Part shown: piece by piece, positions 1-64,000 of the stretch
Layout: each line of letters starts with the position of its first letter
How positions within the stretch are numbered: position 1 is the first letter of the stretch
NCBI RefSeq assembly: GCF_018881925.1
Contig: NZ_JACVPL010000002.1
Coordinates: 1-64,000, forward strand
Direction: 5' to 3'
DNA from: Polynucleobacter sp. Latsch14-2
GTDB lineage: Bacteria > Pseudomonadota > Gammaproteobacteria > Burkholderiales > Burkholderiaceae
Length of the DNA: 64,000 nt
Notes under the pieces: model-generated
Told to the model about the DNA's origin: nothing
Database searches by the model: none
The model's input: the letters and a program-made list of their open reading frames with translations, nothing else
Made by a program: the position numbers and the translations under genes

Positions 1-97
1 TCAGTTTGGCTAAGGTGTTGATAGGTCATGGCTACTTTGACTTGCAGGTCTAGAAGCTTTGGATACTAAAACATCCTTAGCCTCCTTACCTAGTTGT

Positions 98-310
98 TCA
101 AAGTTGCACTTCGTGGTTGAATCCACCTTCTTTATTTTTTTCATTTTTTTCATATAAAGAAATTATGCGGGCATGTATTTCATCTACTTCGACCGACTTC
201 AAGTAACCCTCTATGACGGTATACCCGTACTCCACAATATTATGGATATGCTGCTCAATTTCAAATTGAGCTATTTTCCTAAGAGAAACTTGGTTAATAT
301 TATTTTTCAT
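98..310 (-). pseudogene. Truncated phytanoyl-CoA dioxygenase-like N-terminus
   Basis: An ATG at 310 opens 70 codons that stop at 98. The part GYTVIEGYLKSVEVDEIHAR looks like the N-terminus of the PhyH (phytanoyl-CoA dioxygenase) family, whose members are usually 250-300 residues. The Fe(II) and 2-oxoglutarate ligands are absent. Skipping one T just before the stop continues the sequence as EQLGKEAKDVLV until another stop near position 10, which suggests a frameshifted remnant. The ATG lies inside the 3' end of the upstream beta-propeller gene (11-base overlap), so it probably belonged to the same transcript. Family assignment is tentative because so little is left; it could also be an unrelated short protein. 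Confidence 0.4.
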
Positions 311-1241
311 CAGATCCCTCCCATTCAGCATATCCAAATCCTTCTTTCCCAAAAGCGTTTCCGTTGTAAATTATCACTTTTTTGTTGCCGATATTAAAAA
401 CACTAGGATATGCAACCATTTGAGAATCCCAGCCAATCTTGGAAACATTTAGGCCCGCGAACTCATCCCGTCGAACCCATTGCCGTCCATCCTGAGAGTG
501 CGCGTATCCAATGCGATAACTATTGCTTGAATTGAATCGATAATCTTTTATGCCTCTATAGCTAAACCACATCTCATATTCCTCGCCTACAAGAATGGTC
601 GCTTTAACAATGCCGCCTTCATTTTGATCCTTGTAATCTATTGCAATGGCTCCATTTCTAATCCAATCGATACCATTTTTAGACTCTGCAAACTTTATGT
701 GATATCTTGGCTCCGGCTTTCCGTCTATAAGTTCCCATCCGGTGCAAGACGCATACCAACACCCCCATACCCCATTTAGCATCATCACTTCAGCCGTGCC
801 TATGAAGTAGGGCTCTTGCAAAGTAGTCGACAGTACAGGCCCCTCCCCTGCCTTTCTAAAATTTACCCCATCATCACTAACCGCTAACCCAATCGTATTG
901 TGATAGGGAACGGTTTTCCCAATACTCCAGCCGGTGTAATAGAGATATTTAATATCATTAATAGTTACAACCGACGAAGGCATGAGGCCAGACTCATCAA
1001 ATGCCCCCAATTTTCCAAGGTCCAGAATAGGTTCTGGATGTTCATAAAGAATTTCTTTTGGGTTTTTTGGATTAACCTCTATATAAGAAATATGAGATCG
1101 GTTTTGCGCATCCCGTGATGAATAATAAATTCTAAGGACGTTATCTGAAATTAAATCGACAGTTGGAACCTGCGCATGAGATTTAGACCATGCTCTATCC
1201 ATATTGGGGGAGTATATAAGCCCTTTTTTTACCCATGTCAT
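300..1241 (-). CDS. Beta-propeller, glycosidase-like protein (GH43/GH32 superfamily)
   Basis: The 313-residue protein carries repeated propeller-blade strands such as KYLYYTGW, VWGCWYASC, YEMWFSYRG and KKVIIYNGN, typical of the five-bladed GH43/GH32/GH68 fold. There is no signal peptide, so it is predicted cytoplasmic, which fits nucleotide-sugar or lipid-linked-sugar chemistry better than polysaccharide degradation. I cannot place the catalytic carboxylates with certainty. The ATG at 1241 shares one base with the stop of the upstream acyltransferase gene (TGATG junction); a GTG one codon earlier is possible. It belongs to the AT-rich 98-4340 operon. Its substrate is unknown. Confidence 0.6.
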   Translation of the reverse strand: MTWVKKGLIYSPNMDRAWSKSHAQVPTVDLISDNVLRIYYSSRDAQNRSHISYIEVNPKNPKEILYEHPEPILDLGKLGAFDESGLMPSSVVTINDIKYLYYTGWSIGKTVPYHNTIGLAVSDDGVNFRKAGEGPVLSTTLQEPYFIGTAEVMMLNGVWGCWYASCTGWELIDGKPEPRYHIKFAESKNGIDWIRNGAIAIDYKDQNEGGIVKATILVGEEYEMWFSYRGIKDYRFNSSNSYRIGYAHSQDGRQWVRRDEFAGLNVSKIGWDSQMVAYPSVFNIGNKKVIIYNGNAFGKEGFGYAEWEGSDEK

Positions 1242-1900
1242 CACATGCCCCTTAGTCGATTGCTGGGTACCTTAGAAATTTCAGATTTTGCTCCGGGATA
1301 CACTCCAAACTCTTTAGTATTTGACCCAATCAAAGCTCCAGCACCAACGTAAGTAGAGGCGGCCAAATTTACCCCATCTACTACTGTGGAATTCACGCCA
1401 AGATAACAATTATTAGCAATTGTTACGTGACCTGATATAACGACATGAGATGAAATAAAACAATGATCTTTTATTGAGCTGTGATGACCCAAGTGATTAC
1501 CGCTCCAGAGAATAGTATTGTCCCCAATGCTAGTAAAGGGCTGAATAACATTATTTTCAAAAATAAAGCAATTTTCGCCTACCGGTGTTCCATAGTAAGT
1601 AGCCCTTGTACTTATATACGATATAAACTGATAACCTTTGGACTTAGCTTCCTTATAAACCGACTCTCTAAGGTAGTTCATTCGCAAAGGGCTTAACGGG
1701 GCAAAAAATTTAAAATCAGTTGGCGGGTAAAGATCTTGAACCGACTCGAATGGAATAACAGGCAACCCCTTAAATTCAGATAAATTTAAATATTTTTCGT
1801 GGACCGTGAAGGCTGCGACCTCGTGCTCAGTGTCCAACCCCAAATAAAAATGAGCCAAATCTGCAAAATCCTGAACCCCAAATATAACTACCTTAGACAT
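1241..1900 (-). CDS. Sugar O-/N-acyltransferase, NeuD/PglD type
   Basis: A 219-residue protein of the left-handed beta-helix acyltransferase family. The N-terminus (MSKVVIFGVQDFADLAHFYL) looks like the small Rossmann-like sugar-binding domain of NeuD/PglD proteins. From about residue 105 hexapeptide-like repeats follow (IGDNTILWSGNHLGHHSSI, HVTIANNCYLGVNSTVVDGV). The histidine cluster NHLGHHS is where the family's catalytic histidine sits. It probably acetylates or formylates an amino sugar made by the DegT aminotransferase encoded upstream. The stop overlaps the start of the propeller gene by one base. The acyl donor and sugar cannot be read from sequence. Confidence 0.75.
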   Translation of the reverse strand: MSKVVIFGVQDFADLAHFYLGLDTEHEVAAFTVHEKYLNLSEFKGLPVIPFESVQDLYPPTDFKFFAPLSPLRMNYLRESVYKEAKSKGYQFISYISTRATYYGTPVGENCFIFENNVIQPFTSIGDNTILWSGNHLGHHSSIKDHCFISSHVVISGHVTIANNCYLGVNSTVVDGVNLAASTYVGAGALIGSNTKEFGVYPGAKSEISKVPSNRLRGM

Positions 1901-1915
1901 TCTTATTTACTCACT

Positions 1916-2539
1916 TCAAGGATAAACGTAAACAGTATATTCATATAAGCCATAGTCATTACGGATTACAAAATTTCTAGAAATAGACTGAGTGAGAAAA
2001 CTAGCTAGCATGTCTAGTGGCAAGTGAAACAAATCCTCCCTCTCCCAATCGACTTGCTTTGACATTACATTAAATGCAAAACCTATTGTTGTTTTTTGGG
2101 TCATCCTTATAAGAACCGACTTCATGAAATTAAACATTTCATCAAAACTTAACGTCTTTTTAATCGTAAAAACCCCATTAAAAATCACATAATCAAATAA
2201 TGGTAGATCGCAGTGATCAGACAGCACATCAAGGCAAAAATATTTATTTTCAGGATATTTCTTTGTGGAGATATCTATAAAATTTCTCGAAATATCTAAT
2301 CCTGCATATTCAATCTTAGCCAGTTCATGATCAACTATATATTGGTAAAGACCAGAAGTCCCACATCCAAAATCTAAAAGGGAAACTTTATTTTCCCGAG
2401 TATCGCGCCGAACCAGATCAAGCATAATTTGATAGCGCTTATACATATCTTGCTCATTAGGCCAATCCAAACCCCGATGCGTATCGCCATATACTTCAAG
2501 GCATTTATCGTAGTGTCCTGCAATTTCTAAGTAACTCAT
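1916..2539 (-). CDS. Class I SAM-dependent methyltransferase
   Basis: This 207-residue protein contains a clear SAM-binding motif I (SLLDFGCGTSGLYQYI, about residues 53-68), followed by EYAGLDISRNFID (motif II acidic residue). The C-terminal half is not strongly conserved with any subfamily I recognise. Its ATG overlaps the stop of the WbqC gene by four bases (ATGA), so translation is probably coupled. Context in a glycan cassette suggests methylation of a sugar or of a sugar-linked group; that target is inferred. Confidence 0.75.
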   Translation of the reverse strand: MSYLEIAGHYDKCLEVYGDTHRGLDWPNEQDMYKRYQIMLDLVRRDTRENKVSLLDFGCGTSGLYQYIVDHELAKIEYAGLDISRNFIDISTKKYPENKYFCLDVLSDHCDLPLFDYVIFNGVFTIKKTLSFDEMFNFMKSVLIRMTQKTTIGFAFNVMSKQVDWEREDLFHLPLDMLASFLTQSISRNFVIRNDYGLYEYTVYVYP

Positions 2540-3225
2540 GCATTAATCATTTCTTTGATATTTTCGCAGGGTACATGCATCATCAAGTCAATAATTGATA
2601 GTGCTGGCTCAAAAGCTACGGAGAAGTTTTTATACTCAGCTATATTGGGTTTAATAAAGCTCAATTCAATTCCCTGGTTTTTAAAAAAATTCCTATCATA
2701 TAAGTTATTACCTCCAGGTAAATTAATATACTCAGCTGCCCCTTCCTTAAGGCAGATATCCAAGATTCTGTCTTGACCTGTTAAATGCTGATTTTCATAT
2801 AAGCCAGAACTCTGCACGACTGTTGTCTTGATATCCAAGAATTTCATTACATCTAGCACGCTTAATTTAGCGATCTCAGAAATTTTATCAAGGTCACTTA
2901 AAAACAACCTACTTTCTAGAATTGGATAAGCCTCAGAAAAAAATGGAGCCTTTTTATATGACTCCTTAATTGATCGCTCTAGCTTTAGTAGCAATTTTGA
3001 ATCTTCGCTGATGTCGATTTCTTCAATTTTTTTATTTTGGCTAGCCTGTTTCAGTGCTAAGCTAAAGTAACTTACGCTACCTGAAAAAATTAATCGATTT
3101 CTATTAATCCAACCCTTATTGATAAAATTTACATCATCAAGAAAGATAAATTTATCGACCGAGTTAATTAACTGGAAATACCCTATATAAGGAAATAAAT
3201 AAGGTTGCATAATTGCGAGTTTCAA
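2536..3225 (-). CDS. WbqC family protein
   Basis: The 229-residue protein begins MKLAIMQPYLFPYIGYFQLI and continues with DDVNFINKGWINRNRL, the defining motifs of the WbqC family, and has a later INLPGGNNLY. WbqC proteins are common in O-antigen and capsule loci and are often found next to DegT aminotransferases, but their biochemical role is not settled. Here the gene overlaps by four bases both the upstream aminotransferase gene and the downstream methyltransferase gene, so the three are almost certainly co-translated and likely act on one product. Confidence 0.85.
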   Translation of the reverse strand: MKLAIMQPYLFPYIGYFQLINSVDKFIFLDDVNFINKGWINRNRLIFSGSVSYFSLALKQASQNKKIEEIDISEDSKLLLKLERSIKESYKKAPFFSEAYPILESRLFLSDLDKISEIAKLSVLDVMKFLDIKTTVVQSSGLYENQHLTGQDRILDICLKEGAAEYINLPGGNNLYDRNFFKNQGIELSFIKPNIAEYKNFSVAFEPALSIIDLMMHVPCENIKEMINA

Positions 3226-4340
3226 GATTTGCCATCCTTGTTAATCACATTAACAATTTTTTTAATCTCGCCATTTTCCAAGTCAGGATAAATTGGCAGA
3301 CATAATACTTTTTCCGATGCATCTAAAGCATTTAATAAATTTTTTGAATTGGAAGAATTTAAATTTTTATACGTTGGAAATTGGCTAATCAATGGATAAA
3401 AATAGCGTCTAGCGTAAATATTACAATCTTTTAACTTTTGATAAAGCTCATCTCTAGTTAAGGGGTAATCCTGTTCAACCAATATCGGAAAGTAGGAGTA
3501 ATTCGCAACTTTTTTACCCGTATCTTCAAGACACTTAATTCCCACAACATCTTTCAAAAGAGACCGATAGAGTGTATCGACTTTTTTACGCCCATCTAAT
3601 GCTGCATCAATATGATTTAATTGAACCAATCCAAATGCCGCATTCACCTCACTCATCTTTCCGTTAATTCCTGCAACATCCACGGTAACCTCATCCACAA
3701 AGCCAAAGTTTTTCAGTTGATCAATGTGGCGCTTCGTTTTGGCATCCGGGCAAACAATAGCCCCACCCTCAAAAGTATTAAATACTTTTGTTGCATGAAA
3801 ACTTAACACTGACAAATCACCATGGTTCAATACACTCCCACAATGACAATCTACTCCAAAAGCATGCGCTGCATCATAAATTACCTTTAAGTTATGACGA
3901 TCTGCAATTTCTTGGATTGCTTCCACATTACAAGGATGTCCATAGCAATGTACCGGCATGATGGCCGTGGTTTTAGATGTGATTGCGGCTTCAATTTTTG
4001 ACGGATCTAAATTTAAAGTATTGGGATCAATATCAACAAAAACGGGCTCAATTCCATTCCAAAGAAGCGAATGGGCTGTAGCCACAAAAGAGTAAGGGGT
4101 GGTAATAACCTCCCCTTTGATTTTTAAAGCCTGCAATGCAGTAATAAGTGCAATCGTGCCATTATTAAATAAGGCAATGTGATTAACACCTAGATACTCA
4201 CACAATGCTTTTTCTAATTGCTGATGAAACGGTCCACCGTTCGTGAGCGTTTTGTTTTCCCAAATCCGCTCTAAATAGGCAGTAAATTCTTCCAAAGGCG
4301 GAAGAAATGGTTGGGTCACATAAATTGGCTTATCGCTCAT
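3222..4340 (-). CDS. DegT/DnrJ/EryC1/StrS PLP-dependent sugar aminotransferase
   Basis: A 372-residue member of the sugar aminotransferase family. The PLP lysine lies in SFHATKVFNTFEGGA, a hallmark of the family. Other recognisable parts are LFNNGTIALITALQAL near residue 57, where the cofactor phosphate binds, and the PVHCYGHP loop. The enzyme transfers an amino group to a keto nucleotide sugar. The starting keto sugar is not evident, because no matching dehydratase is adjacent; the gmd or rmlB genes elsewhere in the window are possible sources. It is the first gene of the AT-rich operon, and the drop in G+C coincides with its 5' side. Confidence 0.85.
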   Translation of the reverse strand: MSDKPIYVTQPFLPPLEEFTAYLERIWENKTLTNGGPFHQQLEKALCEYLGVNHIALFNNGTIALITALQALKIKGEVITTPYSFVATAHSLLWNGIEPVFVDIDPNTLNLDPSKIEAAITSKTTAIMPVHCYGHPCNVEAIQEIADRHNLKVIYDAAHAFGVDCHCGSVLNHGDLSVLSFHATKVFNTFEGGAIVCPDAKTKRHIDQLKNFGFVDEVTVDVAGINGKMSEVNAAFGLVQLNHIDAALDGRKKVDTLYRSLLKDVVGIKCLEDTGKKVANYSYFPILVEQDYPLTRDELYQKLKDCNIYARRYFYPLISQFPTYKNLNSSNSKNLLNALDASEKVLCLPIYPDLENGEIKKIVNVINKDGKS

Positions 4341-4453
4341 TTGATTAATTCTTCTTAGAGCCTAATAAAAAGACTCACTCTGTATTAGATATTAGTTACA
4401 ACCACTCAAGCCCGCTAATGCCCGGTACCGTGCTGGCATTTGCACTCCAGACT

Positions 4454-5614
4454 TCACTTGGCACCACCGCTTTTGATGTGAAGCCATACTCGCCCACCTA
4501 ACAGCGCTAAGAGCATCAAGAAGAACGCCGCCGCCAATCCTCCGGCGGTCGACTTGAGCATGCCTTTTTTACTCGCGATTGGGGCAGTGTTGGCCTCTAA
4601 ACCCTTGGTAAAGCGCACCTGGATAGCGAGCAATTGGCTATGCAGCTGATCGAGTATTTCTTGGCCGTTGGCATCACCCTTAGCTAATTTGCTGCGCAAA
4701 GAGCCTTCGATTGCTAATAGCTGATCAACGAGTGCTAAACCATCAAAGGTCTGGTCTTGTAGCGGTATGGCTTGTTCGATAAAGGCTTTGATGAGGCTAA
4801 TTTGCTCTACACGTTTTTGTAGTCTGGCCAGGTTTTCTTTTGAGGCGTTGATGTCGTTATTGACCGCCACAATTTGGGTTGCTAGTGGGAGGTACTTGGC
4901 TCCCGAGTCTTTGGGGTCAACCACTTGTCCGCTGACATTGGCGCCGCCGGGGAAGCGCTTCTGCAGCTCCTCTAAAGACTTGGCGCGCTCTTGCTGGTAG
5001 CCCATCTCGATTTGGGTGCTGGTGATTTTTTGCTGCAGCTCCGCTACGGTGCTAACCGTTTGGCTCTCGTAGCCATTGAGCATAGGGCGGATCTGCAGGT
5101 AGGCACTACCTGAGCGTAAAAATTTTGCGCTTGCTCGGACATTGACAATTGATTGCTCCTTAGAGGAACCGCTGGCGGTCAAGGTGAGATTGAGGATGGT
5201 GGTCGAAGCCGCGTCCAAGTCCTTGCTAATTCCAGCTAGGTCTTTGGTGTCCGCTTTGGAGAGCGCATAACTGGGTAGTACGTTTTTTTGCCACCACTGC
5301 TCGTTGCTCATGGCTTTATAGAGGGACGCTTGGTCCTGCGGGGCTTTATTTTCTTCGACGATTTGAGCGGCCAAGTTTGGCAGGCTCTTTTGCAGCATCT
5401 TCCAGGAGACGAGGTCCAGGGCGTAGCTATTATTATTATTATTATTTAATAAAACATACTCGGCTGAGTAACTGCCTAAGGTCAACCAGCCTGCAAGGCC
5501 CAATACAGCACCCACGATGCTTGCCGCAGCGAGTTTTTTCCAGGCCCCAGTCAGAAAATTGACGATATCTAAGAGGGAGATTTCATTTTCGGATGCGACT
5601 TCTTGGGATGACAT
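4454..5614 (-). CDS. Wzz-type chain-length determinant (polysaccharide co-polymerase)
   Basis: The 386-residue protein has the Wzz layout: an N-terminal membrane segment (about residues 30-50, LAAASIVGAVLGLAGWLTLG), a long periplasmic region rich in Gln, Leu and Lys likely to form coiled coil, and a C-terminal membrane segment (AAAFFLMLLALLGG) before a short basic tail. Such proteins set O-antigen or capsule length in the inner membrane. A run of six Asn encoded by AAT repeats follows the first membrane segment. It lies downstream of the ligase-like gene with a 115-base gap in which a minus-strand TATAAT occurs at 5660-5665, so it may have its own promoter. Its G+C is much higher than that of the next operon. 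Confidence 0.75.
   Translation of the reverse strand: MSSQEVASENEISLLDIVNFLTGAWKKLAAASIVGAVLGLAGWLTLGSYSAEYVLLNNNNNNSYALDLVSWKMLQKSLPNLAAQIVEENKAPQDQASLYKAMSNEQWWQKNVLPSYALSKADTKDLAGISKDLDAASTTILNLTLTASGSSKEQSIVNVRASAKFLRSGSAYLQIRPMLNGYESQTVSTVAELQQKITSTQIEMGYQQERAKSLEELQKRFPGGANVSGQVVDPKDSGAKYLPLATQIVAVNNDINASKENLARLQKRVEQISLIKAFIEQAIPLQDQTFDGLALVDQLLAIEGSLRSKLAKGDANGQEILDQLHSQLLAIQVRFTKGLEANTAPIASKKGMLKSTAGGLAAAFFLMLLALLGGRVWLHIKSGGAK
5429..5446 (-). repeat. AAT trinucleotide microsatellite in the wzz-like gene
   Basis: Six consecutive ATT triplets on the plus strand read as six AAT (Asn) codons in the minus-strand wzz-like gene. Gain or loss of units would keep the reading frame but change the length of the linker just after the first membrane segment. 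Confidence 0.9.
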
Positions 5615-5729
5615 GCGCTTAATACCTTTACTATGAGAGTCTGCCTACTAGTTCTATTAATTATAAGCGCTGGGCGCTATTTCGCTGATTTTAAAAACGG
5701 GGTCAATCCCTAGACTTCATGGGTTTACC

Positions 5730-7130
5730 CTACTCGGAAGATGGCAGCAATGCTGACATCAAGGCAATCAAAAAGCAGAGCATCTCGATGGCATGCTGAC
5801 TACTGATTTCCCCAACGGTGTAGAGCAATATGAGCCCCAAGGAAAGTAGGCTGGTGAGATATTGATGTGGCCCAGCAAAGCTGACTGAGATACACAAGAG
5901 GCCAAATAGCGCCCCCAAGGTCAACAGCAATCCCGGGTAACCAAATGCCAGGGCAATCTCCACCCAGGCGCTATGGGTTGAGGGTATGTAAGCGCCCCCA
6001 TTAGGGTATTTTTGCATCAATAAGGTGGTGAACGGCTTACTCAGAATGCCCACGCCTAAGGGATTTTCTGGCAAGAAAATGCGCGCGCCAGCGCTGGCCC
6101 AAGCCAAGCGTTCATAGGTATTGGCTTTGACTCCCTCCCCATTTGCATTTTGGGGATAGCCCATCACTGCAGGATTTTGCCAGTTAGGGTACTTTTCTAT
6201 CTGGATTGCGGTTTTAGCATCTTCCCACATGGTTGACCAGCCAGAATTGTGCTTGAGGTGCTGCATGCCGAACCATCCCAGCATTACCGTAAAAACAATA
6301 ATCAAGGCCAGCAATAAGGGCGCACTCAAACCCATTTTTCTACCTAGCAATGCCTTGATGAGCTGAAAGATGGCAGCAATACTCATGAAGATAAAAAAGA
6401 TAGCAGCCAAGCCAACACCGTTTCGGGTATCAAATATAAAAACGTAAGCGTACAAAGCAGTGGCCGTGCCAAGGAGCCATAAAATAGCAGTGCCAAAGAT
6501 GTCCCAAAATTGACCTCGTCTAATCGCATCAGCCATGGTGCCTAGCAAGCCCACTACTAAAATCGTTCCCGCCAATACGCCACTGATCTTTCCGTAAAAG
6601 ATGTAGCTTATGTTATCGGGCAGAGGAACAAAAAAACTATTTAAGGCAATTGCTTTCGGAATGTACTCATAAATGAGATATCCAAAACTTACCAGAATAC
6701 CGATCCACAAAAAGCTCACTGCATTGGGTCTTTTTCTAATAGCCATACCTGTCCCCACCCCCACAATTACCGCTAAACCACTACGCAACCAGGTGCTGGT
6801 TAATTCATGGAATTGTTGTTCGGGGAAGCGGGTCAAGAAAAAATAATGAAAAATCACCCAACAAAACATGAGACCCAGCAGAATTAGTGGCGTCCAATTC
6901 TTGAGGGGGGGCTTTTGTTTATCGACTTTAAAAAAACGCATGCAATAAATAGTAGAGAGAATAGTCTCAATACCTAATAAGCTATTGCGCAAGGCAATCG
7001 TGCCTTTGACAGCCCAAATACCCAACAGCACACTACTTAAAATAATTAAACAATATCCCAACACATCTTTTGAGGGGGCGGCGTCAGATGTGACTGAGAT
7101 ATTTTTTGGCACCTTCAGCATACCCAACAT
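5730..7130 (-). CDS. O-antigen ligase/polymerase-like membrane protein (WaaL/Wzy family)
   Basis: A 466-residue polytopic protein with about 10-12 hydrophobic segments and one large hydrophilic loop (roughly residues 300-385, including ENPLGVGILSKPF and STHSAWVEIALAFGYPG). The H-S/N-x-W/Y-x-E pattern in that loop is seen in the O-antigen ligase (Wzy_C) family. It would act in the inner membrane, either polymerising repeat units or transferring O-antigen to lipid A-core; sequence alone does not decide. The ATG shares one base with the fcl stop, so it is translationally tied to the GDP-fucose genes. Confidence 0.75.
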   Translation of the reverse strand: MLGMLKVPKNISVTSDAAPSKDVLGYCLIILSSVLLGIWAVKGTIALRNSLLGIETILSTIYCMRFFKVDKQKPPLKNWTPLILLGLMFCWVIFHYFFLTRFPEQQFHELTSTWLRSGLAVIVGVGTGMAIRKRPNAVSFLWIGILVSFGYLIYEYIPKAIALNSFFVPLPDNISYIFYGKISGVLAGTILVVGLLGTMADAIRRGQFWDIFGTAILWLLGTATALYAYVFIFDTRNGVGLAAIFFIFMSIAAIFQLIKALLGRKMGLSAPLLLALIIVFTVMLGWFGMQHLKHNSGWSTMWEDAKTAIQIEKYPNWQNPAVMGYPQNANGEGVKANTYERLAWASAGARIFLPENPLGVGILSKPFTTLLMQKYPNGGAYIPSTHSAWVEIALAFGYPGLLLTLGALFGLLCISVSFAGPHQYLTSLLSLGLILLYTVGEISSQHAIEMLCFLIALMSALLPSSE

Positions 7131-8107
7131 TAGATATCAATCCTAGACATGAATTCTTGATAGGCATTTTGCAGACCTAGATCAAGATTAATCTTTGGCA
7201 ACCAACCCAACTTGTTTAAACGATCAGAGCTCATCCATTTCCTTGGAGAGCCATCTGGCTTGGTAGAGTCAAAACTAATCGTGCCTTGATAGCCGGTGGC
7301 TTTGGCAACAGCATAAGCCAGCTCTGCAATCGTGACATCAGAACCATAGCCAACATTTAAATGACTTTGCATGGGTTCCGTTTGACTATCGTAAGTTTGC
7401 TTATCTAAGTGCATTACAAACACGGATGCGGCAGCCATATCATCAACATATAAGAACTCACGTCTTGGAGTCCCCGTTCCCCAAATCACTACTTCGGGCG
7501 CATTGCTCAATTTAGCCTCATGAAAACGTCTAATGAGCGCTGGTATCACATGGCTATTTTCTGGATGGTAGTTATCACCCGGACCATATAAATTAGTTGG
7601 CATGACTGAGCGGTAGTCCACACCATGAGAAGCACCATATTGACGGTTATAGCTCTCACACATCTTGATGCCGGCAATTTTGGCAACGGCATAAGGCTCA
7701 TTGGTAGGCTCGAGCTTTCCAGTAAGGAGCGCATCTTCACTCATCGGTTGCGGTGCTAACTTCGGATAGATACAGCTTGATCCTAAGAACAGGAGTTTTT
7801 TGACACCATTCAAAAAGGCTTGATGAATCACATTACCCTGCACCATCAAATTGTCGTAAATGAACTCGGCAGGAAAAGTGTTGTTCGCATAAATACCACC
7901 CACTCTTGCAGCGGCTAAATACACTTGATCAGGCTTTTCAGTTTCAAAGAAAGCGCTTACAGCCTGTTGGCTCGTGAGTTCAAGTTGTGCATGGGTGCGA
8001 GTAACGATATTGGTGTAACCCTTAGCCTGCAGATCGCGCACAATGGCTGAGCCGACCATGCCACGATGACCAGCTACGTATATTTTTTGATTTAAATCTG
8101 TTGGCAT
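7130..8107 (-). CDS. fcl: GDP-L-fucose synthase
   Basis: A 325-residue short-chain dehydrogenase/reductase with the NADP-binding motif [14 protein letters not shown] at the N-terminus, the substrate-site GSSCIYP and the catalytic YAVAKIAG. This combination is diagnostic for Fcl/WcaG, which converts GDP-4-keto-6-deoxy-D-mannose to GDP-L-fucose by 3,5-epimerisation and 4-reduction. It follows gmd by 15 bases, so the two consecutive steps are encoded together. The product is probably used by the fucosyltransferase-like proteins at 50645-52686. Confidence 0.95.
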
Positions 8108-8122
8108 GTATGTAATCTTTTT

Positions 8123-9265
8123 TTAGTTTTCTTTACCAACTGCAACGCTAAAGCCATGCTTACTAAGTAAAGCATGTTGTTTGGCTTGGTCTAAGTCGTT
8201 AGCCACCATCTCGACGATCATTTGATCTAGAGTGATTTCTGGAACCCAGCCCAGTTTTGTTTTTGCTTTAGTCGGATCACCCAAGAGTGTTTCCACTTCT
8301 GTAGGACGGTAGTAGCGCGGATCAATTTGCACGATCACATCCCCTACTTTTAAGGCTGGTGCTTTATCACCCTCAATGTTGGCTACGATCGCTTTTTCAT
8401 TCTCGGCAGTGCCTTCAAACTTTAGGGTGATACCTAGCTGTTTGGCACTGCGGATAATAAATTCACGGACAGTGAACTGCACACCTGTAGCAATCACAAA
8501 ATCATCGGGTTTATCTTGCTGGAGCATTAGCCACTGCATGCGTACATAGTCTTTGGCATGACCCCAATCACGCAAGGCATCAATATTACCCATGAAGAGA
8601 CACTTCTCTAATCCCTGGGAGATATTTGCTAACCCACGGGTGACCTTACGGGTGACAAAAGTCTCGCCACGACGCTTAGATTCATGGTTAAAGAGGATGC
8701 CGTTACAGGCATACATCCCATAAGCTTCACGGTAGTTCACGGTAATCCAGTAGGCATACATCTTGGCTACGGCGTAAGGGCTTCTTGGGTAGAACGGTGT
8801 GGTTTCCTTTTGAGGGATTTCTTGCACTAAACCATAGAGCTCAGAAGTTGAAGCTTGGTAGAAGCGGGTCTTTTTTTCCAGACCCAAAATACGAATGGCT
8901 TCTAACATTCTTAAGGGGCCCATGGCATCAACGTCAGCCGTGTACTCAGGAGATTCAAAAGAAACGGCTACGTGAGACTGCGCACCCAAGTTGTAGATTT
9001 CATCTGGCTGACACTCTTGGATGATGCGCACCAAGTTGCTGGTATCGGTTAGATCACCATAATGCAAAATTAAATCAGGGTGATTGACATGGGGATCTTG
9101 ATAGAGGTGATCGATACGCTCGGTATTAAAAGAAGAGGCACGACGCTTAATGCCGTGAACGATATAACCTTTTTCCAGCAAGAACTCAGCAAGGTAAGAA
9201 CCATCTTGGCCTGTTATGCCAGTGATTAACGCGACTTTTTGCGGATTCGTTTTATTGCTCGTCAT
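8123..9265 (-). CDS. gmd: GDP-mannose 4,6-dehydratase
   Basis: A 380-residue enzyme with the NAD(P) motif [20 protein letters not shown], the STSELYG and YAVAKMYA catalytic motifs and the [17 protein letters not shown] segment specific to Gmd. The C-terminus has [20 protein letters not shown] and ends with the tail found in the long, E. coli-type Gmd class. It dehydrates GDP-D-mannose to the 4-keto-6-deoxy sugar for Fcl. It sits between manC and fcl, in pathway order. A shorter paralogue lies at 23676-24647. Confidence 0.95.
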
Positions 9266-9292
9266 ATATTTAACTCTTTGTAATTTTCTAAA

Positions 9293-10786
9293 TTAACTTC
9301 TACCGTAGGTATCTTCAAAACGCACAATATCATCCTCGCCCAGATAACTACCGGACTGCACTTCAATAATCTCTAACGGCGTTTTGCCAGGATTAGCGAG
9401 TCGGTGGGTTTGCCCCTGAGGGATGAAGGTACTTTGGTTCTCCGTTAGCGTAATCACTTTATCGCCATTGGTAATTTCTGCTACGCCCTTGACCACAATC
9501 CAATGCTCAGCACGGTGATGATGCATCTGTAGTGAAAGACTTGCGCCGGGTTTTACCTGAATACGCTTTACTTTAAAGCGCTCGCCCTCATCAACACTGT
9601 CATACCAACCCCAAGGTCTGGCGACCTTGCGATGCAAATTCTTTTCTTCACGCTGTTGCTCTGCTAATTGACTAACAATATTTTTAACGTCTTGGCTATG
9701 TTTTCTATCGGCAACCAAAACAGCATCGGCTGTCTCCACAATAATGAGATTCTCAACGCCAACTGCGCTCACTAAGCGACTGCTGGCATGCACTAATGTG
9801 TTTTTAGCATTGGTGAGCAAGGTATCGCCACTGGTAACATTGCCGTCTTGATCCTGTTTACCTACTTGCCATACCGCATCCCACGCGCCTAAATCATTCC
9901 AGCCGGCATCTAAGGCCACCATCTTGATTGGGTACGTGGAATTGGGGCATTTCTCGATCACAGCGTAGTCAATCGATTCACTTGGAATGGCATTAAACAA
10001 ATCCTTGCCTGGTCGCACAAAAACGGCATCACCAGCGAGATCTTGTTCTTTGGCTTGCCACGCTGTTTGCGTAGCCGCCAAAATATCGGGCCTAAATTCT
10101 TTTAAGGCTGCAAGCCAAACGCTCGCCTTAAGAACAAACATACCGCCGTTCCAAAAGTAACCGCCCTCTGCTAGATATTGTTTGGCAGTACCGGCATCCG
10201 GCTTTTCAACGAAACGTTCAACGGTAAATTCGCCTGCATTTTTGCCAGCTTCCTGAGTTTTCGTTTTGATGTAGCCATAACCGGTTTCAGGAGCGCTTGG
10301 AGTAATTCCTAAAATTGCTATTGCACCATCACTAGCAAGTTGTATAGCCTGCTGCAGCGCCTGTGTAAATGCTGCAGGATTTTGAATTGTTTGATCTGCT
10401 GGGGTCACGACCAAGATTGGGTCGCTATTTGTGCCGGCCGCACGATCTTGCGCATAGAATGCGGCCAGCGTTAATGCTGGAGCAGTGTTTCTACCTGATG
10501 GCTCAAGCAATAAAGCAGTCTGGAGCATCTTTGATGCGTTTTTCATTTCACGCAACTGGTCTAAAGCTAAAAAACGATGTTCTTCATTAGTCACTATTAA
10601 TGTAGTGCCAAGCTCAATTTCAGCATCAGCAACTGAGTGAATGCGTTCTATGGCTTGCTGAAAAAGGCTGTATTTTGAGTCATTGTCAGAGAGCACCAAA
10701 AATTGCTTTGGAAAGCCTGCGCGCGATAGCGGCCAAAGACGCGTACCCGAGCCACCGCAGAGGATCACTGGCAATACTTGGGTCAT
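9293..10786 (-). CDS. manC: Mannose-1-phosphate guanylyltransferase / mannose-6-phosphate isomerase
   Basis: The 497-residue bifunctional protein starts with the nucleotidyltransferase signature VILCGGSGTRLWPLSR (residues about 7-22) and has FVEKPD and GYFWNGGMFV in the transferase domain. From about residue 380 a cupin-type isomerase domain follows (RPWGWYDSVDEGERFKVKRI, LQMHHHRAEHWIVVKG). It supplies GDP-mannose for the gmd/fcl steps encoded directly downstream. It is the first gene of the operon; the 161 bases upstream form a divergent intergenic region shared with the small ORF at 10948. Confidence 0.95.
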   Translation of the reverse strand: MTQVLPVILCGGSGTRLWPLSRAGFPKQFLVLSDNDSKYSLFQQAIERIHSVADAEIELGTTLIVTNEEHRFLALDQLREMKNASKMLQTALLLEPSGRNTAPALTLAAFYAQDRAAGTNSDPILVVTPADQTIQNPAAFTQALQQAIQLASDGAIAILGITPSAPETGYGYIKTKTQEAGKNAGEFTVERFVEKPDAGTAKQYLAEGGYFWNGGMFVLKASVWLAALKEFRPDILAATQTAWQAKEQDLAGDAVFVRPGKDLFNAIPSESIDYAVIEKCPNSTYPIKMVALDAGWNDLGAWDAVWQVGKQDQDGNVTSGDTLLTNAKNTLVHASSRLVSAVGVENLIIVETADAVLVADRKHSQDVKNIVSQLAEQQREEKNLHRKVARPWGWYDSVDEGERFKVKRIQVKPGASLSLQMHHHRAEHWIVVKGVAEITNGDKVITLTENQSTFIPQGQTHRLANPGKTPLEIIEVQSGSYLGEDDIVRFEDTYGRS

Positions 10787-10947
10787 AAGGTTCTACTAAT
10801 GTTTGGCAATTCTGTCAGCATTTCTTTTGGCATATTGCCTATAAATAATGTTAACATGATTTTAAAGCCTTCTGATGGCGCACCAATCATTCTAAATATC
10901 AATAGAATATTGATCTAAGCTATTTCATCATCATTAGGAGAAAACAA
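10787..10947. promoter_or_regulatory. Divergent intergenic region between manC and a small ORF
   Basis: The region holds a perfect 10-base palindrome, ATGTTAACAT (10848-10857), and a dyad ATCAAT-5-ATTGAT (10898-10914). Within the dyad, TAGAAT at 10903-10908 resembles a -10 box reading towards the small ORF. Start sites are not determinable from sequence. Confidence 0.35.
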
Positions 10948-11088
10948 ATGACTTCAATTCCGAAAATCAATGTACGTAATTCTGTTTCTGAATGCGCTCA
11001 ATCTCTTCGCAAAGAAAATGCTGGTAAATATCAGAACTACAGTATTAAAGACTGCATTAGCTCTATTGCTGCTTCAAAATTTAAGTAA
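10948..11088 (+). CDS. Small protein of 46 residues, function unknown
   Basis: The ORF has a good ribosome binding site (AGGAG at 10936-10940, seven bases before the ATG), a defined upstream intergenic region and a hairpin after its stop. The predicted protein starts MTSIPKINVRNSVSECAQSL and ends SSIAASKFK. It has two cysteines (residues 16 and 36), is basic, and looks able to form two short helices. It has no signal peptide or membrane segment. I do not recognise a family. It stands alone between the divergent manC operon and the convergent HPP-protein gene, so the neighbours give no functional hint. The translation signals make a real gene likely. Confidence 0.6.
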   Translation: MTSIPKINVRNSVSECAQSLRKENAGKYQNYSIKDCISSIAASKFK

Positions 11089-11110
11089 TTAACTACTTTT
11101 AGAAACTTTT

Positions 11111-11147
11111 AAGTCTTTTTAGACCAATTTGAATGCCAAAAAGACTT
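11111..11147. terminator. Bidirectional hairpin between convergent genes
   Basis: A perfect 10-base inverted repeat (AAGTCTTTTT / AAAAAGACTT, 17-base loop) lies between the stop of the small ORF and the stop of the HPP-family gene. The stem is AT-rich, so as a terminator it would be weak; its place between convergent 3' ends is the main support. Confidence 0.45.
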
Positions 11148-11163
11148 AATCACCTTAAATAGA

Positions 11164-11706
11164 CTACTTCATGGGCCGGTTGGGGTAGCCTTTTCCGGTC
11201 ATATTGCTGTAAATCGCCCCAGCCATTACCAGCAATATGGAATCCACCATAACTGGGAATGCGGCATAGCGGTAGTGCGTCACATGACCTAAGACAACAA
11301 TCAGGGCTACTGCCGCTGCCGGGGGATGCAAACAACGCAAGACAAACATTCCCAAAATAGAGGCTGCCGCAGCAATCGGCATCGCCAATAATGGTTCTTT
11401 AATAAGGTTGGCAGCGGTGATACCGATTAAAGCTGACAAGGTATTTCCGGCAATCACTGCCCACGGCTGTGCCATGGGACTGCCTGGCAAGGCAAATACC
11501 AAGAGAGCGCTAGCCCCTAAGGATGCCATCAGCCATTCGTCGATACCACTTAACTCGCCAAGGTATTTAGCGAGAGTGAGCACTAACATCAAGCCTACAA
11601 ATGCACCGCAACTAGAGCGAAAACGCTCTGCCCAAGAAACTGCTGGCTGGTCGCCACCAAAGTAAAAGGAGTAACGTTTAAGTAGATATTTGGCGGTATG
11701 TCTCAT
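11164..11706 (-). CDS. HPP family integral membrane protein
   Basis: The 180-residue protein has four to five hydrophobic segments and the family-defining LHPPAAAVALIVVLG at about residues 125-139. HPP proteins are inner-membrane proteins; some cyanobacterial and plant members are linked to nitrite transport, but bacterial roles are mostly unknown. There is no C-terminal CBS domain, which some relatives carry. It is monocistronic, divergent from rubrerythrin and convergent with the small ORF. Confidence 0.8.
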   Translation of the reverse strand: MRHTAKYLLKRYSFYFGGDQPAVSWAERFRSSCGAFVGLMLVLTLAKYLGELSGIDEWLMASLGASALLVFALPGSPMAQPWAVIAGNTLSALIGITAANLIKEPLLAMPIAAAASILGMFVLRCLHPPAAAVALIVVLGHVTHYRYAAFPVMVDSILLVMAGAIYSNMTGKGYPNRPMK

Positions 11707-11878
11707 CTTTTATTTCTTTAATCGAAATTTAATTATTAGTTGCTTTTAGCTATCAGACCAATACAAAAATATGATTATTCGAGAGGCCTGTTTTGTTGAT
11801 AATAACCCCGTGGTGAGTGGCATTACCCCAGAAATGGAACGCTCGCCCTATCCGAAATCATCATCTTAGGAGTCATTT

Positions 11879-12316
11879 ATGGCTAAAACTGTTAAAGGTA
11901 CAAAGACTGAACAGTCTTTGAAAGAAGCGTTTGCTGGCGAATCCCAAGCAAATCGTCGTTATTTGTATTTCGCGAACCAAGCTGATATTGCTGGTGCAAA
12001 CGATGTTGCAGCTGTTTTCCGCTCAACCGCTGAAGGCGAAACTGGTCACGCCCATGGTCACATGGAGTATTTGATTGAAGGCGGCGCAGGCGAGCCAGGT
12101 ACAGGTATGCCAGCAAAGACTGTTGCAGAAGCTTTACAAGCAGCGATTGCCGGTGAAACACATGAGTACACCGATATGTACCCAGGCATGGCTAAGACTG
12201 CACGCGATGAAGGCTTTGACGAAATCGCTGATTGGTTTGAAACTTTGGCAAAGGCTGAACGTAGCCACGCTAACAAGTTCACCAAAACATTAGAAGCACA
12301 CTTGGCTAACGTTTAA
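11879..12316 (+). CDS. Rubrerythrin-like diiron protein without rubredoxin domain
   Basis: A 145-residue four-helix protein with the diiron ligand motifs [39 protein letters not shown] and AERSHANKF. Classical rubrerythrins (about 190 residues) carry a C-terminal rubredoxin domain with two CxxC pairs; this one has none. It would reduce hydrogen peroxide in the cytoplasm and needs an external electron donor. A stand-alone rubredoxin at 63001-63171 is one possible donor. A ribosome binding site (TTAGGAG) sits before the ATG, and a strong terminator follows. Confidence 0.9.
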
Positions 12317-12335
12317 TCATTAAACCTGTCAATAG

Positions 12336-12369
12336 AAAAAGCCACTGCAATAATTGCAGTGGCTTTTTT
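12336..12369 (+). terminator. Rho-independent terminator of the rubrerythrin gene
   Basis: The stem AAAAAGCCACTGCAA pairs with TTGCAGTGGCTTTTT around a three-base loop and is followed by a T run. It lies 20 bases after the rubrerythrin stop. The A/T flanks mean it could also work for transcription from the opposite side. Confidence 0.95.
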
Positions 12370-12429
12370 CTTTGCCATTACTGAAATTGTTTCTCAGTAA
12401 TTCATTATCAGAATGTAACTCCTGATAAC

Positions 12430-12738
12430 TTAAGCTTTCTTAGCGTAAGCAGAGCACCAACCTTTGCTTGACACTTGCTTGCCAGCAAAAAGCGCGCAAC
12501 CACCAGCAGCAGAACCAGCAGCACCTTGATAGAGGGCACAATTGCTACAGGCTTGTGGCGCAGCATATTTTGCGTACTTTGCCTTATCTACTTTAGAAGC
12601 ATCTGCTTTGTAACCCAATGCAGAAGCTTGTGGATCGGTTTCAGCAACCATGGCTTGAGCTTGCACTTTGCTGTTTAAAGCCAAAGTAGCAGCACCAGCA
12701 GCTGACATGATCATGAATTGGCGACGGGTAGTTTTCAT
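12430..12738 (-). CDS. High-potential iron-sulfur protein (HiPIP), Tat-exported
   Basis: The 102-residue precursor starts with a twin-arginine signal (TTRRQFMIMSAAGAATLAL) and probably is cleaved after KVQAQA or nearby. The mature part carries the four cluster cysteines as C-x2-C-x13-C-x13-C near the C-terminus (CSNC, GGC, GWC), the HiPIP pattern for a 4Fe-4S cluster. It is a periplasmic electron carrier that, in known systems, donates to reaction centres or oxidases. No partner enzyme is adjacent. A 207-base gap with two dyads separates it from folE. Confidence 0.9.
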   Translation of the reverse strand: MKTTRRQFMIMSAAGAATLALNSKVQAQAMVAETDPQASALGYKADASKVDKAKYAKYAAPQACSNCALYQGAAGSAAGGCALFAGKQVSSKGWCSAYAKKA

Positions 12739-12873
12739 AGTGACTCCAGTGGGTTAATTAATCATTAAAAGCGAAATGTAAAACGTAAATGCAAAGTGAT
12801 TAAGAGCGATCATAGAGCAGAAGAAATAAGTTCTCTACTCACCGCTTAAGTTGCTGATTTATATGAGGTAATA

Positions 12874-12919
12874 GTTGAGAACTATTCTCAACCATAGGCT
12901 GAGTTGTGAGCAAACTCAG
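12874..12919. promoter_or_regulatory. Two adjacent inverted repeats between folE and the HiPIP gene
   Basis: GTTGAGAA-3-TTCTCAAC (12874-12892) and CTGAGTT-7-AACTCAG (12899-12919) are both perfect. Neither is followed by a T run. They lie 136 to 181 bases upstream of the HiPIP start and just beyond the folE stop, so they could be operator sites for the HiPIP gene or a processing/termination region for folE. Confidence 0.4.
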
Positions 12920-12945
12920 AAGCTTGCGATAACAGCAAACTTTAA

Positions 12946-13737
12946 CTAGCGTCTTTCAAGTAAAGAGAGGAACTCGCGTCGTAAGTTGGAGTCTTTTAAG
13001 AAAGCGCCACGCATCACGCTGTTGACCATTTTTGAGTCGCGATCCTTCACACCACGCCATTGCATACAAAAGTGATCAGCATCCATCACAATCGCTACGC
13101 CAATGGGCTTAATTTTTTTCTCGAGCATGTCGGCCAATTCCACTACCGCCTCTTCCTGAATTTGTGGGCGGCACATGACCCACTCGGTGAGACGTGAGTA
13201 TTTAGACAAACCAATTAAAGCTGACTCTTTACTAGGTAGAACACCAATCCAAATACGGCCCATAATTGGACAAAGATGATGAGAGCAGGCGCTACGGACA
13301 GTAATCGGGCCAATAATCATGAGCTCATTTAAGCGGCTCACATTGGGGAACTTTGTTAAGGTTGGCTGCACCGTATAGCGACCATTAAAGACCTCTTGCA
13401 CATACATCTTAGCAACACGTCTACTCGTATTTTGAGTATTGTGATCACTGTCTGTATCAATCACTAAACTTTCTAATACGGCCTGCATTTTTTCTGCTAC
13501 CTCATCGACTAAACCCTCTAACTCACCAGGCTTAATAAAGGCAGAAATATTGTCATTCGCATGAAAGCGTGCCTTTTGTGCCTCGATCCGACGACGGATC
13601 ACCACCGACAAAGGCAGCCCAGAATCTTCTTTTTTAATCACCTTCTTTGCGGCAGATTTTCCTGCGGGAGTTTTTTTAATTACTACTTTGGAAGTCCTCT
13701 TACTTACCGACTTCGCAACTGTTTTTTTAGTGGCCAT
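12946..13737 (-). CDS. folE: GTP cyclohydrolase I with lysine-rich N-terminal extension
   Basis: The catalytic domain starts near residue 42 and shows SACSHHLCPIMGRIWIGVLP and DADHFCMQWRGVKDRDS, which carry the zinc ligands (Cys, His and a second Cys). It opens GTP to dihydroneopterin triphosphate for folate or pterin synthesis. The usual CEHHF motif reads CSHHL here, a feature I associate with a divergent proteobacterial FolE group. The first 37 residues (MATKKTVAKSVSKRTSKVVI and onward, with GKSAAKKVIKK) are Lys/Ala/Thr-rich like histone H1-type tails. A start at a later residue would remove this tail, but no later ATG precedes the core domain. Confidence 0.85.
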   Translation of the reverse strand: MATKKTVAKSVSKRTSKVVIKKTPAGKSAAKKVIKKEDSGLPLSVVIRRRIEAQKARFHANDNISAFIKPGELEGLVDEVAEKMQAVLESLVIDTDSDHNTQNTSRRVAKMYVQEVFNGRYTVQPTLTKFPNVSRLNELMIIGPITVRSACSHHLCPIMGRIWIGVLPSKESALIGLSKYSRLTEWVMCRPQIQEEAVVELADMLEKKIKPIGVAIVMDADHFCMQWRGVKDRDSKMVNSVMRGAFLKDSNLRREFLSLLERR

Positions 13738-13794
13738 AAATTATTTCTTCTAAGTAATTTTTGAATATTCTTTGAATAAACTGTAGGGATAAAT

Positions 13795-14166
13795 CTATAT
13801 CTGAAAGAAAATCGCTACTACACAAGCTATGCCACATAACCATACGATAGAGCGGGTAGTTGGCCAGTTCGCGATATAGCAAATCAAGTAAGCAATGCGC
13901 GCGATTACAAATCCCAGAGCCAGAAGATCTATCCGAGCTTGCGGAGCATGCATCACTGATGCAATGATGACGGCTGCAAAAAAGAATGGCAAAGACTCAA
14001 ACAGATTGGCTTGCGCCGCATTAGCGCGCGCCCGAAAACCAGTTTGCTTTGCAAGCCATATGCGAGGCTGACCATTGTCATAGCCCTCGAAACCTTTTTT
14101 AGCAATCCCTGCGGCGACATAAGGCAGCAGACCCATGAATAAAACACAGGCAAATGCAATGGTCAT
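13795..14166 (-). CDS. MAPEG family membrane protein
   Basis: A 123-residue protein with four predicted membrane helices. The segment [20 protein letters not shown] (residues about 45-64) is the MAPEG family signature region (membrane-associated proteins in eicosanoid and glutathione metabolism). Bacterial members are mostly uncharacterised; some bind glutathione. Its start overlaps the plsY stop by four bases, so the two are co-translated, although no functional link is known. Confidence 0.8.
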
Positions 14167-14783
14167 GACTTTGCACTCTTAGAGCCAATTCTGGACTCCG
14201 TACCATTCATCAAATTATGAATATTGCTACGATGGCGCCAAATTAATAATGCACAGATGATGAGCAACGCGAGAGCCATAGGATGAAAGCCAAATAGAAA
14301 GACAAAATAGATTGGACCAAATACTGCAGCAGCAATTGCTGCTAAAGAAGAGTAGCGCATGAACTTCGCAACAATGATCCAGGTAGCAAGGGTTGCTAAT
14401 CCCAAAACCCAATTAATACCGAACAAAATACCGCAGGCAGTAGCAACGCCTTTGCCACCTTTAAAGCCATGAAAGAGTGGAAATAAGTGTCCTAGAAAAA
14501 CGGCGATCACTACACCACACAAAATCCAAGAATTAAGACTAGAGCTCAAAGACTCTTCACCCAAAATCATACGAGCCAAAACTACTGCCACAAAACCCTT
14601 GAGAGCATCACCTAGTAATGTCAGTACTGCGGCACGCTTATTACCCGTTCTCAGAACATTGGTTGCGCCAGGGTTACCAGAGCCGTAAGAGTGCGGATCT
14701 GGTAAGCGCATGCATTTGCTCACTACCACCGCAAAGGACACGGAGCCAATCAGGTAAGCAAGCAGTATTAAAAGAATATCCAT
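14163..14783 (-). CDS. plsY: Glycerol-3-phosphate acyltransferase PlsY
   Basis: The 206-residue polytopic protein carries the PlsY motifs [29 protein letters not shown] (phosphate-binding) and [15 protein letters not shown]. It transfers the acyl group from acyl phosphate to glycerol-3-phosphate, the first step of phospholipid synthesis in the inner membrane. The last 10-15 residues are hydrophilic ([12 protein letters not shown]). It lies 27 bases after xerD on the opposite strand's coding order, transcribed alongside the MAPEG gene. Confidence 0.93.
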
Positions 14784-14810
14784 GCCGCTATCTTAAACAC
14801 ATCTGTCAAT

Positions 14811-15767
14811 TTAGGAGCCACGGGGGTGATGTTGCTGATGAATCGACTTCAGACGCTCTCTAGCTACATGGGTGTAGATTTGGGTGGTGGAGATATCTGC
14901 ATGCCCCAAAAGTAACTGAACCACCCGTAAATCAGCCCCATGGTTGAGTAAATGGGTTGCAAACGCATGACGCAAGGTATGAGGTGATAGAGCCACAGGA
15001 ATACCGGCCTGCAAAGCATAGCGCTTAATCAGCGCCCAAAATGCCTGACGGGTCAGCGCCGAACCAGTATGGCGCCCGATGAAAACTGCATCTGAAGTTT
15101 TACCTTCTAGCAGTGGCGTTCTAGCTTCTGCCAGATATCTGCGCAACCATTGGCCCGCTTCACCACCAAAGGGAACTAAACGTTCTTTGCCGCCCTTGCC
15201 ATTCACAATTCGCACAATCCCCTCATTTAAGCCAAGCGCAACCGTTTTTAAAGAAACAATTTCGGAAACACGTAAGCCACTGGCATACATCAATTCCAGC
15301 ATAGTGCGATCTCTCAAACCTAAAGGAGTTTCAATCTTAGGGGCATTTAACAATGAGGTGACTTGATCCTCGCTCAAGGTTTTGGGAAAACGGAGTGCTT
15401 GTTTAGCAGCTCGTAAGCCAATACAAGGATCACTCTTTACAAGATTATTGCGCAGGGCATGGCGATAAAACCGCTTAAATACAGTAAGGCGACGATTCGC
15501 TGTAGTAGCTTTATCTGCTCGACGATGTGCAATATAGGCGGTGAGCTCTTTTTCATCCACGGCATACAAATCCAAATGAGCTGTTTGATACAACCACTGC
15601 GCTAAGAGCAACAGGTCTCTGCGATAGGCTGCAAGACTATTTTGAGCAAGACCATCCTCTAACCAACAGGCGTCACAGAAACGCTCAATGGCCTCCTGGC
15701 TGGCAGGGGCTAATAGCGCAGGACTAGATTTTTTAGCTAGCCCTGCAACAGAGCCTTCTTTAGTCAC
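14811..15767 (-). CDS. xerD: Site-specific tyrosine recombinase, XerD type
   Basis: A 318-residue recombinase with an N-terminal SAM-like domain ([20 protein letters not shown]) and a catalytic domain with Arg in ASGLRVSEI, Lys in [22 protein letters not shown], then [12 protein letters not shown] with the nucleophilic Tyr. With XerC it resolves chromosome dimers at dif. Adjacent chromosomal genes and absence of phage genes argue for a housekeeping recombinase rather than an integrase. Its start overlaps the yajQ stop by eight bases. Confidence 0.9.
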
Positions 15768-16245
15768 GGAAGTTATTAAAGCCCAATGGCGCTTCTGTCA
15801 CTTCTTTTTTGAGCAATGCCATAGTTTCCTGCAAATCATCACGCTTAGCACCCGTCACGCGCACAGCATCGCCCTGAATGCTCGCCTGCACTTTAATCTT
15901 GCTATCTTTAATGATGCGCACTACTTTTTTAGCCAACTCTTGAGTGATGCCCTTTTGGATCTTCATCGTTTGCTTGCGCTTATCACTACCGATAGTCTCT
16001 TTTTTCTCATCCTTGAGATAACGTACATCCACATTACGCTTGGCCATCTTGCCAAAGAGCACATCGCGTACTTGATCTAACTTAAAGTCATCGTCACCAA
16101 ATAAAAATAAGACTTCATCTTTTTGCTCTACGCGACTATCAGAGCCCTTAAAGTCAAATCGATTGGTAATCTCTTTATTGGATTGCTCAATCGCATTCTT
16201 TAACTCATTCATGTCTGGTTCGCAAACTACATCAAATGTTGGCAT
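15760..16245 (-). CDS. yajQ: YajQ family nucleotide-binding protein
   Basis: The 161-residue protein starts [20 protein letters not shown], which is the family's standard N-terminus, and ends [10 protein letters not shown], also typical. I chose the ATG at 16245 because AAGGAT precedes it at good spacing and longer versions add unrelated residues. YajQ proteins bind RNA or cyclic di-GMP; in Xanthomonas a homologue is a c-di-GMP effector. The gene is divergent from murB across 95 bases and upstream of xerD. Confidence 0.92.
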
Positions 16246-16340
16246 ATCAAATCCTTTAATTTTTTGCTTTAAAAACCCCTGAAACCTTGCCAGCAAGCAC
16301 TTTTTAGAAGCGGATTGCTGAACACGAATAAGATTGTGGC

Positions 16341-17378
16341 ATGAACTGTGCAAAAAATGCGCCTGCAGCCCCCCAACCCCTCCCAAATTTATCTCTTGAG
16401 GATAAAAATACATTCGGCCTGCCCGCAATCGCAGACCTTGCTTACGAAATCACTTCACCTGATCAGTTGCCTGAGCTGATCGCGAGCATTCTGAAGGCAG
16501 GGGTTGTTTGGCGCGTATTAGGCGGAGGCAGCAATGTTGTTCTCCCAAGCCTTCTTGCCGGTACCACCCTGATAATGGGTATTTCTGGAAAAGAAATCAT
16601 CGACAGCAATGGACAATTCACCTTAGTTGAAGTCGGCGCCGGTGAAAACTGGCATGATTTTGTAGCTTGGACACTTGAGCAAAACCTACCCGGTCTTGAA
16701 AACTTAGCCCTCATACCTGGCACAGTTGGCGCAGCCCCCATTCAGAATATTGGCGCTTATGGCGCAGATGTAGCAGAGTACATAGATTCCATCGAAGCTT
16801 TCGATAGCAAAAATCAAGCCTTTGTCACTCTGAGCAAAGAGGATTGCTGTTTCGCTTATCGCGATAGCTACTTTAAGCAAAATCCTGAGCGCTACATCGT
16901 GACAAAGGTCGCTTTTAAAATTCCGAAGGCATGGAAGCCACGCTTAACTTATGCCGATCTAGCCAAGCAATTTTCTGATAATCCATTAGTAAGTGCTTTA
17001 GAGGTTTTTCATGCTGTATGTAAAGTACGAAGTGCCAAACTGCCCGATCCCAAGGTGATCGGTAACGCTGGTAGTTTTTTTCAAAACCCTATCGTTGACA
17101 TCGCTCAATATGAAAATCTGTTGGCGCAGCACCCCAATCTGGTTTCTTATCCCGATGCCACTGGCACCCGCAAGCTAGCCGCAGGGTGGTTGATTGATCA
17201 GTGTGGATTAAAGGGCTATCGCTCAGGGTCTGCTGGTGTTTATGAAAAACAAGCCTTGGTACTCGTCAACCATGGTGGTGCAACTGCAAACGATATTCTG
17301 GAGCTTGCAAACATCATTCAGGGAAAAGTTAGAGAACGCTTTGGCGTTGAGTTGCAAATTGAGCCGAATATTCTCTAG
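16341..17378 (+). CDS. murB: UDP-N-acetylenolpyruvoylglucosamine reductase
   Basis: A 345-residue FAD enzyme of peptidoglycan precursor synthesis. FAD-binding motifs [10 protein letters not shown] and [16 protein letters not shown] are clear; YRDSYFK and the catalytic Ser in [10 protein letters not shown] follow, and the C-terminal Glu lies in IEPNIL. The type I MurB insert is present (length like E. coli). The N-terminal 15 residues are not part of the conserved core. It is followed by an unrelated toxin-antitoxin pair after a 75-base gap. Confidence 0.95.
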
Positions 17379-17427
17379 GGCTAGTTAATCCATACAAATT
17401 TCAGGGGCATCTTTTTGCTACCCTAAT

Positions 17428-17442
17428 ATTGCAATTTGCAAT
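17428..17442. promoter_or_regulatory. Inverted-repeat operator upstream of higB (first module)
   Basis: The perfect dyad ATTGCAA-T-TTGCAAT ends 11 bases before the toxin ATG. It overlaps TAATAT (17424-17429) and abuts TACAAT (17442-17447), either of which could be a -10 box. HigA-type antitoxins usually repress their own operon through such sites. Confidence 0.55.
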
Positions 17443-17453
17443 ACAATAAGTCA

Positions 17454-17741
17454 ATGAGAGTTATTACCAATCGCCGCCTTCTTGAGTTTGGCGCCTCTCA
17501 TAAGGATTCATTTGAGGCACTGCAGTCGTGGAAAAAACTGATGGAATTCGGATGTTTCAAAAGTTTTTCAGATATCAAACAAGTGTTTGGTTCAGCTGAC
17601 AAAGTTGGTGATTTATATGTTTTTAATATTTGTGGAAATAAATATCGTCTAGTAGCCTACCTTCAGTTTGAGAGGCAGATTTGCTATATCAAGGCTGTCT
17701 TGACACACAAACAATATGATAAAGACGGATGGAAAAAATGA
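17454..17741 (+). CDS. higB: HigB-type mRNA interferase toxin (type II TA)
   Basis: The 95-residue protein begins MRVITNRRLLEFGASHKDSF and contains the family pattern W..L...G..KSFSDIKQVFGSAD, VFNICGNKYRLVAYL and YIKAVLTHKQYDKDGW of the HigB toxin family (RelE-like fold, ribosome-dependent mRNA cleavage). I prefer the ATG at 17454 to a TTG six codons earlier, which lies within the operator. No strong Shine-Dalgarno precedes it. The antitoxin gene follows with a four-base ATGA overlap (or a slightly longer one). Confidence 0.85.
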   Translation: MRVITNRRLLEFGASHKDSFEALQSWKKLMEFGCFKSFSDIKQVFGSADKVGDLYVFNICGNKYRLVAYLQFERQICYIKAVLTHKQYDKDGWKK

Positions 17742-18148
17742 ATCTTAATGACTTGCAGAAGGCTTGGGAGAGTCTTTCTAAGACCGTGGATCTCAGCCCA
17801 ATTCGTAGCGACAAGCAATATAAAAAAATGGTGCAATTAGCAGACATGCTCTCAGATGTTATTGGGCCGGCAAAAAGACATCCACTTTTGGACTTATTCG
17901 AACTTGCTAGTGAACTTATTCGCACCTATGAACATGAACACTTTCCAGTGCCTGACGCAAAACCGCAGGCCCTCTTAGCTTATTTAATGGAGCAGCACCA
18001 ACTTAAGCAATCCGAATTGCCAGAAGTTGGTAATCAGAGTGTTATTTCTCAAATATTATCTGGTGCCCGCCAGCTGAATGTGAGACAAATTAATTCTTTA
18101 GCTAAGCGCTTCAAGGTGCCTGCCGGCATATTCTTCGAGAGCGCCTAA
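17738..18148 (+). CDS. higA: HigA-type antitoxin with HTH domain
   Basis: A 136-residue protein. An N-terminal helical region (residues about 1-65) likely binds the toxin. The C-terminal part (LMEQHQLKQSELPEVGNQSV to LNVRQINSLAKRFKVPAGIF) is an Xre-like helix-turn-helix of the COG5499 antitoxin type. It should neutralise HigB and repress the operon at the 17428 dyad. The start may also be three codons upstream at 17729. It is only about 30% similar by eye to the second antitoxin at 31821-32204, so the two modules are unlikely to be recent copies. Confidence 0.85.
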   Translation: MNLNDLQKAWESLSKTVDLSPIRSDKQYKKMVQLADMLSDVIGPAKRHPLLDLFELASELIRTYEHEHFPVPDAKPQALLAYLMEQHQLKQSELPEVGNQSVISQILSGARQLNVRQINSLAKRFKVPAGIFFESA

Positions 18149-18179
18149 TTAGGCAATTAACCCAGTTGAGATTACCTGA

Positions 18180-19415
18180 TTAATGGCCTACCTTTGATAC
18201 TTCAATCTTTATCTCACCCTCAGCCAAACGAACTTGATAGCTCTCATTTGCTTTAAGTTCCTTTGGATTGCGTACTGCCTGCAGCATGCCTTTTTCGGCT
18301 TCTTTAGTTTGCGTGAGAATTACTGCGTAACCTCGCTCTAAGGTGCGCTGAGGATTAAGCATCTCTAACTGAGATTGATAGTGGTTTTGACTACGCTTCC
18401 AACTCTCTATCCTTACTATCCATGCTTGATTTAAGCGTTGTTGCCAATTGCCAATTTGCTCACGCATCCGCTCGGGATTGGGCAGCGCATGACTCAGTCG
18501 CAGCGCTAATTGGTCCAAAGTTTGCGCTTCACGTTCTACTCTTTGCGAGACTCGCTGCAGCAAGGCCTGCGCAATCGCATCTAACTCTTGCAGCATTTGA
18601 TCTCGTCTTGGTGCTGCCAATTCTGCAGCACCAGTGGGCGTTGGAGCCCGCAGGTCAGCAACAAAATCTGCGATAGTCACATCAGTCTCATGACCAACGC
18701 CGCTTACCACTGGGATTGGTGATTGCACTATCGCATAGGCTAATTTTTCATCATTAAATGCCCAGAGATCTTCAATGCTGCCACCGCCCCTGACTAGCAA
18801 AATCACATCGACCTCAGTCTTGCCCTCTATAAGCTCTTGCGCCGCAGCGTGCAATGCAGAAATAATTCCACCAGGAGCATCAGGACCCTGAACCAAGGTT
18901 GGGTAAATCACAATCGGAATATGGGGCGCTCTTCTAGCAAGAGTACTCAGAACATCTTTTAATGCAGCTGCTTGTGGCGAAGTGACAATACCAATCGCCC
19001 GAGGATGCGAAGGAATTTCACGCTTACGCTCTGTATCGAATAGGCCTTCCTTGGCTAACTTTGCCTTGAGCTTCAAAAAAGCTTCGTACAGGCCACCCAT
19101 ACCGGCTCGGCGCATGCTTTGCACCGTCAGCTGAATGTCCCCTCTCGGAACATAAAAACCCAGATTTGCAGCTACCTCAACCAAATCACCTGATTGGGGC
19201 ATAAATCCGACTTGGCCATTGCGGCCACGGAACATCACGCAGCGGATCTGGCCTTCCTCATCTTTTAGGGAAAAGTACCAGTGCCCGCTGTCGTAAGCCT
19301 TGAAATTGGAAATCTCCCCGCTCACCCAAACGGTATCGAAGCGCTCCTCTAAAGAGCTTGCAATGGCGCGGTTTAGATCGCCAACACTGAGAATTTCCCT
19401 TGATATTTCCGACAT
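18180..19415 (-). CDS. xseA: Exodeoxyribonuclease VII large subunit
   Basis: The 411-residue protein starts with an OB-fold (VWVSGEISNFKAYDSGHWYF) and has the catalytic-domain motifs AIGIVTSPQAAALKDVL, LLVRGGGSIEDLWAFND and SGVGHETDVTIADFVADLRA. A helical region follows (about residues 265-350). XseA with XseB degrades single-stranded DNA in both directions. It is somewhat shorter than the E. coli protein (456). xseB is not next to it in this window, which is common outside enterics. Confidence 0.93.
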   Translation of the reverse strand: MSEISREILSVGDLNRAIASSLEERFDTVWVSGEISNFKAYDSGHWYFSLKDEEGQIRCVMFRGRNGQVGFMPQSGDLVEVAANLGFYVPRGDIQLTVQSMRRAGMGGLYEAFLKLKAKLAKEGLFDTERKREIPSHPRAIGIVTSPQAAALKDVLSTLARRAPHIPIVIYPTLVQGPDAPGGIISALHAAAQELIEGKTEVDVILLVRGGGSIEDLWAFNDEKLAYAIVQSPIPVVSGVGHETDVTIADFVADLRAPTPTGAAELAAPRRDQMLQELDAIAQALLQRVSQRVEREAQTLDQLALRLSHALPNPERMREQIGNWQQRLNQAWIVRIESWKRSQNHYQSQLEMLNPQRTLERGYAVILTQTKEAEKGMLQAVRNPKELKANESYQVRLAEGEIKIEVSKVGH

Positions 19416-19729
19416 TTTTTCTCTTTTGCTACACAGCTATAAGGGTTCAAGGAAGATAAATATCCACAGAAGCCCATTCGCTCTAGGGTTAGCCACTCTA
19501 AGTAAGTATTTGCTGACCCAAAGCGTCTCATAAATCCAACAGCTAAGCCCTATATCATTGATTTATATAAAGATATTTTAATACTTATAACAAGCTGATC
19601 CTACGAATTTCTGCCGCCCTCACGATCAATCAAGGACTTACAGCACTTTTCGAAAAAAGTTTTGCACAGAGTTATCCACAGGCCTGCTTTCCTAAAACCA
19701 CTTCTCAATTCAGCTAAAGTACTGAGCTT
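19416..19729. other. Intergenic region with a cluster of DnaA-box-like 9-mers
   Basis: This 314-base gap separates divergent xseA and exbB and holds no ORF I would accept. It contains one exact DnaA-box consensus TTATCCACA (19672-19680), two near matches (ATATCCACA at 19460-19468 and TTTTGCACA at 19660-19668), all on the plus strand, and an AT-rich stretch between about 19555 and 19595. The arrangement resembles a DnaA-binding site; no dnaA or parAB gene is near, so it is unlikely to be the main origin. Promoters for both genes are expected here. Confidence 0.4.
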
Positions 19730-20362
19730 ATGTACTCCATCTTACTGTCTGCCGGCTGGCCTATTTGGCCCCTCCTCATTATCTCGATCTTGGGCCTAGC
19801 AATTGCTATTGAGCGTGCCTGGTATCTCCGCCAAATCAATATTCTGCCTAAAACTACTTTGGAATCTGCTTTTAGTCTTGCAAATCAACTCACTACGCAA
19901 AAATCGATCACCAATGTAGAAGTAGCTCAGTTAGCCCAAAGCTCCCCAGCGGCACCTTTATTGGCCTGCGCATTACTAGAGAAGTCTGCTGGAAATAATG
20001 CCGATGCAGCATTGGAAGAAATTCAGGCGGTAGCTCAAGGCACTTTCTTAAAGCTAGATCGCTACCTTGGCACCTTAGCGACAATTGCTACGGTCGCGCC
20101 CCTGCTAGGCCTTTTTGGGACAGTAGTGGGCATGATTGAAATCTTCGGCAGTCAAGGCGCAATTACTGGCAATGCTGGGAGCCCACAACAACTTGCGCAT
20201 GGTATTTCAGTAGCGTTGTACAACACCGCTTTTGGCTTGCTCATTGCAATTCCAGCATTAGCCGCATGGCGTGGATTACGCGCAATGGCAAATCAACGCC
20301 AACGTGAATGTGAAGAATTCACCAGACAGATTTTTAAGAAACTCTATCCAAATAACTCATGA
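19730..20362 (+). CDS. exbB: MotA/TolQ/ExbB proton channel family protein
   Basis: A 210-residue protein with three predicted membrane helices: near the N-terminus (WPLLIISILGLAIAIE), and a pair after residue 120 (GTLATIATVAPLLGLFGTVV and AFGLLIAIPALAAWRG). The T-APLLGLFGTV motif is typical of ExbB/TolQ stators. It overlaps exbD by four bases. A separate TolQ is encoded at 26455, so this pair is probably the ExbB-ExbD motor that energises TonB-dependent uptake, or an extra stator tied to the lpxK operon. No tonB is visible here. Confidence 0.88.
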   Translation: MYSILLSAGWPIWPLLIISILGLAIAIERAWYLRQINILPKTTLESAFSLANQLTTQKSITNVEVAQLAQSSPAAPLLACALLEKSAGNNADAALEEIQAVAQGTFLKLDRYLGTLATIATVAPLLGLFGTVVGMIEIFGSQGAITGNAGSPQQLAHGISVALYNTAFGLLIAIPALAAWRGLRAMANQRQRECEEFTRQIFKKLYPNNS

Positions 20363-20832
20363 GTTGGCTTAACACTCACCAAGCTAGGCGAGGTAGATTT
20401 TCGCTAGGTGCCACAATTGCGACCGATGCTCATATAGAGCCTGAAATTAATCTCATTCCATTTATCGATGTTCTCTTAGTGGTGCTCATTTTTTTAATGA
20501 TCTCCACCACCTTCACGCGCTATCAAGAATTGGCTATCACTTTACCTACCGCTAGCGGAGTAGAGAGTCAGAATGAAGTAAAGCAAATTCATATTGCAGT
20601 CAGTCGCGATGGACGTTTTGCTGTAAACGGAAAAGTGACTGATCGTAGCCAACTCAGCAACTCACTCAATCAACTAACTCAAAACAACATCAGTAAAGAT
20701 AATGCGCCAAGCATTCAAGTCAATATTGATGCTGATGCCCGCGCCCCACACCAAGCCGTCATGAGCGCCCTAGAGGCAGCACGCGATGCCAATCTCTCGA
20801 ATATTGTTTTTAGCAGTCAATCCAAAAAGTAA
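20359..20832 (+). CDS. exbD: Biopolymer transport protein ExbD/TolR family
   Basis: A 157-residue protein with one membrane segment containing the essential Asp (EINLIPFIDVLLVVLIFLMI, about residues 31-50) and a periplasmic C-terminal domain. It forms the stator with the ExbB protein encoded just upstream. The four-base overlap with exbB and the seven-base gap to lpxK indicate one operon with the lipid A and KDO genes, an arrangement seen in other betaproteobacteria. Confidence 0.88.
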   Translation: MSWLNTHQARRGRFSLGATIATDAHIEPEINLIPFIDVLLVVLIFLMISTTFTRYQELAITLPTASGVESQNEVKQIHIAVSRDGRFAVNGKVTDRSQLSNSLNQLTQNNISKDNAPSIQVNIDADARAPHQAVMSALEAARDANLSNIVFSSQSKK

Positions 20833-20839
20833 TGTGATC

Positions 20840-21934
20840 ATGTCTTTTAAAAATCACTTTCGCAAAGCGCCAACATTTTGGGAGCGGCGTGGGCCAACCA
20901 GCCTATTGTTGTGGCCCCTATCTTGGGCCTATGGCTTGATATTGCGTTTGCGCAAACTGATGACCGATCTACACATCTTCGATCCAAAACCAACCGCAGT
21001 ACCAGTCATCATTGTTGGCAATATTCGGGTTGGTGGCACAGGCAAAACACCGATTGTGATTGCCTTAGCAGAAAAGTTAGCCGCATTAGGATGGAAACCT
21101 GGAATTATTTCTCGCGGCTATGGCGTTAAAGGTAATCAAGCAAGTCGCTCGCCTGCGCACGTCACTAGCGCATCTGATCCGAGCATGGTTGGGGATGAGC
21201 CAGTTCTGATTGCCAAGCGCACCCAAAATCATTTTCCAATCTGGGTTTATCCAAAGCGCCAACAAACTATTGCAGCCCTCTTGGCACGACACCCGGAAGT
21301 CAATGTGATCATCAGTGATGATGGCCTACAACACACTGGGCTCTCGCGCTGGCCTGCAAGAGAAGGTGGAAGAGATATCGAGTTTGTTGTCCGCGATGAG
21401 CGCGGTGAAGGGAATCGTTTTTTATTACCCGCTGGACCATTGCGCGAATCGGCAACACGCGATCGCGATGCCACTCTCATGACATCCAAGCAATCACCAA
21501 AATTAGTGCAGGTTGACGAATACTTTCAAGGGCGACGCGCCTTTAACCTCAAACCACAATTAGGTTTGGCATATCAACTCAATTATCCAGACAATCAACA
21601 AGCGCTCGAAAGCTTTGCCGAGCAATATTTACCCAAGAAGATTGCCGCCGTTGCAGCGCTTGGCAATCCCCAGCGCTTCTTTAGCGACTTGCAAAATCAC
21701 GGTGTTATAGCCAAGTGCTTTCCGCTACCCGATCACAGCACCTTTACGGCCGAGTTTTTTAATAGCATCAATGCACCATGCATCTTCATTACTGAAAAGG
21801 ATGCCGTAAAATGTTCTGGAATTACTGATGAGCGTATTTGGGTTGTACCGATGTCGGTCAATATCCCTGATTCCCTCTCTGAATGGATGCAATCGATATT
21901 GCAAAGACCAGATCCAAATCAATACACCTTATAA
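20840..21934 (+). CDS. lpxK: Tetraacyldisaccharide 4'-kinase
   Basis: The 364-residue kinase carries the P-loop [20 protein letters not shown] (residues about 52-71), then [21 protein letters not shown] and [11 protein letters not shown], all LpxK signatures. It phosphorylates the 4' position of the lipid A disaccharide at the inner membrane. The ATG at 20840 is preferred because the family starts close to the FWERRGP segment; an earlier in-frame ATG would run inside exbD. It is followed closely by the Trm112-like gene and kdsB. Confidence 0.93.
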
Positions 21935-21951
21935 AAAGACAAGAACCCAAT

Positions 21952-22131
21952 ATGGATAAGCGCTTACTCGAAATTTTGGTTTGCCCCTTATGCAAGAGTC
22001 CAGTGCATTTGGATGCCACTAAACAAGAGCTCATTTGCAAAGCAGATCGGCTGGCTTATCCTATTCGCAATGATATTCCGGTCATGCTGGTAGACGAAGC
22101 GCGCAGCCTTGAAGCTGACGAACTTACCTAA
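21952..22131 (+). CDS. Trm112/YcaR (UPF0434) family small protein
   Basis: A 59-residue protein with [20 protein letters not shown] at the N-terminus and [15 protein letters not shown], the complete YcaR/Trm112 pattern. Only three cysteines (CPLC and ICK) are present, so the zinc site of Trm112 is incomplete, as in many bacterial members. Its position between lpxK and kdsB is conserved from enterics to betaproteobacteria. Its role is not established; a chaperone or activator function for a partner enzyme is suspected in the family. Confidence 0.88.
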
Positions 22132-22140
22132 ACTACCCCT

Positions 22141-22902
22141 ATGAGCAGCGTATCCAACCCCCCTGCTTTTCTTGTTGTTATTCCTGCACGCCTGGGATCT
22201 ACTCGGCTGCCTCGCAAGCCATTGGCTGACATCCATGGCAAGCCGATGGTGGTGCGCGTTGCAGAACGCGCCATGCAGTCAGCAGCGCAAAGTGTCGTTG
22301 TCGCAACGGATTCACCCGAGATTCAGGCGGCATGCGATGAACATCGCATTGAATGCTTATTAACTCGTGACGACCACGCCACTGGTACTGATCGTATTGC
22401 AGAAATTGCCCAACAGCTGAAACTTCCAGATAACGCCTTAGTAGTGAATGTCCAAGGTGATGAGCCCTTAATCCCACCAGAACTGATTAATCAAGTGGCA
22501 CAGGCTTTGGCAGACCATCCCTCATGCGCCATCTCCACTGCTGCTGTCAGAATTACAGATAAGGCCGAGCTCAGCAACCAAAATGTCGTAAAAGTGGTCC
22601 TGAATCGCACTGGCCAGGCAATGTATTTCTCAAGAGCCACAATCCCTTTTGTTAGAGATCTGAGCCCTGAGGCGTCCATCAAACACTTAAGGCATCTTGG
22701 CATTTATGCCTACCGAGCAGATTTTTTGCAAGCTTATACCCGCCTAGAACCAGCACCCCCAGAACAAGCTGAATCCTTAGAGCAACTGCGTGCCCTGTGG
22801 AATGGCTATCGTATTCAGGTCCATGTGGCCTCAGAGGCTCCTCCTGCAGGCGTTGATACCCAGGAAGACCTAGAGCGGATTCGTTCAAGCTGGCGGGCTT
22901 AG
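22141..22902 (+). CDS. kdsB: 3-deoxy-manno-octulosonate cytidylyltransferase
   Basis: The 253-residue CMP-KDO synthetase has the nucleotide-binding PARLGSTRLPRKPLADIHGK, TRDDHATGTDRIAE, VNVQGDEPLIPP and YFSRATIPFVRD motifs. It activates KDO for the lipopolysaccharide inner core in the cytoplasm. It sits nine bases after the Trm112-like gene and 106 bases before adk. The gap to adk has a small hairpin CTGTA-4-TACAG (22965-22978) and may contain the adk promoter. Confidence 0.95.
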   Translation: MSSVSNPPAFLVVIPARLGSTRLPRKPLADIHGKPMVVRVAERAMQSAAQSVVVATDSPEIQAACDEHRIECLLTRDDHATGTDRIAEIAQQLKLPDNALVVNVQGDEPLIPPELINQVAQALADHPSCAISTAAVRITDKAELSNQNVVKVVLNRTGQAMYFSRATIPFVRDLSPEASIKHLRHLGIYAYRADFLQAYTRLEPAPPEQAESLEQLRALWNGYRIQVHVASEAPPAGVDTQEDLERIRSSWRA

Positions 22903-22945
22903 AAAGCCGTTTAAGATCTGTTTTGGTTCTCGGGGATAATCCTAG

Positions 22946-23674
<729 letters not shown>

Positions 23675-23675
23675 A

Positions 23676-24647
23676 TTGGCGGCAAAAAAAGCATTAATTA
23701 TTGGCATCACTGGTCAAGATGGTGCTTACTTAGCAAAATACCTCCTCGATAAAGGGTATGAAGTAACCGGATCATCGCGTGATGTGATGGCATCCTCCTT
23801 TGCCAATCTTCAAACTCTAGGCATTCGCGATAAGGTTAAGCTGGTTTCAGTATCGATTAATGACTTTCGCAGCGTCTTTAATGCGATTCAGTCTTTTGAT
23901 CCTGACGAAATTTACAATCTTGCTGGGCAAACTTCAGTTGGCCTCTCCTTCGATCAGCCCGTAGAGGCAATTGAAAGCATCGCTATTGGCACACTCAATA
24001 TCCTTGAGGTCATTCGCTTACAAAATAAGTCAATTCGCTTTTATAACGCTGGCTCAAGCGAATGCTTTGGTGACACCGGCAACATACCAGCAAACGAACA
24101 TACCCCTTTTGCGCCACGGAGCCCTTATGCCGTTGCCAAATCTACCGCTAAATGGCTGATTAATAGTTATCGCGAGTCTTACGGTCTTTATGCCTGCACG
24201 GGCATTTTGTTTAATCATGAATCCCCATTGCGGCCAGAGCGATTTGTTACTCAAAAAATTATTGCGGGTGCCGCGAAAATTAAAGCAGGTCAATTAAGCA
24301 AATTGCAATTAGGTAATTTAGAGATTTCCCGTGACTGGGGTTGGGCGCCAGAGTATGTTCAAGCAATGTGGCTCATGATGCAATTGGATAAGCCAGATGA
24401 TTTTGTTATTGCTACCGGTAGACAAGAATCTCTCAAGTACTTTGTAGCCAAAGCATTTGAGTATTTTGATTTAGATTGGCAAAAATACGTTGAGATTGAG
24501 CCCAGCTTTTTCAGACCAAATGAAATAGTCTCCAGCATTGGCAATCCTGAAAAAGCCATTAAATCCTTGGGTTGGTCTAAACCCACGGATGTAGATGGCG
24601 TCATCAAAATGATGTGCGCTGCACAAGCTCAGAAACATCAAAAGTAA
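23676..24647 (+). CDS. GDP-mannose 4,6-dehydratase, short class
   Basis: The 323-residue SDR enzyme has ALIIGITGQDGAYLAKYLLD, AGSSECFG, YAVAKSTAKW and LFNHESPLRPERFVTQKI, which place it with GDP-mannose dehydratases. It lacks the long C-terminal tail of the gmd at 8123-9265 and has the size of the Pseudomonas A-band (D-rhamnose pathway) class. No reductase partner (rmd) is nearby. It starts with TTG, one base after the adk stop and without a visible Shine-Dalgarno; no ATG is available before the Rossmann motif, so translation probably depends on coupling to adk. Product could be GDP-4-keto-6-deoxymannose for a separate glycan. Confidence 0.8.
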   Translation: MAAKKALIIGITGQDGAYLAKYLLDKGYEVTGSSRDVMASSFANLQTLGIRDKVKLVSVSINDFRSVFNAIQSFDPDEIYNLAGQTSVGLSFDQPVEAIESIAIGTLNILEVIRLQNKSIRFYNAGSSECFGDTGNIPANEHTPFAPRSPYAVAKSTAKWLINSYRESYGLYACTGILFNHESPLRPERFVTQKIIAGAAKIKAGQLSKLQLGNLEISRDWGWAPEYVQAMWLMMQLDKPDDFVIATGRQESLKYFVAKAFEYFDLDWQKYVEIEPSFFRPNEIVSSIGNPEKAIKSLGWSKPTDVDGVIKMMCAAQAQKHQK

Positions 24648-24671
24648 TGCTTTTAGGGCGGAGATTTGCAC

Positions 24672-25118
24672 CTACTTCAACTCTTTTAGGGCGCTCTCAA
24701 ACGATTCAATATCTTCAAAACTTCGATAGACAGAAGCAAAGCGTATGTAAGCTACCTTATCTAAGCGCTTGAGTTCACGCATTACCAATTCACCAATCCG
24801 CTCACTCGCAATTTCTTTTTCGCCAAGACTCAGAAGCTTTTCTTCAATACGCGCGATCGCTTCATCTACCGAAGCCGCGGAAACGGGACGCTTACGCAAT
24901 GCCAACTTGAGCGAGCTCGCTAGCTTCTCATGGCTGTACTCAACACGACTGCCATTCTTTTTAACAATTGCCGGCAAAGCCAATTCTGCATGCTCGTATG
25001 TCGTAAACCGCTTATCGCAGCTGGCGCAACGGCGGCGGCGGCGAATCGTATCACCTTCATCTGATACCCGAGTATCTAAGACCTGGGTATCGTCGTTATG
25101 ACAGAATGGGCAGCGCAA
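24672..25118 (-). CDS. nrdR: Transcriptional repressor NrdR
   Basis: The 148-residue protein begins with the NrdR zinc ribbon ([20 protein letters not shown], then CASCDKRF) and has an ATP-cone domain from about residue 49. It represses ribonucleotide reductase genes in response to dATP/ATP. The initiation codon is TTG (25116-25118); no in-frame ATG lies upstream before a stop, and the zinc ribbon needs this start. It follows glyA, as in many betaproteobacteria, with a 27-base gap. Confidence 0.93.
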
Positions 25119-25145
25119 TGTTTGCTTTCTTTTTTAGAAATTGAT

Positions 25146-26390
25146 TTAGCCGTAAACCGGGAAGCGTTTAGTAAGCTCAGAAACTTGTGCGCGCACCTTG
25201 GCAATGTTGTCCGCATCATTTGGGTTGTCCAACACATCCGCAATGAAGTGCCCAACCTGACGTGCCTCAGCCTCTTTAAAGCCGCGGGTTGTCATTGCTG
25301 GTGAACCTAAACGAATACCACTAGTAACCATTGGCTTCTCAGGATCATTTGGAATGCCATTCTTGTTGCAAGTAATATGCGCTTCGCCCAATACTCGCTC
25401 CGCTTCTTTACCGGTCATTTTCTTAGCGCGCAAATCTACCAACATGACGTGCGAGTCAGTACCGCCCGAAACAATGCGTAATCCACGCTCAATTAAAGTC
25501 TCTGCCAAGGCTTTAGCATTAGCTACTACTTGCTTTTGGTAATCCTTAAAACTAGGTTCTTGCGCTTCCTTGAATGCAACTGCCTTAGCGGCAATCACAT
25601 GCATTAGTGGGCCGCCTTGCAAGCCTGGAAACACTGCAGAATTAATTGCCTTCTCATGCTCAGCCTTCATCAAGATAATGCCGCCGCGTGGACCGCGGAG
25701 GCTCTTATGAGTAGTAGAAGTAACGATATCAGCGTGAGGCACTGGGTTTGGATAAACACCTGCAGCCACGAGGCCTGCATAGTGAGCCATATCCACCATA
25801 AAAATCGCGCCAACTTCTTTGGCTAATTTACCGATACGTTCAAAATCGATCTTTAATGAGTAAGCGGATGCGCCCGCAATAATGAGTTTTGGTTTTTGCT
25901 CACGAGCCAAGCGCTCCATTTGCTCATAATCAATTGCTTCGTTTTTATCTAAACCATAAGCAATAGGGTTGAACCACTTACCGCTCATATTCAATGCCAT
26001 ACCGTGGGTCAAGTGACCACCTTCGGCCAGACTCATTCCCATGAAGGTATCGCCCGGTTTTAGGAATGCCAAGAAAACCGCTTGGTTTGCAGAGGCCCCA
26101 CAATGGGGCTGAACGTTTGCCGCTTCGGCACCAAACAGGGCTTTAACGCGATCAATCGCCAATTGCTCAGCCACGTCAACAAACTCACAGCCGCCGTAAT
26201 AACGTTTGCCTGGATAGCCTTCGGCATACTTATTGGTCAACTGGGAGCCTTGGGCCTCCATTACTGCCGGGGAGGTGTAGTTTTCAGAAGCAATCAGCTC
26301 AATATGGTCTTCTTGGCGCTTATTTTCATTCTGAATCACTGCCCAGAGCGCAGGGTCGGTTTTGGCTAAAGTATTTTGACGGTCAAACAT
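25146..26390 (-). CDS. glyA: Serine hydroxymethyltransferase
   Basis: A 414-residue PLP enzyme that converts serine and tetrahydrofolate to glycine and methylene-THF. Motifs: [35 protein letters not shown] and the PLP lysine in [16 protein letters not shown] chose ATG at 26390 ([10 protein letters not shown]), since the longer version adds residues absent from the family. Start codons of glyA and tolQ lie 64 bases apart on opposite strands, so their promoters share that gap. No glycine riboswitch structure was recognised. Confidence 0.96.
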
Positions 26391-26454
26391 GGTGATAATC
26401 CTGAAAAAGTTGGATTGCTTAAGTAAAATCAACCTACATCATACAAAATCCCCC

Positions 26455-27111
26455 ATGAACCCTACTCAAGACCTCTCATTCCTGTCCCTAGTCCTTAATG
26501 CCAGCCTATTAGTACAGTTGGTAATGTTGTTATTACTGGGCATGTCTATTGCCTCTTGGACCATTATTTTCAAAAAAGGGGCGGTTCTTCGAGGCGTTCG
26601 CAATGATACCGAGCGCTTCGAGCGTGATTTTTGGTCCGGCGGGGATCTGAACGTTTTACTCGAGGCATCCTTACGCAATAAGAGTAGCAGCGCTGTTCTA
26701 GAGCATATTTTTGAAGCAGGCATGCAGGAATTCATGAAGTTACGTGAAATCGATGCCGCTCGCCGCGCCATGAAGGCCACTTACCAGCGCGAAATGGACA
26801 TCCTAGAGGCCAACCTCCCCTTCTTGGCCTCAGTCGGCTCAGTCTCTCCATATATCGGCCTCTTTGGCACGGTCTGGGGCATCATGCACGCCTTCCGTGG
26901 CTTAGCCAATGTCCAGAATGCGACTTTGTCAGCGGTTGCCCCGGGCATTGCTGAAGCGCTTGTAGCAACTGCGATTGGTCTGTTTGCAGCGATCCCTGCA
27001 GTTGTCGCCTATAACCGTAACGCCACTGATGTCGATCGCCTCTCGATTCGTTTTGAAACTTTCATCGAAGAATTCACCAATATCTTGCAGCGCCAAGGCA
27101 CGGGTAAATAA
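26455..27111 (+). CDS. tolQ: TolQ proton channel subunit
   Basis: The 218-residue protein has the three-helix TolQ topology with SLVLNASLLVQLVMLLLLGM at the N-terminus and the ASVGSVSPYIGLFGTVWGIM segment that lines the proton path. It heads the Tol-Pal cluster tolQ-tolR-tolA-tolB-pal-cpoB. The ATG at 26455 is chosen by alignment to the family; a longer reading frame upstream overlaps the glyA start. No obvious Shine-Dalgarno precedes it. Confidence 0.94.
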   Translation: MNPTQDLSFLSLVLNASLLVQLVMLLLLGMSIASWTIIFKKGAVLRGVRNDTERFERDFWSGGDLNVLLEASLRNKSSSAVLEHIFEAGMQEFMKLREIDAARRAMKATYQREMDILEANLPFLASVGSVSPYIGLFGTVWGIMHAFRGLANVQNATLSAVAPGIAEALVATAIGLFAAIPAVVAYNRNATDVDRLSIRFETFIEEFTNILQRQGTGK

Positions 27112-27113
27112 GC

Positions 27114-27542
27114 ATGGCCGGCTCTTCTTCATCTCTTAGGGGCTCACGCAAACGTCGGGTGATGTCTGATATCAATGTGGTTCCTTACATTGATGTGATG
27201 TTGGTATTGCTAGTGATTTTTATGGTGACTGCCCCCATGGTCAATCCAGGCGTAGTCAATCTACCAACAGTTGGCGGTGCAAAAGTACAAGCTTTGCCGC
27301 CTGTCTTTTTGACTATCGATGCCAATGAAAATGTCATTGTGCGTAAAGACGGTGAGCCCATGCAAACTTTAAACAAATTTGAGTTGGGGGCTTTTGCTCG
27401 TACACAAGCAGAAAAATCTGCCGATCAACCCGTTGTACTTGCCGCTGATAAATCCATTAAATATGAAGTAGTGATGGAAGTGATGTCCAAGCTAAAAGAG
27501 AATGGCGTTAAGCGAGTTGGTCTTGCGGTGAAGAGCCAATAA
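27114..27542 (+). CDS. tolR: TolR stator subunit
   Basis: A 142-residue protein with one membrane helix bearing the essential Asp (INVVPYIDVMLVLLVIFMVT, residues about 23-42) and a periplasmic domain. It forms the inner-membrane motor with TolQ and transmits energy to TolA. It starts two bases after the tolQ stop. Confidence 0.94.
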   Translation: MAGSSSSLRGSRKRRVMSDINVVPYIDVMLVLLVIFMVTAPMVNPGVVNLPTVGGAKVQALPPVFLTIDANENVIVRKDGEPMQTLNKFELGAFARTQAEKSADQPVVLAADKSIKYEVVMEVMSKLKENGVKRVGLAVKSQ

Positions 27543-27589
27543 GCACTGTGCTAACAAAACATAAATCACAAAGCATTTATTTCTAATTC

Positions 27590-28411
27590 ATGACCAGCGC
27601 GCAACTCCGGCATACGCCCTTCTTGCGAAATACTCGAAAACACAAAGCAAGCAATAAACGCGCTTTTACTTATTCGCTTTTGGCACACCTCGGTTTGCTC
27701 GCATTTTTGATGATTGGCATTAGCTGGCATACCAGCACCCCTTCAGGGGTTGAAGTGGAATTATGGGATGCAAGCCAACAAGTAACAGCGCCAAAAGAGC
27801 CAGAGCTTAAATCTGAAGTAAAAGAAGAAGCGGCTGATATTGCTGCTAAGAAAAAGAAAGTCGAGAAAGAGTCGCCTAAAAAGGAAGTGGCAAAAGAAGT
27901 ACCCAAACCTACCCCACCCGTGAAAGTTGCTCCAACCAAAGAAACCCCAAAGAAAGTAGAGCCCCCTAAAAAGCTCGAACCTGCTAAAGTCCCCGCTCCC
28001 TCTCCAGCAGAAACCAAAGCAAATGCCGCAGCCGAGAAAGTGCGTGCAGACCAGTTAGCGCGCCTGCGTGCTGCGGCCGGTGCTGAAGGAGGTAGCGGTG
28101 GTACCCCTGGTAACGGGGTTGGTGGCGGTGGTAACGCCCCTCCTGGCTGGACCGATAAGGTAGTGAAGAAAGTTAAGCCACTCATCGTCTTCAATCCTGA
28201 ATCCGTTAGCGGCAATCCAGCTACAGTGGTCAAAGTGGATTTAGCACCCGATGGCGCGATTTTGAGCACTAGCATTTTGGCTTCAAGCGGCAACGCAGGC
28301 TGGGATCGCGCAGTACTACTGGCACTGACTCGCGCTGAAAGCTTGCCAAAGGATGACAATGGCAAAATTCCACAACGCGAAGTTAAGCTGACCTTTAAAC
28401 CCAGGGACTAA
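27590..28411 (+). CDS. tolA: TolA, periplasm-spanning energy transducer
   Basis: The 273-residue protein has an N-terminal membrane anchor (YSLLAHLGLLAFLMIGISWH), a Lys/Glu/Ala/Pro-rich central region (about residues 65-150, with many EVPKPTPPVKV-type repeats), a Gly-rich hinge (GGSGGTPGNGVGGGGN) and a TonB-like C-terminal domain that should contact Pal and TolB. It is shorter than E. coli TolA (421) mainly because the central helix is shorter. A 47-base gap separates it from tolR. Confidence 0.92.
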   Translation: MTSAQLRHTPFLRNTRKHKASNKRAFTYSLLAHLGLLAFLMIGISWHTSTPSGVEVELWDASQQVTAPKEPELKSEVKEEAADIAAKKKKVEKESPKKEVAKEVPKPTPPVKVAPTKETPKKVEPPKKLEPAKVPAPSPAETKANAAAEKVRADQLARLRAAAGAEGGSGGTPGNGVGGGGNAPPGWTDKVVKKVKPLIVFNPESVSGNPATVVKVDLAPDGAILSTSILASSGNAGWDRAVLLALTRAESLPKDDNGKIPQREVKLTFKPRD

Positions 28412-28414
28412 AGC

Positions 28415-29719
28415 ATGTTGCAATTTGCCAAAATATTCTTATCACGCAAGCTATTAGCATTGAGCTGTATTGGGCTGCTTGGCTTTGCAGGCTCGGTATT
28501 AGCTCAAATGAATATTGAGATCACAGGCGTTGGTCAGTCCTTGTATCCCATCGCCGTCATGCGCTTTAAGGATGAGAACAAACTGCCCACCAGTGTTACT
28601 GAAATTATTCGCCAAGATTTAGCGCGCAGTGGTTATTTTAAAAATACTGAAAATGGTAATGCGAGCGAAAGTGATGAAGGCGCGCCGAACTACAAATCTT
28701 GGGCTGCTCGTGGTGCTGATGCCCTAGTAGTGGGCTCGGTAGTGTCATCTGGTGGCACACAGTTTGAGATTCATTACAAATTATTTGATATTCGTAAAAG
28801 TGAAAGTCTCGGTGGCTTGAATCTCAATGCCACTGCAGATAACTTACGCACAGTAGCCCATAAAATTGCTGATGACATTATTCTGAAGTTACTGGGCGAG
28901 CGTGGCGTCTTCTCGACCAGACTGTCTTATGTCATTAAAGAAGGTAAGCGCTATCGCTTAGTTATTTCTGATGCGGATGGTCAAAATATTCGCAATGCGA
29001 TGAATAGTTCTGAACCCATCATCTCTCCATCATGGTCGCCCGATGGCAAGAAAGTGGCCTATGTTTCTTTTGAAGATCGAAAACCAGTCATCTATGTGCA
29101 TGAACTGGCTACGGGTCGTCGTATTGCCCTGTCTAATCAAAAAGGCAATAACAGCGCACCAGCATGGTCGCCCGATGGCAAAAAGCTAGCCATCTCCCTA
29201 TCCCGCGATGGTAATACCCAAATCTACGGTATTAACGCTGATGGCACAGGACTGCACCGCCTAACCCGCGGCAGCACAATTGATACTGAACCCCAGTTTT
29301 CTCCAGATGGTCGCTATATCTATTTCACAAGTGATCGTGGGGGCAATCCTCAAATCTATCGCATGAGCGCTGACGGTGAACAAGTGGAAGGCGCCAAACG
29401 GATCACCTACAAGCAAGGCTTTGTCACTTCACCGCGGATTGCGCCAGACGGGAAATACTTGGCTTACGTTGCCAATATTGGTGGCGCATTTAGACTCTAT
29501 ATCCTCAATCTAGCGACCGGTGATTCACAGGCTCTGACTGACAGCTCTAGTGATGAATCACCCTCTTTTGCGGCCAATGGTCGTTATGTACTTTATTCAA
29601 CCAAGGTTGGCGGTAAACGCGTGCTCGCAGCGGTATCGGTTGATGGCAACTCCAAGCAGGTACTCAGCATCCCGGGGTCTGATGTTCGTCAGCCATCCTG
29701 GGGTCCTTTTATGGACTAA
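28415..29719 (+). CDS. tolB: TolB, periplasmic beta-propeller protein
   Basis: A 434-residue secreted protein. The signal peptide ends near AGSVLAQ. An N-terminal alpha/beta domain is followed by a propeller with repeated SWSPDGKKVAYVS-type blades (five to six copies between about residues 200 and 420). TolB binds Pal and TolA to coordinate outer-membrane constriction. It starts three bases after the tolA stop. A 112-base gap to pal may hold a separate promoter. Confidence 0.95.
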   Translation: MLQFAKIFLSRKLLALSCIGLLGFAGSVLAQMNIEITGVGQSLYPIAVMRFKDENKLPTSVTEIIRQDLARSGYFKNTENGNASESDEGAPNYKSWAARGADALVVGSVVSSGGTQFEIHYKLFDIRKSESLGGLNLNATADNLRTVAHKIADDIILKLLGERGVFSTRLSYVIKEGKRYRLVISDADGQNIRNAMNSSEPIISPSWSPDGKKVAYVSFEDRKPVIYVHELATGRRIALSNQKGNNSAPAWSPDGKKLAISLSRDGNTQIYGINADGTGLHRLTRGSTIDTEPQFSPDGRYIYFTSDRGGNPQIYRMSADGEQVEGAKRITYKQGFVTSPRIAPDGKYLAYVANIGGAFRLYILNLATGDSQALTDSSSDESPSFAANGRYVLYSTKVGGKRVLAAVSVDGNSKQVLSIPGSDVRQPSWGPFMD

Positions 29720-29831
29720 ATATCTGAACCCCTCTGAGAGTTAGGCTCGATAGCCACTTTTCATGATCTTGGGGGCATAATATCACCTATTAGCTTATTT
29801 GCTTACCCAGTTTGTAGGAAAAGGAAAATAT

Positions 29832-30335
29832 ATGAAGATCTCTATCGCGCGCCGTGCAGCCACACTTGCACTTTTGGGAGCAACTGCATTGCTTTTGGCG
29901 GCCTGTTCTAGCGTCAAACTTGATGATGTAAATGGTGACAGCGCCAACAGTGGAAGCGGTAACTTTGGTTCGCAACCATGGAATGATCCACAAAGCCCCC
30001 TTTACCAACGTAGTGTTTACTTTGGCTTTGATGAATATACCGTTCAGACCAAGTACCAAAGTACTTTGTCTGCCCATGCTAGCTACCTAAAAGCTCATAA
30101 AACTCAAAAAGTCATTATTCAAGGCAATACTGATGAGCGTGGTACAGCCGAGTACAACTTGGCACTGGGTCAACGTCGTTCAGATTCCGTGCGCAAGTCA
30201 TTAAACTTGATGGGCGTTTCTGATGATCAAATGGAAGCTGTAAGTTTTGGCAAAGAAAAACCAAAAGCAGAAGGCGATAACGAAGCGGCTTGGGCCGAGA
30301 ATCGTCGTGCAGATATTGTTTACATCACAAACTAA
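29832..30335 (+). CDS. pal: Peptidoglycan-associated lipoprotein Pal
   Basis: The 167-residue precursor has a lipoprotein signal with lipobox LLAAC (Cys near residue 24) and an OmpA-like domain (VIIQGNTDERGTAEYNLALG) with the Asp and Arg that bind diaminopimelate in peptidoglycan. It tethers the outer membrane to the wall. ATG 29832 is preferred because AGGAAAAGGA precedes it and the signal peptide starts there. The stop directly abuts the cpoB ATG. Confidence 0.95.
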   Translation: MKISIARRAATLALLGATALLLAACSSVKLDDVNGDSANSGSGNFGSQPWNDPQSPLYQRSVYFGFDEYTVQTKYQSTLSAHASYLKAHKTQKVIIQGNTDERGTAEYNLALGQRRSDSVRKSLNLMGVSDDQMEAVSFGKEKPKAEGDNEAAWAENRRADIVYITN

Positions 30336-31067
30336 ATGAAGGCGCTTCAACCATCTATTAAACAAACGCTCTCTGGAGCGTTTTGTTTAAGTGCCACCAT
30401 CATTTGCTTAATAGCCCCAAATAACGCTTGGGCACTCTTTGCTGACGATGATGCACGTAAGGCCATTTTAGATTTGCGCAAGTCTTTAGCAACGACGCAA
30501 TTAGAGCTACAGAATCAAATTGAAAAACTCAAAGCAGACAATGCTGAATTACGTGGCAAAGTCGAGTCCCTTGAAAAACAAGGCGAGGATATCAATAATA
30601 GCCAAAAGACTTACTACCAAGATCTTGATACACGCTTAGGTAATTTTGAGCCACGTACCATCACCATCGAAGGACTTAGCGGCACAGTCCAACCGGGTGA
30701 GAAAAAAGCATACGACGAAGCCTTAAAAGCCTTCCAAGCCGGTAATCTTAAGAAGGCAGATGAAAGCTTCACTGCTTTTGCCAGCAAATATTCGCAAAGC
30801 CCTTATTTACCATTGGCACTCTACTGGGGCGCCAACTCTAAATATGCAAACAAAAATTATGTTGGCGCCATTAACCAACTGCAACTGCTGATTAAGAAAT
30901 TTCCCAACCATATGCGCATTCCTGCAGCCATGGTAACGCTTGGAAATTCTCAATTAGAAAGTGGCAATAAAGTGGCAGCCAAAAAGACTTTTAGCGAGAT
31001 CATCGCCAAATATCCAGATACAGAAGCCGCAAAAGATGCTCAGCAGCTATTGCCAGGCACAAAGTAA
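30336..31067 (+). CDS. cpoB: CpoB/YbgF, Tol-Pal associated coordinator protein
   Basis: A 243-residue periplasmic protein. A signal peptide (cleaved about NNAWA) is followed by a coiled-coil segment ([20 protein letters not shown] onward, residues about 45-90) and C-terminal TPR repeats ([36 protein letters not shown]). It links Tol action with septal peptidoglycan synthesis. It directly follows pal, and queC follows after five bases. Confidence 0.92.
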
Positions 31068-31072
31068 TTCAC

Positions 31073-31810
31073 ATGTCTAGATTGACCGCTGCGTTTGAGA
31101 ATATCGCACCGCGCAAACCCAATGCGCCGGCTGTGATTCTTTTTTCTGGTGGCCTAGACTCCACAACTATTTTGGCCCTCGCCAAGGATCTTGGCTACGC
31201 CCCCTATGTACTTTCTGTTGGTTATGGTCAACGGCACTCTTCAGAGCTGGCCGCCGCTAAACATATCGGCAAAAAGATGGGTGTAGTGCGCCACGAGATT
31301 GTGAACTTAGACTTGACTCGCTTTGGTGGCTCAGCTCTAACAGATGCATCTATCGCAATACCAACAACACCCGGCAAAGATAAAGAAATCCCAGTCACAT
31401 ATGTGCCAGCTCGCAATACCATCTTGTTATCACTTGCTTTGGGTTGGGCGGAATCTCTTGGCGGCTTAGATATTTTTTACGGCGCCAACGCAGTCGATTA
31501 CTCAGGCTATCCAGACTGTCGCCCTGAATATGTGGAGTCATTTGAAAGAATGGCCAACCTAGCCACAAAGGCGGGTGTAGAAGCTATTAACAATGAAAAT
31601 CGCTTTCGGGTTCATGCTCCAATTATCGGCATGAGTAAGTCAGAGATTATTGAACTTGGTGCAACCCTTAGTGTGGATTACTCACAGACTGTCTCTTGCT
31701 ATCAAGCAAATGACTTAGGTGAAGCTTGCGGTGAATGTGAATCGTGTCGCCTAAGGCAAGCGGGCTTTAAAGCTGCTGGCGTGGTCGATCCAACTAGATA
31801 TCGAAACTAG
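31073..31810 (+). CDS. queC: 7-cyano-7-deazaguanine synthase QueC
   Basis: The 245-residue ATP-dependent enzyme has the PP-loop [17 protein letters not shown] and the C-terminal zinc-binding cysteines in [14 protein letters not shown]. It makes preQ0, a precursor of queuosine. Linkage of queC to the Tol-Pal cluster is common in proteobacteria, probably as a co-transcribed tail gene. No preQ1 riboswitch was seen. Confidence 0.95.
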
Positions 31811-31820
31811 ACTTAAACAA

Positions 31821-32204
31821 TCAAGCTATGTGAAGTTCATCTGGCTGCTGAATGAGGCTTTCAGCTGGTATGCCGAGCATTGAATGCAACTTCCAAATCA
31901 TTTTTAAGGTTAACGGACGCTTTCGATTCAAGATTTCATAAACTCGATTTAACCCACCGATCATGGGCTGTAAATCTTTGGGCCTCAAACCAGCTTGATC
32001 CATCCTAAACTTAATTGCCTCAATCGGATCCGGAAGATCGATTGGATAATGCTTAGCTTCATAAGACTCTATCAACATTAGTAATACTTCGAAGCGATCT
32101 GCTTTTTTGCTTTTAGGAGCGGGCTCATGATCGATAAAATAGGATGCCTCTGCGAGCGCAGCTTCATATTCGTTATCGTTACGTATAGGCTTTAATTCTT
32201 TCAT
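31821..32204 (-). CDS. higA: HigA-type antitoxin (second module)
   Basis: A 127-residue protein with an N-terminal toxin-binding part and a C-terminal HTH region (FRMDQAGLRPKDLQPMIGGL, then ILNRKRPLTLKMIWKLHSML). It belongs to the same COG5499 antitoxin family as the protein at 17738. Its ATG overlaps the toxin stop by four bases (ATGA). The gene order is toxin first, as usual for higBA. It is convergent with queC, ten bases away. Confidence 0.85.
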   Translation of the reverse strand: MKELKPIRNDNEYEAALAEASYFIDHEPAPKSKKADRFEVLLMLIESYEAKHYPIDLPDPIEAIKFRMDQAGLRPKDLQPMIGGLNRVYEILNRKRPLTLKMIWKLHSMLGIPAESLIQQPDELHIA

Positions 32205-32509
32205 GTACCCCCCATTTCTACCGTCTTTGCATTAACGTTATCGTACTCAGTATGGGTTCCAATAAATTTTATGTAGAACACCCCGAGACGATAAGCAACC
32301 GCAACAATTAAGCGGTAATCATTTCCCTTTATATTAAAAACTACCCTATTGTTACTGATAAAACTTGCATTTCTATATTGATTTTTGATTTCTTGAGGTG
32401 AAGACCATTTAGTGCTGATTACCTCGTCATACCATGCCCTTAGTGGCTGTTCTGCATCTCGATGAAGCAACCAAAACTGCACCAAGTATTTTTTAGCAAT
32501 TACCCGCAT
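32201..32509 (-). CDS. higB: HigB-type mRNA interferase toxin (second module)
   Basis: The 102-residue protein starts MRVIAKKYLVQFWLLHRDAE and has VVFNIKGNDYRLIVAVAY and FYIKFIGTHTEYDNVNA, the HigB family core; the final residues (KTVEMGGT) differ from the first module. It should cut mRNA on the ribosome when not bound by HigA. A perfect inverted repeat lies 10 bases upstream of the ATG. The insertion sits between queC and ribE, separating housekeeping operons. Confidence 0.85.
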   Translation of the reverse strand: MRVIAKKYLVQFWLLHRDAEQPLRAWYDEVISTKWSSPQEIKNQYRNASFISNNRVVFNIKGNDYRLIVAVAYRLGVFYIKFIGTHTEYDNVNAKTVEMGGT

Positions 32510-32518
32510 TGCCTCATT

Positions 32519-32539
32519 GTAGTCCCAAAATGGGACTAC
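32519..32539. promoter_or_regulatory. Inverted-repeat operator upstream of higB (second module)
   Basis: GTAGTCCCA-AAA-TGGGACTAC is a perfect nine-base dyad starting ten bases upstream of the toxin ATG. It differs in sequence from the dyad before the first module, so each antitoxin probably recognises its own site. Confidence 0.65.
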
Positions 32540-32610
32540 TGCAAGAAGGGTTAAAAAGCTATCTATTGAGCAAGGTTATTTGTAAGAAAGCTACCTGTAG
32601 ACCAAGAGAT

Positions 32611-33222
32611 TTATGCCTGACTCATTATCCTAGCCACATAGCGAGCAATTAAATCAACCTCAAGATTGACTAGATCACCTTGCTTTAAATTACCCAAGGT
32701 GGTGTTTTGCAAGGTGTGCGGGATGATATTGATATCAACGATGCAAGCATTGGGCAGATCTTCAGTCTTGTTTACAGTCAACGAAACACCATTGACGACA
32801 ATGGAGCCCTTGTAAGCCAGAAATGAGGCGAGTTCCTTTGGTGCTTCAATCCTGAGAAGCCAAGAACCATAGGCATCTTGGGCTACAGCCGCAAAGTCTG
32901 TGACTTTACCCATACCATCCACGTGCCCACTTACCAAGTGACCACCAAGGCGATCATTTAAGCGCATTGCTTTCTCAAGGTTCACGGGGCCAACAGCATC
33001 TAAGCCAACTGTTTTATTGAGCGACTCTCGTGAGATATCCAACCGAAAGGTATTGCCCTCAATTTTGGTTGCCGTCATACAAGCGCCCTGAATCGCAATA
33101 CTGTCACCAAGAGCAACGTCATCCAAATAATTGGCAGGGACTTCAATTTGCAAATGCAAGCCATCGCCTGCAGGAGTTGCACTCTTAATCTTACCAATAG
33201 CAGTAATGATTCCAGTAAACAT
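32611..33222 (-). CDS. ribE: Riboflavin synthase alpha subunit
   Basis: A 203-residue protein made of two homologous lumazine-binding halves; the N-terminus MFTGIITAIGKIKSA and both SGHVDG and the SLTVN region fit the family. It dismutates two 6,7-dimethyl-8-ribityllumazine to riboflavin. It follows ribD by nine bases. No FMN riboswitch was seen upstream of the ribD-ribE pair. Confidence 0.95.
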   Translation of the reverse strand: MFTGIITAIGKIKSATPAGDGLHLQIEVPANYLDDVALGDSIAIQGACMTATKIEGNTFRLDISRESLNKTVGLDAVGPVNLEKAMRLNDRLGGHLVSGHVDGMGKVTDFAAVAQDAYGSWLLRIEAPKELASFLAYKGSIVVNGVSLTVNKTEDLPNACIVDINIIPHTLQNTTLGNLKQGDLVNLEVDLIARYVARIMSQA

Positions 33223-33231
33223 AGTGGGATT

Positions 33232-34365
33232 TTATTCCTTAAGCTGGTTTGCCGGTTTAGCCAAGCGCAAGCGCATATCTGGTCCAACCATTGCCTGATC
33301 CAGAATTTTCCAATCCTGTCTTTGCATAAGCGCAGTTAATGGCGAGGCATTAGCCATGCCGATACCCTCACCCATTAAGAAGGGGGCGTAATACAACAAC
33401 AACTCATCTACACAATTTTCACGCAGCAAAGATCCATTTAATTTAAATCCTGCTTCCACATGAATTTCATTTATTTCATGCTCTTGGGCAAGATACGAAA
33501 ATAATTTTGGTAAATCAACCTTACCGTTTGCATTAGGCAAGGCGAGCACTTCAATACCTCGCGCTCTAAATGCTTGGGCAGTTTGCTCTTTTTCTACAGT
33601 GTCGAGCTTTCCGCAAACCAGAATCACGCCAGACTGATGAAGGTTTTCAAAAACCTTGGAATCTACAGGCGTTTCTAACTTTGAATCGACAATGATGCGC
33701 CATGGTTGTCGCTTAGTTTCAACATCGCGCACATTCAGACTGGGGTTGTCTTCCTTAACGGTACCAACCCCGGTGAGAATGGCGCATGCTTGTGCACGCC
33801 AATGATGGCCATCTGCACGTGCAGCAGGTCCAGTAATCCACTGACTCGTACCATTAGGTAAAGCAGTTTTACCATCTAAACTGGCTGCAATTTTCAGGCG
33901 CACCCAAGGCAGCCCTCTTGTCATTCTAGAAATAAACCCAGCATTTAGAGCTGCGGCTTCGGCCTGCAAAAGACCGCAGCGCACATCGATACCAGCGGCC
34001 TTTAATAGCTCCAAACCTTTCCCAGCCACCAATGGGTTGGGATCGAACATAGCAACAATGACCAATGCCGGTTTGGCAGCAATCAGCGCATTCACGCAAG
34101 GCGGCGTCCGCCCGGTATGACTACAAGGCTCCAAGGTTACGTAGATTGTGGAACCCTCAGGATTAAAACCATTCTCGGCAGTATTTGCTAAAGCCTGTAC
34201 TTCGGCGTGAGCGCCACCAACCTTCTGGGTGTGGCCACGCCCAATGACTTTTCCATCTTTCACCACCACACAACCTACACGGGGATTAGGGTTAGATAAA
34301 TAAAGTGCCTGAGCGGCCTCGGCTAAAGCCTGGCTCATGAATTCATGGTCTAAAGCGGTATACAT
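33232..34365 (-). CDS. ribD: Bifunctional pyrimidine deaminase/reductase RibD
   Basis: The 377-residue enzyme has an N-terminal zinc deaminase domain (GGAHAEVQAL and EPCSHTGRTPPC, about residues 50-85) and a C-terminal reductase domain (RLKIAASLDGKTALPNG). It performs the second and third steps of riboflavin synthesis. It is the first gene of a short operon with ribE; a 45-base gap separates it from the pilin gene downstream of the minor-pilin cluster. Confidence 0.95.
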   Translation of the reverse strand: MYTALDHEFMSQALAEAAQALYLSNPNPRVGCVVVKDGKVIGRGHTQKVGGAHAEVQALANTAENGFNPEGSTIYVTLEPCSHTGRTPPCVNALIAAKPALVIVAMFDPNPLVAGKGLELLKAAGIDVRCGLLQAEAAALNAGFISRMTRGLPWVRLKIAASLDGKTALPNGTSQWITGPAARADGHHWRAQACAILTGVGTVKEDNPSLNVRDVETKRQPWRIIVDSKLETPVDSKVFENLHQSGVILVCGKLDTVEKEQTAQAFRARGIEVLALPNANGKVDLPKLFSYLAQEHEINEIHVEAGFKLNGSLLRENCVDELLLYYAPFLMGEGIGMANASPLTALMQRQDWKILDQAMVGPDMRLRLAKPANQLKE

Positions 34366-34410
34366 ACCAGTATTAAAACCGATTGCTGGCCTTCTTTGTT
34401 AAATCATGAC

Positions 34411-34947
34411 TTACCGGCAAGATTTAGCATCCCGATATGGATCACAGATTCGCCAGCGACCGCCACTCCCAAGGATTAAATGGCGCTCTAGATCCGGATC
34501 CTTTAGATGCCCCAAAATCAAACGATTTGCCACAAAACCGCCTTGCTGGGTTTTTGCTGCTCCTGCAGCGTTAAATAAGATTGCTCGCTGGTTAGAGTTG
34601 GGTCCACTAAATTGTTTTCCACCTTTCTTAATGAACATTGGGGAAATACTGTCATGCACCACCCAAACCTTCTCAATACAGGGCTTTTTACTGCAAACAC
34701 TTTTGATCTCCCAACCAGTATTCCAGTCGTTCTGGAAGCGTGGAGCAATACTCACTACTTGCCCTAAATATAACGCCTGATGACGCGCAAAATGGGCATG
34801 GGCAATGAATCGTCGCGCGAGTGTTTCTATTTCCCTGCTAGCCATCTGATGCTGCAGAGCCGGCATGGTGATCGTTGCCAATATCGCCACAATAAAAATC
34901 ACAGCCATCAACTCCAGCAAACTAGCACCACTTTCTTTGGTGATCAT
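34411..34947 (-). CDS. GspH/FimT family pseudopilin
   Basis: A 178-residue protein with a canonical prepilin leader: MITKESG then ASLLELMAVIFIVAILATIT, with Glu at +5 after the predicted cleavage Gly. The C-terminal part (AILFNAAGAAKTQQGGFV, then DAKSCR) matches the GspH domain. It is a minor pilin that may prime or cap type IV pili and help DNA uptake. It overlaps the next upstream gene by four bases and is the last of four clustered pilin-like genes. Confidence 0.85.
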   Translation of the reverse strand: MITKESGASLLELMAVIFIVAILATITMPALQHQMASREIETLARRFIAHAHFARHQALYLGQVVSIAPRFQNDWNTGWEIKSVCSKKPCIEKVWVVHDSISPMFIKKGGKQFSGPNSNQRAILFNAAGAAKTQQGGFVANRLILGHLKDPDLERHLILGSGGRWRICDPYRDAKSCR

Positions 34948-35276
34948 TCTACAAACACCTGCCGCCAGCTCAGACGCGTCGGAATTCCTGAAGCTTGATC
35001 CAAATAAACAACCGACTCGATGGTTACATTACCAGTCGTTGAAATTTTCCAAAGCTGCTGGCCGATAGACTGGAATACACAGGCATTAGATGGTAATGTC
35101 GAGATGCTGGATATATTGTTCTCACACGTCAACAGCACCTCTTCTGCAGCGACCAACTCTACTTGGCTTGATGTCATTGTCTGAGTGGCAATCAACTCAA
35201 GAGACGTAAGCTTTTGAAGATAACCCACCAGCGATGCCATGAGCAGCAATAAAGAGACAACCCAGGCAATAATCAA
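34944..35276 (-). CDS. PilX-like minor pilin component
   Basis: The 110-residue protein starts with a hydrophobic helix (IIAWVVSLLLLMASLVGYLQ) and has two cysteines in the C-terminal part (TCENN and NACVF) that could form a disulfide. A start codon of TTG at 35276 overlaps the pilW stop (TTGA). No leader with Gly at the cleavage position is present, unlike classical PilX. Position between pilW- and fimT-like genes supports a PilX-type role. Family assignment is by context more than by motif. Confidence 0.55.
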   Translation of the reverse strand: MIIAWVVSLLLLMASLVGYLQKLTSLELIATQTMTSSQVELVAAEEVLLTCENNISSISTLPSNACVFQSIGQQLWKISTTGNVTIESVVYLDQASGIPTRLSWRQVFVE

Positions 35277-35926
35277 TGGAGATTTCGACTGGCATAAATT
35301 CGGGTGAACTCTGAAATGGACTTACCCGTATCCATTTGGATGCTAACTTTAAATAATTTTTGAGAGTTTGCTGTAGGCGTCATCGACTTGACGCCTGGGT
35401 CTAACTCTTTAATCATTAAGGAATGTACGCCATTCATCAGCGTTGTATTTTGCAGGCGTCCCTCTCGGTCCAAGGATTGGCACATTAAAGAGCCTCCATG
35501 AATTCTCCCCCCCTTGGTCAGCCCAGCTTGACGTTCAAGTAAAAACCCCTGATGCGCTAAGTTATTTTTTGTTCGCTCCTTGCCTAAAGCATTCCCAATG
35601 CAATCAAAATCTATCCCGTTTGATATTTCATGCTTAATGAACAATGCATCAGATTGATTGAGTCCAATACCCTTTTGAATTTCTAAGGCTTCTAGTTTGG
35701 TAATTTTGGAACTTTTTGAATCGATTGTTTTCACATTTCGATAACCCGCCATTCGAATAGCTCGACCAATTAATTCAAGCCCGCGATCAGCTTCGGCACT
35801 AGCCAGTTGAAATTGCTCAAGTTGAACCTGCTTTACGAGCATTTCGCTGCTGACCTTTAGTAATGGGCCGATGAGTATGAGGCAAAGCGCCATTCCCACG
35901 AGACATTCGAGTAAGTTCACCAACAC
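35273..35926 (-). CDS. PilW-like minor pilin with non-canonical N-terminus
   Basis: The 217-residue protein has the PilW layout: hydrophobic N-terminal helix (VNLLECLVGMALCLILIGPL) and a soluble domain with GYRNVKTIDS near residue 60 and IKEL near 165. When aligned on the Glu at +5, the residue at -1 is Leu, not the Gly needed by prepilin peptidase. Only GTG or TTG starts exist (GTG at 35926), directly after a TAG. The gene overlaps the upstream pilV-like gene by 110 bases, which is unusually long. A frameshift in either gene is possible. Confidence 0.6.
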   Translation of the reverse strand: MLVNLLECLVGMALCLILIGPLLKVSSEMLVKQVQLEQFQLASAEADRGLELIGRAIRMAGYRNVKTIDSKSSKITKLEALEIQKGIGLNQSDALFIKHEISNGIDFDCIGNALGKERTKNNLAHQGFLLERQAGLTKGGRIHGGSLMCQSLDREGRLQNTTLMNGVHSLMIKELDPGVKSMTPTANSQKLFKVSIQMDTGKSISEFTRIYASRNLH

Positions 35927-36161
35927 CCCCTTTGCCTAAAGTTTGAATTTCATATTGATCCGCTTTTAAGGCGAGATCTCTGCGCAGGGCTTGATTCTTG
36001 CCATAGCGAAGGAGCAAGCTTTGGTAAACCTCGCAAGCAGTGATCCCAAGACCCGCTACCAAACTCATGGCTACCAAAGCCTCAAGTAAAACAAAGCCAG
36101 ACGCACTGGTAAGGGTTCGATGGGGCATCCCACATCTTCCCAGTAAGCGAGTAAGCTTCAT
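35817..36161 (-). CDS. PilV-like minor pilin
   Basis: A protein of about 114 residues with the prepilin motif SASG then FVLLEALVAMSLVAGLGITA (Glu at +5). The leader is long if translation starts at 36161 and 11 residues if it starts at 36131; both are plausible. The C-terminal 35 residues (GELTRMSRGNGALPHTHRPI on) are basic, unlike pilins, and overlap the pilW-like gene in another frame, so the true 3' end may be earlier in a related strain. It is the first of four clustered pilin-like genes, divergent from ribBA. Confidence 0.65.
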   Translation of the reverse strand: MKLTRLLGRCGMPHRTLTSASGFVLLEALVAMSLVAGLGITACEVYQSLLLRYGKNQALRRDLALKADQYEIQTLGKGGVGELTRMSRGNGALPHTHRPITKGQQRNARKAGST

Positions 36162-36250
36162 ATACCATCCAGAGACCTCAAGCATCAGAAGAACCGCATA
36201 TTGCGCCAATAGACACCTACAAAAGGCTCATCGGCTTAAAATAGGAGGCT

Positions 36251-37387
36251 ATGTCAAATAAACTTGCCCCCACCCAGGATATTGTTGCCGAACTTCGCGC
36301 CGGCAGGATGGTTATTCTGGTTGATGAAGAAGATCGTGAAAATGAAGGTGACCTTGTCATTGCGGCTGATCACGTCAGTCCTGAGGCTATCAATTTCATG
36401 GCTAAATATGGTCGTGGCTTAATTTGCCTGACGCTGACACGGGAACGTTGCCAGCAGCTTAATTTGCCCCTCATGGTGCGTGATAACGGCACCTCTATGG
36501 GAACAAACTTCACCGTTTCTATTGAAGCGGCTAGCGGTGTTACTACCGGCATTTCTGCAGCAGACCGCTCCCATACGATTGCAGTGGCAGTGGCAGCGAA
36601 CGCAAAACCAGCTGACTTGGTGCAGCCTGGCCACATTTTTCCATTGATGGCTCAACCCGGCGGTGTACTGATTCGTTCCGGTCATACTGAAGCAGGTTGT
36701 GATTTGGCTGCACTGGCTGGCTGCTCCCCGACATCAGTCATTTGCGAAATCATGAAAGATGACGGTACGATGGCACGCTTGCCAGACTTGCTAGATTTCG
36801 CAAAAGAGCATCAATTAAAAATCGGCAGTATTGCTGATCTGATTCAATATCGTAGCCAACACGAAAGCATCGTAGTTCGTGAGGGCGAAAGAGCATTTGC
36901 CACACCTTGGGGTAATTTTCAAGGCATCATCTATCGAGACACCCCTAGCTCTTGCATTCATATTGCGCTGGTAAAGGGTAAGCCCTCCGAGAATCAAGAA
37001 ACGCTGGTTCGGGTGCATGAGCCCCTGACCGCTCTAGACTTTCTAGAAGCCAAAAGTAGCACTCACTCTTGGCCGCTCGCACAAGCCCTGCAAGAGATTG
37101 CTAAAGCTCCAGCCGGTGTTGCGGTACTTCTAAATGCTGCTGGCATTGCAGCGCCTGGTGATGCAGATTGGTTAGCGCAATTTCAAAAACTCAACAGCAT
37201 TGAACAGCACTCAGAAAAACCGTTGGTCCGTAAAACTGACTTTCGCAGCTATGGCATTGGCGCCCAGATCCTGAAGGACCTTGGCGTTGGCAAAATGCGC
37301 TTATTAGCCAATCCTGCGCCTACACCAAGCCTATCGGGTTATAAATTAGAAGTTACCGCTTATTCACCCTTCAACCCAGCCCAGTAA
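36251..37387 (+). CDS. ribB: RibBX-type protein: DHBP synthase with degenerate GTP cyclohydrolase II domain
   Basis: The 378-residue protein has a complete 3,4-dihydroxy-2-butanone 4-phosphate synthase domain (DEEDRENEGDLVIAADHVSP, RSGHTEAGCDLAALAG). The C-terminal half aligns with GTP cyclohydrolase II but the zinc-ligand region reads RVHEPLTALDFLEAKSSTHS, with none of the three cysteines of HSECLTGD...RCDCG. It should make the four-carbon riboflavin precursor but not open GTP; a separate RibA is needed. This domain state is the known RibBX variant of proteobacteria. It is upstream of ribH and nusB. Confidence 0.88.
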   Translation: MSNKLAPTQDIVAELRAGRMVILVDEEDRENEGDLVIAADHVSPEAINFMAKYGRGLICLTLTRERCQQLNLPLMVRDNGTSMGTNFTVSIEAASGVTTGISAADRSHTIAVAVAANAKPADLVQPGHIFPLMAQPGGVLIRSGHTEAGCDLAALAGCSPTSVICEIMKDDGTMARLPDLLDFAKEHQLKIGSIADLIQYRSQHESIVVREGERAFATPWGNFQGIIYRDTPSSCIHIALVKGKPSENQETLVRVHEPLTALDFLEAKSSTHSWPLAQALQEIAKAPAGVAVLLNAAGIAAPGDADWLAQFQKLNSIEQHSEKPLVRKTDFRSYGIGAQILKDLGVGKMRLLANPAPTPSLSGYKLEVTAYSPFNPAQ

Positions 37388-37414
37388 ACATATTAAGTCC
37401 GGAAGAAATTCATC

Positions 37415-37945
37415 ATGAGTGACCATGCTAACAACTTACAGAGCAATTCTGGCGTCAGCGTTTTAGCCCCAGACTTGACGGGACAAGACTTTCGAATTGG
37501 GATTGTGCAGGCCCGCTTTAATGAGGGGCATTGCGTTGCACTGAGCAATTCATGCATTCAAGAATTAATCAAACTAGGTGTGGCCCAAGAAGATATTCGC
37601 CTAGTCACTGTTCCCGGGGCATTGGAAATTCCTTTTGCTTTACAGAAGTTAGCAGAGACCGGTGAATTTGATGGATTGGTTGCGCTTGGTACTGTGATCC
37701 GGGGCGAGACCTATCACTTTGAATTAGTTTCCAATGAATCAGCTTCTGGAATTACCCGCATCTCGATTGAGACTGGCCTGCCAATTGCCAACGGTGTCCT
37801 GACTTGCGATACCGATGAGCAAGCTCATGTTCGCGTTCAAATCAAAGGTGCCGACTGCGCACGCGCAGTTGTTGAGATGGCCAATTTAGCATTAGCACTT
37901 ACTCCCGATCTTGATATTGAGATCCAGCCAAACTCATCACAGTAA
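37415..37945 (+). CDS. ribH: 6,7-dimethyl-8-ribityllumazine synthase
   Basis: The 176-residue enzyme has the [12 protein letters not shown] phosphate site, [20 protein letters not shown] and [19 protein letters not shown] with the catalytic His. It condenses the RibB and RibD products. An N-terminal stretch of about 25 residues precedes the conserved core. It sits between ribB and nusB, a widely conserved order. Confidence 0.95.
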
Positions 37946-37962
37946 TCTCGAAGAAGAAGTTA

Positions 37963-38469
37963 ATGACCAAAAACGCTAGCACCCCAAGTGCCGAAAAAAC
38001 CTCCAGCAAAAGTGCGGCTCCAAAGCGTGCGCTAACACCTCGTCGTCGTGCACGCGAATACGCACTTCAGGGGGTTTATCAATGGCTGGTAATGCGTCGT
38101 GCTGGCAGCCTGCCGAATGCATCCCTCATTGCCAAACAACTTGCTGAAGACCCGGCATTTAAGCGTTGCAAACTCGATCTCTTTCAAGGCATCTTTGAAG
38201 GCGTCCTTGAGCGTGCGGATGAACTTGATAGTTTAATTACACCCGCATTAGATCGCCCTAGCAATGAACTATCTCCAGTCGAGCATGCTGCACTACTGAT
38301 TGGCGCATATGAATTAGCTGTCGACCTGTCTGTACCCTATAAGGTGGCGATTAACGAGGCTGTAGAGCTTGCCAAAACCTTTGGTGGTACCGACGGTCAT
38401 AAATATGTCAACGGCGTCCTAGATCTGCTGGCACAGTCGCTTCGTAGTACTGAAATTAACGCAGGCTAA
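37963..38469 (+). CDS. nusB: Transcription antitermination factor NusB
   Basis: A 168-residue all-helical protein with RRRAREYALQGVYQWL near residue 27, LSPVEHAALLIGAYEL and VAINEAVELAKTFGGTDGHK, the NusB signatures. It binds boxA RNA with NusE in rRNA transcription. The first 25 residues are a basic, low-complexity extension. The 147-base gap to gabD contains AGGGC-4-GCCCT (short hairpin) and no clear terminator. Confidence 0.95.
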   Translation: MTKNASTPSAEKTSSKSAAPKRALTPRRRAREYALQGVYQWLVMRRAGSLPNASLIAKQLAEDPAFKRCKLDLFQGIFEGVLERADELDSLITPALDRPSNELSPVEHAALLIGAYELAVDLSVPYKVAINEAVELAKTFGGTDGHKYVNGVLDLLAQSLRSTEINAG

Positions 38470-38616
38470 GCAGGCTAGGGCCTAAGCCCTCAAGCCATCC
38501 TGCGCGCCTTGCCCACCTCGGGGTCATTGAGGGATAAAATCAAAAATTGAGAGATTGGCCCAGCTTTGGGACTAAATCCCTATTTGCACAAAAACAAACA
38601 AAGTGAGACTAGCGCC

Positions 38617-40095
38617 ATGCAAAAAGTTGACATTCGTAAACTATTAAAAGATTCCAGCCTTTTGAGAGAAGATGCTTTTATTAATGGTCAGTGGATTAAG
38701 GCTGCCAGTAGCAACACTTTCTCCATCAATAATCCCGCTACCAATGAAGTGATTGCTGATGTTACCAATCTCAATTCGATAGACGCTCAAGCTGCAATAG
38801 ATGCTGCCGCCCAAGCATTGCCAGAATGGCGCAATAAGACTGGCAAAGAGCGCGCCCACATTATGCGAAAGTGGTTTGATTTGATTATTGAAAATACCGC
38901 AGATCTTGCTGTCTTGATGACTTTAGAACAAGGTAAGCCCCTCGCAGAATCGACTGGTGAAGTTACTTATGGCGCCTCTTTTATTGAATGGTTTGCCGAA
39001 GAGGCTAAGCGCGTATCGGGCGATATTCCCACCAGCACTTGGGGTGATAAGCGCATTATGGTTTTAAAACAAGCTATTGGGGTATGCGCAGCGATTACCC
39101 CATGGAACTTTCCAAATGCGATGATCACACGCAAAATTGCACCGGCCATGGCAGCAGGCTGCACCATTGTGATCAAGCCGGCAGAGCAAACCCCTCTTTC
39201 CGCTCTTGCACTTGCTGAACTAGCCATGAGGGCAGGCATCCCCAATGGTGTAATCAATGTTCTGACAGCAGATGCAGATAACTCCATCGCGATTGGCAAG
39301 GTCTTATGTGAATCACCTACAGTACGTCACATCTCTTTCACCGGATCTACAGAGGTGGGACGTATTCTGATGGCGCAAAGCGCTCCCACAGTGAAAAAGT
39401 TAGCTCTTGAACTGGGTGGCCATGCTCCTTTTATTGTTTTTGAAGATGCTGATATTGATGCTGCAGTTGCTGGTGCCATCATTTCTAAATACCGCAACTC
39501 CGGCCAAACATGTGTTTGTGCTAATCGTATCTATGTTCACAAAAAAATTCACGATATCTTCGTGGAAAAATTTGCAAAAGCGGTTCAAGCAATTAAGGTT
39601 GGCAATGGTCTTGAGAGCGGTGTTTCTCAGGGTCCGTTAATTGACCTGCCTGCACTTGAAAAAGTCGAGCGCCATGTTGCTGATGCTCTAGCAAAAGGCG
39701 CAAAACTTGTTATTGGTGGAAAGCGCTCTACTCAGGGCGGCACCTTCTATGAACCCACCATTTTGGCAAATGTCAGCAATGACATGCTCATCACCTATGA
39801 AGAAACATTTGGGCCAGTCGCCCCAATTATTCCCTTTGATAGCGATGAGGAAGTGATTAAGCTGGCCAACAATAGCCAATATGGTCTTGCATCGTACTTC
39901 TATAGTCGAGATATTGGCAGAATTTGGAAGGCTGCCGAGGCTTTGGAATACGGCATCGTCGGCGTCAATACGGGGCTGATATCCAACGAGGTAGCACCCT
40001 TTGGGGGAGTGAAGCAATCTGGTCTAGGGCGTGAAGGCAGTGTCTATGGCATGGATGAATACCTAGAATTGAAATACGTTTGCGTAGGCCTATAA
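38617..40095 (+). CDS. gabD: Succinate-semialdehyde dehydrogenase (NAD(P)+)
   Basis: The 492-residue aldehyde dehydrogenase has PWNFPNAMITRKIAPAMAAG, FTGSTEVGR, ELGGHAPFIVFEDADIDAA and the catalytic Cys in NSGQTCVCANR. The VNTGLISNEVAPFGGVKQSG end is typical of GabD. It oxidises succinate semialdehyde to succinate, for example from GABA breakdown; no gabT is near. I chose ATG 38617 over an upstream TTG 17 codons earlier. Confidence 0.9.
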   Translation: MQKVDIRKLLKDSSLLREDAFINGQWIKAASSNTFSINNPATNEVIADVTNLNSIDAQAAIDAAAQALPEWRNKTGKERAHIMRKWFDLIIENTADLAVLMTLEQGKPLAESTGEVTYGASFIEWFAEEAKRVSGDIPTSTWGDKRIMVLKQAIGVCAAITPWNFPNAMITRKIAPAMAAGCTIVIKPAEQTPLSALALAELAMRAGIPNGVINVLTADADNSIAIGKVLCESPTVRHISFTGSTEVGRILMAQSAPTVKKLALELGGHAPFIVFEDADIDAAVAGAIISKYRNSGQTCVCANRIYVHKKIHDIFVEKFAKAVQAIKVGNGLESGVSQGPLIDLPALEKVERHVADALAKGAKLVIGGKRSTQGGTFYEPTILANVSNDMLITYEETFGPVAPIIPFDSDEEVIKLANNSQYGLASYFYSRDIGRIWKAAEALEYGIVGVNTGLISNEVAPFGGVKQSGLGREGSVYGMDEYLELKYVCVGL

Positions 40096-40115
40096 AAACA
40101 TATAGCGCTAGTTTT

Positions 40116-40163
40116 GCTTTATTGCTTTATTGCTTTATTGCTTTATTGCTTTATTGTTTTATT
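40116..40163. repeat. Octanucleotide tandem repeat (GCTTTATT)n
   Basis: Five perfect copies of GCTTTATT (40116-40155) and one variant GTTTTATT (40156-40163) lie between the gabD stop and the 3' end of trmB. The variant copy contains the trmB stop codon (TTA at 40159-40161), and the next bases (GTTTTTTC) encode its last codons. Such arrays mutate by slippage; here the main copies are outside coding sequence. Confidence 0.9.
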
Positions 40164-40971
40164 GTTTTTTCTTATAGACTAAATCCCAAACACCGTGTCC
40201 TAATTTGAGGCCACGGTTTTCGAACTTCGTGAGAGGCCGGTATGCTGGCTTCTCAACATAAGCAAGATGCTCAGCATTCATCTGCTCAATCGTAGGCTTA
40301 AATTCATTCGAGACACTTGAGTCATGCTTAGCCACATCTTGCGCTACAAAAGTTTCGACACGCACAGCAGACTGAGACATATTTTGCAAAGCTTCTTCTG
40401 CATTGAGAACTAAGAACATTTGCTCGGCATAGTTATGCCAATCCGTTGCAAGATGCAAATAGCCGCCTGGCTTTAGACGCGAAACCAGCAACTTCACAAA
40501 TTGCGCCTGAATTAAGCGGCGTTTGTGATGGCGCTTCTTATGCCAAGGATCAGCAAAATAAATATGAATGCCATCCAAGTTGTTGGGGGCAATCATCTTT
40601 TCGAGGACCTCAACAGCATCATGGCGAATGATGCGCACATTGGTTAAATCCAATTCGCCAACGAGCTTTAATAGGGCGCCAACACCAGGTGAGTGAACCT
40701 CAATCCCTAAAAAATCATCTTGCTCGCGTAATTGGGCAATCTTGGCGGTGGTCTCCCCCATACCAAAACCAATCTCTAAAATCTTTGGCTTGGTAGACCC
40801 GTCAAATGCCTGCTCTAAACCAAGTGTAGCTTCCTGAAAAGGGATTAAGAACTTTGGTCCAAGTTCATCAATCGCGCGCTGCTGACCTGCAGTTGTTCTA
40901 CCTGCACGAAGCACAAAGGATTTAATGCGATCAATACGGCGACCATCATCTGACCGATCATCAGACTTCAA
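40159..40971 (-). CDS. trmB: tRNA (guanine-N7-)-methyltransferase TrmB
   Basis: A 270-residue SAM enzyme with the [16 protein letters not shown] motif, [14 protein letters not shown] and [18 protein letters not shown], the TrmB signatures. It makes m7G46 in tRNA. An N-terminal extension of about 40 residues precedes the core. It starts right after the stop of the UDP-xylose synthase gene, so the two are co-transcribed. The 3' end runs into the octanucleotide repeat. Confidence 0.95.
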
Positions 40972-41907
40972 TTAGACCAAGACCTTTTTAAAGTACGCAA
41001 TTGTCTCTTTCAAACCATCTTCCAGGTTCACCTTAGGCTGCCAGCCAAGCTTAGCTTTAGCGAGTTCAATATTCGGTTGGCGTTGCTTAGGATCATCTGA
41101 TGGCAAAGCTTGATGAATAATCTTTGATTTGCTGCCTGAGAGTTTGAGGATCGTCTGAGCCAATTGCAACATGGTGAACTCACCCGGATTGCCAATATTC
41201 ACTGGGCCTGTAAAGCCGTCTTCGGAGTTCATCATTCTCACCATGGCATCAATCAGATCATCGACATAACAAAAACTACGAGTTTGTTGACCATCGCCAT
41301 AAATAGTGATGTCTTTGCCTTGTAGCGCCTGCACAATGAAGTTGCTCACTACACGGCCATCATTCGGGTGCATGCGGGGGCCATAGGTGTTAAAAATACG
41401 CACGACCTTGATATCTAAATTGTGCTGACGGTTGTAGTCAAAAAAGAGGGTTTCAGCACAACGCTTACCTTCGTCATAGCAAGAGCGAATACCAATGGGA
41501 TTGACCTTGCCCCAATACTCCTCTGGCTGGGGATGCACTTCAGGATCGCCATAGACTTCACTGGTAGACGCTTGCAAGATACGCGCCCGAGTTCTTTTGG
41601 CAAGGCCGAGCATATTGATCGCACCATGCACGCTAGTCTTAGTCGTTTGCACTGGATCGTATTGATAGTGCACTGGGGAGGCCGGGCAAGCCAAGTTGTA
41701 AATTTGATTAGTTTCTACGTAGAGTGGAAAAGTCACATCGTGGCGCATTAGCTCTAAACGAGGGTTAGGCAACAAATGCGCCAAGTTTTCTTTAGTACCC
41801 GTGAAATAGTTATCTACTACCAGAACATCATTACCCTCTTTGAGAAGCTTCTCGGTCAAGTGGGATCCCAGAAAGCCTGCGCCGCCGGTAATGAGGATTT
41901 TGTTCAT
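40972..41907 (-). CDS. uxs: UDP-glucuronate decarboxylase (UDP-xylose synthase)
   Basis: The 311-residue SDR has [19 protein letters not shown], the [20 protein letters not shown] segment, [20 protein letters not shown] and the catalytic [10 protein letters not shown], all diagnostic for UXS rather than for UDP-glucose epimerases. It makes UDP-xylose for glycan assembly. Its UDP-glucuronate source (ugd) is not in the window. The ATG at 41907 fits the family start; a longer N-terminus (eight residues) would be the alternative. Confidence 0.93.
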
Positions 41908-41988
41908 GGTTGAAGCCTTATAGAAATTCACGCAATTTTACCTTCGTTTTCACTGCGCTTAAACTACGTTATATGGATGCTTAAGGGC

Positions 41989-42474
41989 TTAATTCTGAGG
42001 AGAGTTCCAGCCAGCTGAGCGATAAGCGTAAATTACTTCAGCTAAAACAATTGTTAAGGAGGTCATAAAAGAGATGAGCCCCAACACAAAAGTCCAGACG
42101 ACATAACTGGTTTTTGCAGAATGGGCGGCACCCGTCTGAAAGAAAAATAACTCCAGTACGGTTAAAGAAATAAAAACACCACTTAAAACATTAAAAAAGA
42201 TTGCAGAGGTGCAAAGACGCCCTCTGGTTTTAGCCTCTTTTAATTCAATCAGCATGTGATCTCTGACCAAAGGGGCAATGATTTGAGCGCCATTGTAAAT
42301 TTGACTTTGAATAGAGCGCATGCGATCCACCGATCTCGCTAAGCGTGCTGAAATAGCATTAATTAAGGTAGCTACTGCAGTCAATAAAAATACTGGGGCA
42401 AGCGCTAACTGAATGTTATTGGTGATCGCATCAATAGATGCATCCATTGGAATAACGGCGGTAAAGAGTGACAT
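41989..42474 (-). CDS. DUF2721 family membrane protein
   Basis: A 161-residue protein with three predicted membrane helices: ITNNIQLALAPVFLLTAVAT, a middle segment around FNVLSGVFISLTVLELFFFQ and FVLGLISFMTSLTIVLAEVI. RLARSVDRMRSIQ after the first helix is conserved in DUF2721. No function is known for the family. It lies between uppP and uxs on the same strand, with 26 bases to uppP. Confidence 0.8.
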   Translation of the reverse strand: MSLFTAVIPMDASIDAITNNIQLALAPVFLLTAVATLINAISARLARSVDRMRSIQSQIYNGAQIIAPLVRDHMLIELKEAKTRGRLCTSAIFFNVLSGVFISLTVLELFFFQTGAAHSAKTSYVVWTFVLGLISFMTSLTIVLAEVIYAYRSAGWNSPQN

Positions 42475-42500
42475 ATTCTTACTTATCCTGTTTTATATTT

Positions 42501-43367
42501 TTAATGCGACCAGGCTACTAAACCTGTATATGAAGTCACAAGTACCAACACACCAAATACGATGCGATACCAGGCAAAGGGGATGAAGTTATGGCCGGCA
42601 ACATAATGAATCAACCAGCGCACGCAAATGAAAGCAGAAATAAAAGCAGAAATAAAGCCAAGAAAAATTGCCAACCCAAATCCAGTGCCATCATTTCCAG
42701 CTAAGGCGGAGACTGGTGATTTCCAAAGCTTTAATAACTCATAAGCCGTTGCCCCACCAATTACAGGAATAGCCAAAAAGAAGGAAAACTCCGTTGCTAC
42801 CGCCCTAGATAAACCAAACAGCATTCCACCAATAATGGTTGCACCAGATCGTGAGGTCCCTGGAATCAATGCTGCACATTGTGCAAGCCCAACCTTCAGG
42901 GCGTCCATTGCTGTGAGCTCGTCCACCGTCTTTGCCGAATCCAGATGATGCGCATGCTGTAGATTTACCTGTCTGCGCTCGGCCCAGAAAATAATGAACG
43001 CACCACCAATAAAAGCCAGCGCTACAGGGATAGGGGCAAACAAGACCGCCTTAATATGCTTGCTAAACAAGAATCCTAGACTCATCGCTGGGAAAGAAGC
43101 AATCAGCAGGTTTCGCACAAAGCGTCTAGAGCTAGAACTTGAAAATATCGTGGAGGCAACAGACCATAACTTATGACGAAACTCCCAACATACCGCCAAA
43201 ATCGCCCCAAACTGAATAATCACCTCAAAAGCCTTGCCGCGCTCATCATTGAAGTCCAAAAGGTCGCCCACCAAAATGAGGTGGCCAGTACTAGAAATAG
43301 GGAGAAATTCCGTTAAACCCTCAACCACCCCTAAAATAAGCGCTTTTGCTAGCAAGATTAGTTCCAT
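42501..43367 (-). CDS. uppP: Undecaprenyl-diphosphatase UppP/BacA
   Basis: The 288-residue polytopic protein has [20 protein letters not shown] near the N-terminus and [18 protein letters not shown], the two BacA active-site segments. It dephosphorylates undecaprenyl diphosphate to recycle the carrier used for peptidoglycan and O-antigen assembly. It starts divergently from the TolC-like gene across 125 bases. Confidence 0.95.
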
Positions 43368-43387
43368 AGCCCTAATTTTATAGGCTT

Positions 43388-43403
43388 CTGACCCCTAGGT
43401 CAG
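43388..43403. promoter_or_regulatory. Inverted repeat between uppP and the tolC-like gene
   Basis: CTGACC-CCTA-GGTCAG is a perfect six-base dyad lying 21 bases from the uppP start and 89 bases from the tolC-like start. It could be a repressor site for either gene; nothing in the sequence identifies the regulator. Confidence 0.3.
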
Positions 43404-43492
43404 CACTTAATGAAGCGGAATATATGGGATTTAAGCCTTTTTTTTAAATTAGCCTTAAACTTCATGGCACATTAAAAAAGTATCCGAATTAA

Positions 43493-45115
43493 ATGACTGA
43501 AGCACGCTTTAGACTTTCTAGACAAACTATATTTGGTTTAATCCTAAGTCAGGCGCTTGGAGTGAGCATTGCCCCAAATGCGGCAATGGCCCAAGCCCCG
43601 GCTGGCGCTCGCCCGTCCCTGCCCACGCCCTTGAGCGCCCAATCCTTAGTTGGCCTAGATGCTCCACCCCAATTAGTTGTAGGGCCGAAGACCGCACTCC
43701 CTAGCGAGGCCGCGCCCTCAAATGTCAATCGAGGTAACGCTGCTACCGCCAATTTGGGCCAAATGACGGACTTAATAAGCCTGTATCAAGAAGCTGCCTT
43801 TAGTGATCCCGTCTTAAATGCTGCTCGCTTTAGCTATCAGGCAGGCAAAGAACTCTACTGGCAAGGCCTAGCGCTTTTACTGCCCCAAGCCAATGCAACT
43901 CCTGGTGGCACGCGCTACTACCAACATGGAGTAGGCACGACCGTTGTGGCAACTGGACCTGGAAACTCTAGGGTATTTGATCAAAAAAGCTACACCGTTA
44001 CCCTCACTCAGCCGGTCTTTAATATGGCCGCTCTTGAGGCCTTTAAGCAGGGTGACCTTAATACCAAGCTCGCTGATATGCGCTTCTATTTAGCGCAACA
44101 AGATTTGATTCTGCGAGTATCCCAAGCCTACTTTGATGCACTAACAAGCCAAGATAACGTCGAACTCTTTCGCAATAAGAAGGGTCTGATCAAACAACAA
44201 TTAGAAATTGCTCAGGCCAAATTTGATGCTGGTCTTGCTACCATTGTTGATGTCAATACAGCACAGGCAGCTCTGGATCTAGCCAACTCGCAAGAGATTG
44301 CAGCCCAAGCAGACTTGGTTGTGAAGCGCGGCGTCCTTGAGCAATTGGTTGGCAGGCCTGTGGGGGCACTCAAACCCCTCACTAAAGAAGTGAAGATTGA
44401 TGGTGTGCTAAAGGATCCCCGCTCTAAGAGCAAAGATAACAACAGCAATGTGGTTGCCGATAACGTGAACCCACAATTACCCCCCGGTCAAACCTTGCAA
44501 GACTGGATCGACCAAGCAGAGGCTGCCAATTTCAACGTCTTAGCGGGTCAGCTCAGCGTCAGCATTGCAGAAAGTACCTATCGTGCTTCTCAAGCTCTCA
44601 ATTACCCGTCCGTTAACTTGGTAGGCACAAGCGGCTTTAATACCTCTAACGGTACGCCTACTAGTTACACCCCTGCAAATACCAACGTGTACAACAACAC
44701 TATTGCCTTGCAAATGACCATTCCGCTGGTTTCCGGTGGATATAACAGTGCTGTGATTAGGCAAAATGCCGCGCTCGTAGATGCGGCAAAATCAAACTAC
44801 GACAATGCACGCCGCACCGCCGCCCAAAATACTCGTGCTGCATTTACTGGCTTCTATGGCGGTTTGGCTAGCGTCAAAGCCTATGAGGCTGCAGAACGTT
44901 CTTCAACTTCAGCACTGGAATCGAGCAAGCTGGGCTTCCAAGTTGGAACCTTAATTAATATTGATGTTTTGATTGCACTCGATACTGTGATCAGCACCCG
45001 CTCACAACTTCAACAGGCGCGCTACAGCACAATCTTAAATGCGATTAAGTTGAAGGCCCAAGCAGCAGCACTTTCTGATCAAGACCTGATCTCAATCAAC
45101 TCCCTATTGCGCTAG
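43493..45115 (+). CDS. TolC family outer-membrane channel protein
   Basis: The 540-residue precursor has an N-terminal signal (GLILSQALGVSIAPNAAMAQ) and two outer-membrane efflux protein repeats (roughly residues 95-310 and 340-530), with ARFSYQAGKELYWQGLALLL and RVSQAYFDALTSQDNVELF typical of TolC itself. It would form the outer-membrane exit duct of a tripartite pump or type I secretion system. No inner-membrane pump or adaptor gene is adjacent. A weak ribosome binding site precedes the ATG. The last 12 bases overlap the convergent waaC gene. Confidence 0.88.
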   Translation: MTEARFRLSRQTIFGLILSQALGVSIAPNAAMAQAPAGARPSLPTPLSAQSLVGLDAPPQLVVGPKTALPSEAAPSNVNRGNAATANLGQMTDLISLYQEAAFSDPVLNAARFSYQAGKELYWQGLALLLPQANATPGGTRYYQHGVGTTVVATGPGNSRVFDQKSYTVTLTQPVFNMAALEAFKQGDLNTKLADMRFYLAQQDLILRVSQAYFDALTSQDNVELFRNKKGLIKQQLEIAQAKFDAGLATIVDVNTAQAALDLANSQEIAAQADLVVKRGVLEQLVGRPVGALKPLTKEVKIDGVLKDPRSKSKDNNSNVVADNVNPQLPPGQTLQDWIDQAEAANFNVLAGQLSVSIAESTYRASQALNYPSVNLVGTSGFNTSNGTPTSYTPANTNVYNNTIALQMTIPLVSGGYNSAVIRQNAALVDAAKSNYDNARRTAAQNTRAAFTGFYGGLASVKAYEAAERSSTSALESSKLGFQVGTLINIDVLIALDTVISTRSQLQQARYSTILNAIKLKAQAAALSDQDLISINSLLR

Positions 45116-46156
45116 TAGTTTTAGCGAAGCACTGAGAACCTCAGCAACACTCGGAGGAGCTTGTATATCACCCAAGTTGATGATTTGATCAGACCAATAT
45201 CCTTCGGTTTTCCAACGAGGTGAATCGCAATATATTTCCACGGTTGGCCTATTTAATACGGCAGCGAGATGTGTCAGGCCAGTATCAACGCCAATCGTCA
45301 ATGCGGCGCTTGCAATAATCGAAAAACCATCCTGAATAGAAAAAGCGTCCGGCACAATTGCACCATCAATCTGACTCGCCAGCTGAGCACTGATTTTCTT
45401 CTCGCTCAGATTGCCCCAAGGAAAGATCACTTGGTAACCCTGGCTTGCTAAAGATTTTCCTAAGGCGATCCAATTTTCATTGCTCCATCTTTTGGCTTCA
45501 CGCGCAGTCGAATGAAAGCAAAGTACGTAGGGCTTTTTAAATGCGCTCGTATGCTGACTGATTTCAGTATGAGTTAGTTGAGCAACACTAGTCTGCGGAT
45601 AAAAAAGGATCTGGCTTTCTTGACGACTGGGCAAGGGCCAATCTAAGGCTGAACTCATCACCCAACGAGAACGGTCCACTGCATGGCATTGTTTGGGCAC
45701 CTGAACGCATTGATTGTAAAAAGATCGGGCGATAGGCTCATAACCCGAGAACTCTGTTGCATTGGCTAAACCCGCAACTACTGCATTGGAGGATTTACAA
45801 GCCAAAGCGCAAACCAAGGCAGACTTTAAAAGGCCCTGCGTCTCAATAATGACGTCATAAGCGACTGTTTGCAGTTGTTTTTTGAAGGCAAAAAATTCTT
45901 TCCAGGTCTGAAGACTAAGTAACCCCTTCTTCCAGCGACGCAGTCCAAATGGAATGATGTGATCAATGCCACGAAAACCCTTTCTAGAGAGCAAAGGGGT
46001 CAACAAGCTAACGTAAGCCTCTTCGACTATCCAGTCGATTTGCGCTTCTGGCAGCTGTGCACGCAAATCCCAAACAATCGGTAGGTTATGCAGCACATCC
46101 CCCAGTGAAGATAGTTTCACTAACAAAATTTTAGGGGGTGCCTTATACATACTCAT
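45104..46156 (-). CDS. waaC: Lipopolysaccharide heptosyltransferase I
   Basis: A 350-residue GT9-type enzyme with ILLVKLSSLGDVLHNLPIVW at the N-terminus and VDTGLTHLAAVLNRPTVEIY near the C-terminus, the ADP-heptose binding region. It adds the first heptose to KDO in the LPS inner core. ATG 46156 overlaps the rmlC stop by one base; another ATG two codons later is possible. It closes the rmlBDAC operon. Its 3' end overlaps the TolC-like gene by 12 bases. Confidence 0.9.
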   Translation of the reverse strand: MSMYKAPPKILLVKLSSLGDVLHNLPIVWDLRAQLPEAQIDWIVEEAYVSLLTPLLSRKGFRGIDHIIPFGLRRWKKGLLSLQTWKEFFAFKKQLQTVAYDVIIETQGLLKSALVCALACKSSNAVVAGLANATEFSGYEPIARSFYNQCVQVPKQCHAVDRSRWVMSSALDWPLPSRQESQILFYPQTSVAQLTHTEISQHTSAFKKPYVLCFHSTAREAKRWSNENWIALGKSLASQGYQVIFPWGNLSEKKISAQLASQIDGAIVPDAFSIQDGFSIIASAALTIGVDTGLTHLAAVLNRPTVEIYCDSPRWKTEGYWSDQIINLGDIQAPPSVAEVLSASLKLLAQ

Positions 46157-46725
46157 CAAAACTTTGGCGCTTGATCCCAAGATAGGCCCGCTAAATCTTT
46201 GGCGTTCATATTCGGAGAGACGCCTTCTGGTAAAGGCCACTGAATACCAACAGTAGGATCATTCCAGGCTAAGCAAGCTTCACTTTTCGGATCGTAATAA
46301 TCCGTGGTTTTATACAAAAACTCAGCCGTAGGTGTAAGGACCAAAAAGCCATGTGCCAAGCCTGGGGGAATCCACATCTGTTGATGATTTTCCGCGCTCA
46401 GCTCAACACCACACCATTTCCCATAAGTAGGTGACTGCGTCCGAATATCAACCACCACATCAAATACAGCTCCTGTAACTACGCGCACTAGCTTGCCCTG
46501 AGTTTTCTCCATCTGATAATGCAAACCCCTCAAAGTCCATTGTTGAGAGAATGAATGGTTATCTTGAACAAACTCATAATCTTGCTCAATAACACTCGCA
46601 AAATCTTGGGCGTTGAATGACTCTGTAAACCAACCACGCTCATCGCCAAATACTTTTGGCTCTAAAACAAACACATCATGAATGGCTGTTGGTTTCTTGA
46701 CTAATTTAGACTGAGCAGTCATCAC
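46156..46725 (-). CDS. rfbC: dTDP-4-dehydrorhamnose 3,5-epimerase
   Basis: The 189-residue cupin-fold enzyme has [19 protein letters not shown] with the active-site His and [20 protein letters not shown] with the family signature. It carries out the third step of dTDP-L-rhamnose synthesis. It overlaps rfbA by four bases and waaC by one. Confidence 0.95.
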
Positions 46726-47645
46726 ACCGCCTTTTTAGTCGGCAAAGTAACTGGCTTGGCGCTGGTGTTAAGCTCATTCAGGAGCTTGCCAAGATATTGG
46801 CCATAGCTATTCTTGCTCAATTGCTCGGCCACCTTTTGCACAGTCTCTGCTGTAATCCAGTCTTGACGATAAGCAATCTCTTCAGGACATGCCACCATCA
46901 AACCTTGGCGCTTCTGTAGTGTCGCTATAAAGCCTGCCGCATCCAATAAAGAATCATGGGTGCCCGTATCTAACCAAGCAAAACCACGACCCATGATTTC
47001 CACGCTCAGCTGATCTTTTGCCAAATACGCACGGTTGACATCGGTGATCTCGAGCTCACCACGCGCACTAGGCTTAATGGATGCAGCAATATCGCAGACC
47101 TGATTGTCATAAAAATACAGTCCGGTAACGGCATAGTTACTGCGGGGACTGGTGGGCTTTTCTTCAATTGAGATCGCTTTGCGGTCTTTATCAAAATCAA
47201 CCACGCCATAACGTTCTGGATCGGTCACGTGATAAGCAAAAACAGTGGCACCCGTTGTACGGTCATTAGCGCTTGAAAGATGGGAAATTAATTCATGGCC
47301 ATAAAAAATATTGTCGCCAAGCACTAATGCGCTAGGATTATTTCCTACGAAATTTTTTCCCAAAGTAAATGCTTGAGCAAGGCCATCGGGTGATGGTTGC
47401 ACACAATACTCAATGTTTAAGCCCCACTGCGATCCGTCGCCCAGTAATTCTGTAAAGCGCGGTGTGTCATGCGGTGTTGAGATCAGCAAAATGTCGCGAA
47501 TACCGGCGAGCATTAAAGTGGTCAGGGGATAGTAGACCATCGGCTTGTCATAGACTGGCATAAGCTGCTTAGAAACAGCTTGCGTAACTGGGTACAAGCG
47601 GGTGCCAGACCCCCCTGCCAAAATAATACCCTTGCGATTTACCAT
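46722..47645 (-). CDS. rfbA: Glucose-1-phosphate thymidylyltransferase
   Basis: A 307-residue nucleotidyltransferase with [31 protein letters not shown] and [20 protein letters not shown]. It makes dTDP-glucose, the first step of the rhamnose pathway. It follows rfbD by 11 bases. Confidence 0.96.
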
Positions 47646-47656
47646 CGTGATACCTT

Positions 47657-48631
47657 TTAAATAAGCTGATTTTTTACTAGGTCAGCAACATAAATCCGAA
47701 CGAGCTGATCCCATTGGGGAAATTGTGACACGAGTCCGAAATCTGCTAAGGCCTTCTGTAATTTTTGAGTAGACATCCTTGAATTCATAGGACGCGGGGC
47801 TGGCAATGGGTACTCAGATGCAGGTATGGCATGAATATTGGCCACTTCCAGCAATAGATTTTGGCCCGAGGCCTTGGCGGTCTCAACTGCTAGACATGCC
47901 AAACCATACCAAGTAGTTTGACCGGCCGGCACTGCATGATAAATACCGGATGGGAAATCTCTGAGCACAATATTGGCAGCTCTAGACATATCGAATAGGA
48001 AATCAGCACTGAGTGCTACCAACCATTCTGTACTCGTGGGAACCCCAAATTGATCGGCAATCACCTTTAATTCAGATCGGTCTTGAGCTAAACGCAAAAT
48101 CGTGCGGATGAAATTATCGCCATCCCCATATAGCCAGCTAGCTCTAAAAATAGCGTAGTGAGACTTAGAGACTTGAGGGCCTCGGCTACTTGCAAAAACT
48201 TCCGATATCAAGCGCTCCCCTTCAGCCTTGCTCTTAGCATAGCTACTCAGGGGGCCGATGGGATGATTCTCGTTATAGAACACATCACCCTGACCATCAA
48301 AAACATAATCTGTTGAGTAGTGCAATAAACAAGCACCATGACTAGCAGCATACTTGGCTAACAGTTCGGGTACAGCAGCATTGATAGTGAATGCTAGATC
48401 AATCTCTTGCTCCGCCTTATCCACCGCCGTGTAGGCTGCCGCATTAATAATGACATTTGGCTGATATTCATGCAGAATATTTTCAAGCACACTTAGATCA
48501 GCTAGGTCACACTCTCGACGACCAATATATTGAATATCAAACGCAGAAGGATTGTCTTGTAATAGGCTTTGGAATTTCTTCTGAAATGCCTTGCCAAGCT
48601 GCCCATCCTTGCCAGTGACTAAGATCTTCAT
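47657..48631 (-). CDS. rfbD: dTDP-4-dehydrorhamnose reductase
   Basis: The 324-residue SDR has [25 protein letters not shown] and [12 protein letters not shown], the RmlD motifs; the C-terminus is slightly longer than E. coli RmlD (299). It reduces the 4-keto sugar to dTDP-L-rhamnose. The stop codon of rfbB is directly adjacent to its start. Confidence 0.94.
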
Positions 48632-49693
48632 TTAGTGATATTGCTTTTGCAGCCAGTCACGATAAGAGCCACTGACAACGCCCTCAACCCACTGAGGGTT
48701 ATCGAGGTACCACTGAACAGTCTTACGAATTCCTGTTTCGAAGGTTTCGGCAGGCTTCCAGCCCAACTCGCGTTCTATCTTGCTAGCATCAATGGCATAG
48801 CGGCGATCATGTCCAGGACGATCTTTCACGAAGGTGATTTGAGCTGCATAGGACTTCCCATCGGCGCGAGGTCTTAACTGATCCAAAATAGAACAGATGG
48901 TTTTAACCACATCCAGATTGGCTTTTTCATTCCAGCCACCAATGTTATAAGTTTCGCCTAAGCTACCTCTAGCCAATACTTCGCGAATTGCTGAACAATG
49001 ATCTCCCACATAAAGCCAATCTCGCACTTGCTGACCATCGCCATAAATAGGCAAGGGCTTACCATCCAAGGCATTCAATATCACAAGTGGAATCAATTTC
49101 TCAGGGAAGTGATAAGGGCCATAGTTATTAGAGCAATTGGTTGTCACTACTGGGAAACCATAGGTATGGAACCAAGCCCGCACTAAATGATCTGACGCCG
49201 CCTTAGAGGCTGAATAGGGGCTATTGGGCTCATAAGAATTTTTTTCAGTGAAGGCGGGATCGGATGCAGAGAGTGATCCATAGACTTCATCCGTGGACAC
49301 ATGATGAAAGCGAAATTGTTCTTTGGCTTGACCCTCTAGCGCATTCCAATACTCCCGCGCGCATTCAAGCAAATTAAAGGTGCCAACGATATTGGTTTGT
49401 ACAAAATCTGCAGGTCCATGAATAGACCGATCTACATGGCTTTCCGCGGCGAAATTAACAATGGCTCGAGGCTTGTGCTCGGCAAGTAACTGCTTAACTA
49501 GTCCCTGATCACCAATATCACCATGGATAAATTGATGACGAGAATCATTTTTCAGGCACTCTAATGTGGCTAAATTGCCTGCATAAGTTAATTTATCAAG
49601 ATTAATGATACCTTCGGCACTTGGATTGGCGAGCCAATCTAAAACAAAATTACCACCGATAAATCCTGCGCCGCCAGTAATCAAAATCATCAA
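48632..49693 (-). CDS. rfbB: dTDP-glucose 4,6-dehydratase
   Basis: The 353-residue SDR has [43 protein letters not shown] and [15 protein letters not shown], the RmlB signatures. It forms dTDP-4-keto-6-deoxyglucose. It heads the rfbBDAC-waaC operon. The 5' side abuts a glycosyltransferase-like gene seven bases away on the same strand. Confidence 0.95.
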
Positions 49694-49700
49694 AATTCCT

Positions 49701-50636
49701 TTACATGGATTTCATGGAATCCAGGTACTTATTAAATCGTTTCTTACCAAAGACTGCATGTCCTAATCTTTTTATGATTATAAAGACCCCCCTTGGCTTA
49801 GGGGGTGATGGGGGCTCTACCGCATCGGGGTATCTTGCACAATTGATCAAAGCGGTATTAATGTAAATTCTGTACCCCTTGGCGCGCAGTTCTTCATGAA
49901 AAGGCACGTGATCAGCAACATCAAAGCCTTCATGCTTGTCAGTACCAGCATAGCGCCCCGCAAGAAAGGCCTCACGCTTATAAATTGCCAATCCCCCAAA
50001 AGCCGAGTCCACCTCGATTAAACCAAGACCTGGATCCAATAGTGCTTGCCGGGCAGCAACGGCCAAATTGCTAGCGGGCTTATCGCCAATTACACTCTCC
50101 AAGGCATGTTTTTGCTGCCAGCAATCAACAGGGCACCAATCAGGATGGCGCAAGGCCCAAATATCGTAGTATTCGCCGAGTTGATTGGCAGTAATCACAT
50201 CCCACGGCTCAGTAGCTTCCCAGCAGTCAATAATTTTTTGAGGGGTAACAAGACCATTCATACCATCCATATCTGCCATGGCAATGTAATCAACATCTGC
50301 AAATTTTGGGTCGGTATTTACAGCCTCAATCACCAAATTCCGGCATAGAGCTATGCGATCTGTGCGTCTGGTATATCGATCACTCAGCTTTCCAGCGCTC
50401 ACAAAAGAGAAGTTTTTGATTCTTCCTTGCAGCTCCTCCAGTTTTTTCACAGTATCATCGCTAGAATCGCTTTCGACAACAAAGCAAACAATTTCTTTGA
50501 AGTTGCCAAGGCTCAACACTAAGGTTTCAACCTCGTGCTCAATAATAGAGGCTACATTCCTGACTGGGCCAGCCAGCAATATCTTAGATTGGGCAATGGG
50601 TTTTCTTTGGGAATGTTTAGAACTAAATAGAGCCAT
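49701..50636 (-). CDS. Putative GT-A glycosyltransferase, family uncertain
   Basis: A 311-residue protein without membrane segment. It has an N-terminal Rossmann-like start ([20 protein letters not shown]), [28 protein letters not shown] and a DxD-like ADMDGMNG, in the order expected for a GT-A transferase. I do not recognise an exact family; it recalls eukaryotic-type mannosyltransferases. Context (rfbB on one side, fucosyltransferase-like gene on the other) supports a role in O-antigen. Its start is only eight bases from the divergent gene at 50645, and no strong Shine-Dalgarno is seen. Confidence 0.6.
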
Positions 50637-50644
50637 ATAAATAG

Positions 50645-51658
50645 ATGATATTCGCCAATTACTATCAACAAGATAGAGTTAAAAACGCCTCATTTGAGGA
50701 GATTGATAGACATCATACCTATAACCCAACCATTACCAATAGACTGCTCAGATCTGAATTCTTAAAACGTGGGATTGAGCTCAATAACCCCGATGTGAAC
50801 CAGGGACGAAATATTGCCTTCAACCTTCTGCATGATGGTCAAAACATCGAATGCATCTCCGGACCAAAGTATGTGATTGCTACCGAGAACCCCTATATTT
50901 GCCCATTGAACAGGGATGAGCGGTATCTCAGCACATTTGATGGGGTATTTACTTGGAACAGAAACTTATTACATCTGCCAAACGTAAGTCACTTATTTAT
51001 TCCGAATCACATCCGCTCTGAGAAATTTCCAACTTTTGCAGAGCGTCCTGTTTTTTCTTGCCTGATTAATGCCAATAAAGCATTTCGTGAAAATTTTGAA
51101 ATTGATCTATACAAAGAGCGGATCGCCGTCATCCGCTGGTATGAAAAAAATGCTGCGGCATATTTCTCGCTGTATGGATTAGGATGGGGCAAGCCTGCAC
51201 CGGCATTTACACCGGTCGCGAAAATTTCCAGAAGGCTTCGTCGACTAGCAACCCAAATATACGGATATAAACCATTTCCCAGCTATCAAGGTGCAATTGA
51301 AAATAAGGCGGATGTTTATAGAAAAGCAAAATTTGCATACTGTTATGAGAATGCGGCTGATTTACCGGATTACATTAGCGAAAAAATATTTGATTGCTTT
51401 TTTAGTGGGTGCGTTCCCGTTTACTGGGGCTCTAATACCATCCAAGATTACATCCCTGAGGGATGCTACATCGATCGCAGAAAATTTGCGTCAACAGAAG
51501 AGGTTCACCGCTTCCTGTTGGGAATCAATGAATCTCAATACGCCGAATATCAATTGAATATTCAACAATTTCTTAATAGTCCCGCTGCAATGCAGTTTGA
51601 TACCACCAGCTATGTCTCAACCATCATCAATAAGATTACTCAAGATTTAGGCTTATGA
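50645..51658 (+). CDS. GT10-type fucosyltransferase-like protein
   Basis: The 337-residue protein has the alpha-1,3/4-fucosyltransferase C-terminal motif: YCYENAADLPDYISEKIFDC then FFSGCVPVYWGSNTIQDYIP (about residues 230-275). The N-terminal half is variable, as usual. It should use GDP-L-fucose, which Gmd and Fcl (7130-9265) make. It overlaps the next gene by four bases (ATGA). AT content is high at its 5' end, like the other acquired glycan genes. Confidence 0.8.
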   Translation: MIFANYYQQDRVKNASFEEIDRHHTYNPTITNRLLRSEFLKRGIELNNPDVNQGRNIAFNLLHDGQNIECISGPKYVIATENPYICPLNRDERYLSTFDGVFTWNRNLLHLPNVSHLFIPNHIRSEKFPTFAERPVFSCLINANKAFRENFEIDLYKERIAVIRWYEKNAAAYFSLYGLGWGKPAPAFTPVAKISRRLRRLATQIYGYKPFPSYQGAIENKADVYRKAKFAYCYENAADLPDYISEKIFDCFFSGCVPVYWGSNTIQDYIPEGCYIDRRKFASTEEVHRFLLGINESQYAEYQLNIQQFLNSPAAMQFDTTSYVSTIINKITQDLGL

Positions 51659-52686
51659 ATCAGCGATTTTTAATTGACTATGACAATCCAGATGCCGGCA
51701 TTGGTCATTCAATGGGAATCATCAATAGAGCCCTCAAAATTGCCGCAAGAAATAATCTCGACTTTGCATATGCTGAAGATCAGCTGATGAAATCTACTCA
51801 AGACTCACTCCGCTGGAAAATCAAACAAGGCTTGCGTACATTGAGAGGGAAAAAACGGGATGAATCGCATAATATTGGCAACGATCTCAATCGAATGCTC
51901 AATCCTAAAAACTTACTTGTCAGTCGTGAAGAAATTGAGAAAAGAATTCAGGTTGGTGAACTTAGATTAATTCCTCTACCAGCATTTGAAATTCACATTC
52001 CATCAAACGAGCAAGATGATGATGACATCTACAAATCGCTTGATCGCTTTATTCAATCCCACCCAGAATCGAATATCGTATTTAAAATCGGCAACAATCG
52101 ATTTGGTGACTACGAATATCAATCCACCAGAGATTGGTTTATCAAGGCTTATGCCAAGGCGAGGAAACAACATCCCATTGCACTCACTTACAAGCCAACA
52201 AAGTTAAATGTTGCACTTCATATACGTCGCGGCGACTTACTTCCCGGTCGCCAATTCTCGGATCTTTCAGACCGGATGTTACCTGACGCTTGGTACTTAA
52301 AGCTCCTGGAAATCATTCAGGACTCAGTACATCAACCCTTAGCATTGCATATTTTTAGCGAGGGTCGGGATGGTCAATACCATTCTGAAGATGGCGTGCC
52401 GTTTTCATGGAAAGATCACTTCAAAGACGCCAAGCTTGAGGTCACAGAATATATTGATACCAGCTTTATGGATACATTTCACCACCTACTTTATGCCGAT
52501 GTCTTAATAGGCTCTAAAAGTGGCATGTCCCATTTAGCCGGAATGCTTGGAGAACAAATTAAGGTGATGCCTCAAATGTGGCACTCATACAGGGGTGCAA
52601 GCAAAACATTGCAACTGGGTAGCCACATTACCGAAGCAGAGATATCTGCCGTTACTGAGCACCTTGCACAGAATCTGGTGACTTAG
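51655..52686 (+). CDS. Putative fucosyltransferase with HxRRGD motif (GT11/GT23-like)
   Basis: The 343-residue protein has NVALHIRRGDLLPG near residue 183, matching the HxRRGD motif of alpha-1,2 and alpha-1,6 fucosyltransferases. A later stretch (LLYADVLIGSKSGMSHLAGM) matches the usual C-terminal motif where donor binding occurs. There is no signal or membrane segment. It lies directly after the GT10-like gene, so the two probably add fucose to one glycan by different linkages; that is inference. It converges with the following GT2 gene with a four-base overlap. Confidence 0.65.
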   Translation: MNQRFLIDYDNPDAGIGHSMGIINRALKIAARNNLDFAYAEDQLMKSTQDSLRWKIKQGLRTLRGKKRDESHNIGNDLNRMLNPKNLLVSREEIEKRIQVGELRLIPLPAFEIHIPSNEQDDDDIYKSLDRFIQSHPESNIVFKIGNNRFGDYEYQSTRDWFIKAYAKARKQHPIALTYKPTKLNVALHIRRGDLLPGRQFSDLSDRMLPDAWYLKLLEIIQDSVHQPLALHIFSEGRDGQYHSEDGVPFSWKDHFKDAKLEVTEYIDTSFMDTFHHLLYADVLIGSKSGMSHLAGMLGEQIKVMPQMWHSYRGASKTLQLGSHITEAEISAVTEHLAQNLVT

Positions 52687-53606
52687 GCGCCAGAAAATAG
52701 ACCTACCCAGGTAGCAACGGCATACCTCTCAAGACGCGTAAGTGGCGTCCACAATCCATTACGCCGATATTGAAAGCGTGCATAGATCTCACAATTTGCT
52801 TTAAATGAGACGCCGCTAAATTTCTGATTCAGGGCCTTTAATAAACCTAGTCCATTGCTTAAGCGCTCGCGCCAAGACTGTTGCCTAGGCAAAAAATTTT
52901 CAGAAATACCTAAAAGCTCAAGATATTTTTTTTGCACCTCAGCCGTAGTCAATTTAAATTTTTCCAGATGAACCGCGCTTGTTTGGGCGGGGTAGCGCCT
53001 ATAGGTAAGCAATCTATCTTTCAGATTTATGAAACGGTATCCTGCGGCCGCCATCTGAACCCAAAGAAAGTAATCCTCGGAGGTAAGTATGGATGTGTCG
53101 TATTTAAAACGTTTAAAAATTTCTGCTTTACCAGTAATTGTAGAATTACATAAACCACAGTAAACGCTTAATAAGGCCCTCAAGTCTGGGTCTGTAAATC
53201 TGTCCTTAGATTTCTTGAGCTTATTAGTAGCCTCGTCCAAAACCCACTGAGCACTTCCACAAATATCGCATTCGCCTGATTCGAGTACCTGCAACTGTTT
53301 TTGTAAGCGTGTAGGCTCGGCGACATCATCCGCATCCATCAGGGCAATGTATTTACCATTCGCCCGATCAATTAATTCATTACGCGCCCTAACAACGCCA
53401 TAATTTTGATCCGAAAGTACTTTTATTACCCTTAGATCGCTATATGATTCGATAACTTTTCTTGTGTCGTCGCTTGACCCATCATCGAAAATCAGCAACT
53501 CAAGATTGCTATGGGTTTGATCGAGAATGCTATCAATTGCCTGCGCTATATATAGCTCAGAATTGTAAGCAGGCATTAATACACTAACCAGAGGCATGCC
53601 GGTCAT
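52683..53606 (-). CDS. Family 2 glycosyltransferase
   Basis: A 307-residue protein with the GT2 start PLVSVLMPAYNSELYIAQAI, LIFDDGSSDDT, the metal-binding YIALMDADDVAEP and SEDYFLWVQMAAAGY near the middle. No C-terminal membrane helix is present. It probably adds a sugar to the lipid-linked repeat unit; donor and linkage cannot be read. Its ATG overlaps the upstream gene's stop by one base (TAATG). Confidence 0.88.
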   Translation of the reverse strand: MTGMPLVSVLMPAYNSELYIAQAIDSILDQTHSNLELLIFDDGSSDDTRKVIESYSDLRVIKVLSDQNYGVVRARNELIDRANGKYIALMDADDVAEPTRLQKQLQVLESGECDICGSAQWVLDEATNKLKKSKDRFTDPDLRALLSVYCGLCNSTITGKAEIFKRFKYDTSILTSEDYFLWVQMAAAGYRFINLKDRLLTYRRYPAQTSAVHLEKFKLTTAEVQKKYLELLGISENFLPRQQSWRERLSNGLGLLKALNQKFSGVSFKANCEIYARFQYRRNGLWTPLTRLERYAVATWVGLFSGA

Positions 53607-54505
53607 TACACAAAGCTTTCCAAATATCGGCCAAATCTTTTTAACTTTTTGAGGGTCCTAGACAAAAATGATTTTTGACTGCCCCCATAATCGAGACCTA
53701 AGTCCCAGCTCGATTGAAAGATCACGCCCAAATAATTTTCTGATAATTTAACGGTCGACTCGCCCCACCTTCTAAGCAGGTAATAGTGCCAGTCATAGTA
53801 GTAAATCCGAAACATCTGCTCAATTGGGTGCAGGGGAATTGCGTGAAAATTAAGTAAGGCTTCCAAATAAATAAGGCTCTCAGGATGTTCTGGGGTACAG
53901 ATATCCCAAAAAGTCATATTTTTCGGCAGTAAATAATTTTGGTCCAATGATTCCCAAACCTTGGCAGACCATATGAACGGTGGGCATGGGCAATAATAAT
54001 TCGGGCCCTCGCGCTTGAATAAGGCCTTGACTCTATCACCCTCGGCGCGCAGATTGGCTGGCGCCTTTGCGTGTCCTCGATTAAAGGCTAGCTGGAAATA
54101 TTCTTTGTTTTGATAGATAACAGTATAAGGATTGCCATCGCTAGCCAGAAAATCAGATTTTTTAAAATCTTGTATAAAAATACAATCAGAATCCAGGCAA
54201 ACATAGTTAAGGCAGAGACCAAGACGCCAAAACTCGGATTTGATCACCTGCTGAGCAAAACTTCCAGTCTTTGTTTTCTCTATTCCAGCGGGCGCTCTTT
54301 TATTTTCAGCAAGAATGGACTCATCCGATACCCATTGATAACCACCTACCCCCACAATTTCGACTAAGTCCGCATATTGATCTTCGGGAGTCGATACATA
54401 AAAAGGGATTTGATCAACGTTATAGGTCTCTATTGACGCCAGCAATTGCTTGAGACGCAAAAAATCTTTGCGATAGGATTTGCAGTACAGCACCAAATTA
54501 TTCAC
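53606..54505 (-). CDS. DUF6492-like glycosyltransferase-related protein
   Basis: The 299-residue protein starts MNNLVLYCKSYRKDFLRLKQ and has YVCLDSDCIFIQDF, a likely DxD metal site, and HPIEQMFRIYYYDWHYYLLR near the end, features of DUF6492, a GT-A related family of polysaccharide loci. It lies between a GT2 and a GT4-type gene in one operon, so a sugar-transfer role is likely but unproven. Confidence 0.6.
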   Translation of the reverse strand: MNNLVLYCKSYRKDFLRLKQLLASIETYNVDQIPFYVSTPEDQYADLVEIVGVGGYQWVSDESILAENKRAPAGIEKTKTGSFAQQVIKSEFWRLGLCLNYVCLDSDCIFIQDFKKSDFLASDGNPYTVIYQNKEYFQLAFNRGHAKAPANLRAEGDRVKALFKREGPNYYCPCPPFIWSAKVWESLDQNYLLPKNMTFWDICTPEHPESLIYLEALLNFHAIPLHPIEQMFRIYYYDWHYYLLRRWGESTVKLSENYLGVIFQSSWDLGLDYGGSQKSFLSRTLKKLKRFGRYLESFV

Positions 54506-54511
54506 AAATGA

Positions 54512-55864
54512 TCATCCTTCTGTTTGCACATGGGCGAGAATAGCTGCGACCGCCTGATCTACTCCAACTGGATTCCACAGCGGCTCAATTAACTGCTTTT
54601 TCTGCCAATCCAACCAAATTCGCTCCAAGGCTAAGGCGATATCCTCCTCGCCCCCGGCAGCGCTTAAATACGACTTTCTATCGAGCAGCATTTGATCCAA
54701 TTGAGGATTGCGATGCGTAATACCCCATATGGGTCGGCCGGCCCAAAGATAGTCATAGAACTTAGAGGGAATGTACTCGGCACACCACTCATCATCTCCA
54801 TGCAGCAAAATTAATACATCTGCTTCTTGCATTTTTTCGGCAACTCGCTCACGCCCAGATTTTCCGGTGGCGGCATCCTTCTCTAGTCGCCCATGGGCAA
54901 GAAGCACATCGGCATAGCCGTAGTGCTTAGTAGCATCGATAGATAAGGAATCTAAAGCCGCGCCATACTCATGAATACGCAGATGATTTCTGGCCTCTGG
55001 ATATTTCTGAAAGAGTGTATGTGCGGCTTTCAATACCGTAGAGAGAGATCGATCGTTGGCTAATGAACCAAAATGGCAAAGATTTAAATATTGCCCATAT
55101 CGATGCCCTCCTCTTGGAAGAAGCTCACCCGGAGGGTTGGCACCGGGCATCACGACGAAGCCATGAGCATTTCCAGGGGTATTTAAATTGGGGTTGCGCA
55201 CTTTTGCATAATGCAAAGCACCGTCCGTAAACCACCACACATAATCTGAGTACTTACAAAGCTGAGCTTCTAAATAATGTCGAAATCGAGCATCGCGATT
55301 TTTGGGCTTCTCAAATCCCTGATCGTTGGGGTTTTGGCGGATCACCAAGGGATCATGAACCTCAGAAATCAAAGGCAAACCTGTCGCTTTTTTCAACCAG
55401 ACTCCAGCCAAATGTGCTGACCATGCGCTCCCAATGGAATAGATCACATCGATTTTGCCGGTACGGATTAAAAAATATCCCCGCACAAATGCTGGAATTG
55501 CCCAGGACCACTGACTTGAATACCCTAAGAAGAGTTTTTCTAGGCCTATCAGAGGGGCCAATACTATTGAGACAGTTCGCGTTAGAAGTTTATAAATAAA
55601 CCCGCGCCCATATTGATTGGCAATCCAATGACGAAAATCAAAACGAAAGGCGGCTGGACCCCAAGCTAAAAACTGCTTGTGCGGAAAGCGATGATCTTTT
55701 AACCCGGTAATTGCGCTAAATACTGTTGGTTTAATACCAGCATCTAGAAAATATGGAATTTTATCTGTAATGGTTAAGCTTGCTGCCCGGCCGTCCATGT
55801 TGAATGCATGGGATAGCAGGAGCCAACGATTATTTTTTTTGACTGTTGGAATCTGAATGCTCAC
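54512..55864 (-). CDS. GT4-like glycosyltransferase
   Basis: A 450-residue protein of GT-B layout. The N-terminal domain begins NRWLLLSHAFNMDGRAASLT; the C-terminal domain has LCHFGSLANDRSLSTVLKAA and VLILLHGDDEWCAEYIPSKF with YDYLWAGRPIWGIT, where the E/D-x-x-P-x-K-x-Y/W pattern contacts the nucleotide sugar. There is a hydrophobic patch near residues 85-125 that could associate with the membrane. It is the first gene of the 52683-55864 operon and is 31 bases downstream of pyrB. Confidence 0.75.
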   Translation of the reverse strand: MSIQIPTVKKNNRWLLLSHAFNMDGRAASLTITDKIPYFLDAGIKPTVFSAITGLKDHRFPHKQFLAWGPAAFRFDFRHWIANQYGRGFIYKLLTRTVSIVLAPLIGLEKLFLGYSSQWSWAIPAFVRGYFLIRTGKIDVIYSIGSAWSAHLAGVWLKKATGLPLISEVHDPLVIRQNPNDQGFEKPKNRDARFRHYLEAQLCKYSDYVWWFTDGALHYAKVRNPNLNTPGNAHGFVVMPGANPPGELLPRGGHRYGQYLNLCHFGSLANDRSLSTVLKAAHTLFQKYPEARNHLRIHEYGAALDSLSIDATKHYGYADVLLAHGRLEKDAATGKSGRERVAEKMQEADVLILLHGDDEWCAEYIPSKFYDYLWAGRPIWGITHRNPQLDQMLLDRKSYLSAAGGEEDIALALERIWLDWQKKQLIEPLWNPVGVDQAVAAILAHVQTEG

Positions 55865-55895
55865 TGTATTTATCTAAAATATTTTGACGCAGGTT

Positions 55896-56867
55896 CTAGT
55901 TGCCAGCCACAATAGACATCACCGCCATGCGCACGGCAATCCCAAATGTCACTTGGTTCAAGATCACTGATTGTGGGCCATCAGCAACTGCAGAATCAAT
56001 TTCAACCCCACGATTCATTGGGCCCGGATGCATCACTATTGCATCCGCTTTAGCCAAAGCAAGTCGCTCTGGCGTAAGACCATACTGTTTAAAGAACGCC
56101 TCGCCCTCGGGAACTTGGCCCACTTCCATACGTTCCTTTTGGATCCGCAAGGTCATCACAACATCAACCCCCTTCAGACCCTCTTCCATGCTGTGGAATA
56201 CCTTGACCCCCAGCATATCCAAATTACTTGGCAAAAGACTCTCCGGTCCAATCACACGAATATCAGCACAGCCTAAAGTACGCAACGCACAGATATTCGA
56301 TTTGGCAACGCGACTGTGCACAATATCACCAACAATAGCAATCTTCAGACCGCCAAAGTCTTTCTTAAAGTGACGCATGGTGTACATATCCAGCAGCCCT
56401 TGAGTGGGATGCTGATGACTGCCATCACCTGCATTCACAACATGAACATGTGGAGGGACGTGTTGAGCAATCTCAATCGGCGCTCTAGAGACGCCATGGC
56501 GCACAACAAAAATATCGGCCTGCATCGCCACTAAGTTATCAATCGTATCTAATAGACTTTCACCTTTTGCCGTTGAAGAGGTTGGAATATCTAGATTAAT
56601 GACATCTGCAGATAAACGTTTTGCGGCAATCTCAAAAGTAGTGCGCGTGCGAGTGGAGTTTTCAAAAAAGAGATTGAAGACGCTCTTGCCACGCAACAGA
56701 GGAACCTTTCTAACTTCTCTGGCAGGATCGGTAACGCTAACGAATTGCTGAGCAGTATCCAGAATATGGATGATTTGCTCTTTAGGAAGCCCCTCAAGCG
56801 TTACTAGATGCGTTAACTCACCCGAGGAATTAAATTGATTAAATACTTCAGCGGACTCACTCATCAT
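55896..56867 (-). CDS. pyrB: Aspartate carbamoyltransferase catalytic subunit
   Basis: The 323-residue enzyme has [19 protein letters not shown] (carbamoyl phosphate site), [18 protein letters not shown] and [13 protein letters not shown]. It commits carbamoyl phosphate to pyrimidine synthesis. It overlaps pyrR by four bases. In related bacteria pyrC often follows; here the next gene is a glycosyltransferase. Confidence 0.96.
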
Positions 56868-57367
56868 TCGCGATCCTCAAGTTGAAAGGTGAATGTACTG
56901 TCCGTATTTTTTTCCAGGACTAGCACTTGATGATCTGGGACTTGCACTTTCTCGCCTAAAAAATCTGCGGAAATTGGTAGCTCACGATTTTCTCGATCAG
57001 CCAATACCATCAACTCTACTTTGGCTGGTCTACCGAAATCAAACAACTCATTCAATGCAGCTCTCACCGTTCTGCCGGTAAGTAAAACATCATCTATTAG
57101 GATAAGGTGCGCGCCATTGACCTCATAAGGCAGATGAGTAGACATTGTTTTGGCAGTCCGCATCGCAGTCATACCTTTTTCAGCATAATCATCCCGATGA
57201 AAGGCAACGTTGATAACCCCGTAATGCGCTAAACCAAGATCAGTTGCAAGACGCTCTGCGATCCACGCCCCGCCCATAGCCAAGCCAGCCAATTCAAAAA
57301 CTTCCCCCGAAATCTTGCGTTTGCGCAAAACTTCAAGCAACTTTAGGTAGGACTGCTCCGCATTCAT
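56864..57367 (-). CDS. pyrR: PyrR bifunctional regulator/uracil phosphoribosyltransferase
   Basis: A 167-residue PRTase-fold protein with the PRPP motif [20 protein letters not shown] (residues about 87-106). PyrR regulates pyr genes in response to uridine nucleotides in Gram-positive bacteria; in betaproteobacteria its regulatory role is less clear. It follows ruvX by six bases. Confidence 0.92.
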
Positions 57368-57373
57368 CTCAAC

Positions 57374-57775
57374 TTATCCTAGTTTCTTCTCATGAAAGTA
57401 CTGCTCCAAAATTAAGGCAGCAGACTGTGCATCCAAATTGTCCCGCATCTCTGGATTTCCCTCCAAAATTGCCGAGGTGTAGCGCTCATCTACCCAATCA
57501 ACCGGTAAATGAAAGCGTCCATGCAGTTGATTTCCAAAGCGCTTGGCCTTGGCAGTCATTTCATGCTCGGCACCGTCAGGATGGCATGGTAATCCGACTA
57601 CCAGCCGATCCGGCTGCCACTCCTTAAGCAAGACCTCAATCAACCTAAAACGGGCATCATCCCCATTTTCAGCAATAGTTTGTATGGGCTGCCCTGCTTT
57701 GGTGACTGTATTTCCTACAGCCACCCCGATTCTTCGAGTGCCGTAGTCAAAGGCCATGACCGTTTGATCATGCAT
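57374..57775 (-). CDS. ruvX: Putative Holliday junction resolvase RuvX/YqgF
   Basis: The 133-residue RNase H-fold protein has MAFDYGTRRIGVAVGNTVT at the N-terminus, LVVGLPCHPDG and WVDERYTSA. YqgF is implicated in 16S rRNA 5'-end processing and in recombination. Several in-frame ATGs exist (57787, 57775, 57757); I chose 57775, which lies just after the algH stop, because the conserved core begins close to it. Extra N-terminal residues from an earlier start lack similarity to the family. Confidence 0.9.
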   Translation of the reverse strand: MHDQTVMAFDYGTRRIGVAVGNTVTKAGQPIQTIAENGDDARFRLIEVLLKEWQPDRLVVGLPCHPDGAEHEMTAKAKRFGNQLHGRFHLPVDWVDERYTSAILEGNPEMRDNLDAQSAALILEQYFHEKKLG

Positions 57776-57779
57776 CACC

Positions 57780-58436
57780 TTAAGCATGTCCTGCCTCGCC
57801 AGAAAGATGGGCAGGATCAAAACCTAGATGACTCAGCGTCTTTTCATAGCGCTGCCCAGCAGGCGTATTAAAAATGATCTGCACCATTTCCTGGCAGCTC
57901 AAAGGAACGTTAATCCACCCATTTAAGGCAATTTCCTCTTCTAGCTGACCTGCACCCCACCCAGAGTAACCCAAAGTCATTTGAAAATTTCGCGGGCCAC
58001 GACCATCAGCTACAGCCTCTAGAACGTCTTTAGAGGTGGTCATGGTCAACCCGCCCGGGACAGCTAAGGAGGATGAGTAAGCGCATTCAGGGCTTGGCTC
58101 ATGTAAAACAAAGCCTCTTTCGATCTGTACTGGCCCACCAAAATAGACTGGTCGCTCAAGCAAGGGGGCAATTTCCAGTTTGAGCTCGATTTTTTCGAAT
58201 AAGGTGGCCAAATCAACCTCCGTGGGTCGATTCACAACCAAACCCATAGCACCCTTCTCCGTATGCTCAAAGAGGTAAATCACAGAGCCTGCAAAATTCT
58301 CATCCACCATACCAGGCATGGCAATTAAAAACTGGTTTGCTAGGTGATCTGCAGAATAAGAGATCGAAGACTCCACGTTTGGAGTTTGGGCGGGTTTTAA
58401 TGTTTTACCCACAGGGGCTTTTTTAGCCGTGCTCAT
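57780..58436 (-). CDS. algH: YqgE/AlgH family protein
   Basis: A 218-residue protein with LANQFLIAMPGMVDENFAGS and GAMGLVVNRPTEVDLATLFE, the YqgE/AlgH core; a Lys/Pro-rich N-terminal 35 residues precede it. The family is linked to alginate regulation in Pseudomonas but its molecular role is unclear. Gene order algH-ruvX-pyrR-pyrB is conserved in betaproteobacteria. Confidence 0.93.
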   Translation of the reverse strand: MSTAKKAPVGKTLKPAQTPNVESSISYSADHLANQFLIAMPGMVDENFAGSVIYLFEHTEKGAMGLVVNRPTEVDLATLFEKIELKLEIAPLLERPVYFGGPVQIERGFVLHEPSPECAYSSSLAVPGGLTMTTSKDVLEAVADGRGPRNFQMTLGYSGWGAGQLEEEIALNGWINVPLSCQEMVQIIFNTPAGQRYEKTLSHLGFDPAHLSGEAGHA

Positions 58437-58458
58437 GTAGGTCTATTTTACCGAATTA

Positions 58459-59268
58459 CTAGATCTTTCCAGTAATCCAATAGGCCAACAGGCCAACCGC
58501 CTCATGGATCAACTTATTCCAATTTTGGACACCATCCTCGAGGCTAAACGCCGCCCACCTCAAAGTGGCTGCAGTCTGATAATCCACTGGCACTGGAATG
58601 ACATTAAGACCTTGTTTTTGGAAAGCACTGACTGATCGATACATGTGGTTTGCTGAAGTAATTAAAAGCCATGGCTTTAATGCGCCCTGAGCATTCTTTT
58701 TCCCTAGCTCACCCATCATTGGCTTCATGTACAACACATTCTCATAGGTATTGCGTGATTGATTCTCGTAATGGGCAGACTTATCAGCCAAACCTTGCTC
58801 CGCAATGAGTTGCCTAAAGGCATCAGCCTCCGATAGCCCTTTGGGCGATAGGCGGCCAGAGAAGCCGCTAAAGATAAAAGGTACATCTGGGTATTTCCGT
58901 ATGAGCTCAAATGCCTTAGTCACCCTTTCAGCCGCCGCACCAATTGAAATCTCGCCACGATCTGTGGCAATATCACCACCCTCGATTGCGCCACCCAAGA
59001 TGACGATTCCGCCAATATCCTTCTCCGAAACCAAGATTAAATTGGCTTTTGGAACAGCGTCTTCAAACGCCCTTAAAAACACTTCGGATGTAGGCAGCCA
59101 GCCCACTACAAGGAGGTCCAGCAAAGCAAGCAACAGAAAACGCTTACATAAATGAGGCTTTCTCAAGCTAAGAAATAAAAGACCTAAACCGACAAAGATG
59201 ATGACCCAATTTAAGGGCTCAATACAAAACTGCACAATCTTTGAGGTGATAAAAAATAGTGTATCCAT
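58459..59268 (-). CDS. YdcF/ElyC family membrane protein
   Basis: The 269-residue protein has two N-terminal hydrophobic helices (LNWVIIFVGLGLLFLSL and FLLLALLDLLVVGW) and a DUF218 domain from about residue 85: GGIVILGGAIEGGD, IFSGFSGRLSPKGLSEADAF, YENQSRNTYENVLYMKP and LLITSANHMYRSVSAFQKQG. ElyC, a relative, affects peptidoglycan and undecaprenyl-linked envelope assembly. I chose ATG 59268 because the helix begins there. It is divergent from phrB across 64 bases. Confidence 0.85.
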   Translation of the reverse strand: MDTLFFITSKIVQFCIEPLNWVIIFVGLGLLFLSLRKPHLCKRFLLLALLDLLVVGWLPTSEVFLRAFEDAVPKANLILVSEKDIGGIVILGGAIEGGDIATDRGEISIGAAAERVTKAFELIRKYPDVPFIFSGFSGRLSPKGLSEADAFRQLIAEQGLADKSAHYENQSRNTYENVLYMKPMMGELGKKNAQGALKPWLLITSANHMYRSVSAFQKQGLNVIPVPVDYQTAATLRWAAFSLEDGVQNWNKLIHEAVGLLAYWITGKI

Positions 59269-59332
59269 CATTAATAAGGATATTACCCTGTAGCTCAAGC
59301 ACACACTCCAAATTAGCCCTAAGATAGTGGCT

Positions 59333-60817
59333 ATGAAAAAAGCACTCGTTTGGCTTCGTCGTGATCTACGTCTTTATGACCACGCAGCCCTTCATCACGC
59401 CCTTCAACAACACGATCAAGTTTGGCTAGCCTTTATTTTTGACATTGGCATCCTAAAGCCGCTCATACAAGGCGAACTGGATCAAGACGGGCTTAAGCAC
59501 GATCGGCGGGTGGACTTTATTTGGCAAGGCATTAAACAGATTGATGAGGAACTGCGCCAAAAAGGCGGGGGTCTGATCGTTCGCTATGGCGACCCCACCG
59601 AATGCATTCCACAGCTAGCTCATGAGTTGGGTGTAGATGCCGTATTTACCAATCGTGATTACGAACCCTCTGCCATTGCACGAGACCAGATTGTTAAAAA
59701 TACATTGGCTGCACTTGATATTGAGTTTACAGATTTTAAGGATCAAGTAATCTTTGAAAAAAAAGAAATCTTAACGAATTCAAACACTGTTTTTTCTATT
59801 TTTACGCCCTACAAAAATAATTGGCTCAAGACACTTCAAGAAAAAGATTTAGCAGCGTATGACTGTACCCCGCAAAAAAATCAATTTGCAGTGATTCCTA
59901 GAAAATTAGACTTAGCCCTGCCAAGTCTTAAATCAATGGGGTTTGCAACGACCGGGATTGAGGCCTATTTACCGCCGGGCTCTGAAGGTGGTCAACACTT
60001 CTTAGAAGACTTTCTCCCGCGGATTGAGCAATACCAAATTGGCAGAGACTTCCCAGCTATTAAGGGTGTGAGTTACTTATCGACCCACTTGCGCTTTGGG
60101 ATGCTATCGATTAGAGGCCTGGTCAGGGAGGCGCACCGTCGCATGCTTGCCGGCAGCATGGGTGCCACCATTTGGTTAAGCGAGCTTATCTGGCGCGATT
60201 TTTATTTCATGATTTTGTCCAATCATCCAAGGCTGGCTAATGGCATGGCCTTCAAACCAGATTACGACAATATTCAATGGGAGAGTGGATCAACTGCAAA
60301 AAAACTCTTTGCTGCTTGGTGTGAAGGCAAGACAGGCTACCCACTAGTAGATGCCGCCATGCATCAACTAAACCAAAGCGGCTATATGCATAATCGGCTG
60401 CGCATGGTTGTTGCCAGCTTCCTTACTAAAGATCTTGGCATTGACTGGCGTTGGGGTGAAGCCTATTTTTCTGAACATCTCAATGATTTTGAGTTCTCCT
60501 CAAATAATGGTGGCTGGCAATGGGCCTCTTCATCTGGTTGTGATGCACAGCCCTATTTCAGAATTTTTAATCCCATTACACAATCTGAAAAATTTGATCC
60601 TGAAGGTAAATTTATTCGCAGGTATCTACCGCAACTAGACAAACTTTCAAAAAAGTCCATTCATGCGCCCTGGCAGTCTGGCCACATTGAATTAGAGGCG
60701 GCTGGCATAGTACTTGGCAGAGACTATCCATTGCCTATCGTTGATCACGATGAAGCACGTAAGAAAACCTTAGTACGCTACAGCGTTGTTAAAAAGATGA
60801 GTGTTGAGTCACTTTGA
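59333..60817 (+). CDS. phrB: Deoxyribodipyrimidine photolyase
   Basis: A 494-residue FAD enzyme with an N-terminal antenna domain (LVWLRRDLRLYDHAALHHAL) and FAD-binding helical domain containing WLSELIWRDFYFMIL, MHNRLRMVVASFLTKDLGI and WASSSGCDAQPYFRIFNP. This matches class I CPD photolyases. It repairs UV-induced cyclobutane dimers using light, useful in surface waters. ATG 59333 is preferred to a GTG two codons upstream. Confidence 0.94.
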   Translation: MKKALVWLRRDLRLYDHAALHHALQQHDQVWLAFIFDIGILKPLIQGELDQDGLKHDRRVDFIWQGIKQIDEELRQKGGGLIVRYGDPTECIPQLAHELGVDAVFTNRDYEPSAIARDQIVKNTLAALDIEFTDFKDQVIFEKKEILTNSNTVFSIFTPYKNNWLKTLQEKDLAAYDCTPQKNQFAVIPRKLDLALPSLKSMGFATTGIEAYLPPGSEGGQHFLEDFLPRIEQYQIGRDFPAIKGVSYLSTHLRFGMLSIRGLVREAHRRMLAGSMGATIWLSELIWRDFYFMILSNHPRLANGMAFKPDYDNIQWESGSTAKKLFAAWCEGKTGYPLVDAAMHQLNQSGYMHNRLRMVVASFLTKDLGIDWRWGEAYFSEHLNDFEFSSNNGGWQWASSSGCDAQPYFRIFNPITQSEKFDPEGKFIRRYLPQLDKLSKKSIHAPWQSGHIELEAAGIVLGRDYPLPIVDHDEARKKTLVRYSVVKKMSVESL

Positions 60818-60843
60818 TATTGGATTCCGCTTTAAGATAGGGC

Positions 60844-61683
60844 ATGAATAAGATTTACGCCATTGGCGATATACAGGGATGTGCGCCATCCCTGAAAAGC
60901 CTAGTAAAAAAACTTCCAAAAGAATCCAAAATGATTTTTTTGGGGGATTTAGTAAATCGTGGCCCGAGTTCGCTTAGCGCACTTCGCCAGCTTAAATCCC
61001 TGCAAGAGCAAGGTCGCGCTGAATGCATCTTAGGTAATCATGATTTACATCTACTAGCAATTGATGCCGGTCTTCGAAAAACCAAAGGTCTTGATACGGT
61101 AGATGCCATTCTTCGTGCTCCAGACCGAGCTGAATTAATTCATTGGCTACGTCACCGACCCATGGCCTTAAGTAATGGAAAGATTATTACAGTTCACGCT
61201 GGAATTCTGCCGCAATGGGATCTTCAACAAACTATTGAGTGTGCACAGGAAGTTGAAAAAGCGTTACGGAAAAAAACTTATGTCGATTTTCTGGCAAGTA
61301 TGTATGACAATACTCCCAATAAATGGAGTAACACCTTGAAAGGATCTGAGCGCTTAAGAGTGATTACCAATGCGCTGACCCGTTTGCGTTTTTGTACGCC
61401 TATGGGTCAAATGGAATTTGAAAGTAAAGAAGGTTTAGAGAAGGGGCCCAAGGGATACATTCCTTGGTTCAAAGTTCCCAAGCGCAAAACTCAGGACACA
61501 TTAGTCTATTTTGGGCATTGGTCAACCTTAGGGCTCATGCGGCAAGACAATGTCATTGGGCTAGATACTGGTTGTGTATGGGGAGGCAAACTCACCGCCA
61601 TGGAGATTCCTAATTCAGGCAAAGACTCTAAAAAACTAGAGATTATTCAAGTGGCTGGCTATGACCATCCCTTGAGAATGTAA
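60844..61683 (+). CDS. apaH: Symmetrical bis(5'-nucleosyl)-tetraphosphatase ApaH
   Basis: The 279-residue metallophosphatase has YAIGDIQGCAPSLKSLV, FLGDLVNRGPSSLSAL and ILGNHDLHLLAI, the metal-binding motifs, plus GLDTGCVWGGKLTAMEI at the C-terminus. It hydrolyses Ap4A to two ADP and may act on capped RNA. It lies 26 bases after phrB and converges with hemL two bases away. Confidence 0.95.
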   Translation: MNKIYAIGDIQGCAPSLKSLVKKLPKESKMIFLGDLVNRGPSSLSALRQLKSLQEQGRAECILGNHDLHLLAIDAGLRKTKGLDTVDAILRAPDRAELIHWLRHRPMALSNGKIITVHAGILPQWDLQQTIECAQEVEKALRKKTYVDFLASMYDNTPNKWSNTLKGSERLRVITNALTRLRFCTPMGQMEFESKEGLEKGPKGYIPWFKVPKRKTQDTLVYFGHWSTLGLMRQDNVIGLDTGCVWGGKLTAMEIPNSGKDSKKLEIIQVAGYDHPLRM

Positions 61684-61685
61684 AA

Positions 61686-62990
61686 CTATCCCTGCAGCTT
61701 TTTAAAAGAAGTTTGTGCCGCAACAAAGATTTGCGCAAGAACAGCATCATCATGCGCAATAGAGGTAAAACCGGCCTCGTAAGCTGATGGTGCAAGATAC
61801 ACACCTTCATCTAGCATTGCATGAAAGAACTTTTTAAATGCCTCGATATCCGTTTTGGTAACAGCCTCGAAGGAAGTGGGCACTTTGTCTGCAAAGTAAA
61901 AACCAAACATACCGCCGACGCTATCAACAGTAAACGCTACACCCGCTGCTTCGGCAGCTTGCTTCAAACCAGCCATCAATTTTTGGGTTTGAGTAGTTAA
62001 GCATTCATAAAAGCCAGAACGAGAAATAATCTCTAGGGTCTTTAGTCCTGCAGCTACTGCAACAGGGTTGCCAGATAAGGTACCTGCTTGATAAACATTT
62101 CCCAAGGGCGCCAACTTAGACATGATTTCTTTTTTACCCCCAAAGGCAGCCATGGGCATCCCGCCACCCATTACCTTACCCAAACAGGTGAGATCGGGGA
62201 CGATTCCCTGCAAAGATTGTGCGCCACCCAAAGCAACCCGAAAACCAGTCATAACTTCGTCGTAGATTAATACGCTACCGTACTGACTAGTAAGAGTACG
62301 AATCGCCGCTAAAAATGCTTTTGATGGCTGAATTAAATTCATATTGCCAGCAATCGGCTCCAAAATAACGGCAGCCACTTGATCGCCCTGCCTCTTAAAC
62401 ACCTCTTCAATAGCCGCAATATCGTTATAAGGCAATACCAAAGTATGCTTAACCAAATCCTGCGGCACACCGCCAGAGGAGGGCGCATTCTGAGTAGAGT
62501 CTGCAAAAGTTAATAAGCCCGAGCCCGCTTTTACTAGGAGACTATCAGCATGGCCGTGATAACAGCCCTCAAACTTAATAATCAAATCACGCCCAGTATG
62601 ACCACGAGCCAAACGCAAAGCGCTCATTGTTGCCTCTGTGCCACTAGACACCATACGCACTTGTTCAATACTGGGGACCAATTCACAAATGCGCTCAGCC
62701 AATTCAATTTCACCCTCGGTGGGCGCACCATAGCTAAAACTAGTCTCTGCTGCTTTTTTGACGGCCTCCACCACCTCAGGGTTGGCATGCCCCACAATCA
62801 TCGGACCCCAAGACATAATGAGATCTATATAACGCTTATCTTCAGCATCCCAAAAATAAGGTCCTTTTGCTTTTGAGACAAAACGGGGGGTGCCGCCTAC
62901 CTGTCGAAAAGCCCTTACTGGAGAATTAACGCCTCCAGGAATAGTTTTCTGTGCACGCTCGAATAAAACTTCGTTTTGTCCCACGATCAT
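61686..62990 (-). CDS. hemL: Glutamate-1-semialdehyde 2,1-aminomutase
   Basis: A 434-residue class III PLP enzyme. [10 protein letters not shown]-type residues occur as [44 protein letters not shown] and the PLP lysine in [17 protein letters not shown] follow. It makes 5-aminolevulinate for heme. It starts 10 bases downstream of the rubredoxin gene on the same strand, so they are probably co-transcribed. Confidence 0.97.
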
Positions 62991-63000
62991 TCCCTATCTA

Positions 63001-63171
63001 TTAAATCGCCATCATTTCAAAATCTTCTTTACGCGCGCCACATTCAGGGCAAGTCCAATTCATAGGAACATCTTTCCACAGTGTTCCTGGAGCAATACCC
63101 TCCTCAGGTAATCCTGTAGCCTCGTCATATACCCAACCGCATATAAGGCACATATATGTTTTAAATTCCAT
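63001..63171 (-). CDS. rubA: Rubredoxin
   Basis: This 56-residue gene is short but clear: MEFKTYMCLICGWVYDEATG with CLICG, then WTCPECGARKEDFEMM with CPECG, giving the four iron ligands of rubredoxin (C-x2-C...C-x2-C). The start is ATG at 63171 with AAGGAAAGAG upstream at suitable spacing. It transfers electrons in the cytoplasm, possibly to the rubrerythrin at 11879 that lacks its own rubredoxin domain. It precedes hemL in the same direction; the link between the two is positional. Confidence 0.95.
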   Translation of the reverse strand: MEFKTYMCLICGWVYDEATGLPEEGIAPGTLWKDVPMNWTCPECGARKEDFEMMAI

Positions 63172-63229
63172 ATCCTGACTCTTTCCTTATTAACATCAAT
63201 ACACCAGATCTTGTTTTGCTCTCTCTATT

Positions 63230-64000
63230 TTAAGACTCGCGCTTTTGATGCATCTCAAATTTAAACAGACGACATTCCAATGGCCCATTAAATAGCGGAG
63301 TACGTTTTGACTCTTTGATGCGCAGCTGACCCGGTAACGCCATATCAGCAGTCAAAACAAACACATTCCAGCCACCAAAAGCATCTTTTAAATGCTGGCC
63401 AAACTGGCGCAAAAATTCAACAAACTTAGGATCCTGCTCTTCTTGTGCCTGTAAGCGCTTCAAGGATTCGCGACTAGAACGTTTGGCACTTTGACGCCCT
63501 GTTTCCAAATTCAATTCAAAGCGATTCTCAGGCTCTTGGTCATCATATGTTGCCTCGCGATCGGCTCCACGCTCCTCTCCGCGCCCACCCTTAATAACTA
63601 GGCGCTCACCGTACGGAGGATTTAACAGCACAACCCCTGCTTTAGAGTTAGCCGGAGGCTTTGCAGCCAATGCATCCACCTGACGCACGAATGGCAAGCC
63701 TGGCAACTGTGCACGCTGCCAATTACTCTTAAACATGGACACCAACTTTTCATTGATGTCGCCGCCAGAAATGTGAAGTGATTCGGCATCTGGGTACTGT
63801 TTACGCCTCTCCAAAATCTCCGTCAAAGCAGAATCTTTTAATCCAGTCCAACGCTTTTGCTCAGCATTCTCTTGAAATGGCTTCAATCTCTGAAAGCCAA
63901 AGCCATGTGCGGAGGTAACGAGAGGTCGATAAGCCAACTTGCTAGGTTTAGCATCCTCACCGTACATCCCCGATCGAATTGCCCCTGAGGGTATAGCCAA
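63230..64000 (-). CDS. RlmL/RlmK-like rRNA guanine-N2 methyltransferase, C-terminal part
   Basis: The frame runs to the window edge, so the N-terminus (THUMP domain expected) lies outside. The visible part has SLHISGGDINEKLVSMFKSN, GVVLLNPPYGERL (methyltransferase catalytic motif NPPY) and FGGWNVFVLTADMALPGQLR. A charged stretch of about 55 residues (GGRGEERGADREATYDDQEP on) follows NPPYGERL and looks like a low-complexity insertion. The enzyme probably methylates a guanine in 23S rRNA. It has no following gene before rubredoxin, 58 bases away. Confidence 0.85.
   Translation of the reverse strand: MAIPSGAIRSGMYGEDAKPSKLAYRPLVTSAHGFGFQRLKPFQENAEQKRWTGLKDSALTEILERRKQYPDAESLHISGGDINEKLVSMFKSNWQRAQLPGLPFVRQVDALAAKPPANSKAGVVLLNPPYGERLVIKGGRGEERGADREATYDDQEPENRFELNLETGRQSAKRSSRESLKRLQAQEEQDPKFVEFLRQFGQHLKDAFGGWNVFVLTADMALPGQLRIKESKRTPLFNGPLECRLFKFEMHQKRES

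What the first reader, a model, noticed from the sequence alone, without database searches (positions are those of the whole stretch)
98..4340. AT-rich acquired cassette for an unusual sugar with WbqC and a cytoplasmic propeller protein
Six minus-strand genes are joined by very small overlaps or gaps. Hand counts of 60-base samples give about 30% G+C at 241-300 and 3241-3300, against 62% at 4921-4980 and about 42% at 24001-24060. The drop is sharp at the DegT gene's upstream side. DegT, WbqC, methyltransferase, acyltransferase and a glycosidase-fold protein without signal peptide look like one pathway for a modified amino sugar or sugar-linked group. WbqC has no settled function, and a cytoplasmic GH43/GH32-like protein in this position is unexpected.
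Basis: partly seen in the sequence, partly recalled or inferred. Interest (0 to 1): 0.55.

Follow-up and report, generated by a model that had tools for sequence, protein, structure and literature searches.

The report
Acquired cassette for aminoacylated surface sugar
This bacterium carries a foreign gene set that most likely builds an amino sugar with an amino acid attached for its surface coat, and it suggests a job (joining amino acid to sugar) for a widespread protein family, WbqC, whose function was unknown.

Summary
The AT-rich block is real: 37.4% G+C against 45.7% in the rest of the window, below all 1109 overlapping windows of equal size elsewhere. It holds five genes, not six: DegT (VioA-like), WbqC, methyltransferase, NeuD-type acyltransferase, five-bladed propeller. 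The sixth, 98-352, is the 5' end of a PhyH gene cut by an insertion sequence. The same order occurs in 15 of 80 loci fetched by the propeller: 14 Bacteroidota, one Undibacterium. Main result: the WbqC model matches BshC, the putative cysteine:amino-sugar ligase of bacillithiol synthesis (Z 14.3, 220 of 229 residues; next Z 8.0). E. coli O121, whose glycan carries N-acetylglycyl on Qui4N (review passages), has DegT-WbqC-GNAT; E. coli O7 and O116-type loci have VioA without WbqC. I infer that WbqC joins an amino acid to the amino sugar made by DegT and that the acyltransferase caps it. Against it: no sequence-profile similarity to BshC. The propeller lacks the GH130 EDPR motif (0 of 60); its reaction stays open.

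The parts
1..127 (.). end of a multi-copy insertion sequence (IS30-type by recalled motif, not searched), reaching the contig edge
   Evidence: repeated at 98-100% identity in nine other places listed, at or near contig ends; 3-base target duplication GAA at window 128-130 matches C25:127-129, the exact IS border being my choice
128..310 (-). 5' part of a PhyH (2-oxoglutarate/Fe dioxygenase) gene split by the insertion sequence; start ATG at 310
   Evidence: remainder at G000:C25:97-840, PhyH 53.4 bits against cut-off 22; joined flanks stay open for 298 codons; the short N-terminal piece alone matches PhyH neighbours only weakly (best E 0.008)
300..1241 (-). five-bladed beta-propeller protein, no signal peptide seen in the model, 313 aa
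   Evidence: model pLDDT 96.6; beta-1,2-mannobiose phosphorylase 7fip Z 29.7, rmsd 2.3, 270 aligned; Pfam GH130/GH32 hits below cut-off
1241..1900 (-). NeuD/PglD/VioB-type hexapeptide N-acyltransferase
   Evidence: TIGR03570 138.2 bits, cut-off 160.8; UDP-N-acetylbacillosamine and perosamine N-acetyltransferases among the solved relatives
1916..2539 (-). class I SAM methyltransferase, small
   Evidence: Methyltransf_12 32.8 bits against cut-off 30
2536..3225 (-). WbqC family protein, proposed amino acid:amino-sugar ligase
   Evidence: PF08889 214 bits against 21.3; model pLDDT 91.9; BshC 4wbd Z 14.3
3222..4340 (-). DegT/VioA-like sugar 4-aminotransferase
   Evidence: PF01041 355 bits; 70.7% identical to a gene annotated vioA in Burkholderia glumae; 63% to the E. 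coli O121 enzyme
48683..49687 (-). RmlB, dTDP-glucose 4,6-dehydratase: source of the dTDP-4-keto-6-deoxyglucose that a VioA-like enzyme would use
   Evidence: TIGR01181 503-504 bits against cut-off 365

Best explanation
The block is a horizontally acquired module inside a surface-polysaccharide locus. It makes an activated 4-amino-4,6-dideoxy-hexose (most likely dTDP-Qui4N) whose amine carries an amino acid that is itself capped. Steps: RmlB gives the 4-keto sugar; the DegT (VioA-like) enzyme aminates C4; WbqC, a small BshC-like HUP-fold protein, joins the carboxyl of an amino acid to that amine; the NeuD-type enzyme acylates, or the methyltransferase methylates, the new alpha-amine or a hydroxyl; PhyH oxygenases hydroxylate the product. 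This is the same logic as mycothiol and bacillithiol: amino sugar, amino-acid ligase, amine cap. Shown here: the genes, their recurring order, the fold match, the E. coli gene-glycan fit. Inferred: the reactions, their order, the identity of the amino acid, ATP use. Open: what the propeller does; it is most often next to NeuD, so I place it in the capping half.
For: Fold: WbqC model against BshC 4wbd Z 14.3, rmsd 3.2, 220 of 229 residues, above the next rows (class I tRNA synthetases Z 8.0 and below, PPAT 7.0, pantoate-beta-alanine ligase 6.4). A review calls BshC the putative ligase that presumably adds Cys to the amino sugar GlcN-Mal, and describes MshC ligation followed by MshD acetylation in mycothiol (PMC4360819 passages). 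Gene-glycan fit: the E. coli O121 cluster, seen from galF to gnd, has rfbB, rfbA, DegT, WbqC, GNAT; the review lists N-acetylglycyl on Qui4N with the O121 paper as its reference 147 (PMC3210612 passages). Loci with a VioA-type gene and no WbqC annotated within 5 kb: O7, O39 (its vioA is flagged frameshifted), two strains with an O116 flippase, O49-type, ET210; the same review lists plain acetyl with the O116 paper as reference 146. Context: among loci fetched by the propeller, WbqC at 140 bits or more to the window protein has DegT as the next called ORF upstream in 32 of 40, lower-scoring WbqC in 2 of 24. In a sample not chosen by the propeller, 10 of the 10 loci with WbqC over 150 bits, and 1 of the other 20, have DegT upstream on the same strand within about 1.5 kb. 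Identity matrices covary: DegT-WbqC r 0.60, propeller-NeuD r 0.71, 0 of 500 permutations each, 38 loci.
Against: No sequence link to BshC: hhalign probability 0.3%; the WbqC profile finds no PDB chain below E 1. Foldseek alone gave no match at E 0.001 or better; its best row was E 0.19. The aligner's own note says that models without a clear Foldseek match typically have a best Z of 7-8, but five mostly helical ones reached 14; WbqC is mixed alpha/beta. WbqC is less than half the length of BshC. BshC activity had not been shown in vitro by 2015. The gene-glycan fit rests on two structures that I saw cited in one review (O121, O116) plus annotation, and most serogroup labels come from wzx/wzy names. 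Another enzyme type may do this: VimA, a putative N-acetyltransferase, is proposed to transfer Ser or Gly in Porphyromonas and Tannerella (PMC7468200 passages); O121 also has a gene annotated serine O-acetyltransferase. Covariation may reflect shared descent alone, and in the second class of 15 loci the cross pair NeuD-WbqC (0.81) is nearly as high as the expected pairs (0.87, 0.84). GDP-4-keto-6-deoxymannose from Gmd (window 8123-9265, named by eye) is an alternative substrate for DegT.
Confidence: 0.6

Rival explanations
1. WbqC is a HUP-fold nucleotidyltransferase or adenylating enzyme for another acyl group (for example a hydroxy acid), and the amino acid in O121 is transferred by the GNAT protein, as proposed for VimA.
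For: the lower structural rows are tRNA synthetases and adenylyltransferases; VimA proposal (PMC7468200 passages)
Against: the BshC match is above those rows and covers 220 of 229 residues; N-acetylglycyl needs two acyl steps, and in O121 DegT is followed by WbqC and then GNAT
Confidence: 0.25
2. The propeller is a GH130-like phosphorylase or glycosidase that acts on a mannoside or other glycoside in the cytoplasm (trimming or salvage).
For: closest fold is beta-1,2-mannobiose phosphorylase, Z 29.7; genes that I read as GDP-mannose genes lie next to the cassette
Against: EDPR, which I recall as the GH130 catalytic-Asp motif, is absent in 60 of 60 family members; scores are below the Pfam and NCBIfam cut-offs; it is mostly next to NeuD and occurs both with Wzm/Wzt-like and with GT2/EamA contexts
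Confidence: 0.2
3. The block is ordinary serotype variation: DegT makes GDP-perosamine or another amino sugar, NeuD acetylates it, and WbqC and the propeller are accessory with no shared pathway.
For: perosamine synthases are among the solved relatives; perosamine N-acetyltransferase hit; Gmd-like gene close by; most loci fetched by WbqC lack a propeller nearby (25 of 30)
Against: DegT is closer to an annotated VioA (70.7%), and 2po3, a DesI-type enzyme by recall, tops the PDB list; the five genes recur in exact order in 15 of 80 loci, though 14 of these are Bacteroidota
Confidence: 0.2

Closest known systems
E. coli O121 O-antigen locus (rfbB-rfbA-DegT-WbqC-GNAT), glycan with N-acetylglycyl-Qui4N
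   Same: DegT 63% and WbqC 39% identical, same adjacent order
   Different: GNAT instead of NeuD; by annotation no methyltransferase, propeller or PhyH between galF and gnd
Bernardetia plasmid cassette (NZ_CP147018.1)
   Same: DegT-WbqC-MT-NeuD-propeller in the same order; propeller 54% identical
   Different: DegT only 46% identical; preceded by an ABC-transporter ATP-binding protein; no PhyH directly after
Dickeya zeae WH1 flagellar island (methyltransferase, glycosylase, WbqC, DegT between fliA and fliC)
   Same: similar gene kinds named in PMC9650423 (passage)
   Different: sequences not compared here; sits in a flagellar, not an O-antigen, locus
BshC (bacillithiol) and MshC-MshD (mycothiol)
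   Same: proposed logic: amino acid ligated to an amino sugar, amine then capped; BshC fold shared by the model
   Different: no sequence-profile similarity; WbqC is 229 aa against about 540; acts in a surface-glycan locus
GH130 beta-1,2-mannobiose phosphorylase
   Same: five-bladed propeller, Z 29.7
   Different: no EDPR motif in 60 of 60; below family cut-offs

Membership tests
WbqC (PF08889) | profile score over the curated cut-off | tested here: met
   214 bits against 21.3
BshC (PF10079) | overall fold of the core | tested here: met
   4wbd Z 14.3, rmsd 3.2, 220 of 229 aligned, predicted model only
BshC (PF10079) | sequence-profile similarity | tested here: not met
   hhalign probability 0.3% against 12 BshC sequences
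BshC (PF10079) | coiled-coil dimer domain and length near 540 | tested here: not met
   WbqC is 229 aa, of which 220 align to BshC, against 541 for 4wbd; the domain is named in a review passage
BshC (PF10079) | amino acid:amino-sugar ligase activity | not testable with these tools
   needs enzyme assay
VioA-type 4-aminotransferase | close relative of annotated VioA; PLP lysine motif | tested here: met
   70.7% to a gene annotated vioA; FHATK motif visible in the protein, its role recalled; under the cut-off of the NCBIfam models listed
NeuD/PglD/VioB acyltransferase (TIGR03570) | score over the curated cut-off | tested here: inconclusive
   138.2 bits against 160.8, full-length match 3-204
GH130 phosphorylase (PF04041, NF052550) | score over cut-off | tested here: not met
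   17.8 against 26 bits; 46.9 against 450
GH130 phosphorylase (PF04041, NF052550) | EDPR catalytic-Asp motif (recalled) | tested here: not met
   0 of 60 family members hold EDPR or DPR
PhyH dioxygenase (PF05721) | score over cut-off and HxD...H iron motif (recalled) | tested here: met
   C25 part 53.4 bits against 22; HVD and a later HH seen in the reading; the gene is split in this strain

The most novel reading that the evidence does not exclude
WbqC proteins are a second, small class of BshC-like amino acid:amino-sugar ligases that decorate surface glycans in many bacteria and at least one archaeal MAG, and the propeller is a new use of the GH130-type scaffold: a cytoplasmic enzyme without the GH130 motif that acts, with its NeuD-type partner, on the aminoacyl group or its cap rather than on a glycosidic bond.
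Probability: 0.25. Interest if true: 0.8.

Novelty: new variant of a known kind. Interest (0 to 1): 0.6.

Why it matters
N-acylaminoacyl amino sugars are known in bacterial glycans (N-acetylglycyl-, N-acetyl-D-alanyl- and 3-hydroxybutyryl-alanyl-Qui4N; PMC3210612 passages). Apart from VimA, a proposed transferase, my searches showed no enzyme named for that step. If WbqC is the ligase, a widespread Pfam family gets a function, glycan chemistry becomes more predictable from genomes, and thiol-cofactor and surface-glycan synthesis share one strategy. WbqC itself is common: 52 of 300 genomes sampled from the order.

Tried and rejected
Tried without result: the first alignment (A1) was too diverse for a genome scan. 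WbqC by sequence in the PDB: none with the single protein up to E 1, and with the profile only two rows at E 1. Pfam on 54 WbqC members: PF08889 for all; the other families shown touch 1-3 members (25 of 32 families shown). hhalign WbqC against BshC: nothing. Propeller against GH130 by sequence: two stretches aligned with different offsets, so I drew nothing from the register. The 325-aa 'hypothetical' in E. coli O123/O186 is not the propeller (no blastp hit to it).

Rejected or set aside: 98-352 as a gene; GDP-perosamine as first choice; propeller as a plain glycosidase. A glutaminyl-cyclase-like role for the propeller came to mind (other five-bladed propellers do that chemistry, recalled) and was not tested.

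Weaknesses: the 80 loci are the best 80 of 307 and were fetched by the propeller, so its own count means nothing; many are cut by contig ends. The structure alignments used 54 of 63 available WbqC rows and 60 of 75 propeller rows, picked by hand without a written rule. L012-L014 were left out. The 30 WbqC loci are the best-scoring of about 60 places and reach only about 1.5 kb each way. I looked at 9 E. coli regions with a VioA-like gene (L147-L155); one search had 171 matching records, 60 listed. The bacterial genus is unnamed; size and G+C suggest Polynucleobacter (recalled, not tested).

Papers: PMC3210612, PMC4732683, PMC4360819, PMC12719100, PMC2922099, PMC7555982, PMC7468200, PMC5532660, PMC7848895, PMC5507510, PMC9650423 and PMC10434189 were seen as passages only; all others only as search listings. 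Searches on which absence rests: in an open-licence library that lacks most subscription papers.
Full report
WHAT IS THERE. The window is the first 64 kb of contig C22 of a 2.34-Mb draft genome in 50 contigs. Bases 98-4340 have 37.4% G+C; the rest of the window has 45.7%, and no 4243-base window among 1109 overlapping ones elsewhere falls below 41.8%. Five genes on the minus strand are packed with overlaps or a 15-base gap: DegT 3222-4340, WbqC 2536-3225, methyltransferase 1916-2539, NeuD-type acyltransferase 1241-1900, propeller 300-1241. Next to them, still on the minus strand, are proteins that I read by eye as Wzz-like and Wzy/ligase-like (no Pfam match over a cut-off), then Fcl, Gmd and ManC (also by eye).

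THE SIXTH GENE. Window 1-127 recurs in nine other listed places at or near contig ends. Contig C25 begins with the opposite end of such an element and carries positions 102-204 of the PhyH profile, a second PhyH gene and a PglK/MsbA-like ABC transporter (best model PglK, 266 bits, cut-off 1000). The three bases GAA flank both ends (window 128-130, C25:127-129), and the joined flanks stay open for 298 codons. C25 ends in another copy; its GTT matches the GTT at the start of C18, which holds glycosyltransferase-like proteins, a Wzy-like membrane protein and an acetyltransferase-like protein (names by eye). So the likely order is window, IS, C25, IS, C18: one surface-glycan locus. PhyH-1 is split in this strain; PhyH-2 looks intact.

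WHERE ELSE IT OCCURS. Bernardetia, a bacteroidote, has DegT-WbqC-MT-NeuD-propeller in the same order on a plasmid. A scan of genome contigs with a propeller alignment found 307 relatives; the best 80 were kept. Of these 80, 64 have WbqC, 64 NeuD, 64 DegT and 45 a methyltransferase like the window's within the fetched stretch; 51 have DegT, WbqC, NeuD and propeller; 15 have the exact five-gene order, 14 of them Bacteroidota and one Undibacterium; 20 have PhyH right after the propeller (PhyH clusters named). A second architecture is WbqC-GT2-MT-NeuD-propeller (14 of 80), often with a 124-aa EamA protein. Many loci of the first kind lie just after proteins that I read as Wzm/Wzt exporters (clusters c11 in 17 and c10 in 20 loci; Pfam not run on them; the Bernardetia member is annotated as an ABC-transporter ATP-binding protein). 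In Rhizobium and Tateyamaria the order is DegT-WbqC-propeller-propeller-GNAT-MT. In the propeller tree phyla are mixed (Fulvivirga beside Aliiglaciecola; Verrucomicrobiota beside Undibacterium and Methylobacter). In the window's genus 5 of 186 genomes have any propeller, own one included. This supports lateral transfer.

SEEN FROM WbqC. A search of 300 genomes of the order found WbqC in 52. In 30 loci from it, DegT is upstream on the same strand in 11: all 10 with WbqC over 150 bits to the window protein, and 1 of the other 20; a propeller is within about 1.5 kb in 5. So DegT is the steady partner of this WbqC subfamily, and the propeller an optional one.

TWO MODULES? In 38 loci with the window-like WbqC (140 bits or more), identity matrices of propeller and NeuD correlate at 0.71 and those of WbqC and DegT at 0.60, higher than the three other pairs tested (0.24-0.43); 0-2 of 500 permutations reach each. 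In the 15 loci of the second class the pattern is weaker: 0.87 and 0.84 for those pairs, but 0.81 for NeuD-WbqC. Shared descent alone could give such correlations. Adjacency agrees with the split: 56 NeuD-propeller and 33 DegT-WbqC pairs in 80 loci. I read this, cautiously, as an amination-ligation half and a capping half.

WbqC. The model has mean pLDDT 91.9. Foldseek gave nothing significant. Re-aligning its 1000 best rows gave BshC 4wbd at Z 14.3, rmsd 3.2 over 220 of 229 residues; then tyrosyl-tRNA synthetase Z 8.0 over 143, and other HUP-type enzymes. The tool notes that typical best Z for models without a clear match is 7-8, but up to 14 for mostly helical ones. If the alignment starts ungapped at residue 86 of 4wbd, WbqC Gln7 falls at or next to the invariant Gln of BshC (L136 Q93); this is my inference, since no residue alignment is printed. 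Profile-profile comparison found no similarity, so I do not file WbqC as a BshC. The fold says what it may work like. In a review, BshC is the putative ligase that presumably adds cysteine to GlcN-malate, not yet shown in vitro in 2015, with citrate in the canonical site and ADP in a second pocket; MshC ligates and MshD acetylates in mycothiol (PMC4360819 passages). N-methylation of the cysteinyl amine by NmbA is a further parallel (PMC12719100 passages).

GENE AND GLYCAN. E. coli O121 has, between galF and gnd, rfbB, rfbA, DegT, WbqC and GNAT among 14 genes. Its DegT is 63% and its WbqC 39% identical to the window proteins. A review states that Qui4N occurs with formyl, acetyl (reference 146, E. 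coli O116), N-acetylglycyl (reference 147, E. coli O121), 3-hydroxybutyryl-alanyl and other groups (PMC3210612 passages). Among the other E. coli loci with a VioA-type gene that I looked at, O7, O39 (vioA flagged frameshifted), two strains with an O116 flippase, one O49-type and ET210 show no WbqC within 5 kb; two O123/O186-type strains do. The O116, O49 and O123/O186 labels rest on wzx/wzy names. Another paper also ties VioA and VioB to O39, O49 and O116 (PMC4732683 passage). So WbqC is present where an amino acid is reported and absent in the type reported to have plain acetyl. It is a small sample.

DegT AND SUBSTRATE. The best solved relative is 2po3 and the best NCBIfam model DesI (299 bits, under its cut-off of 650); a Burkholderia glumae gene annotated vioA is 70.7% identical. 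RmlB is at 48683-49687. dTDP-Qui4N is therefore my first choice; GDP-perosamine remains possible because a Gmd-like gene is close by.

PROPELLER. The model has pLDDT 96.6 and its first strand begins at residue 2, so I see no signal peptide. Closest folds are GH130 phosphorylases (Z 29.7, rmsd 2.3, 270 residues). R43, D82, G85, P144, R229 and D272 are among the invariant residues in 60 sequences; H22, D/E83, E143 and E208 are nearly so. By secondary structure several lie at the starts of the inner strands, so the cavity looks kept and probably binds something (inference). EDPR is absent in all 60. The O121 locus has no propeller, so the protein would be an added step.

VERDICT. An acquired amino-sugar cassette (high confidence), with a good case that WbqC is the amino acid:amino-sugar ligase (0.6), and an unsolved propeller.

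Noticed in passing
G000 contigs C9, C11, C13, C17, C22 far end, C23, C25, C41, C50 (loci L104-L119): The same insertion-sequence end sits at or near many contig ends (nine other places listed; ten for the opposite end), so the element probably causes a good part of the breaks in this draft.
   Followed up: partly
L198 (same genus, G145:C1:294000-307000): A same-genus genome has a different version: DegT, GT2, WbqC, NeuD, PhyH, propeller, PhyH with Wzm/Wzt-like genes nearby; the genus may swap such cassettes.
   Followed up: partly
L051: A Lokiarchaeota MAG contig carries DegT, WbqC, NeuD and propeller matches.
   Followed up: no
L053: A contig labelled Bifidobacterium breve MAG holds a propeller match without a propeller among the called ORFs; possibly frameshifted, and perhaps mis-binned.
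   Followed up: no
L148 and L152: E. coli O123/O186-type loci have an unnamed protein (looks like a DegT-like protein by eye) and a MaoC dehydratase beside DegT-WbqC-GNAT.
   Followed up: partly
L156: Burkholderia glumae plasmid pBGF3 has vioA near flagellin and fliD genes.
   Followed up: no
WbqC members with 44-105 bits to the window protein: A second WbqC subfamily has QSNYIPWKGYFD-like instead of QPYLFPYIGYFQL-like starts and is often followed by a GT2 gene rather than preceded by DegT.
   Followed up: partly
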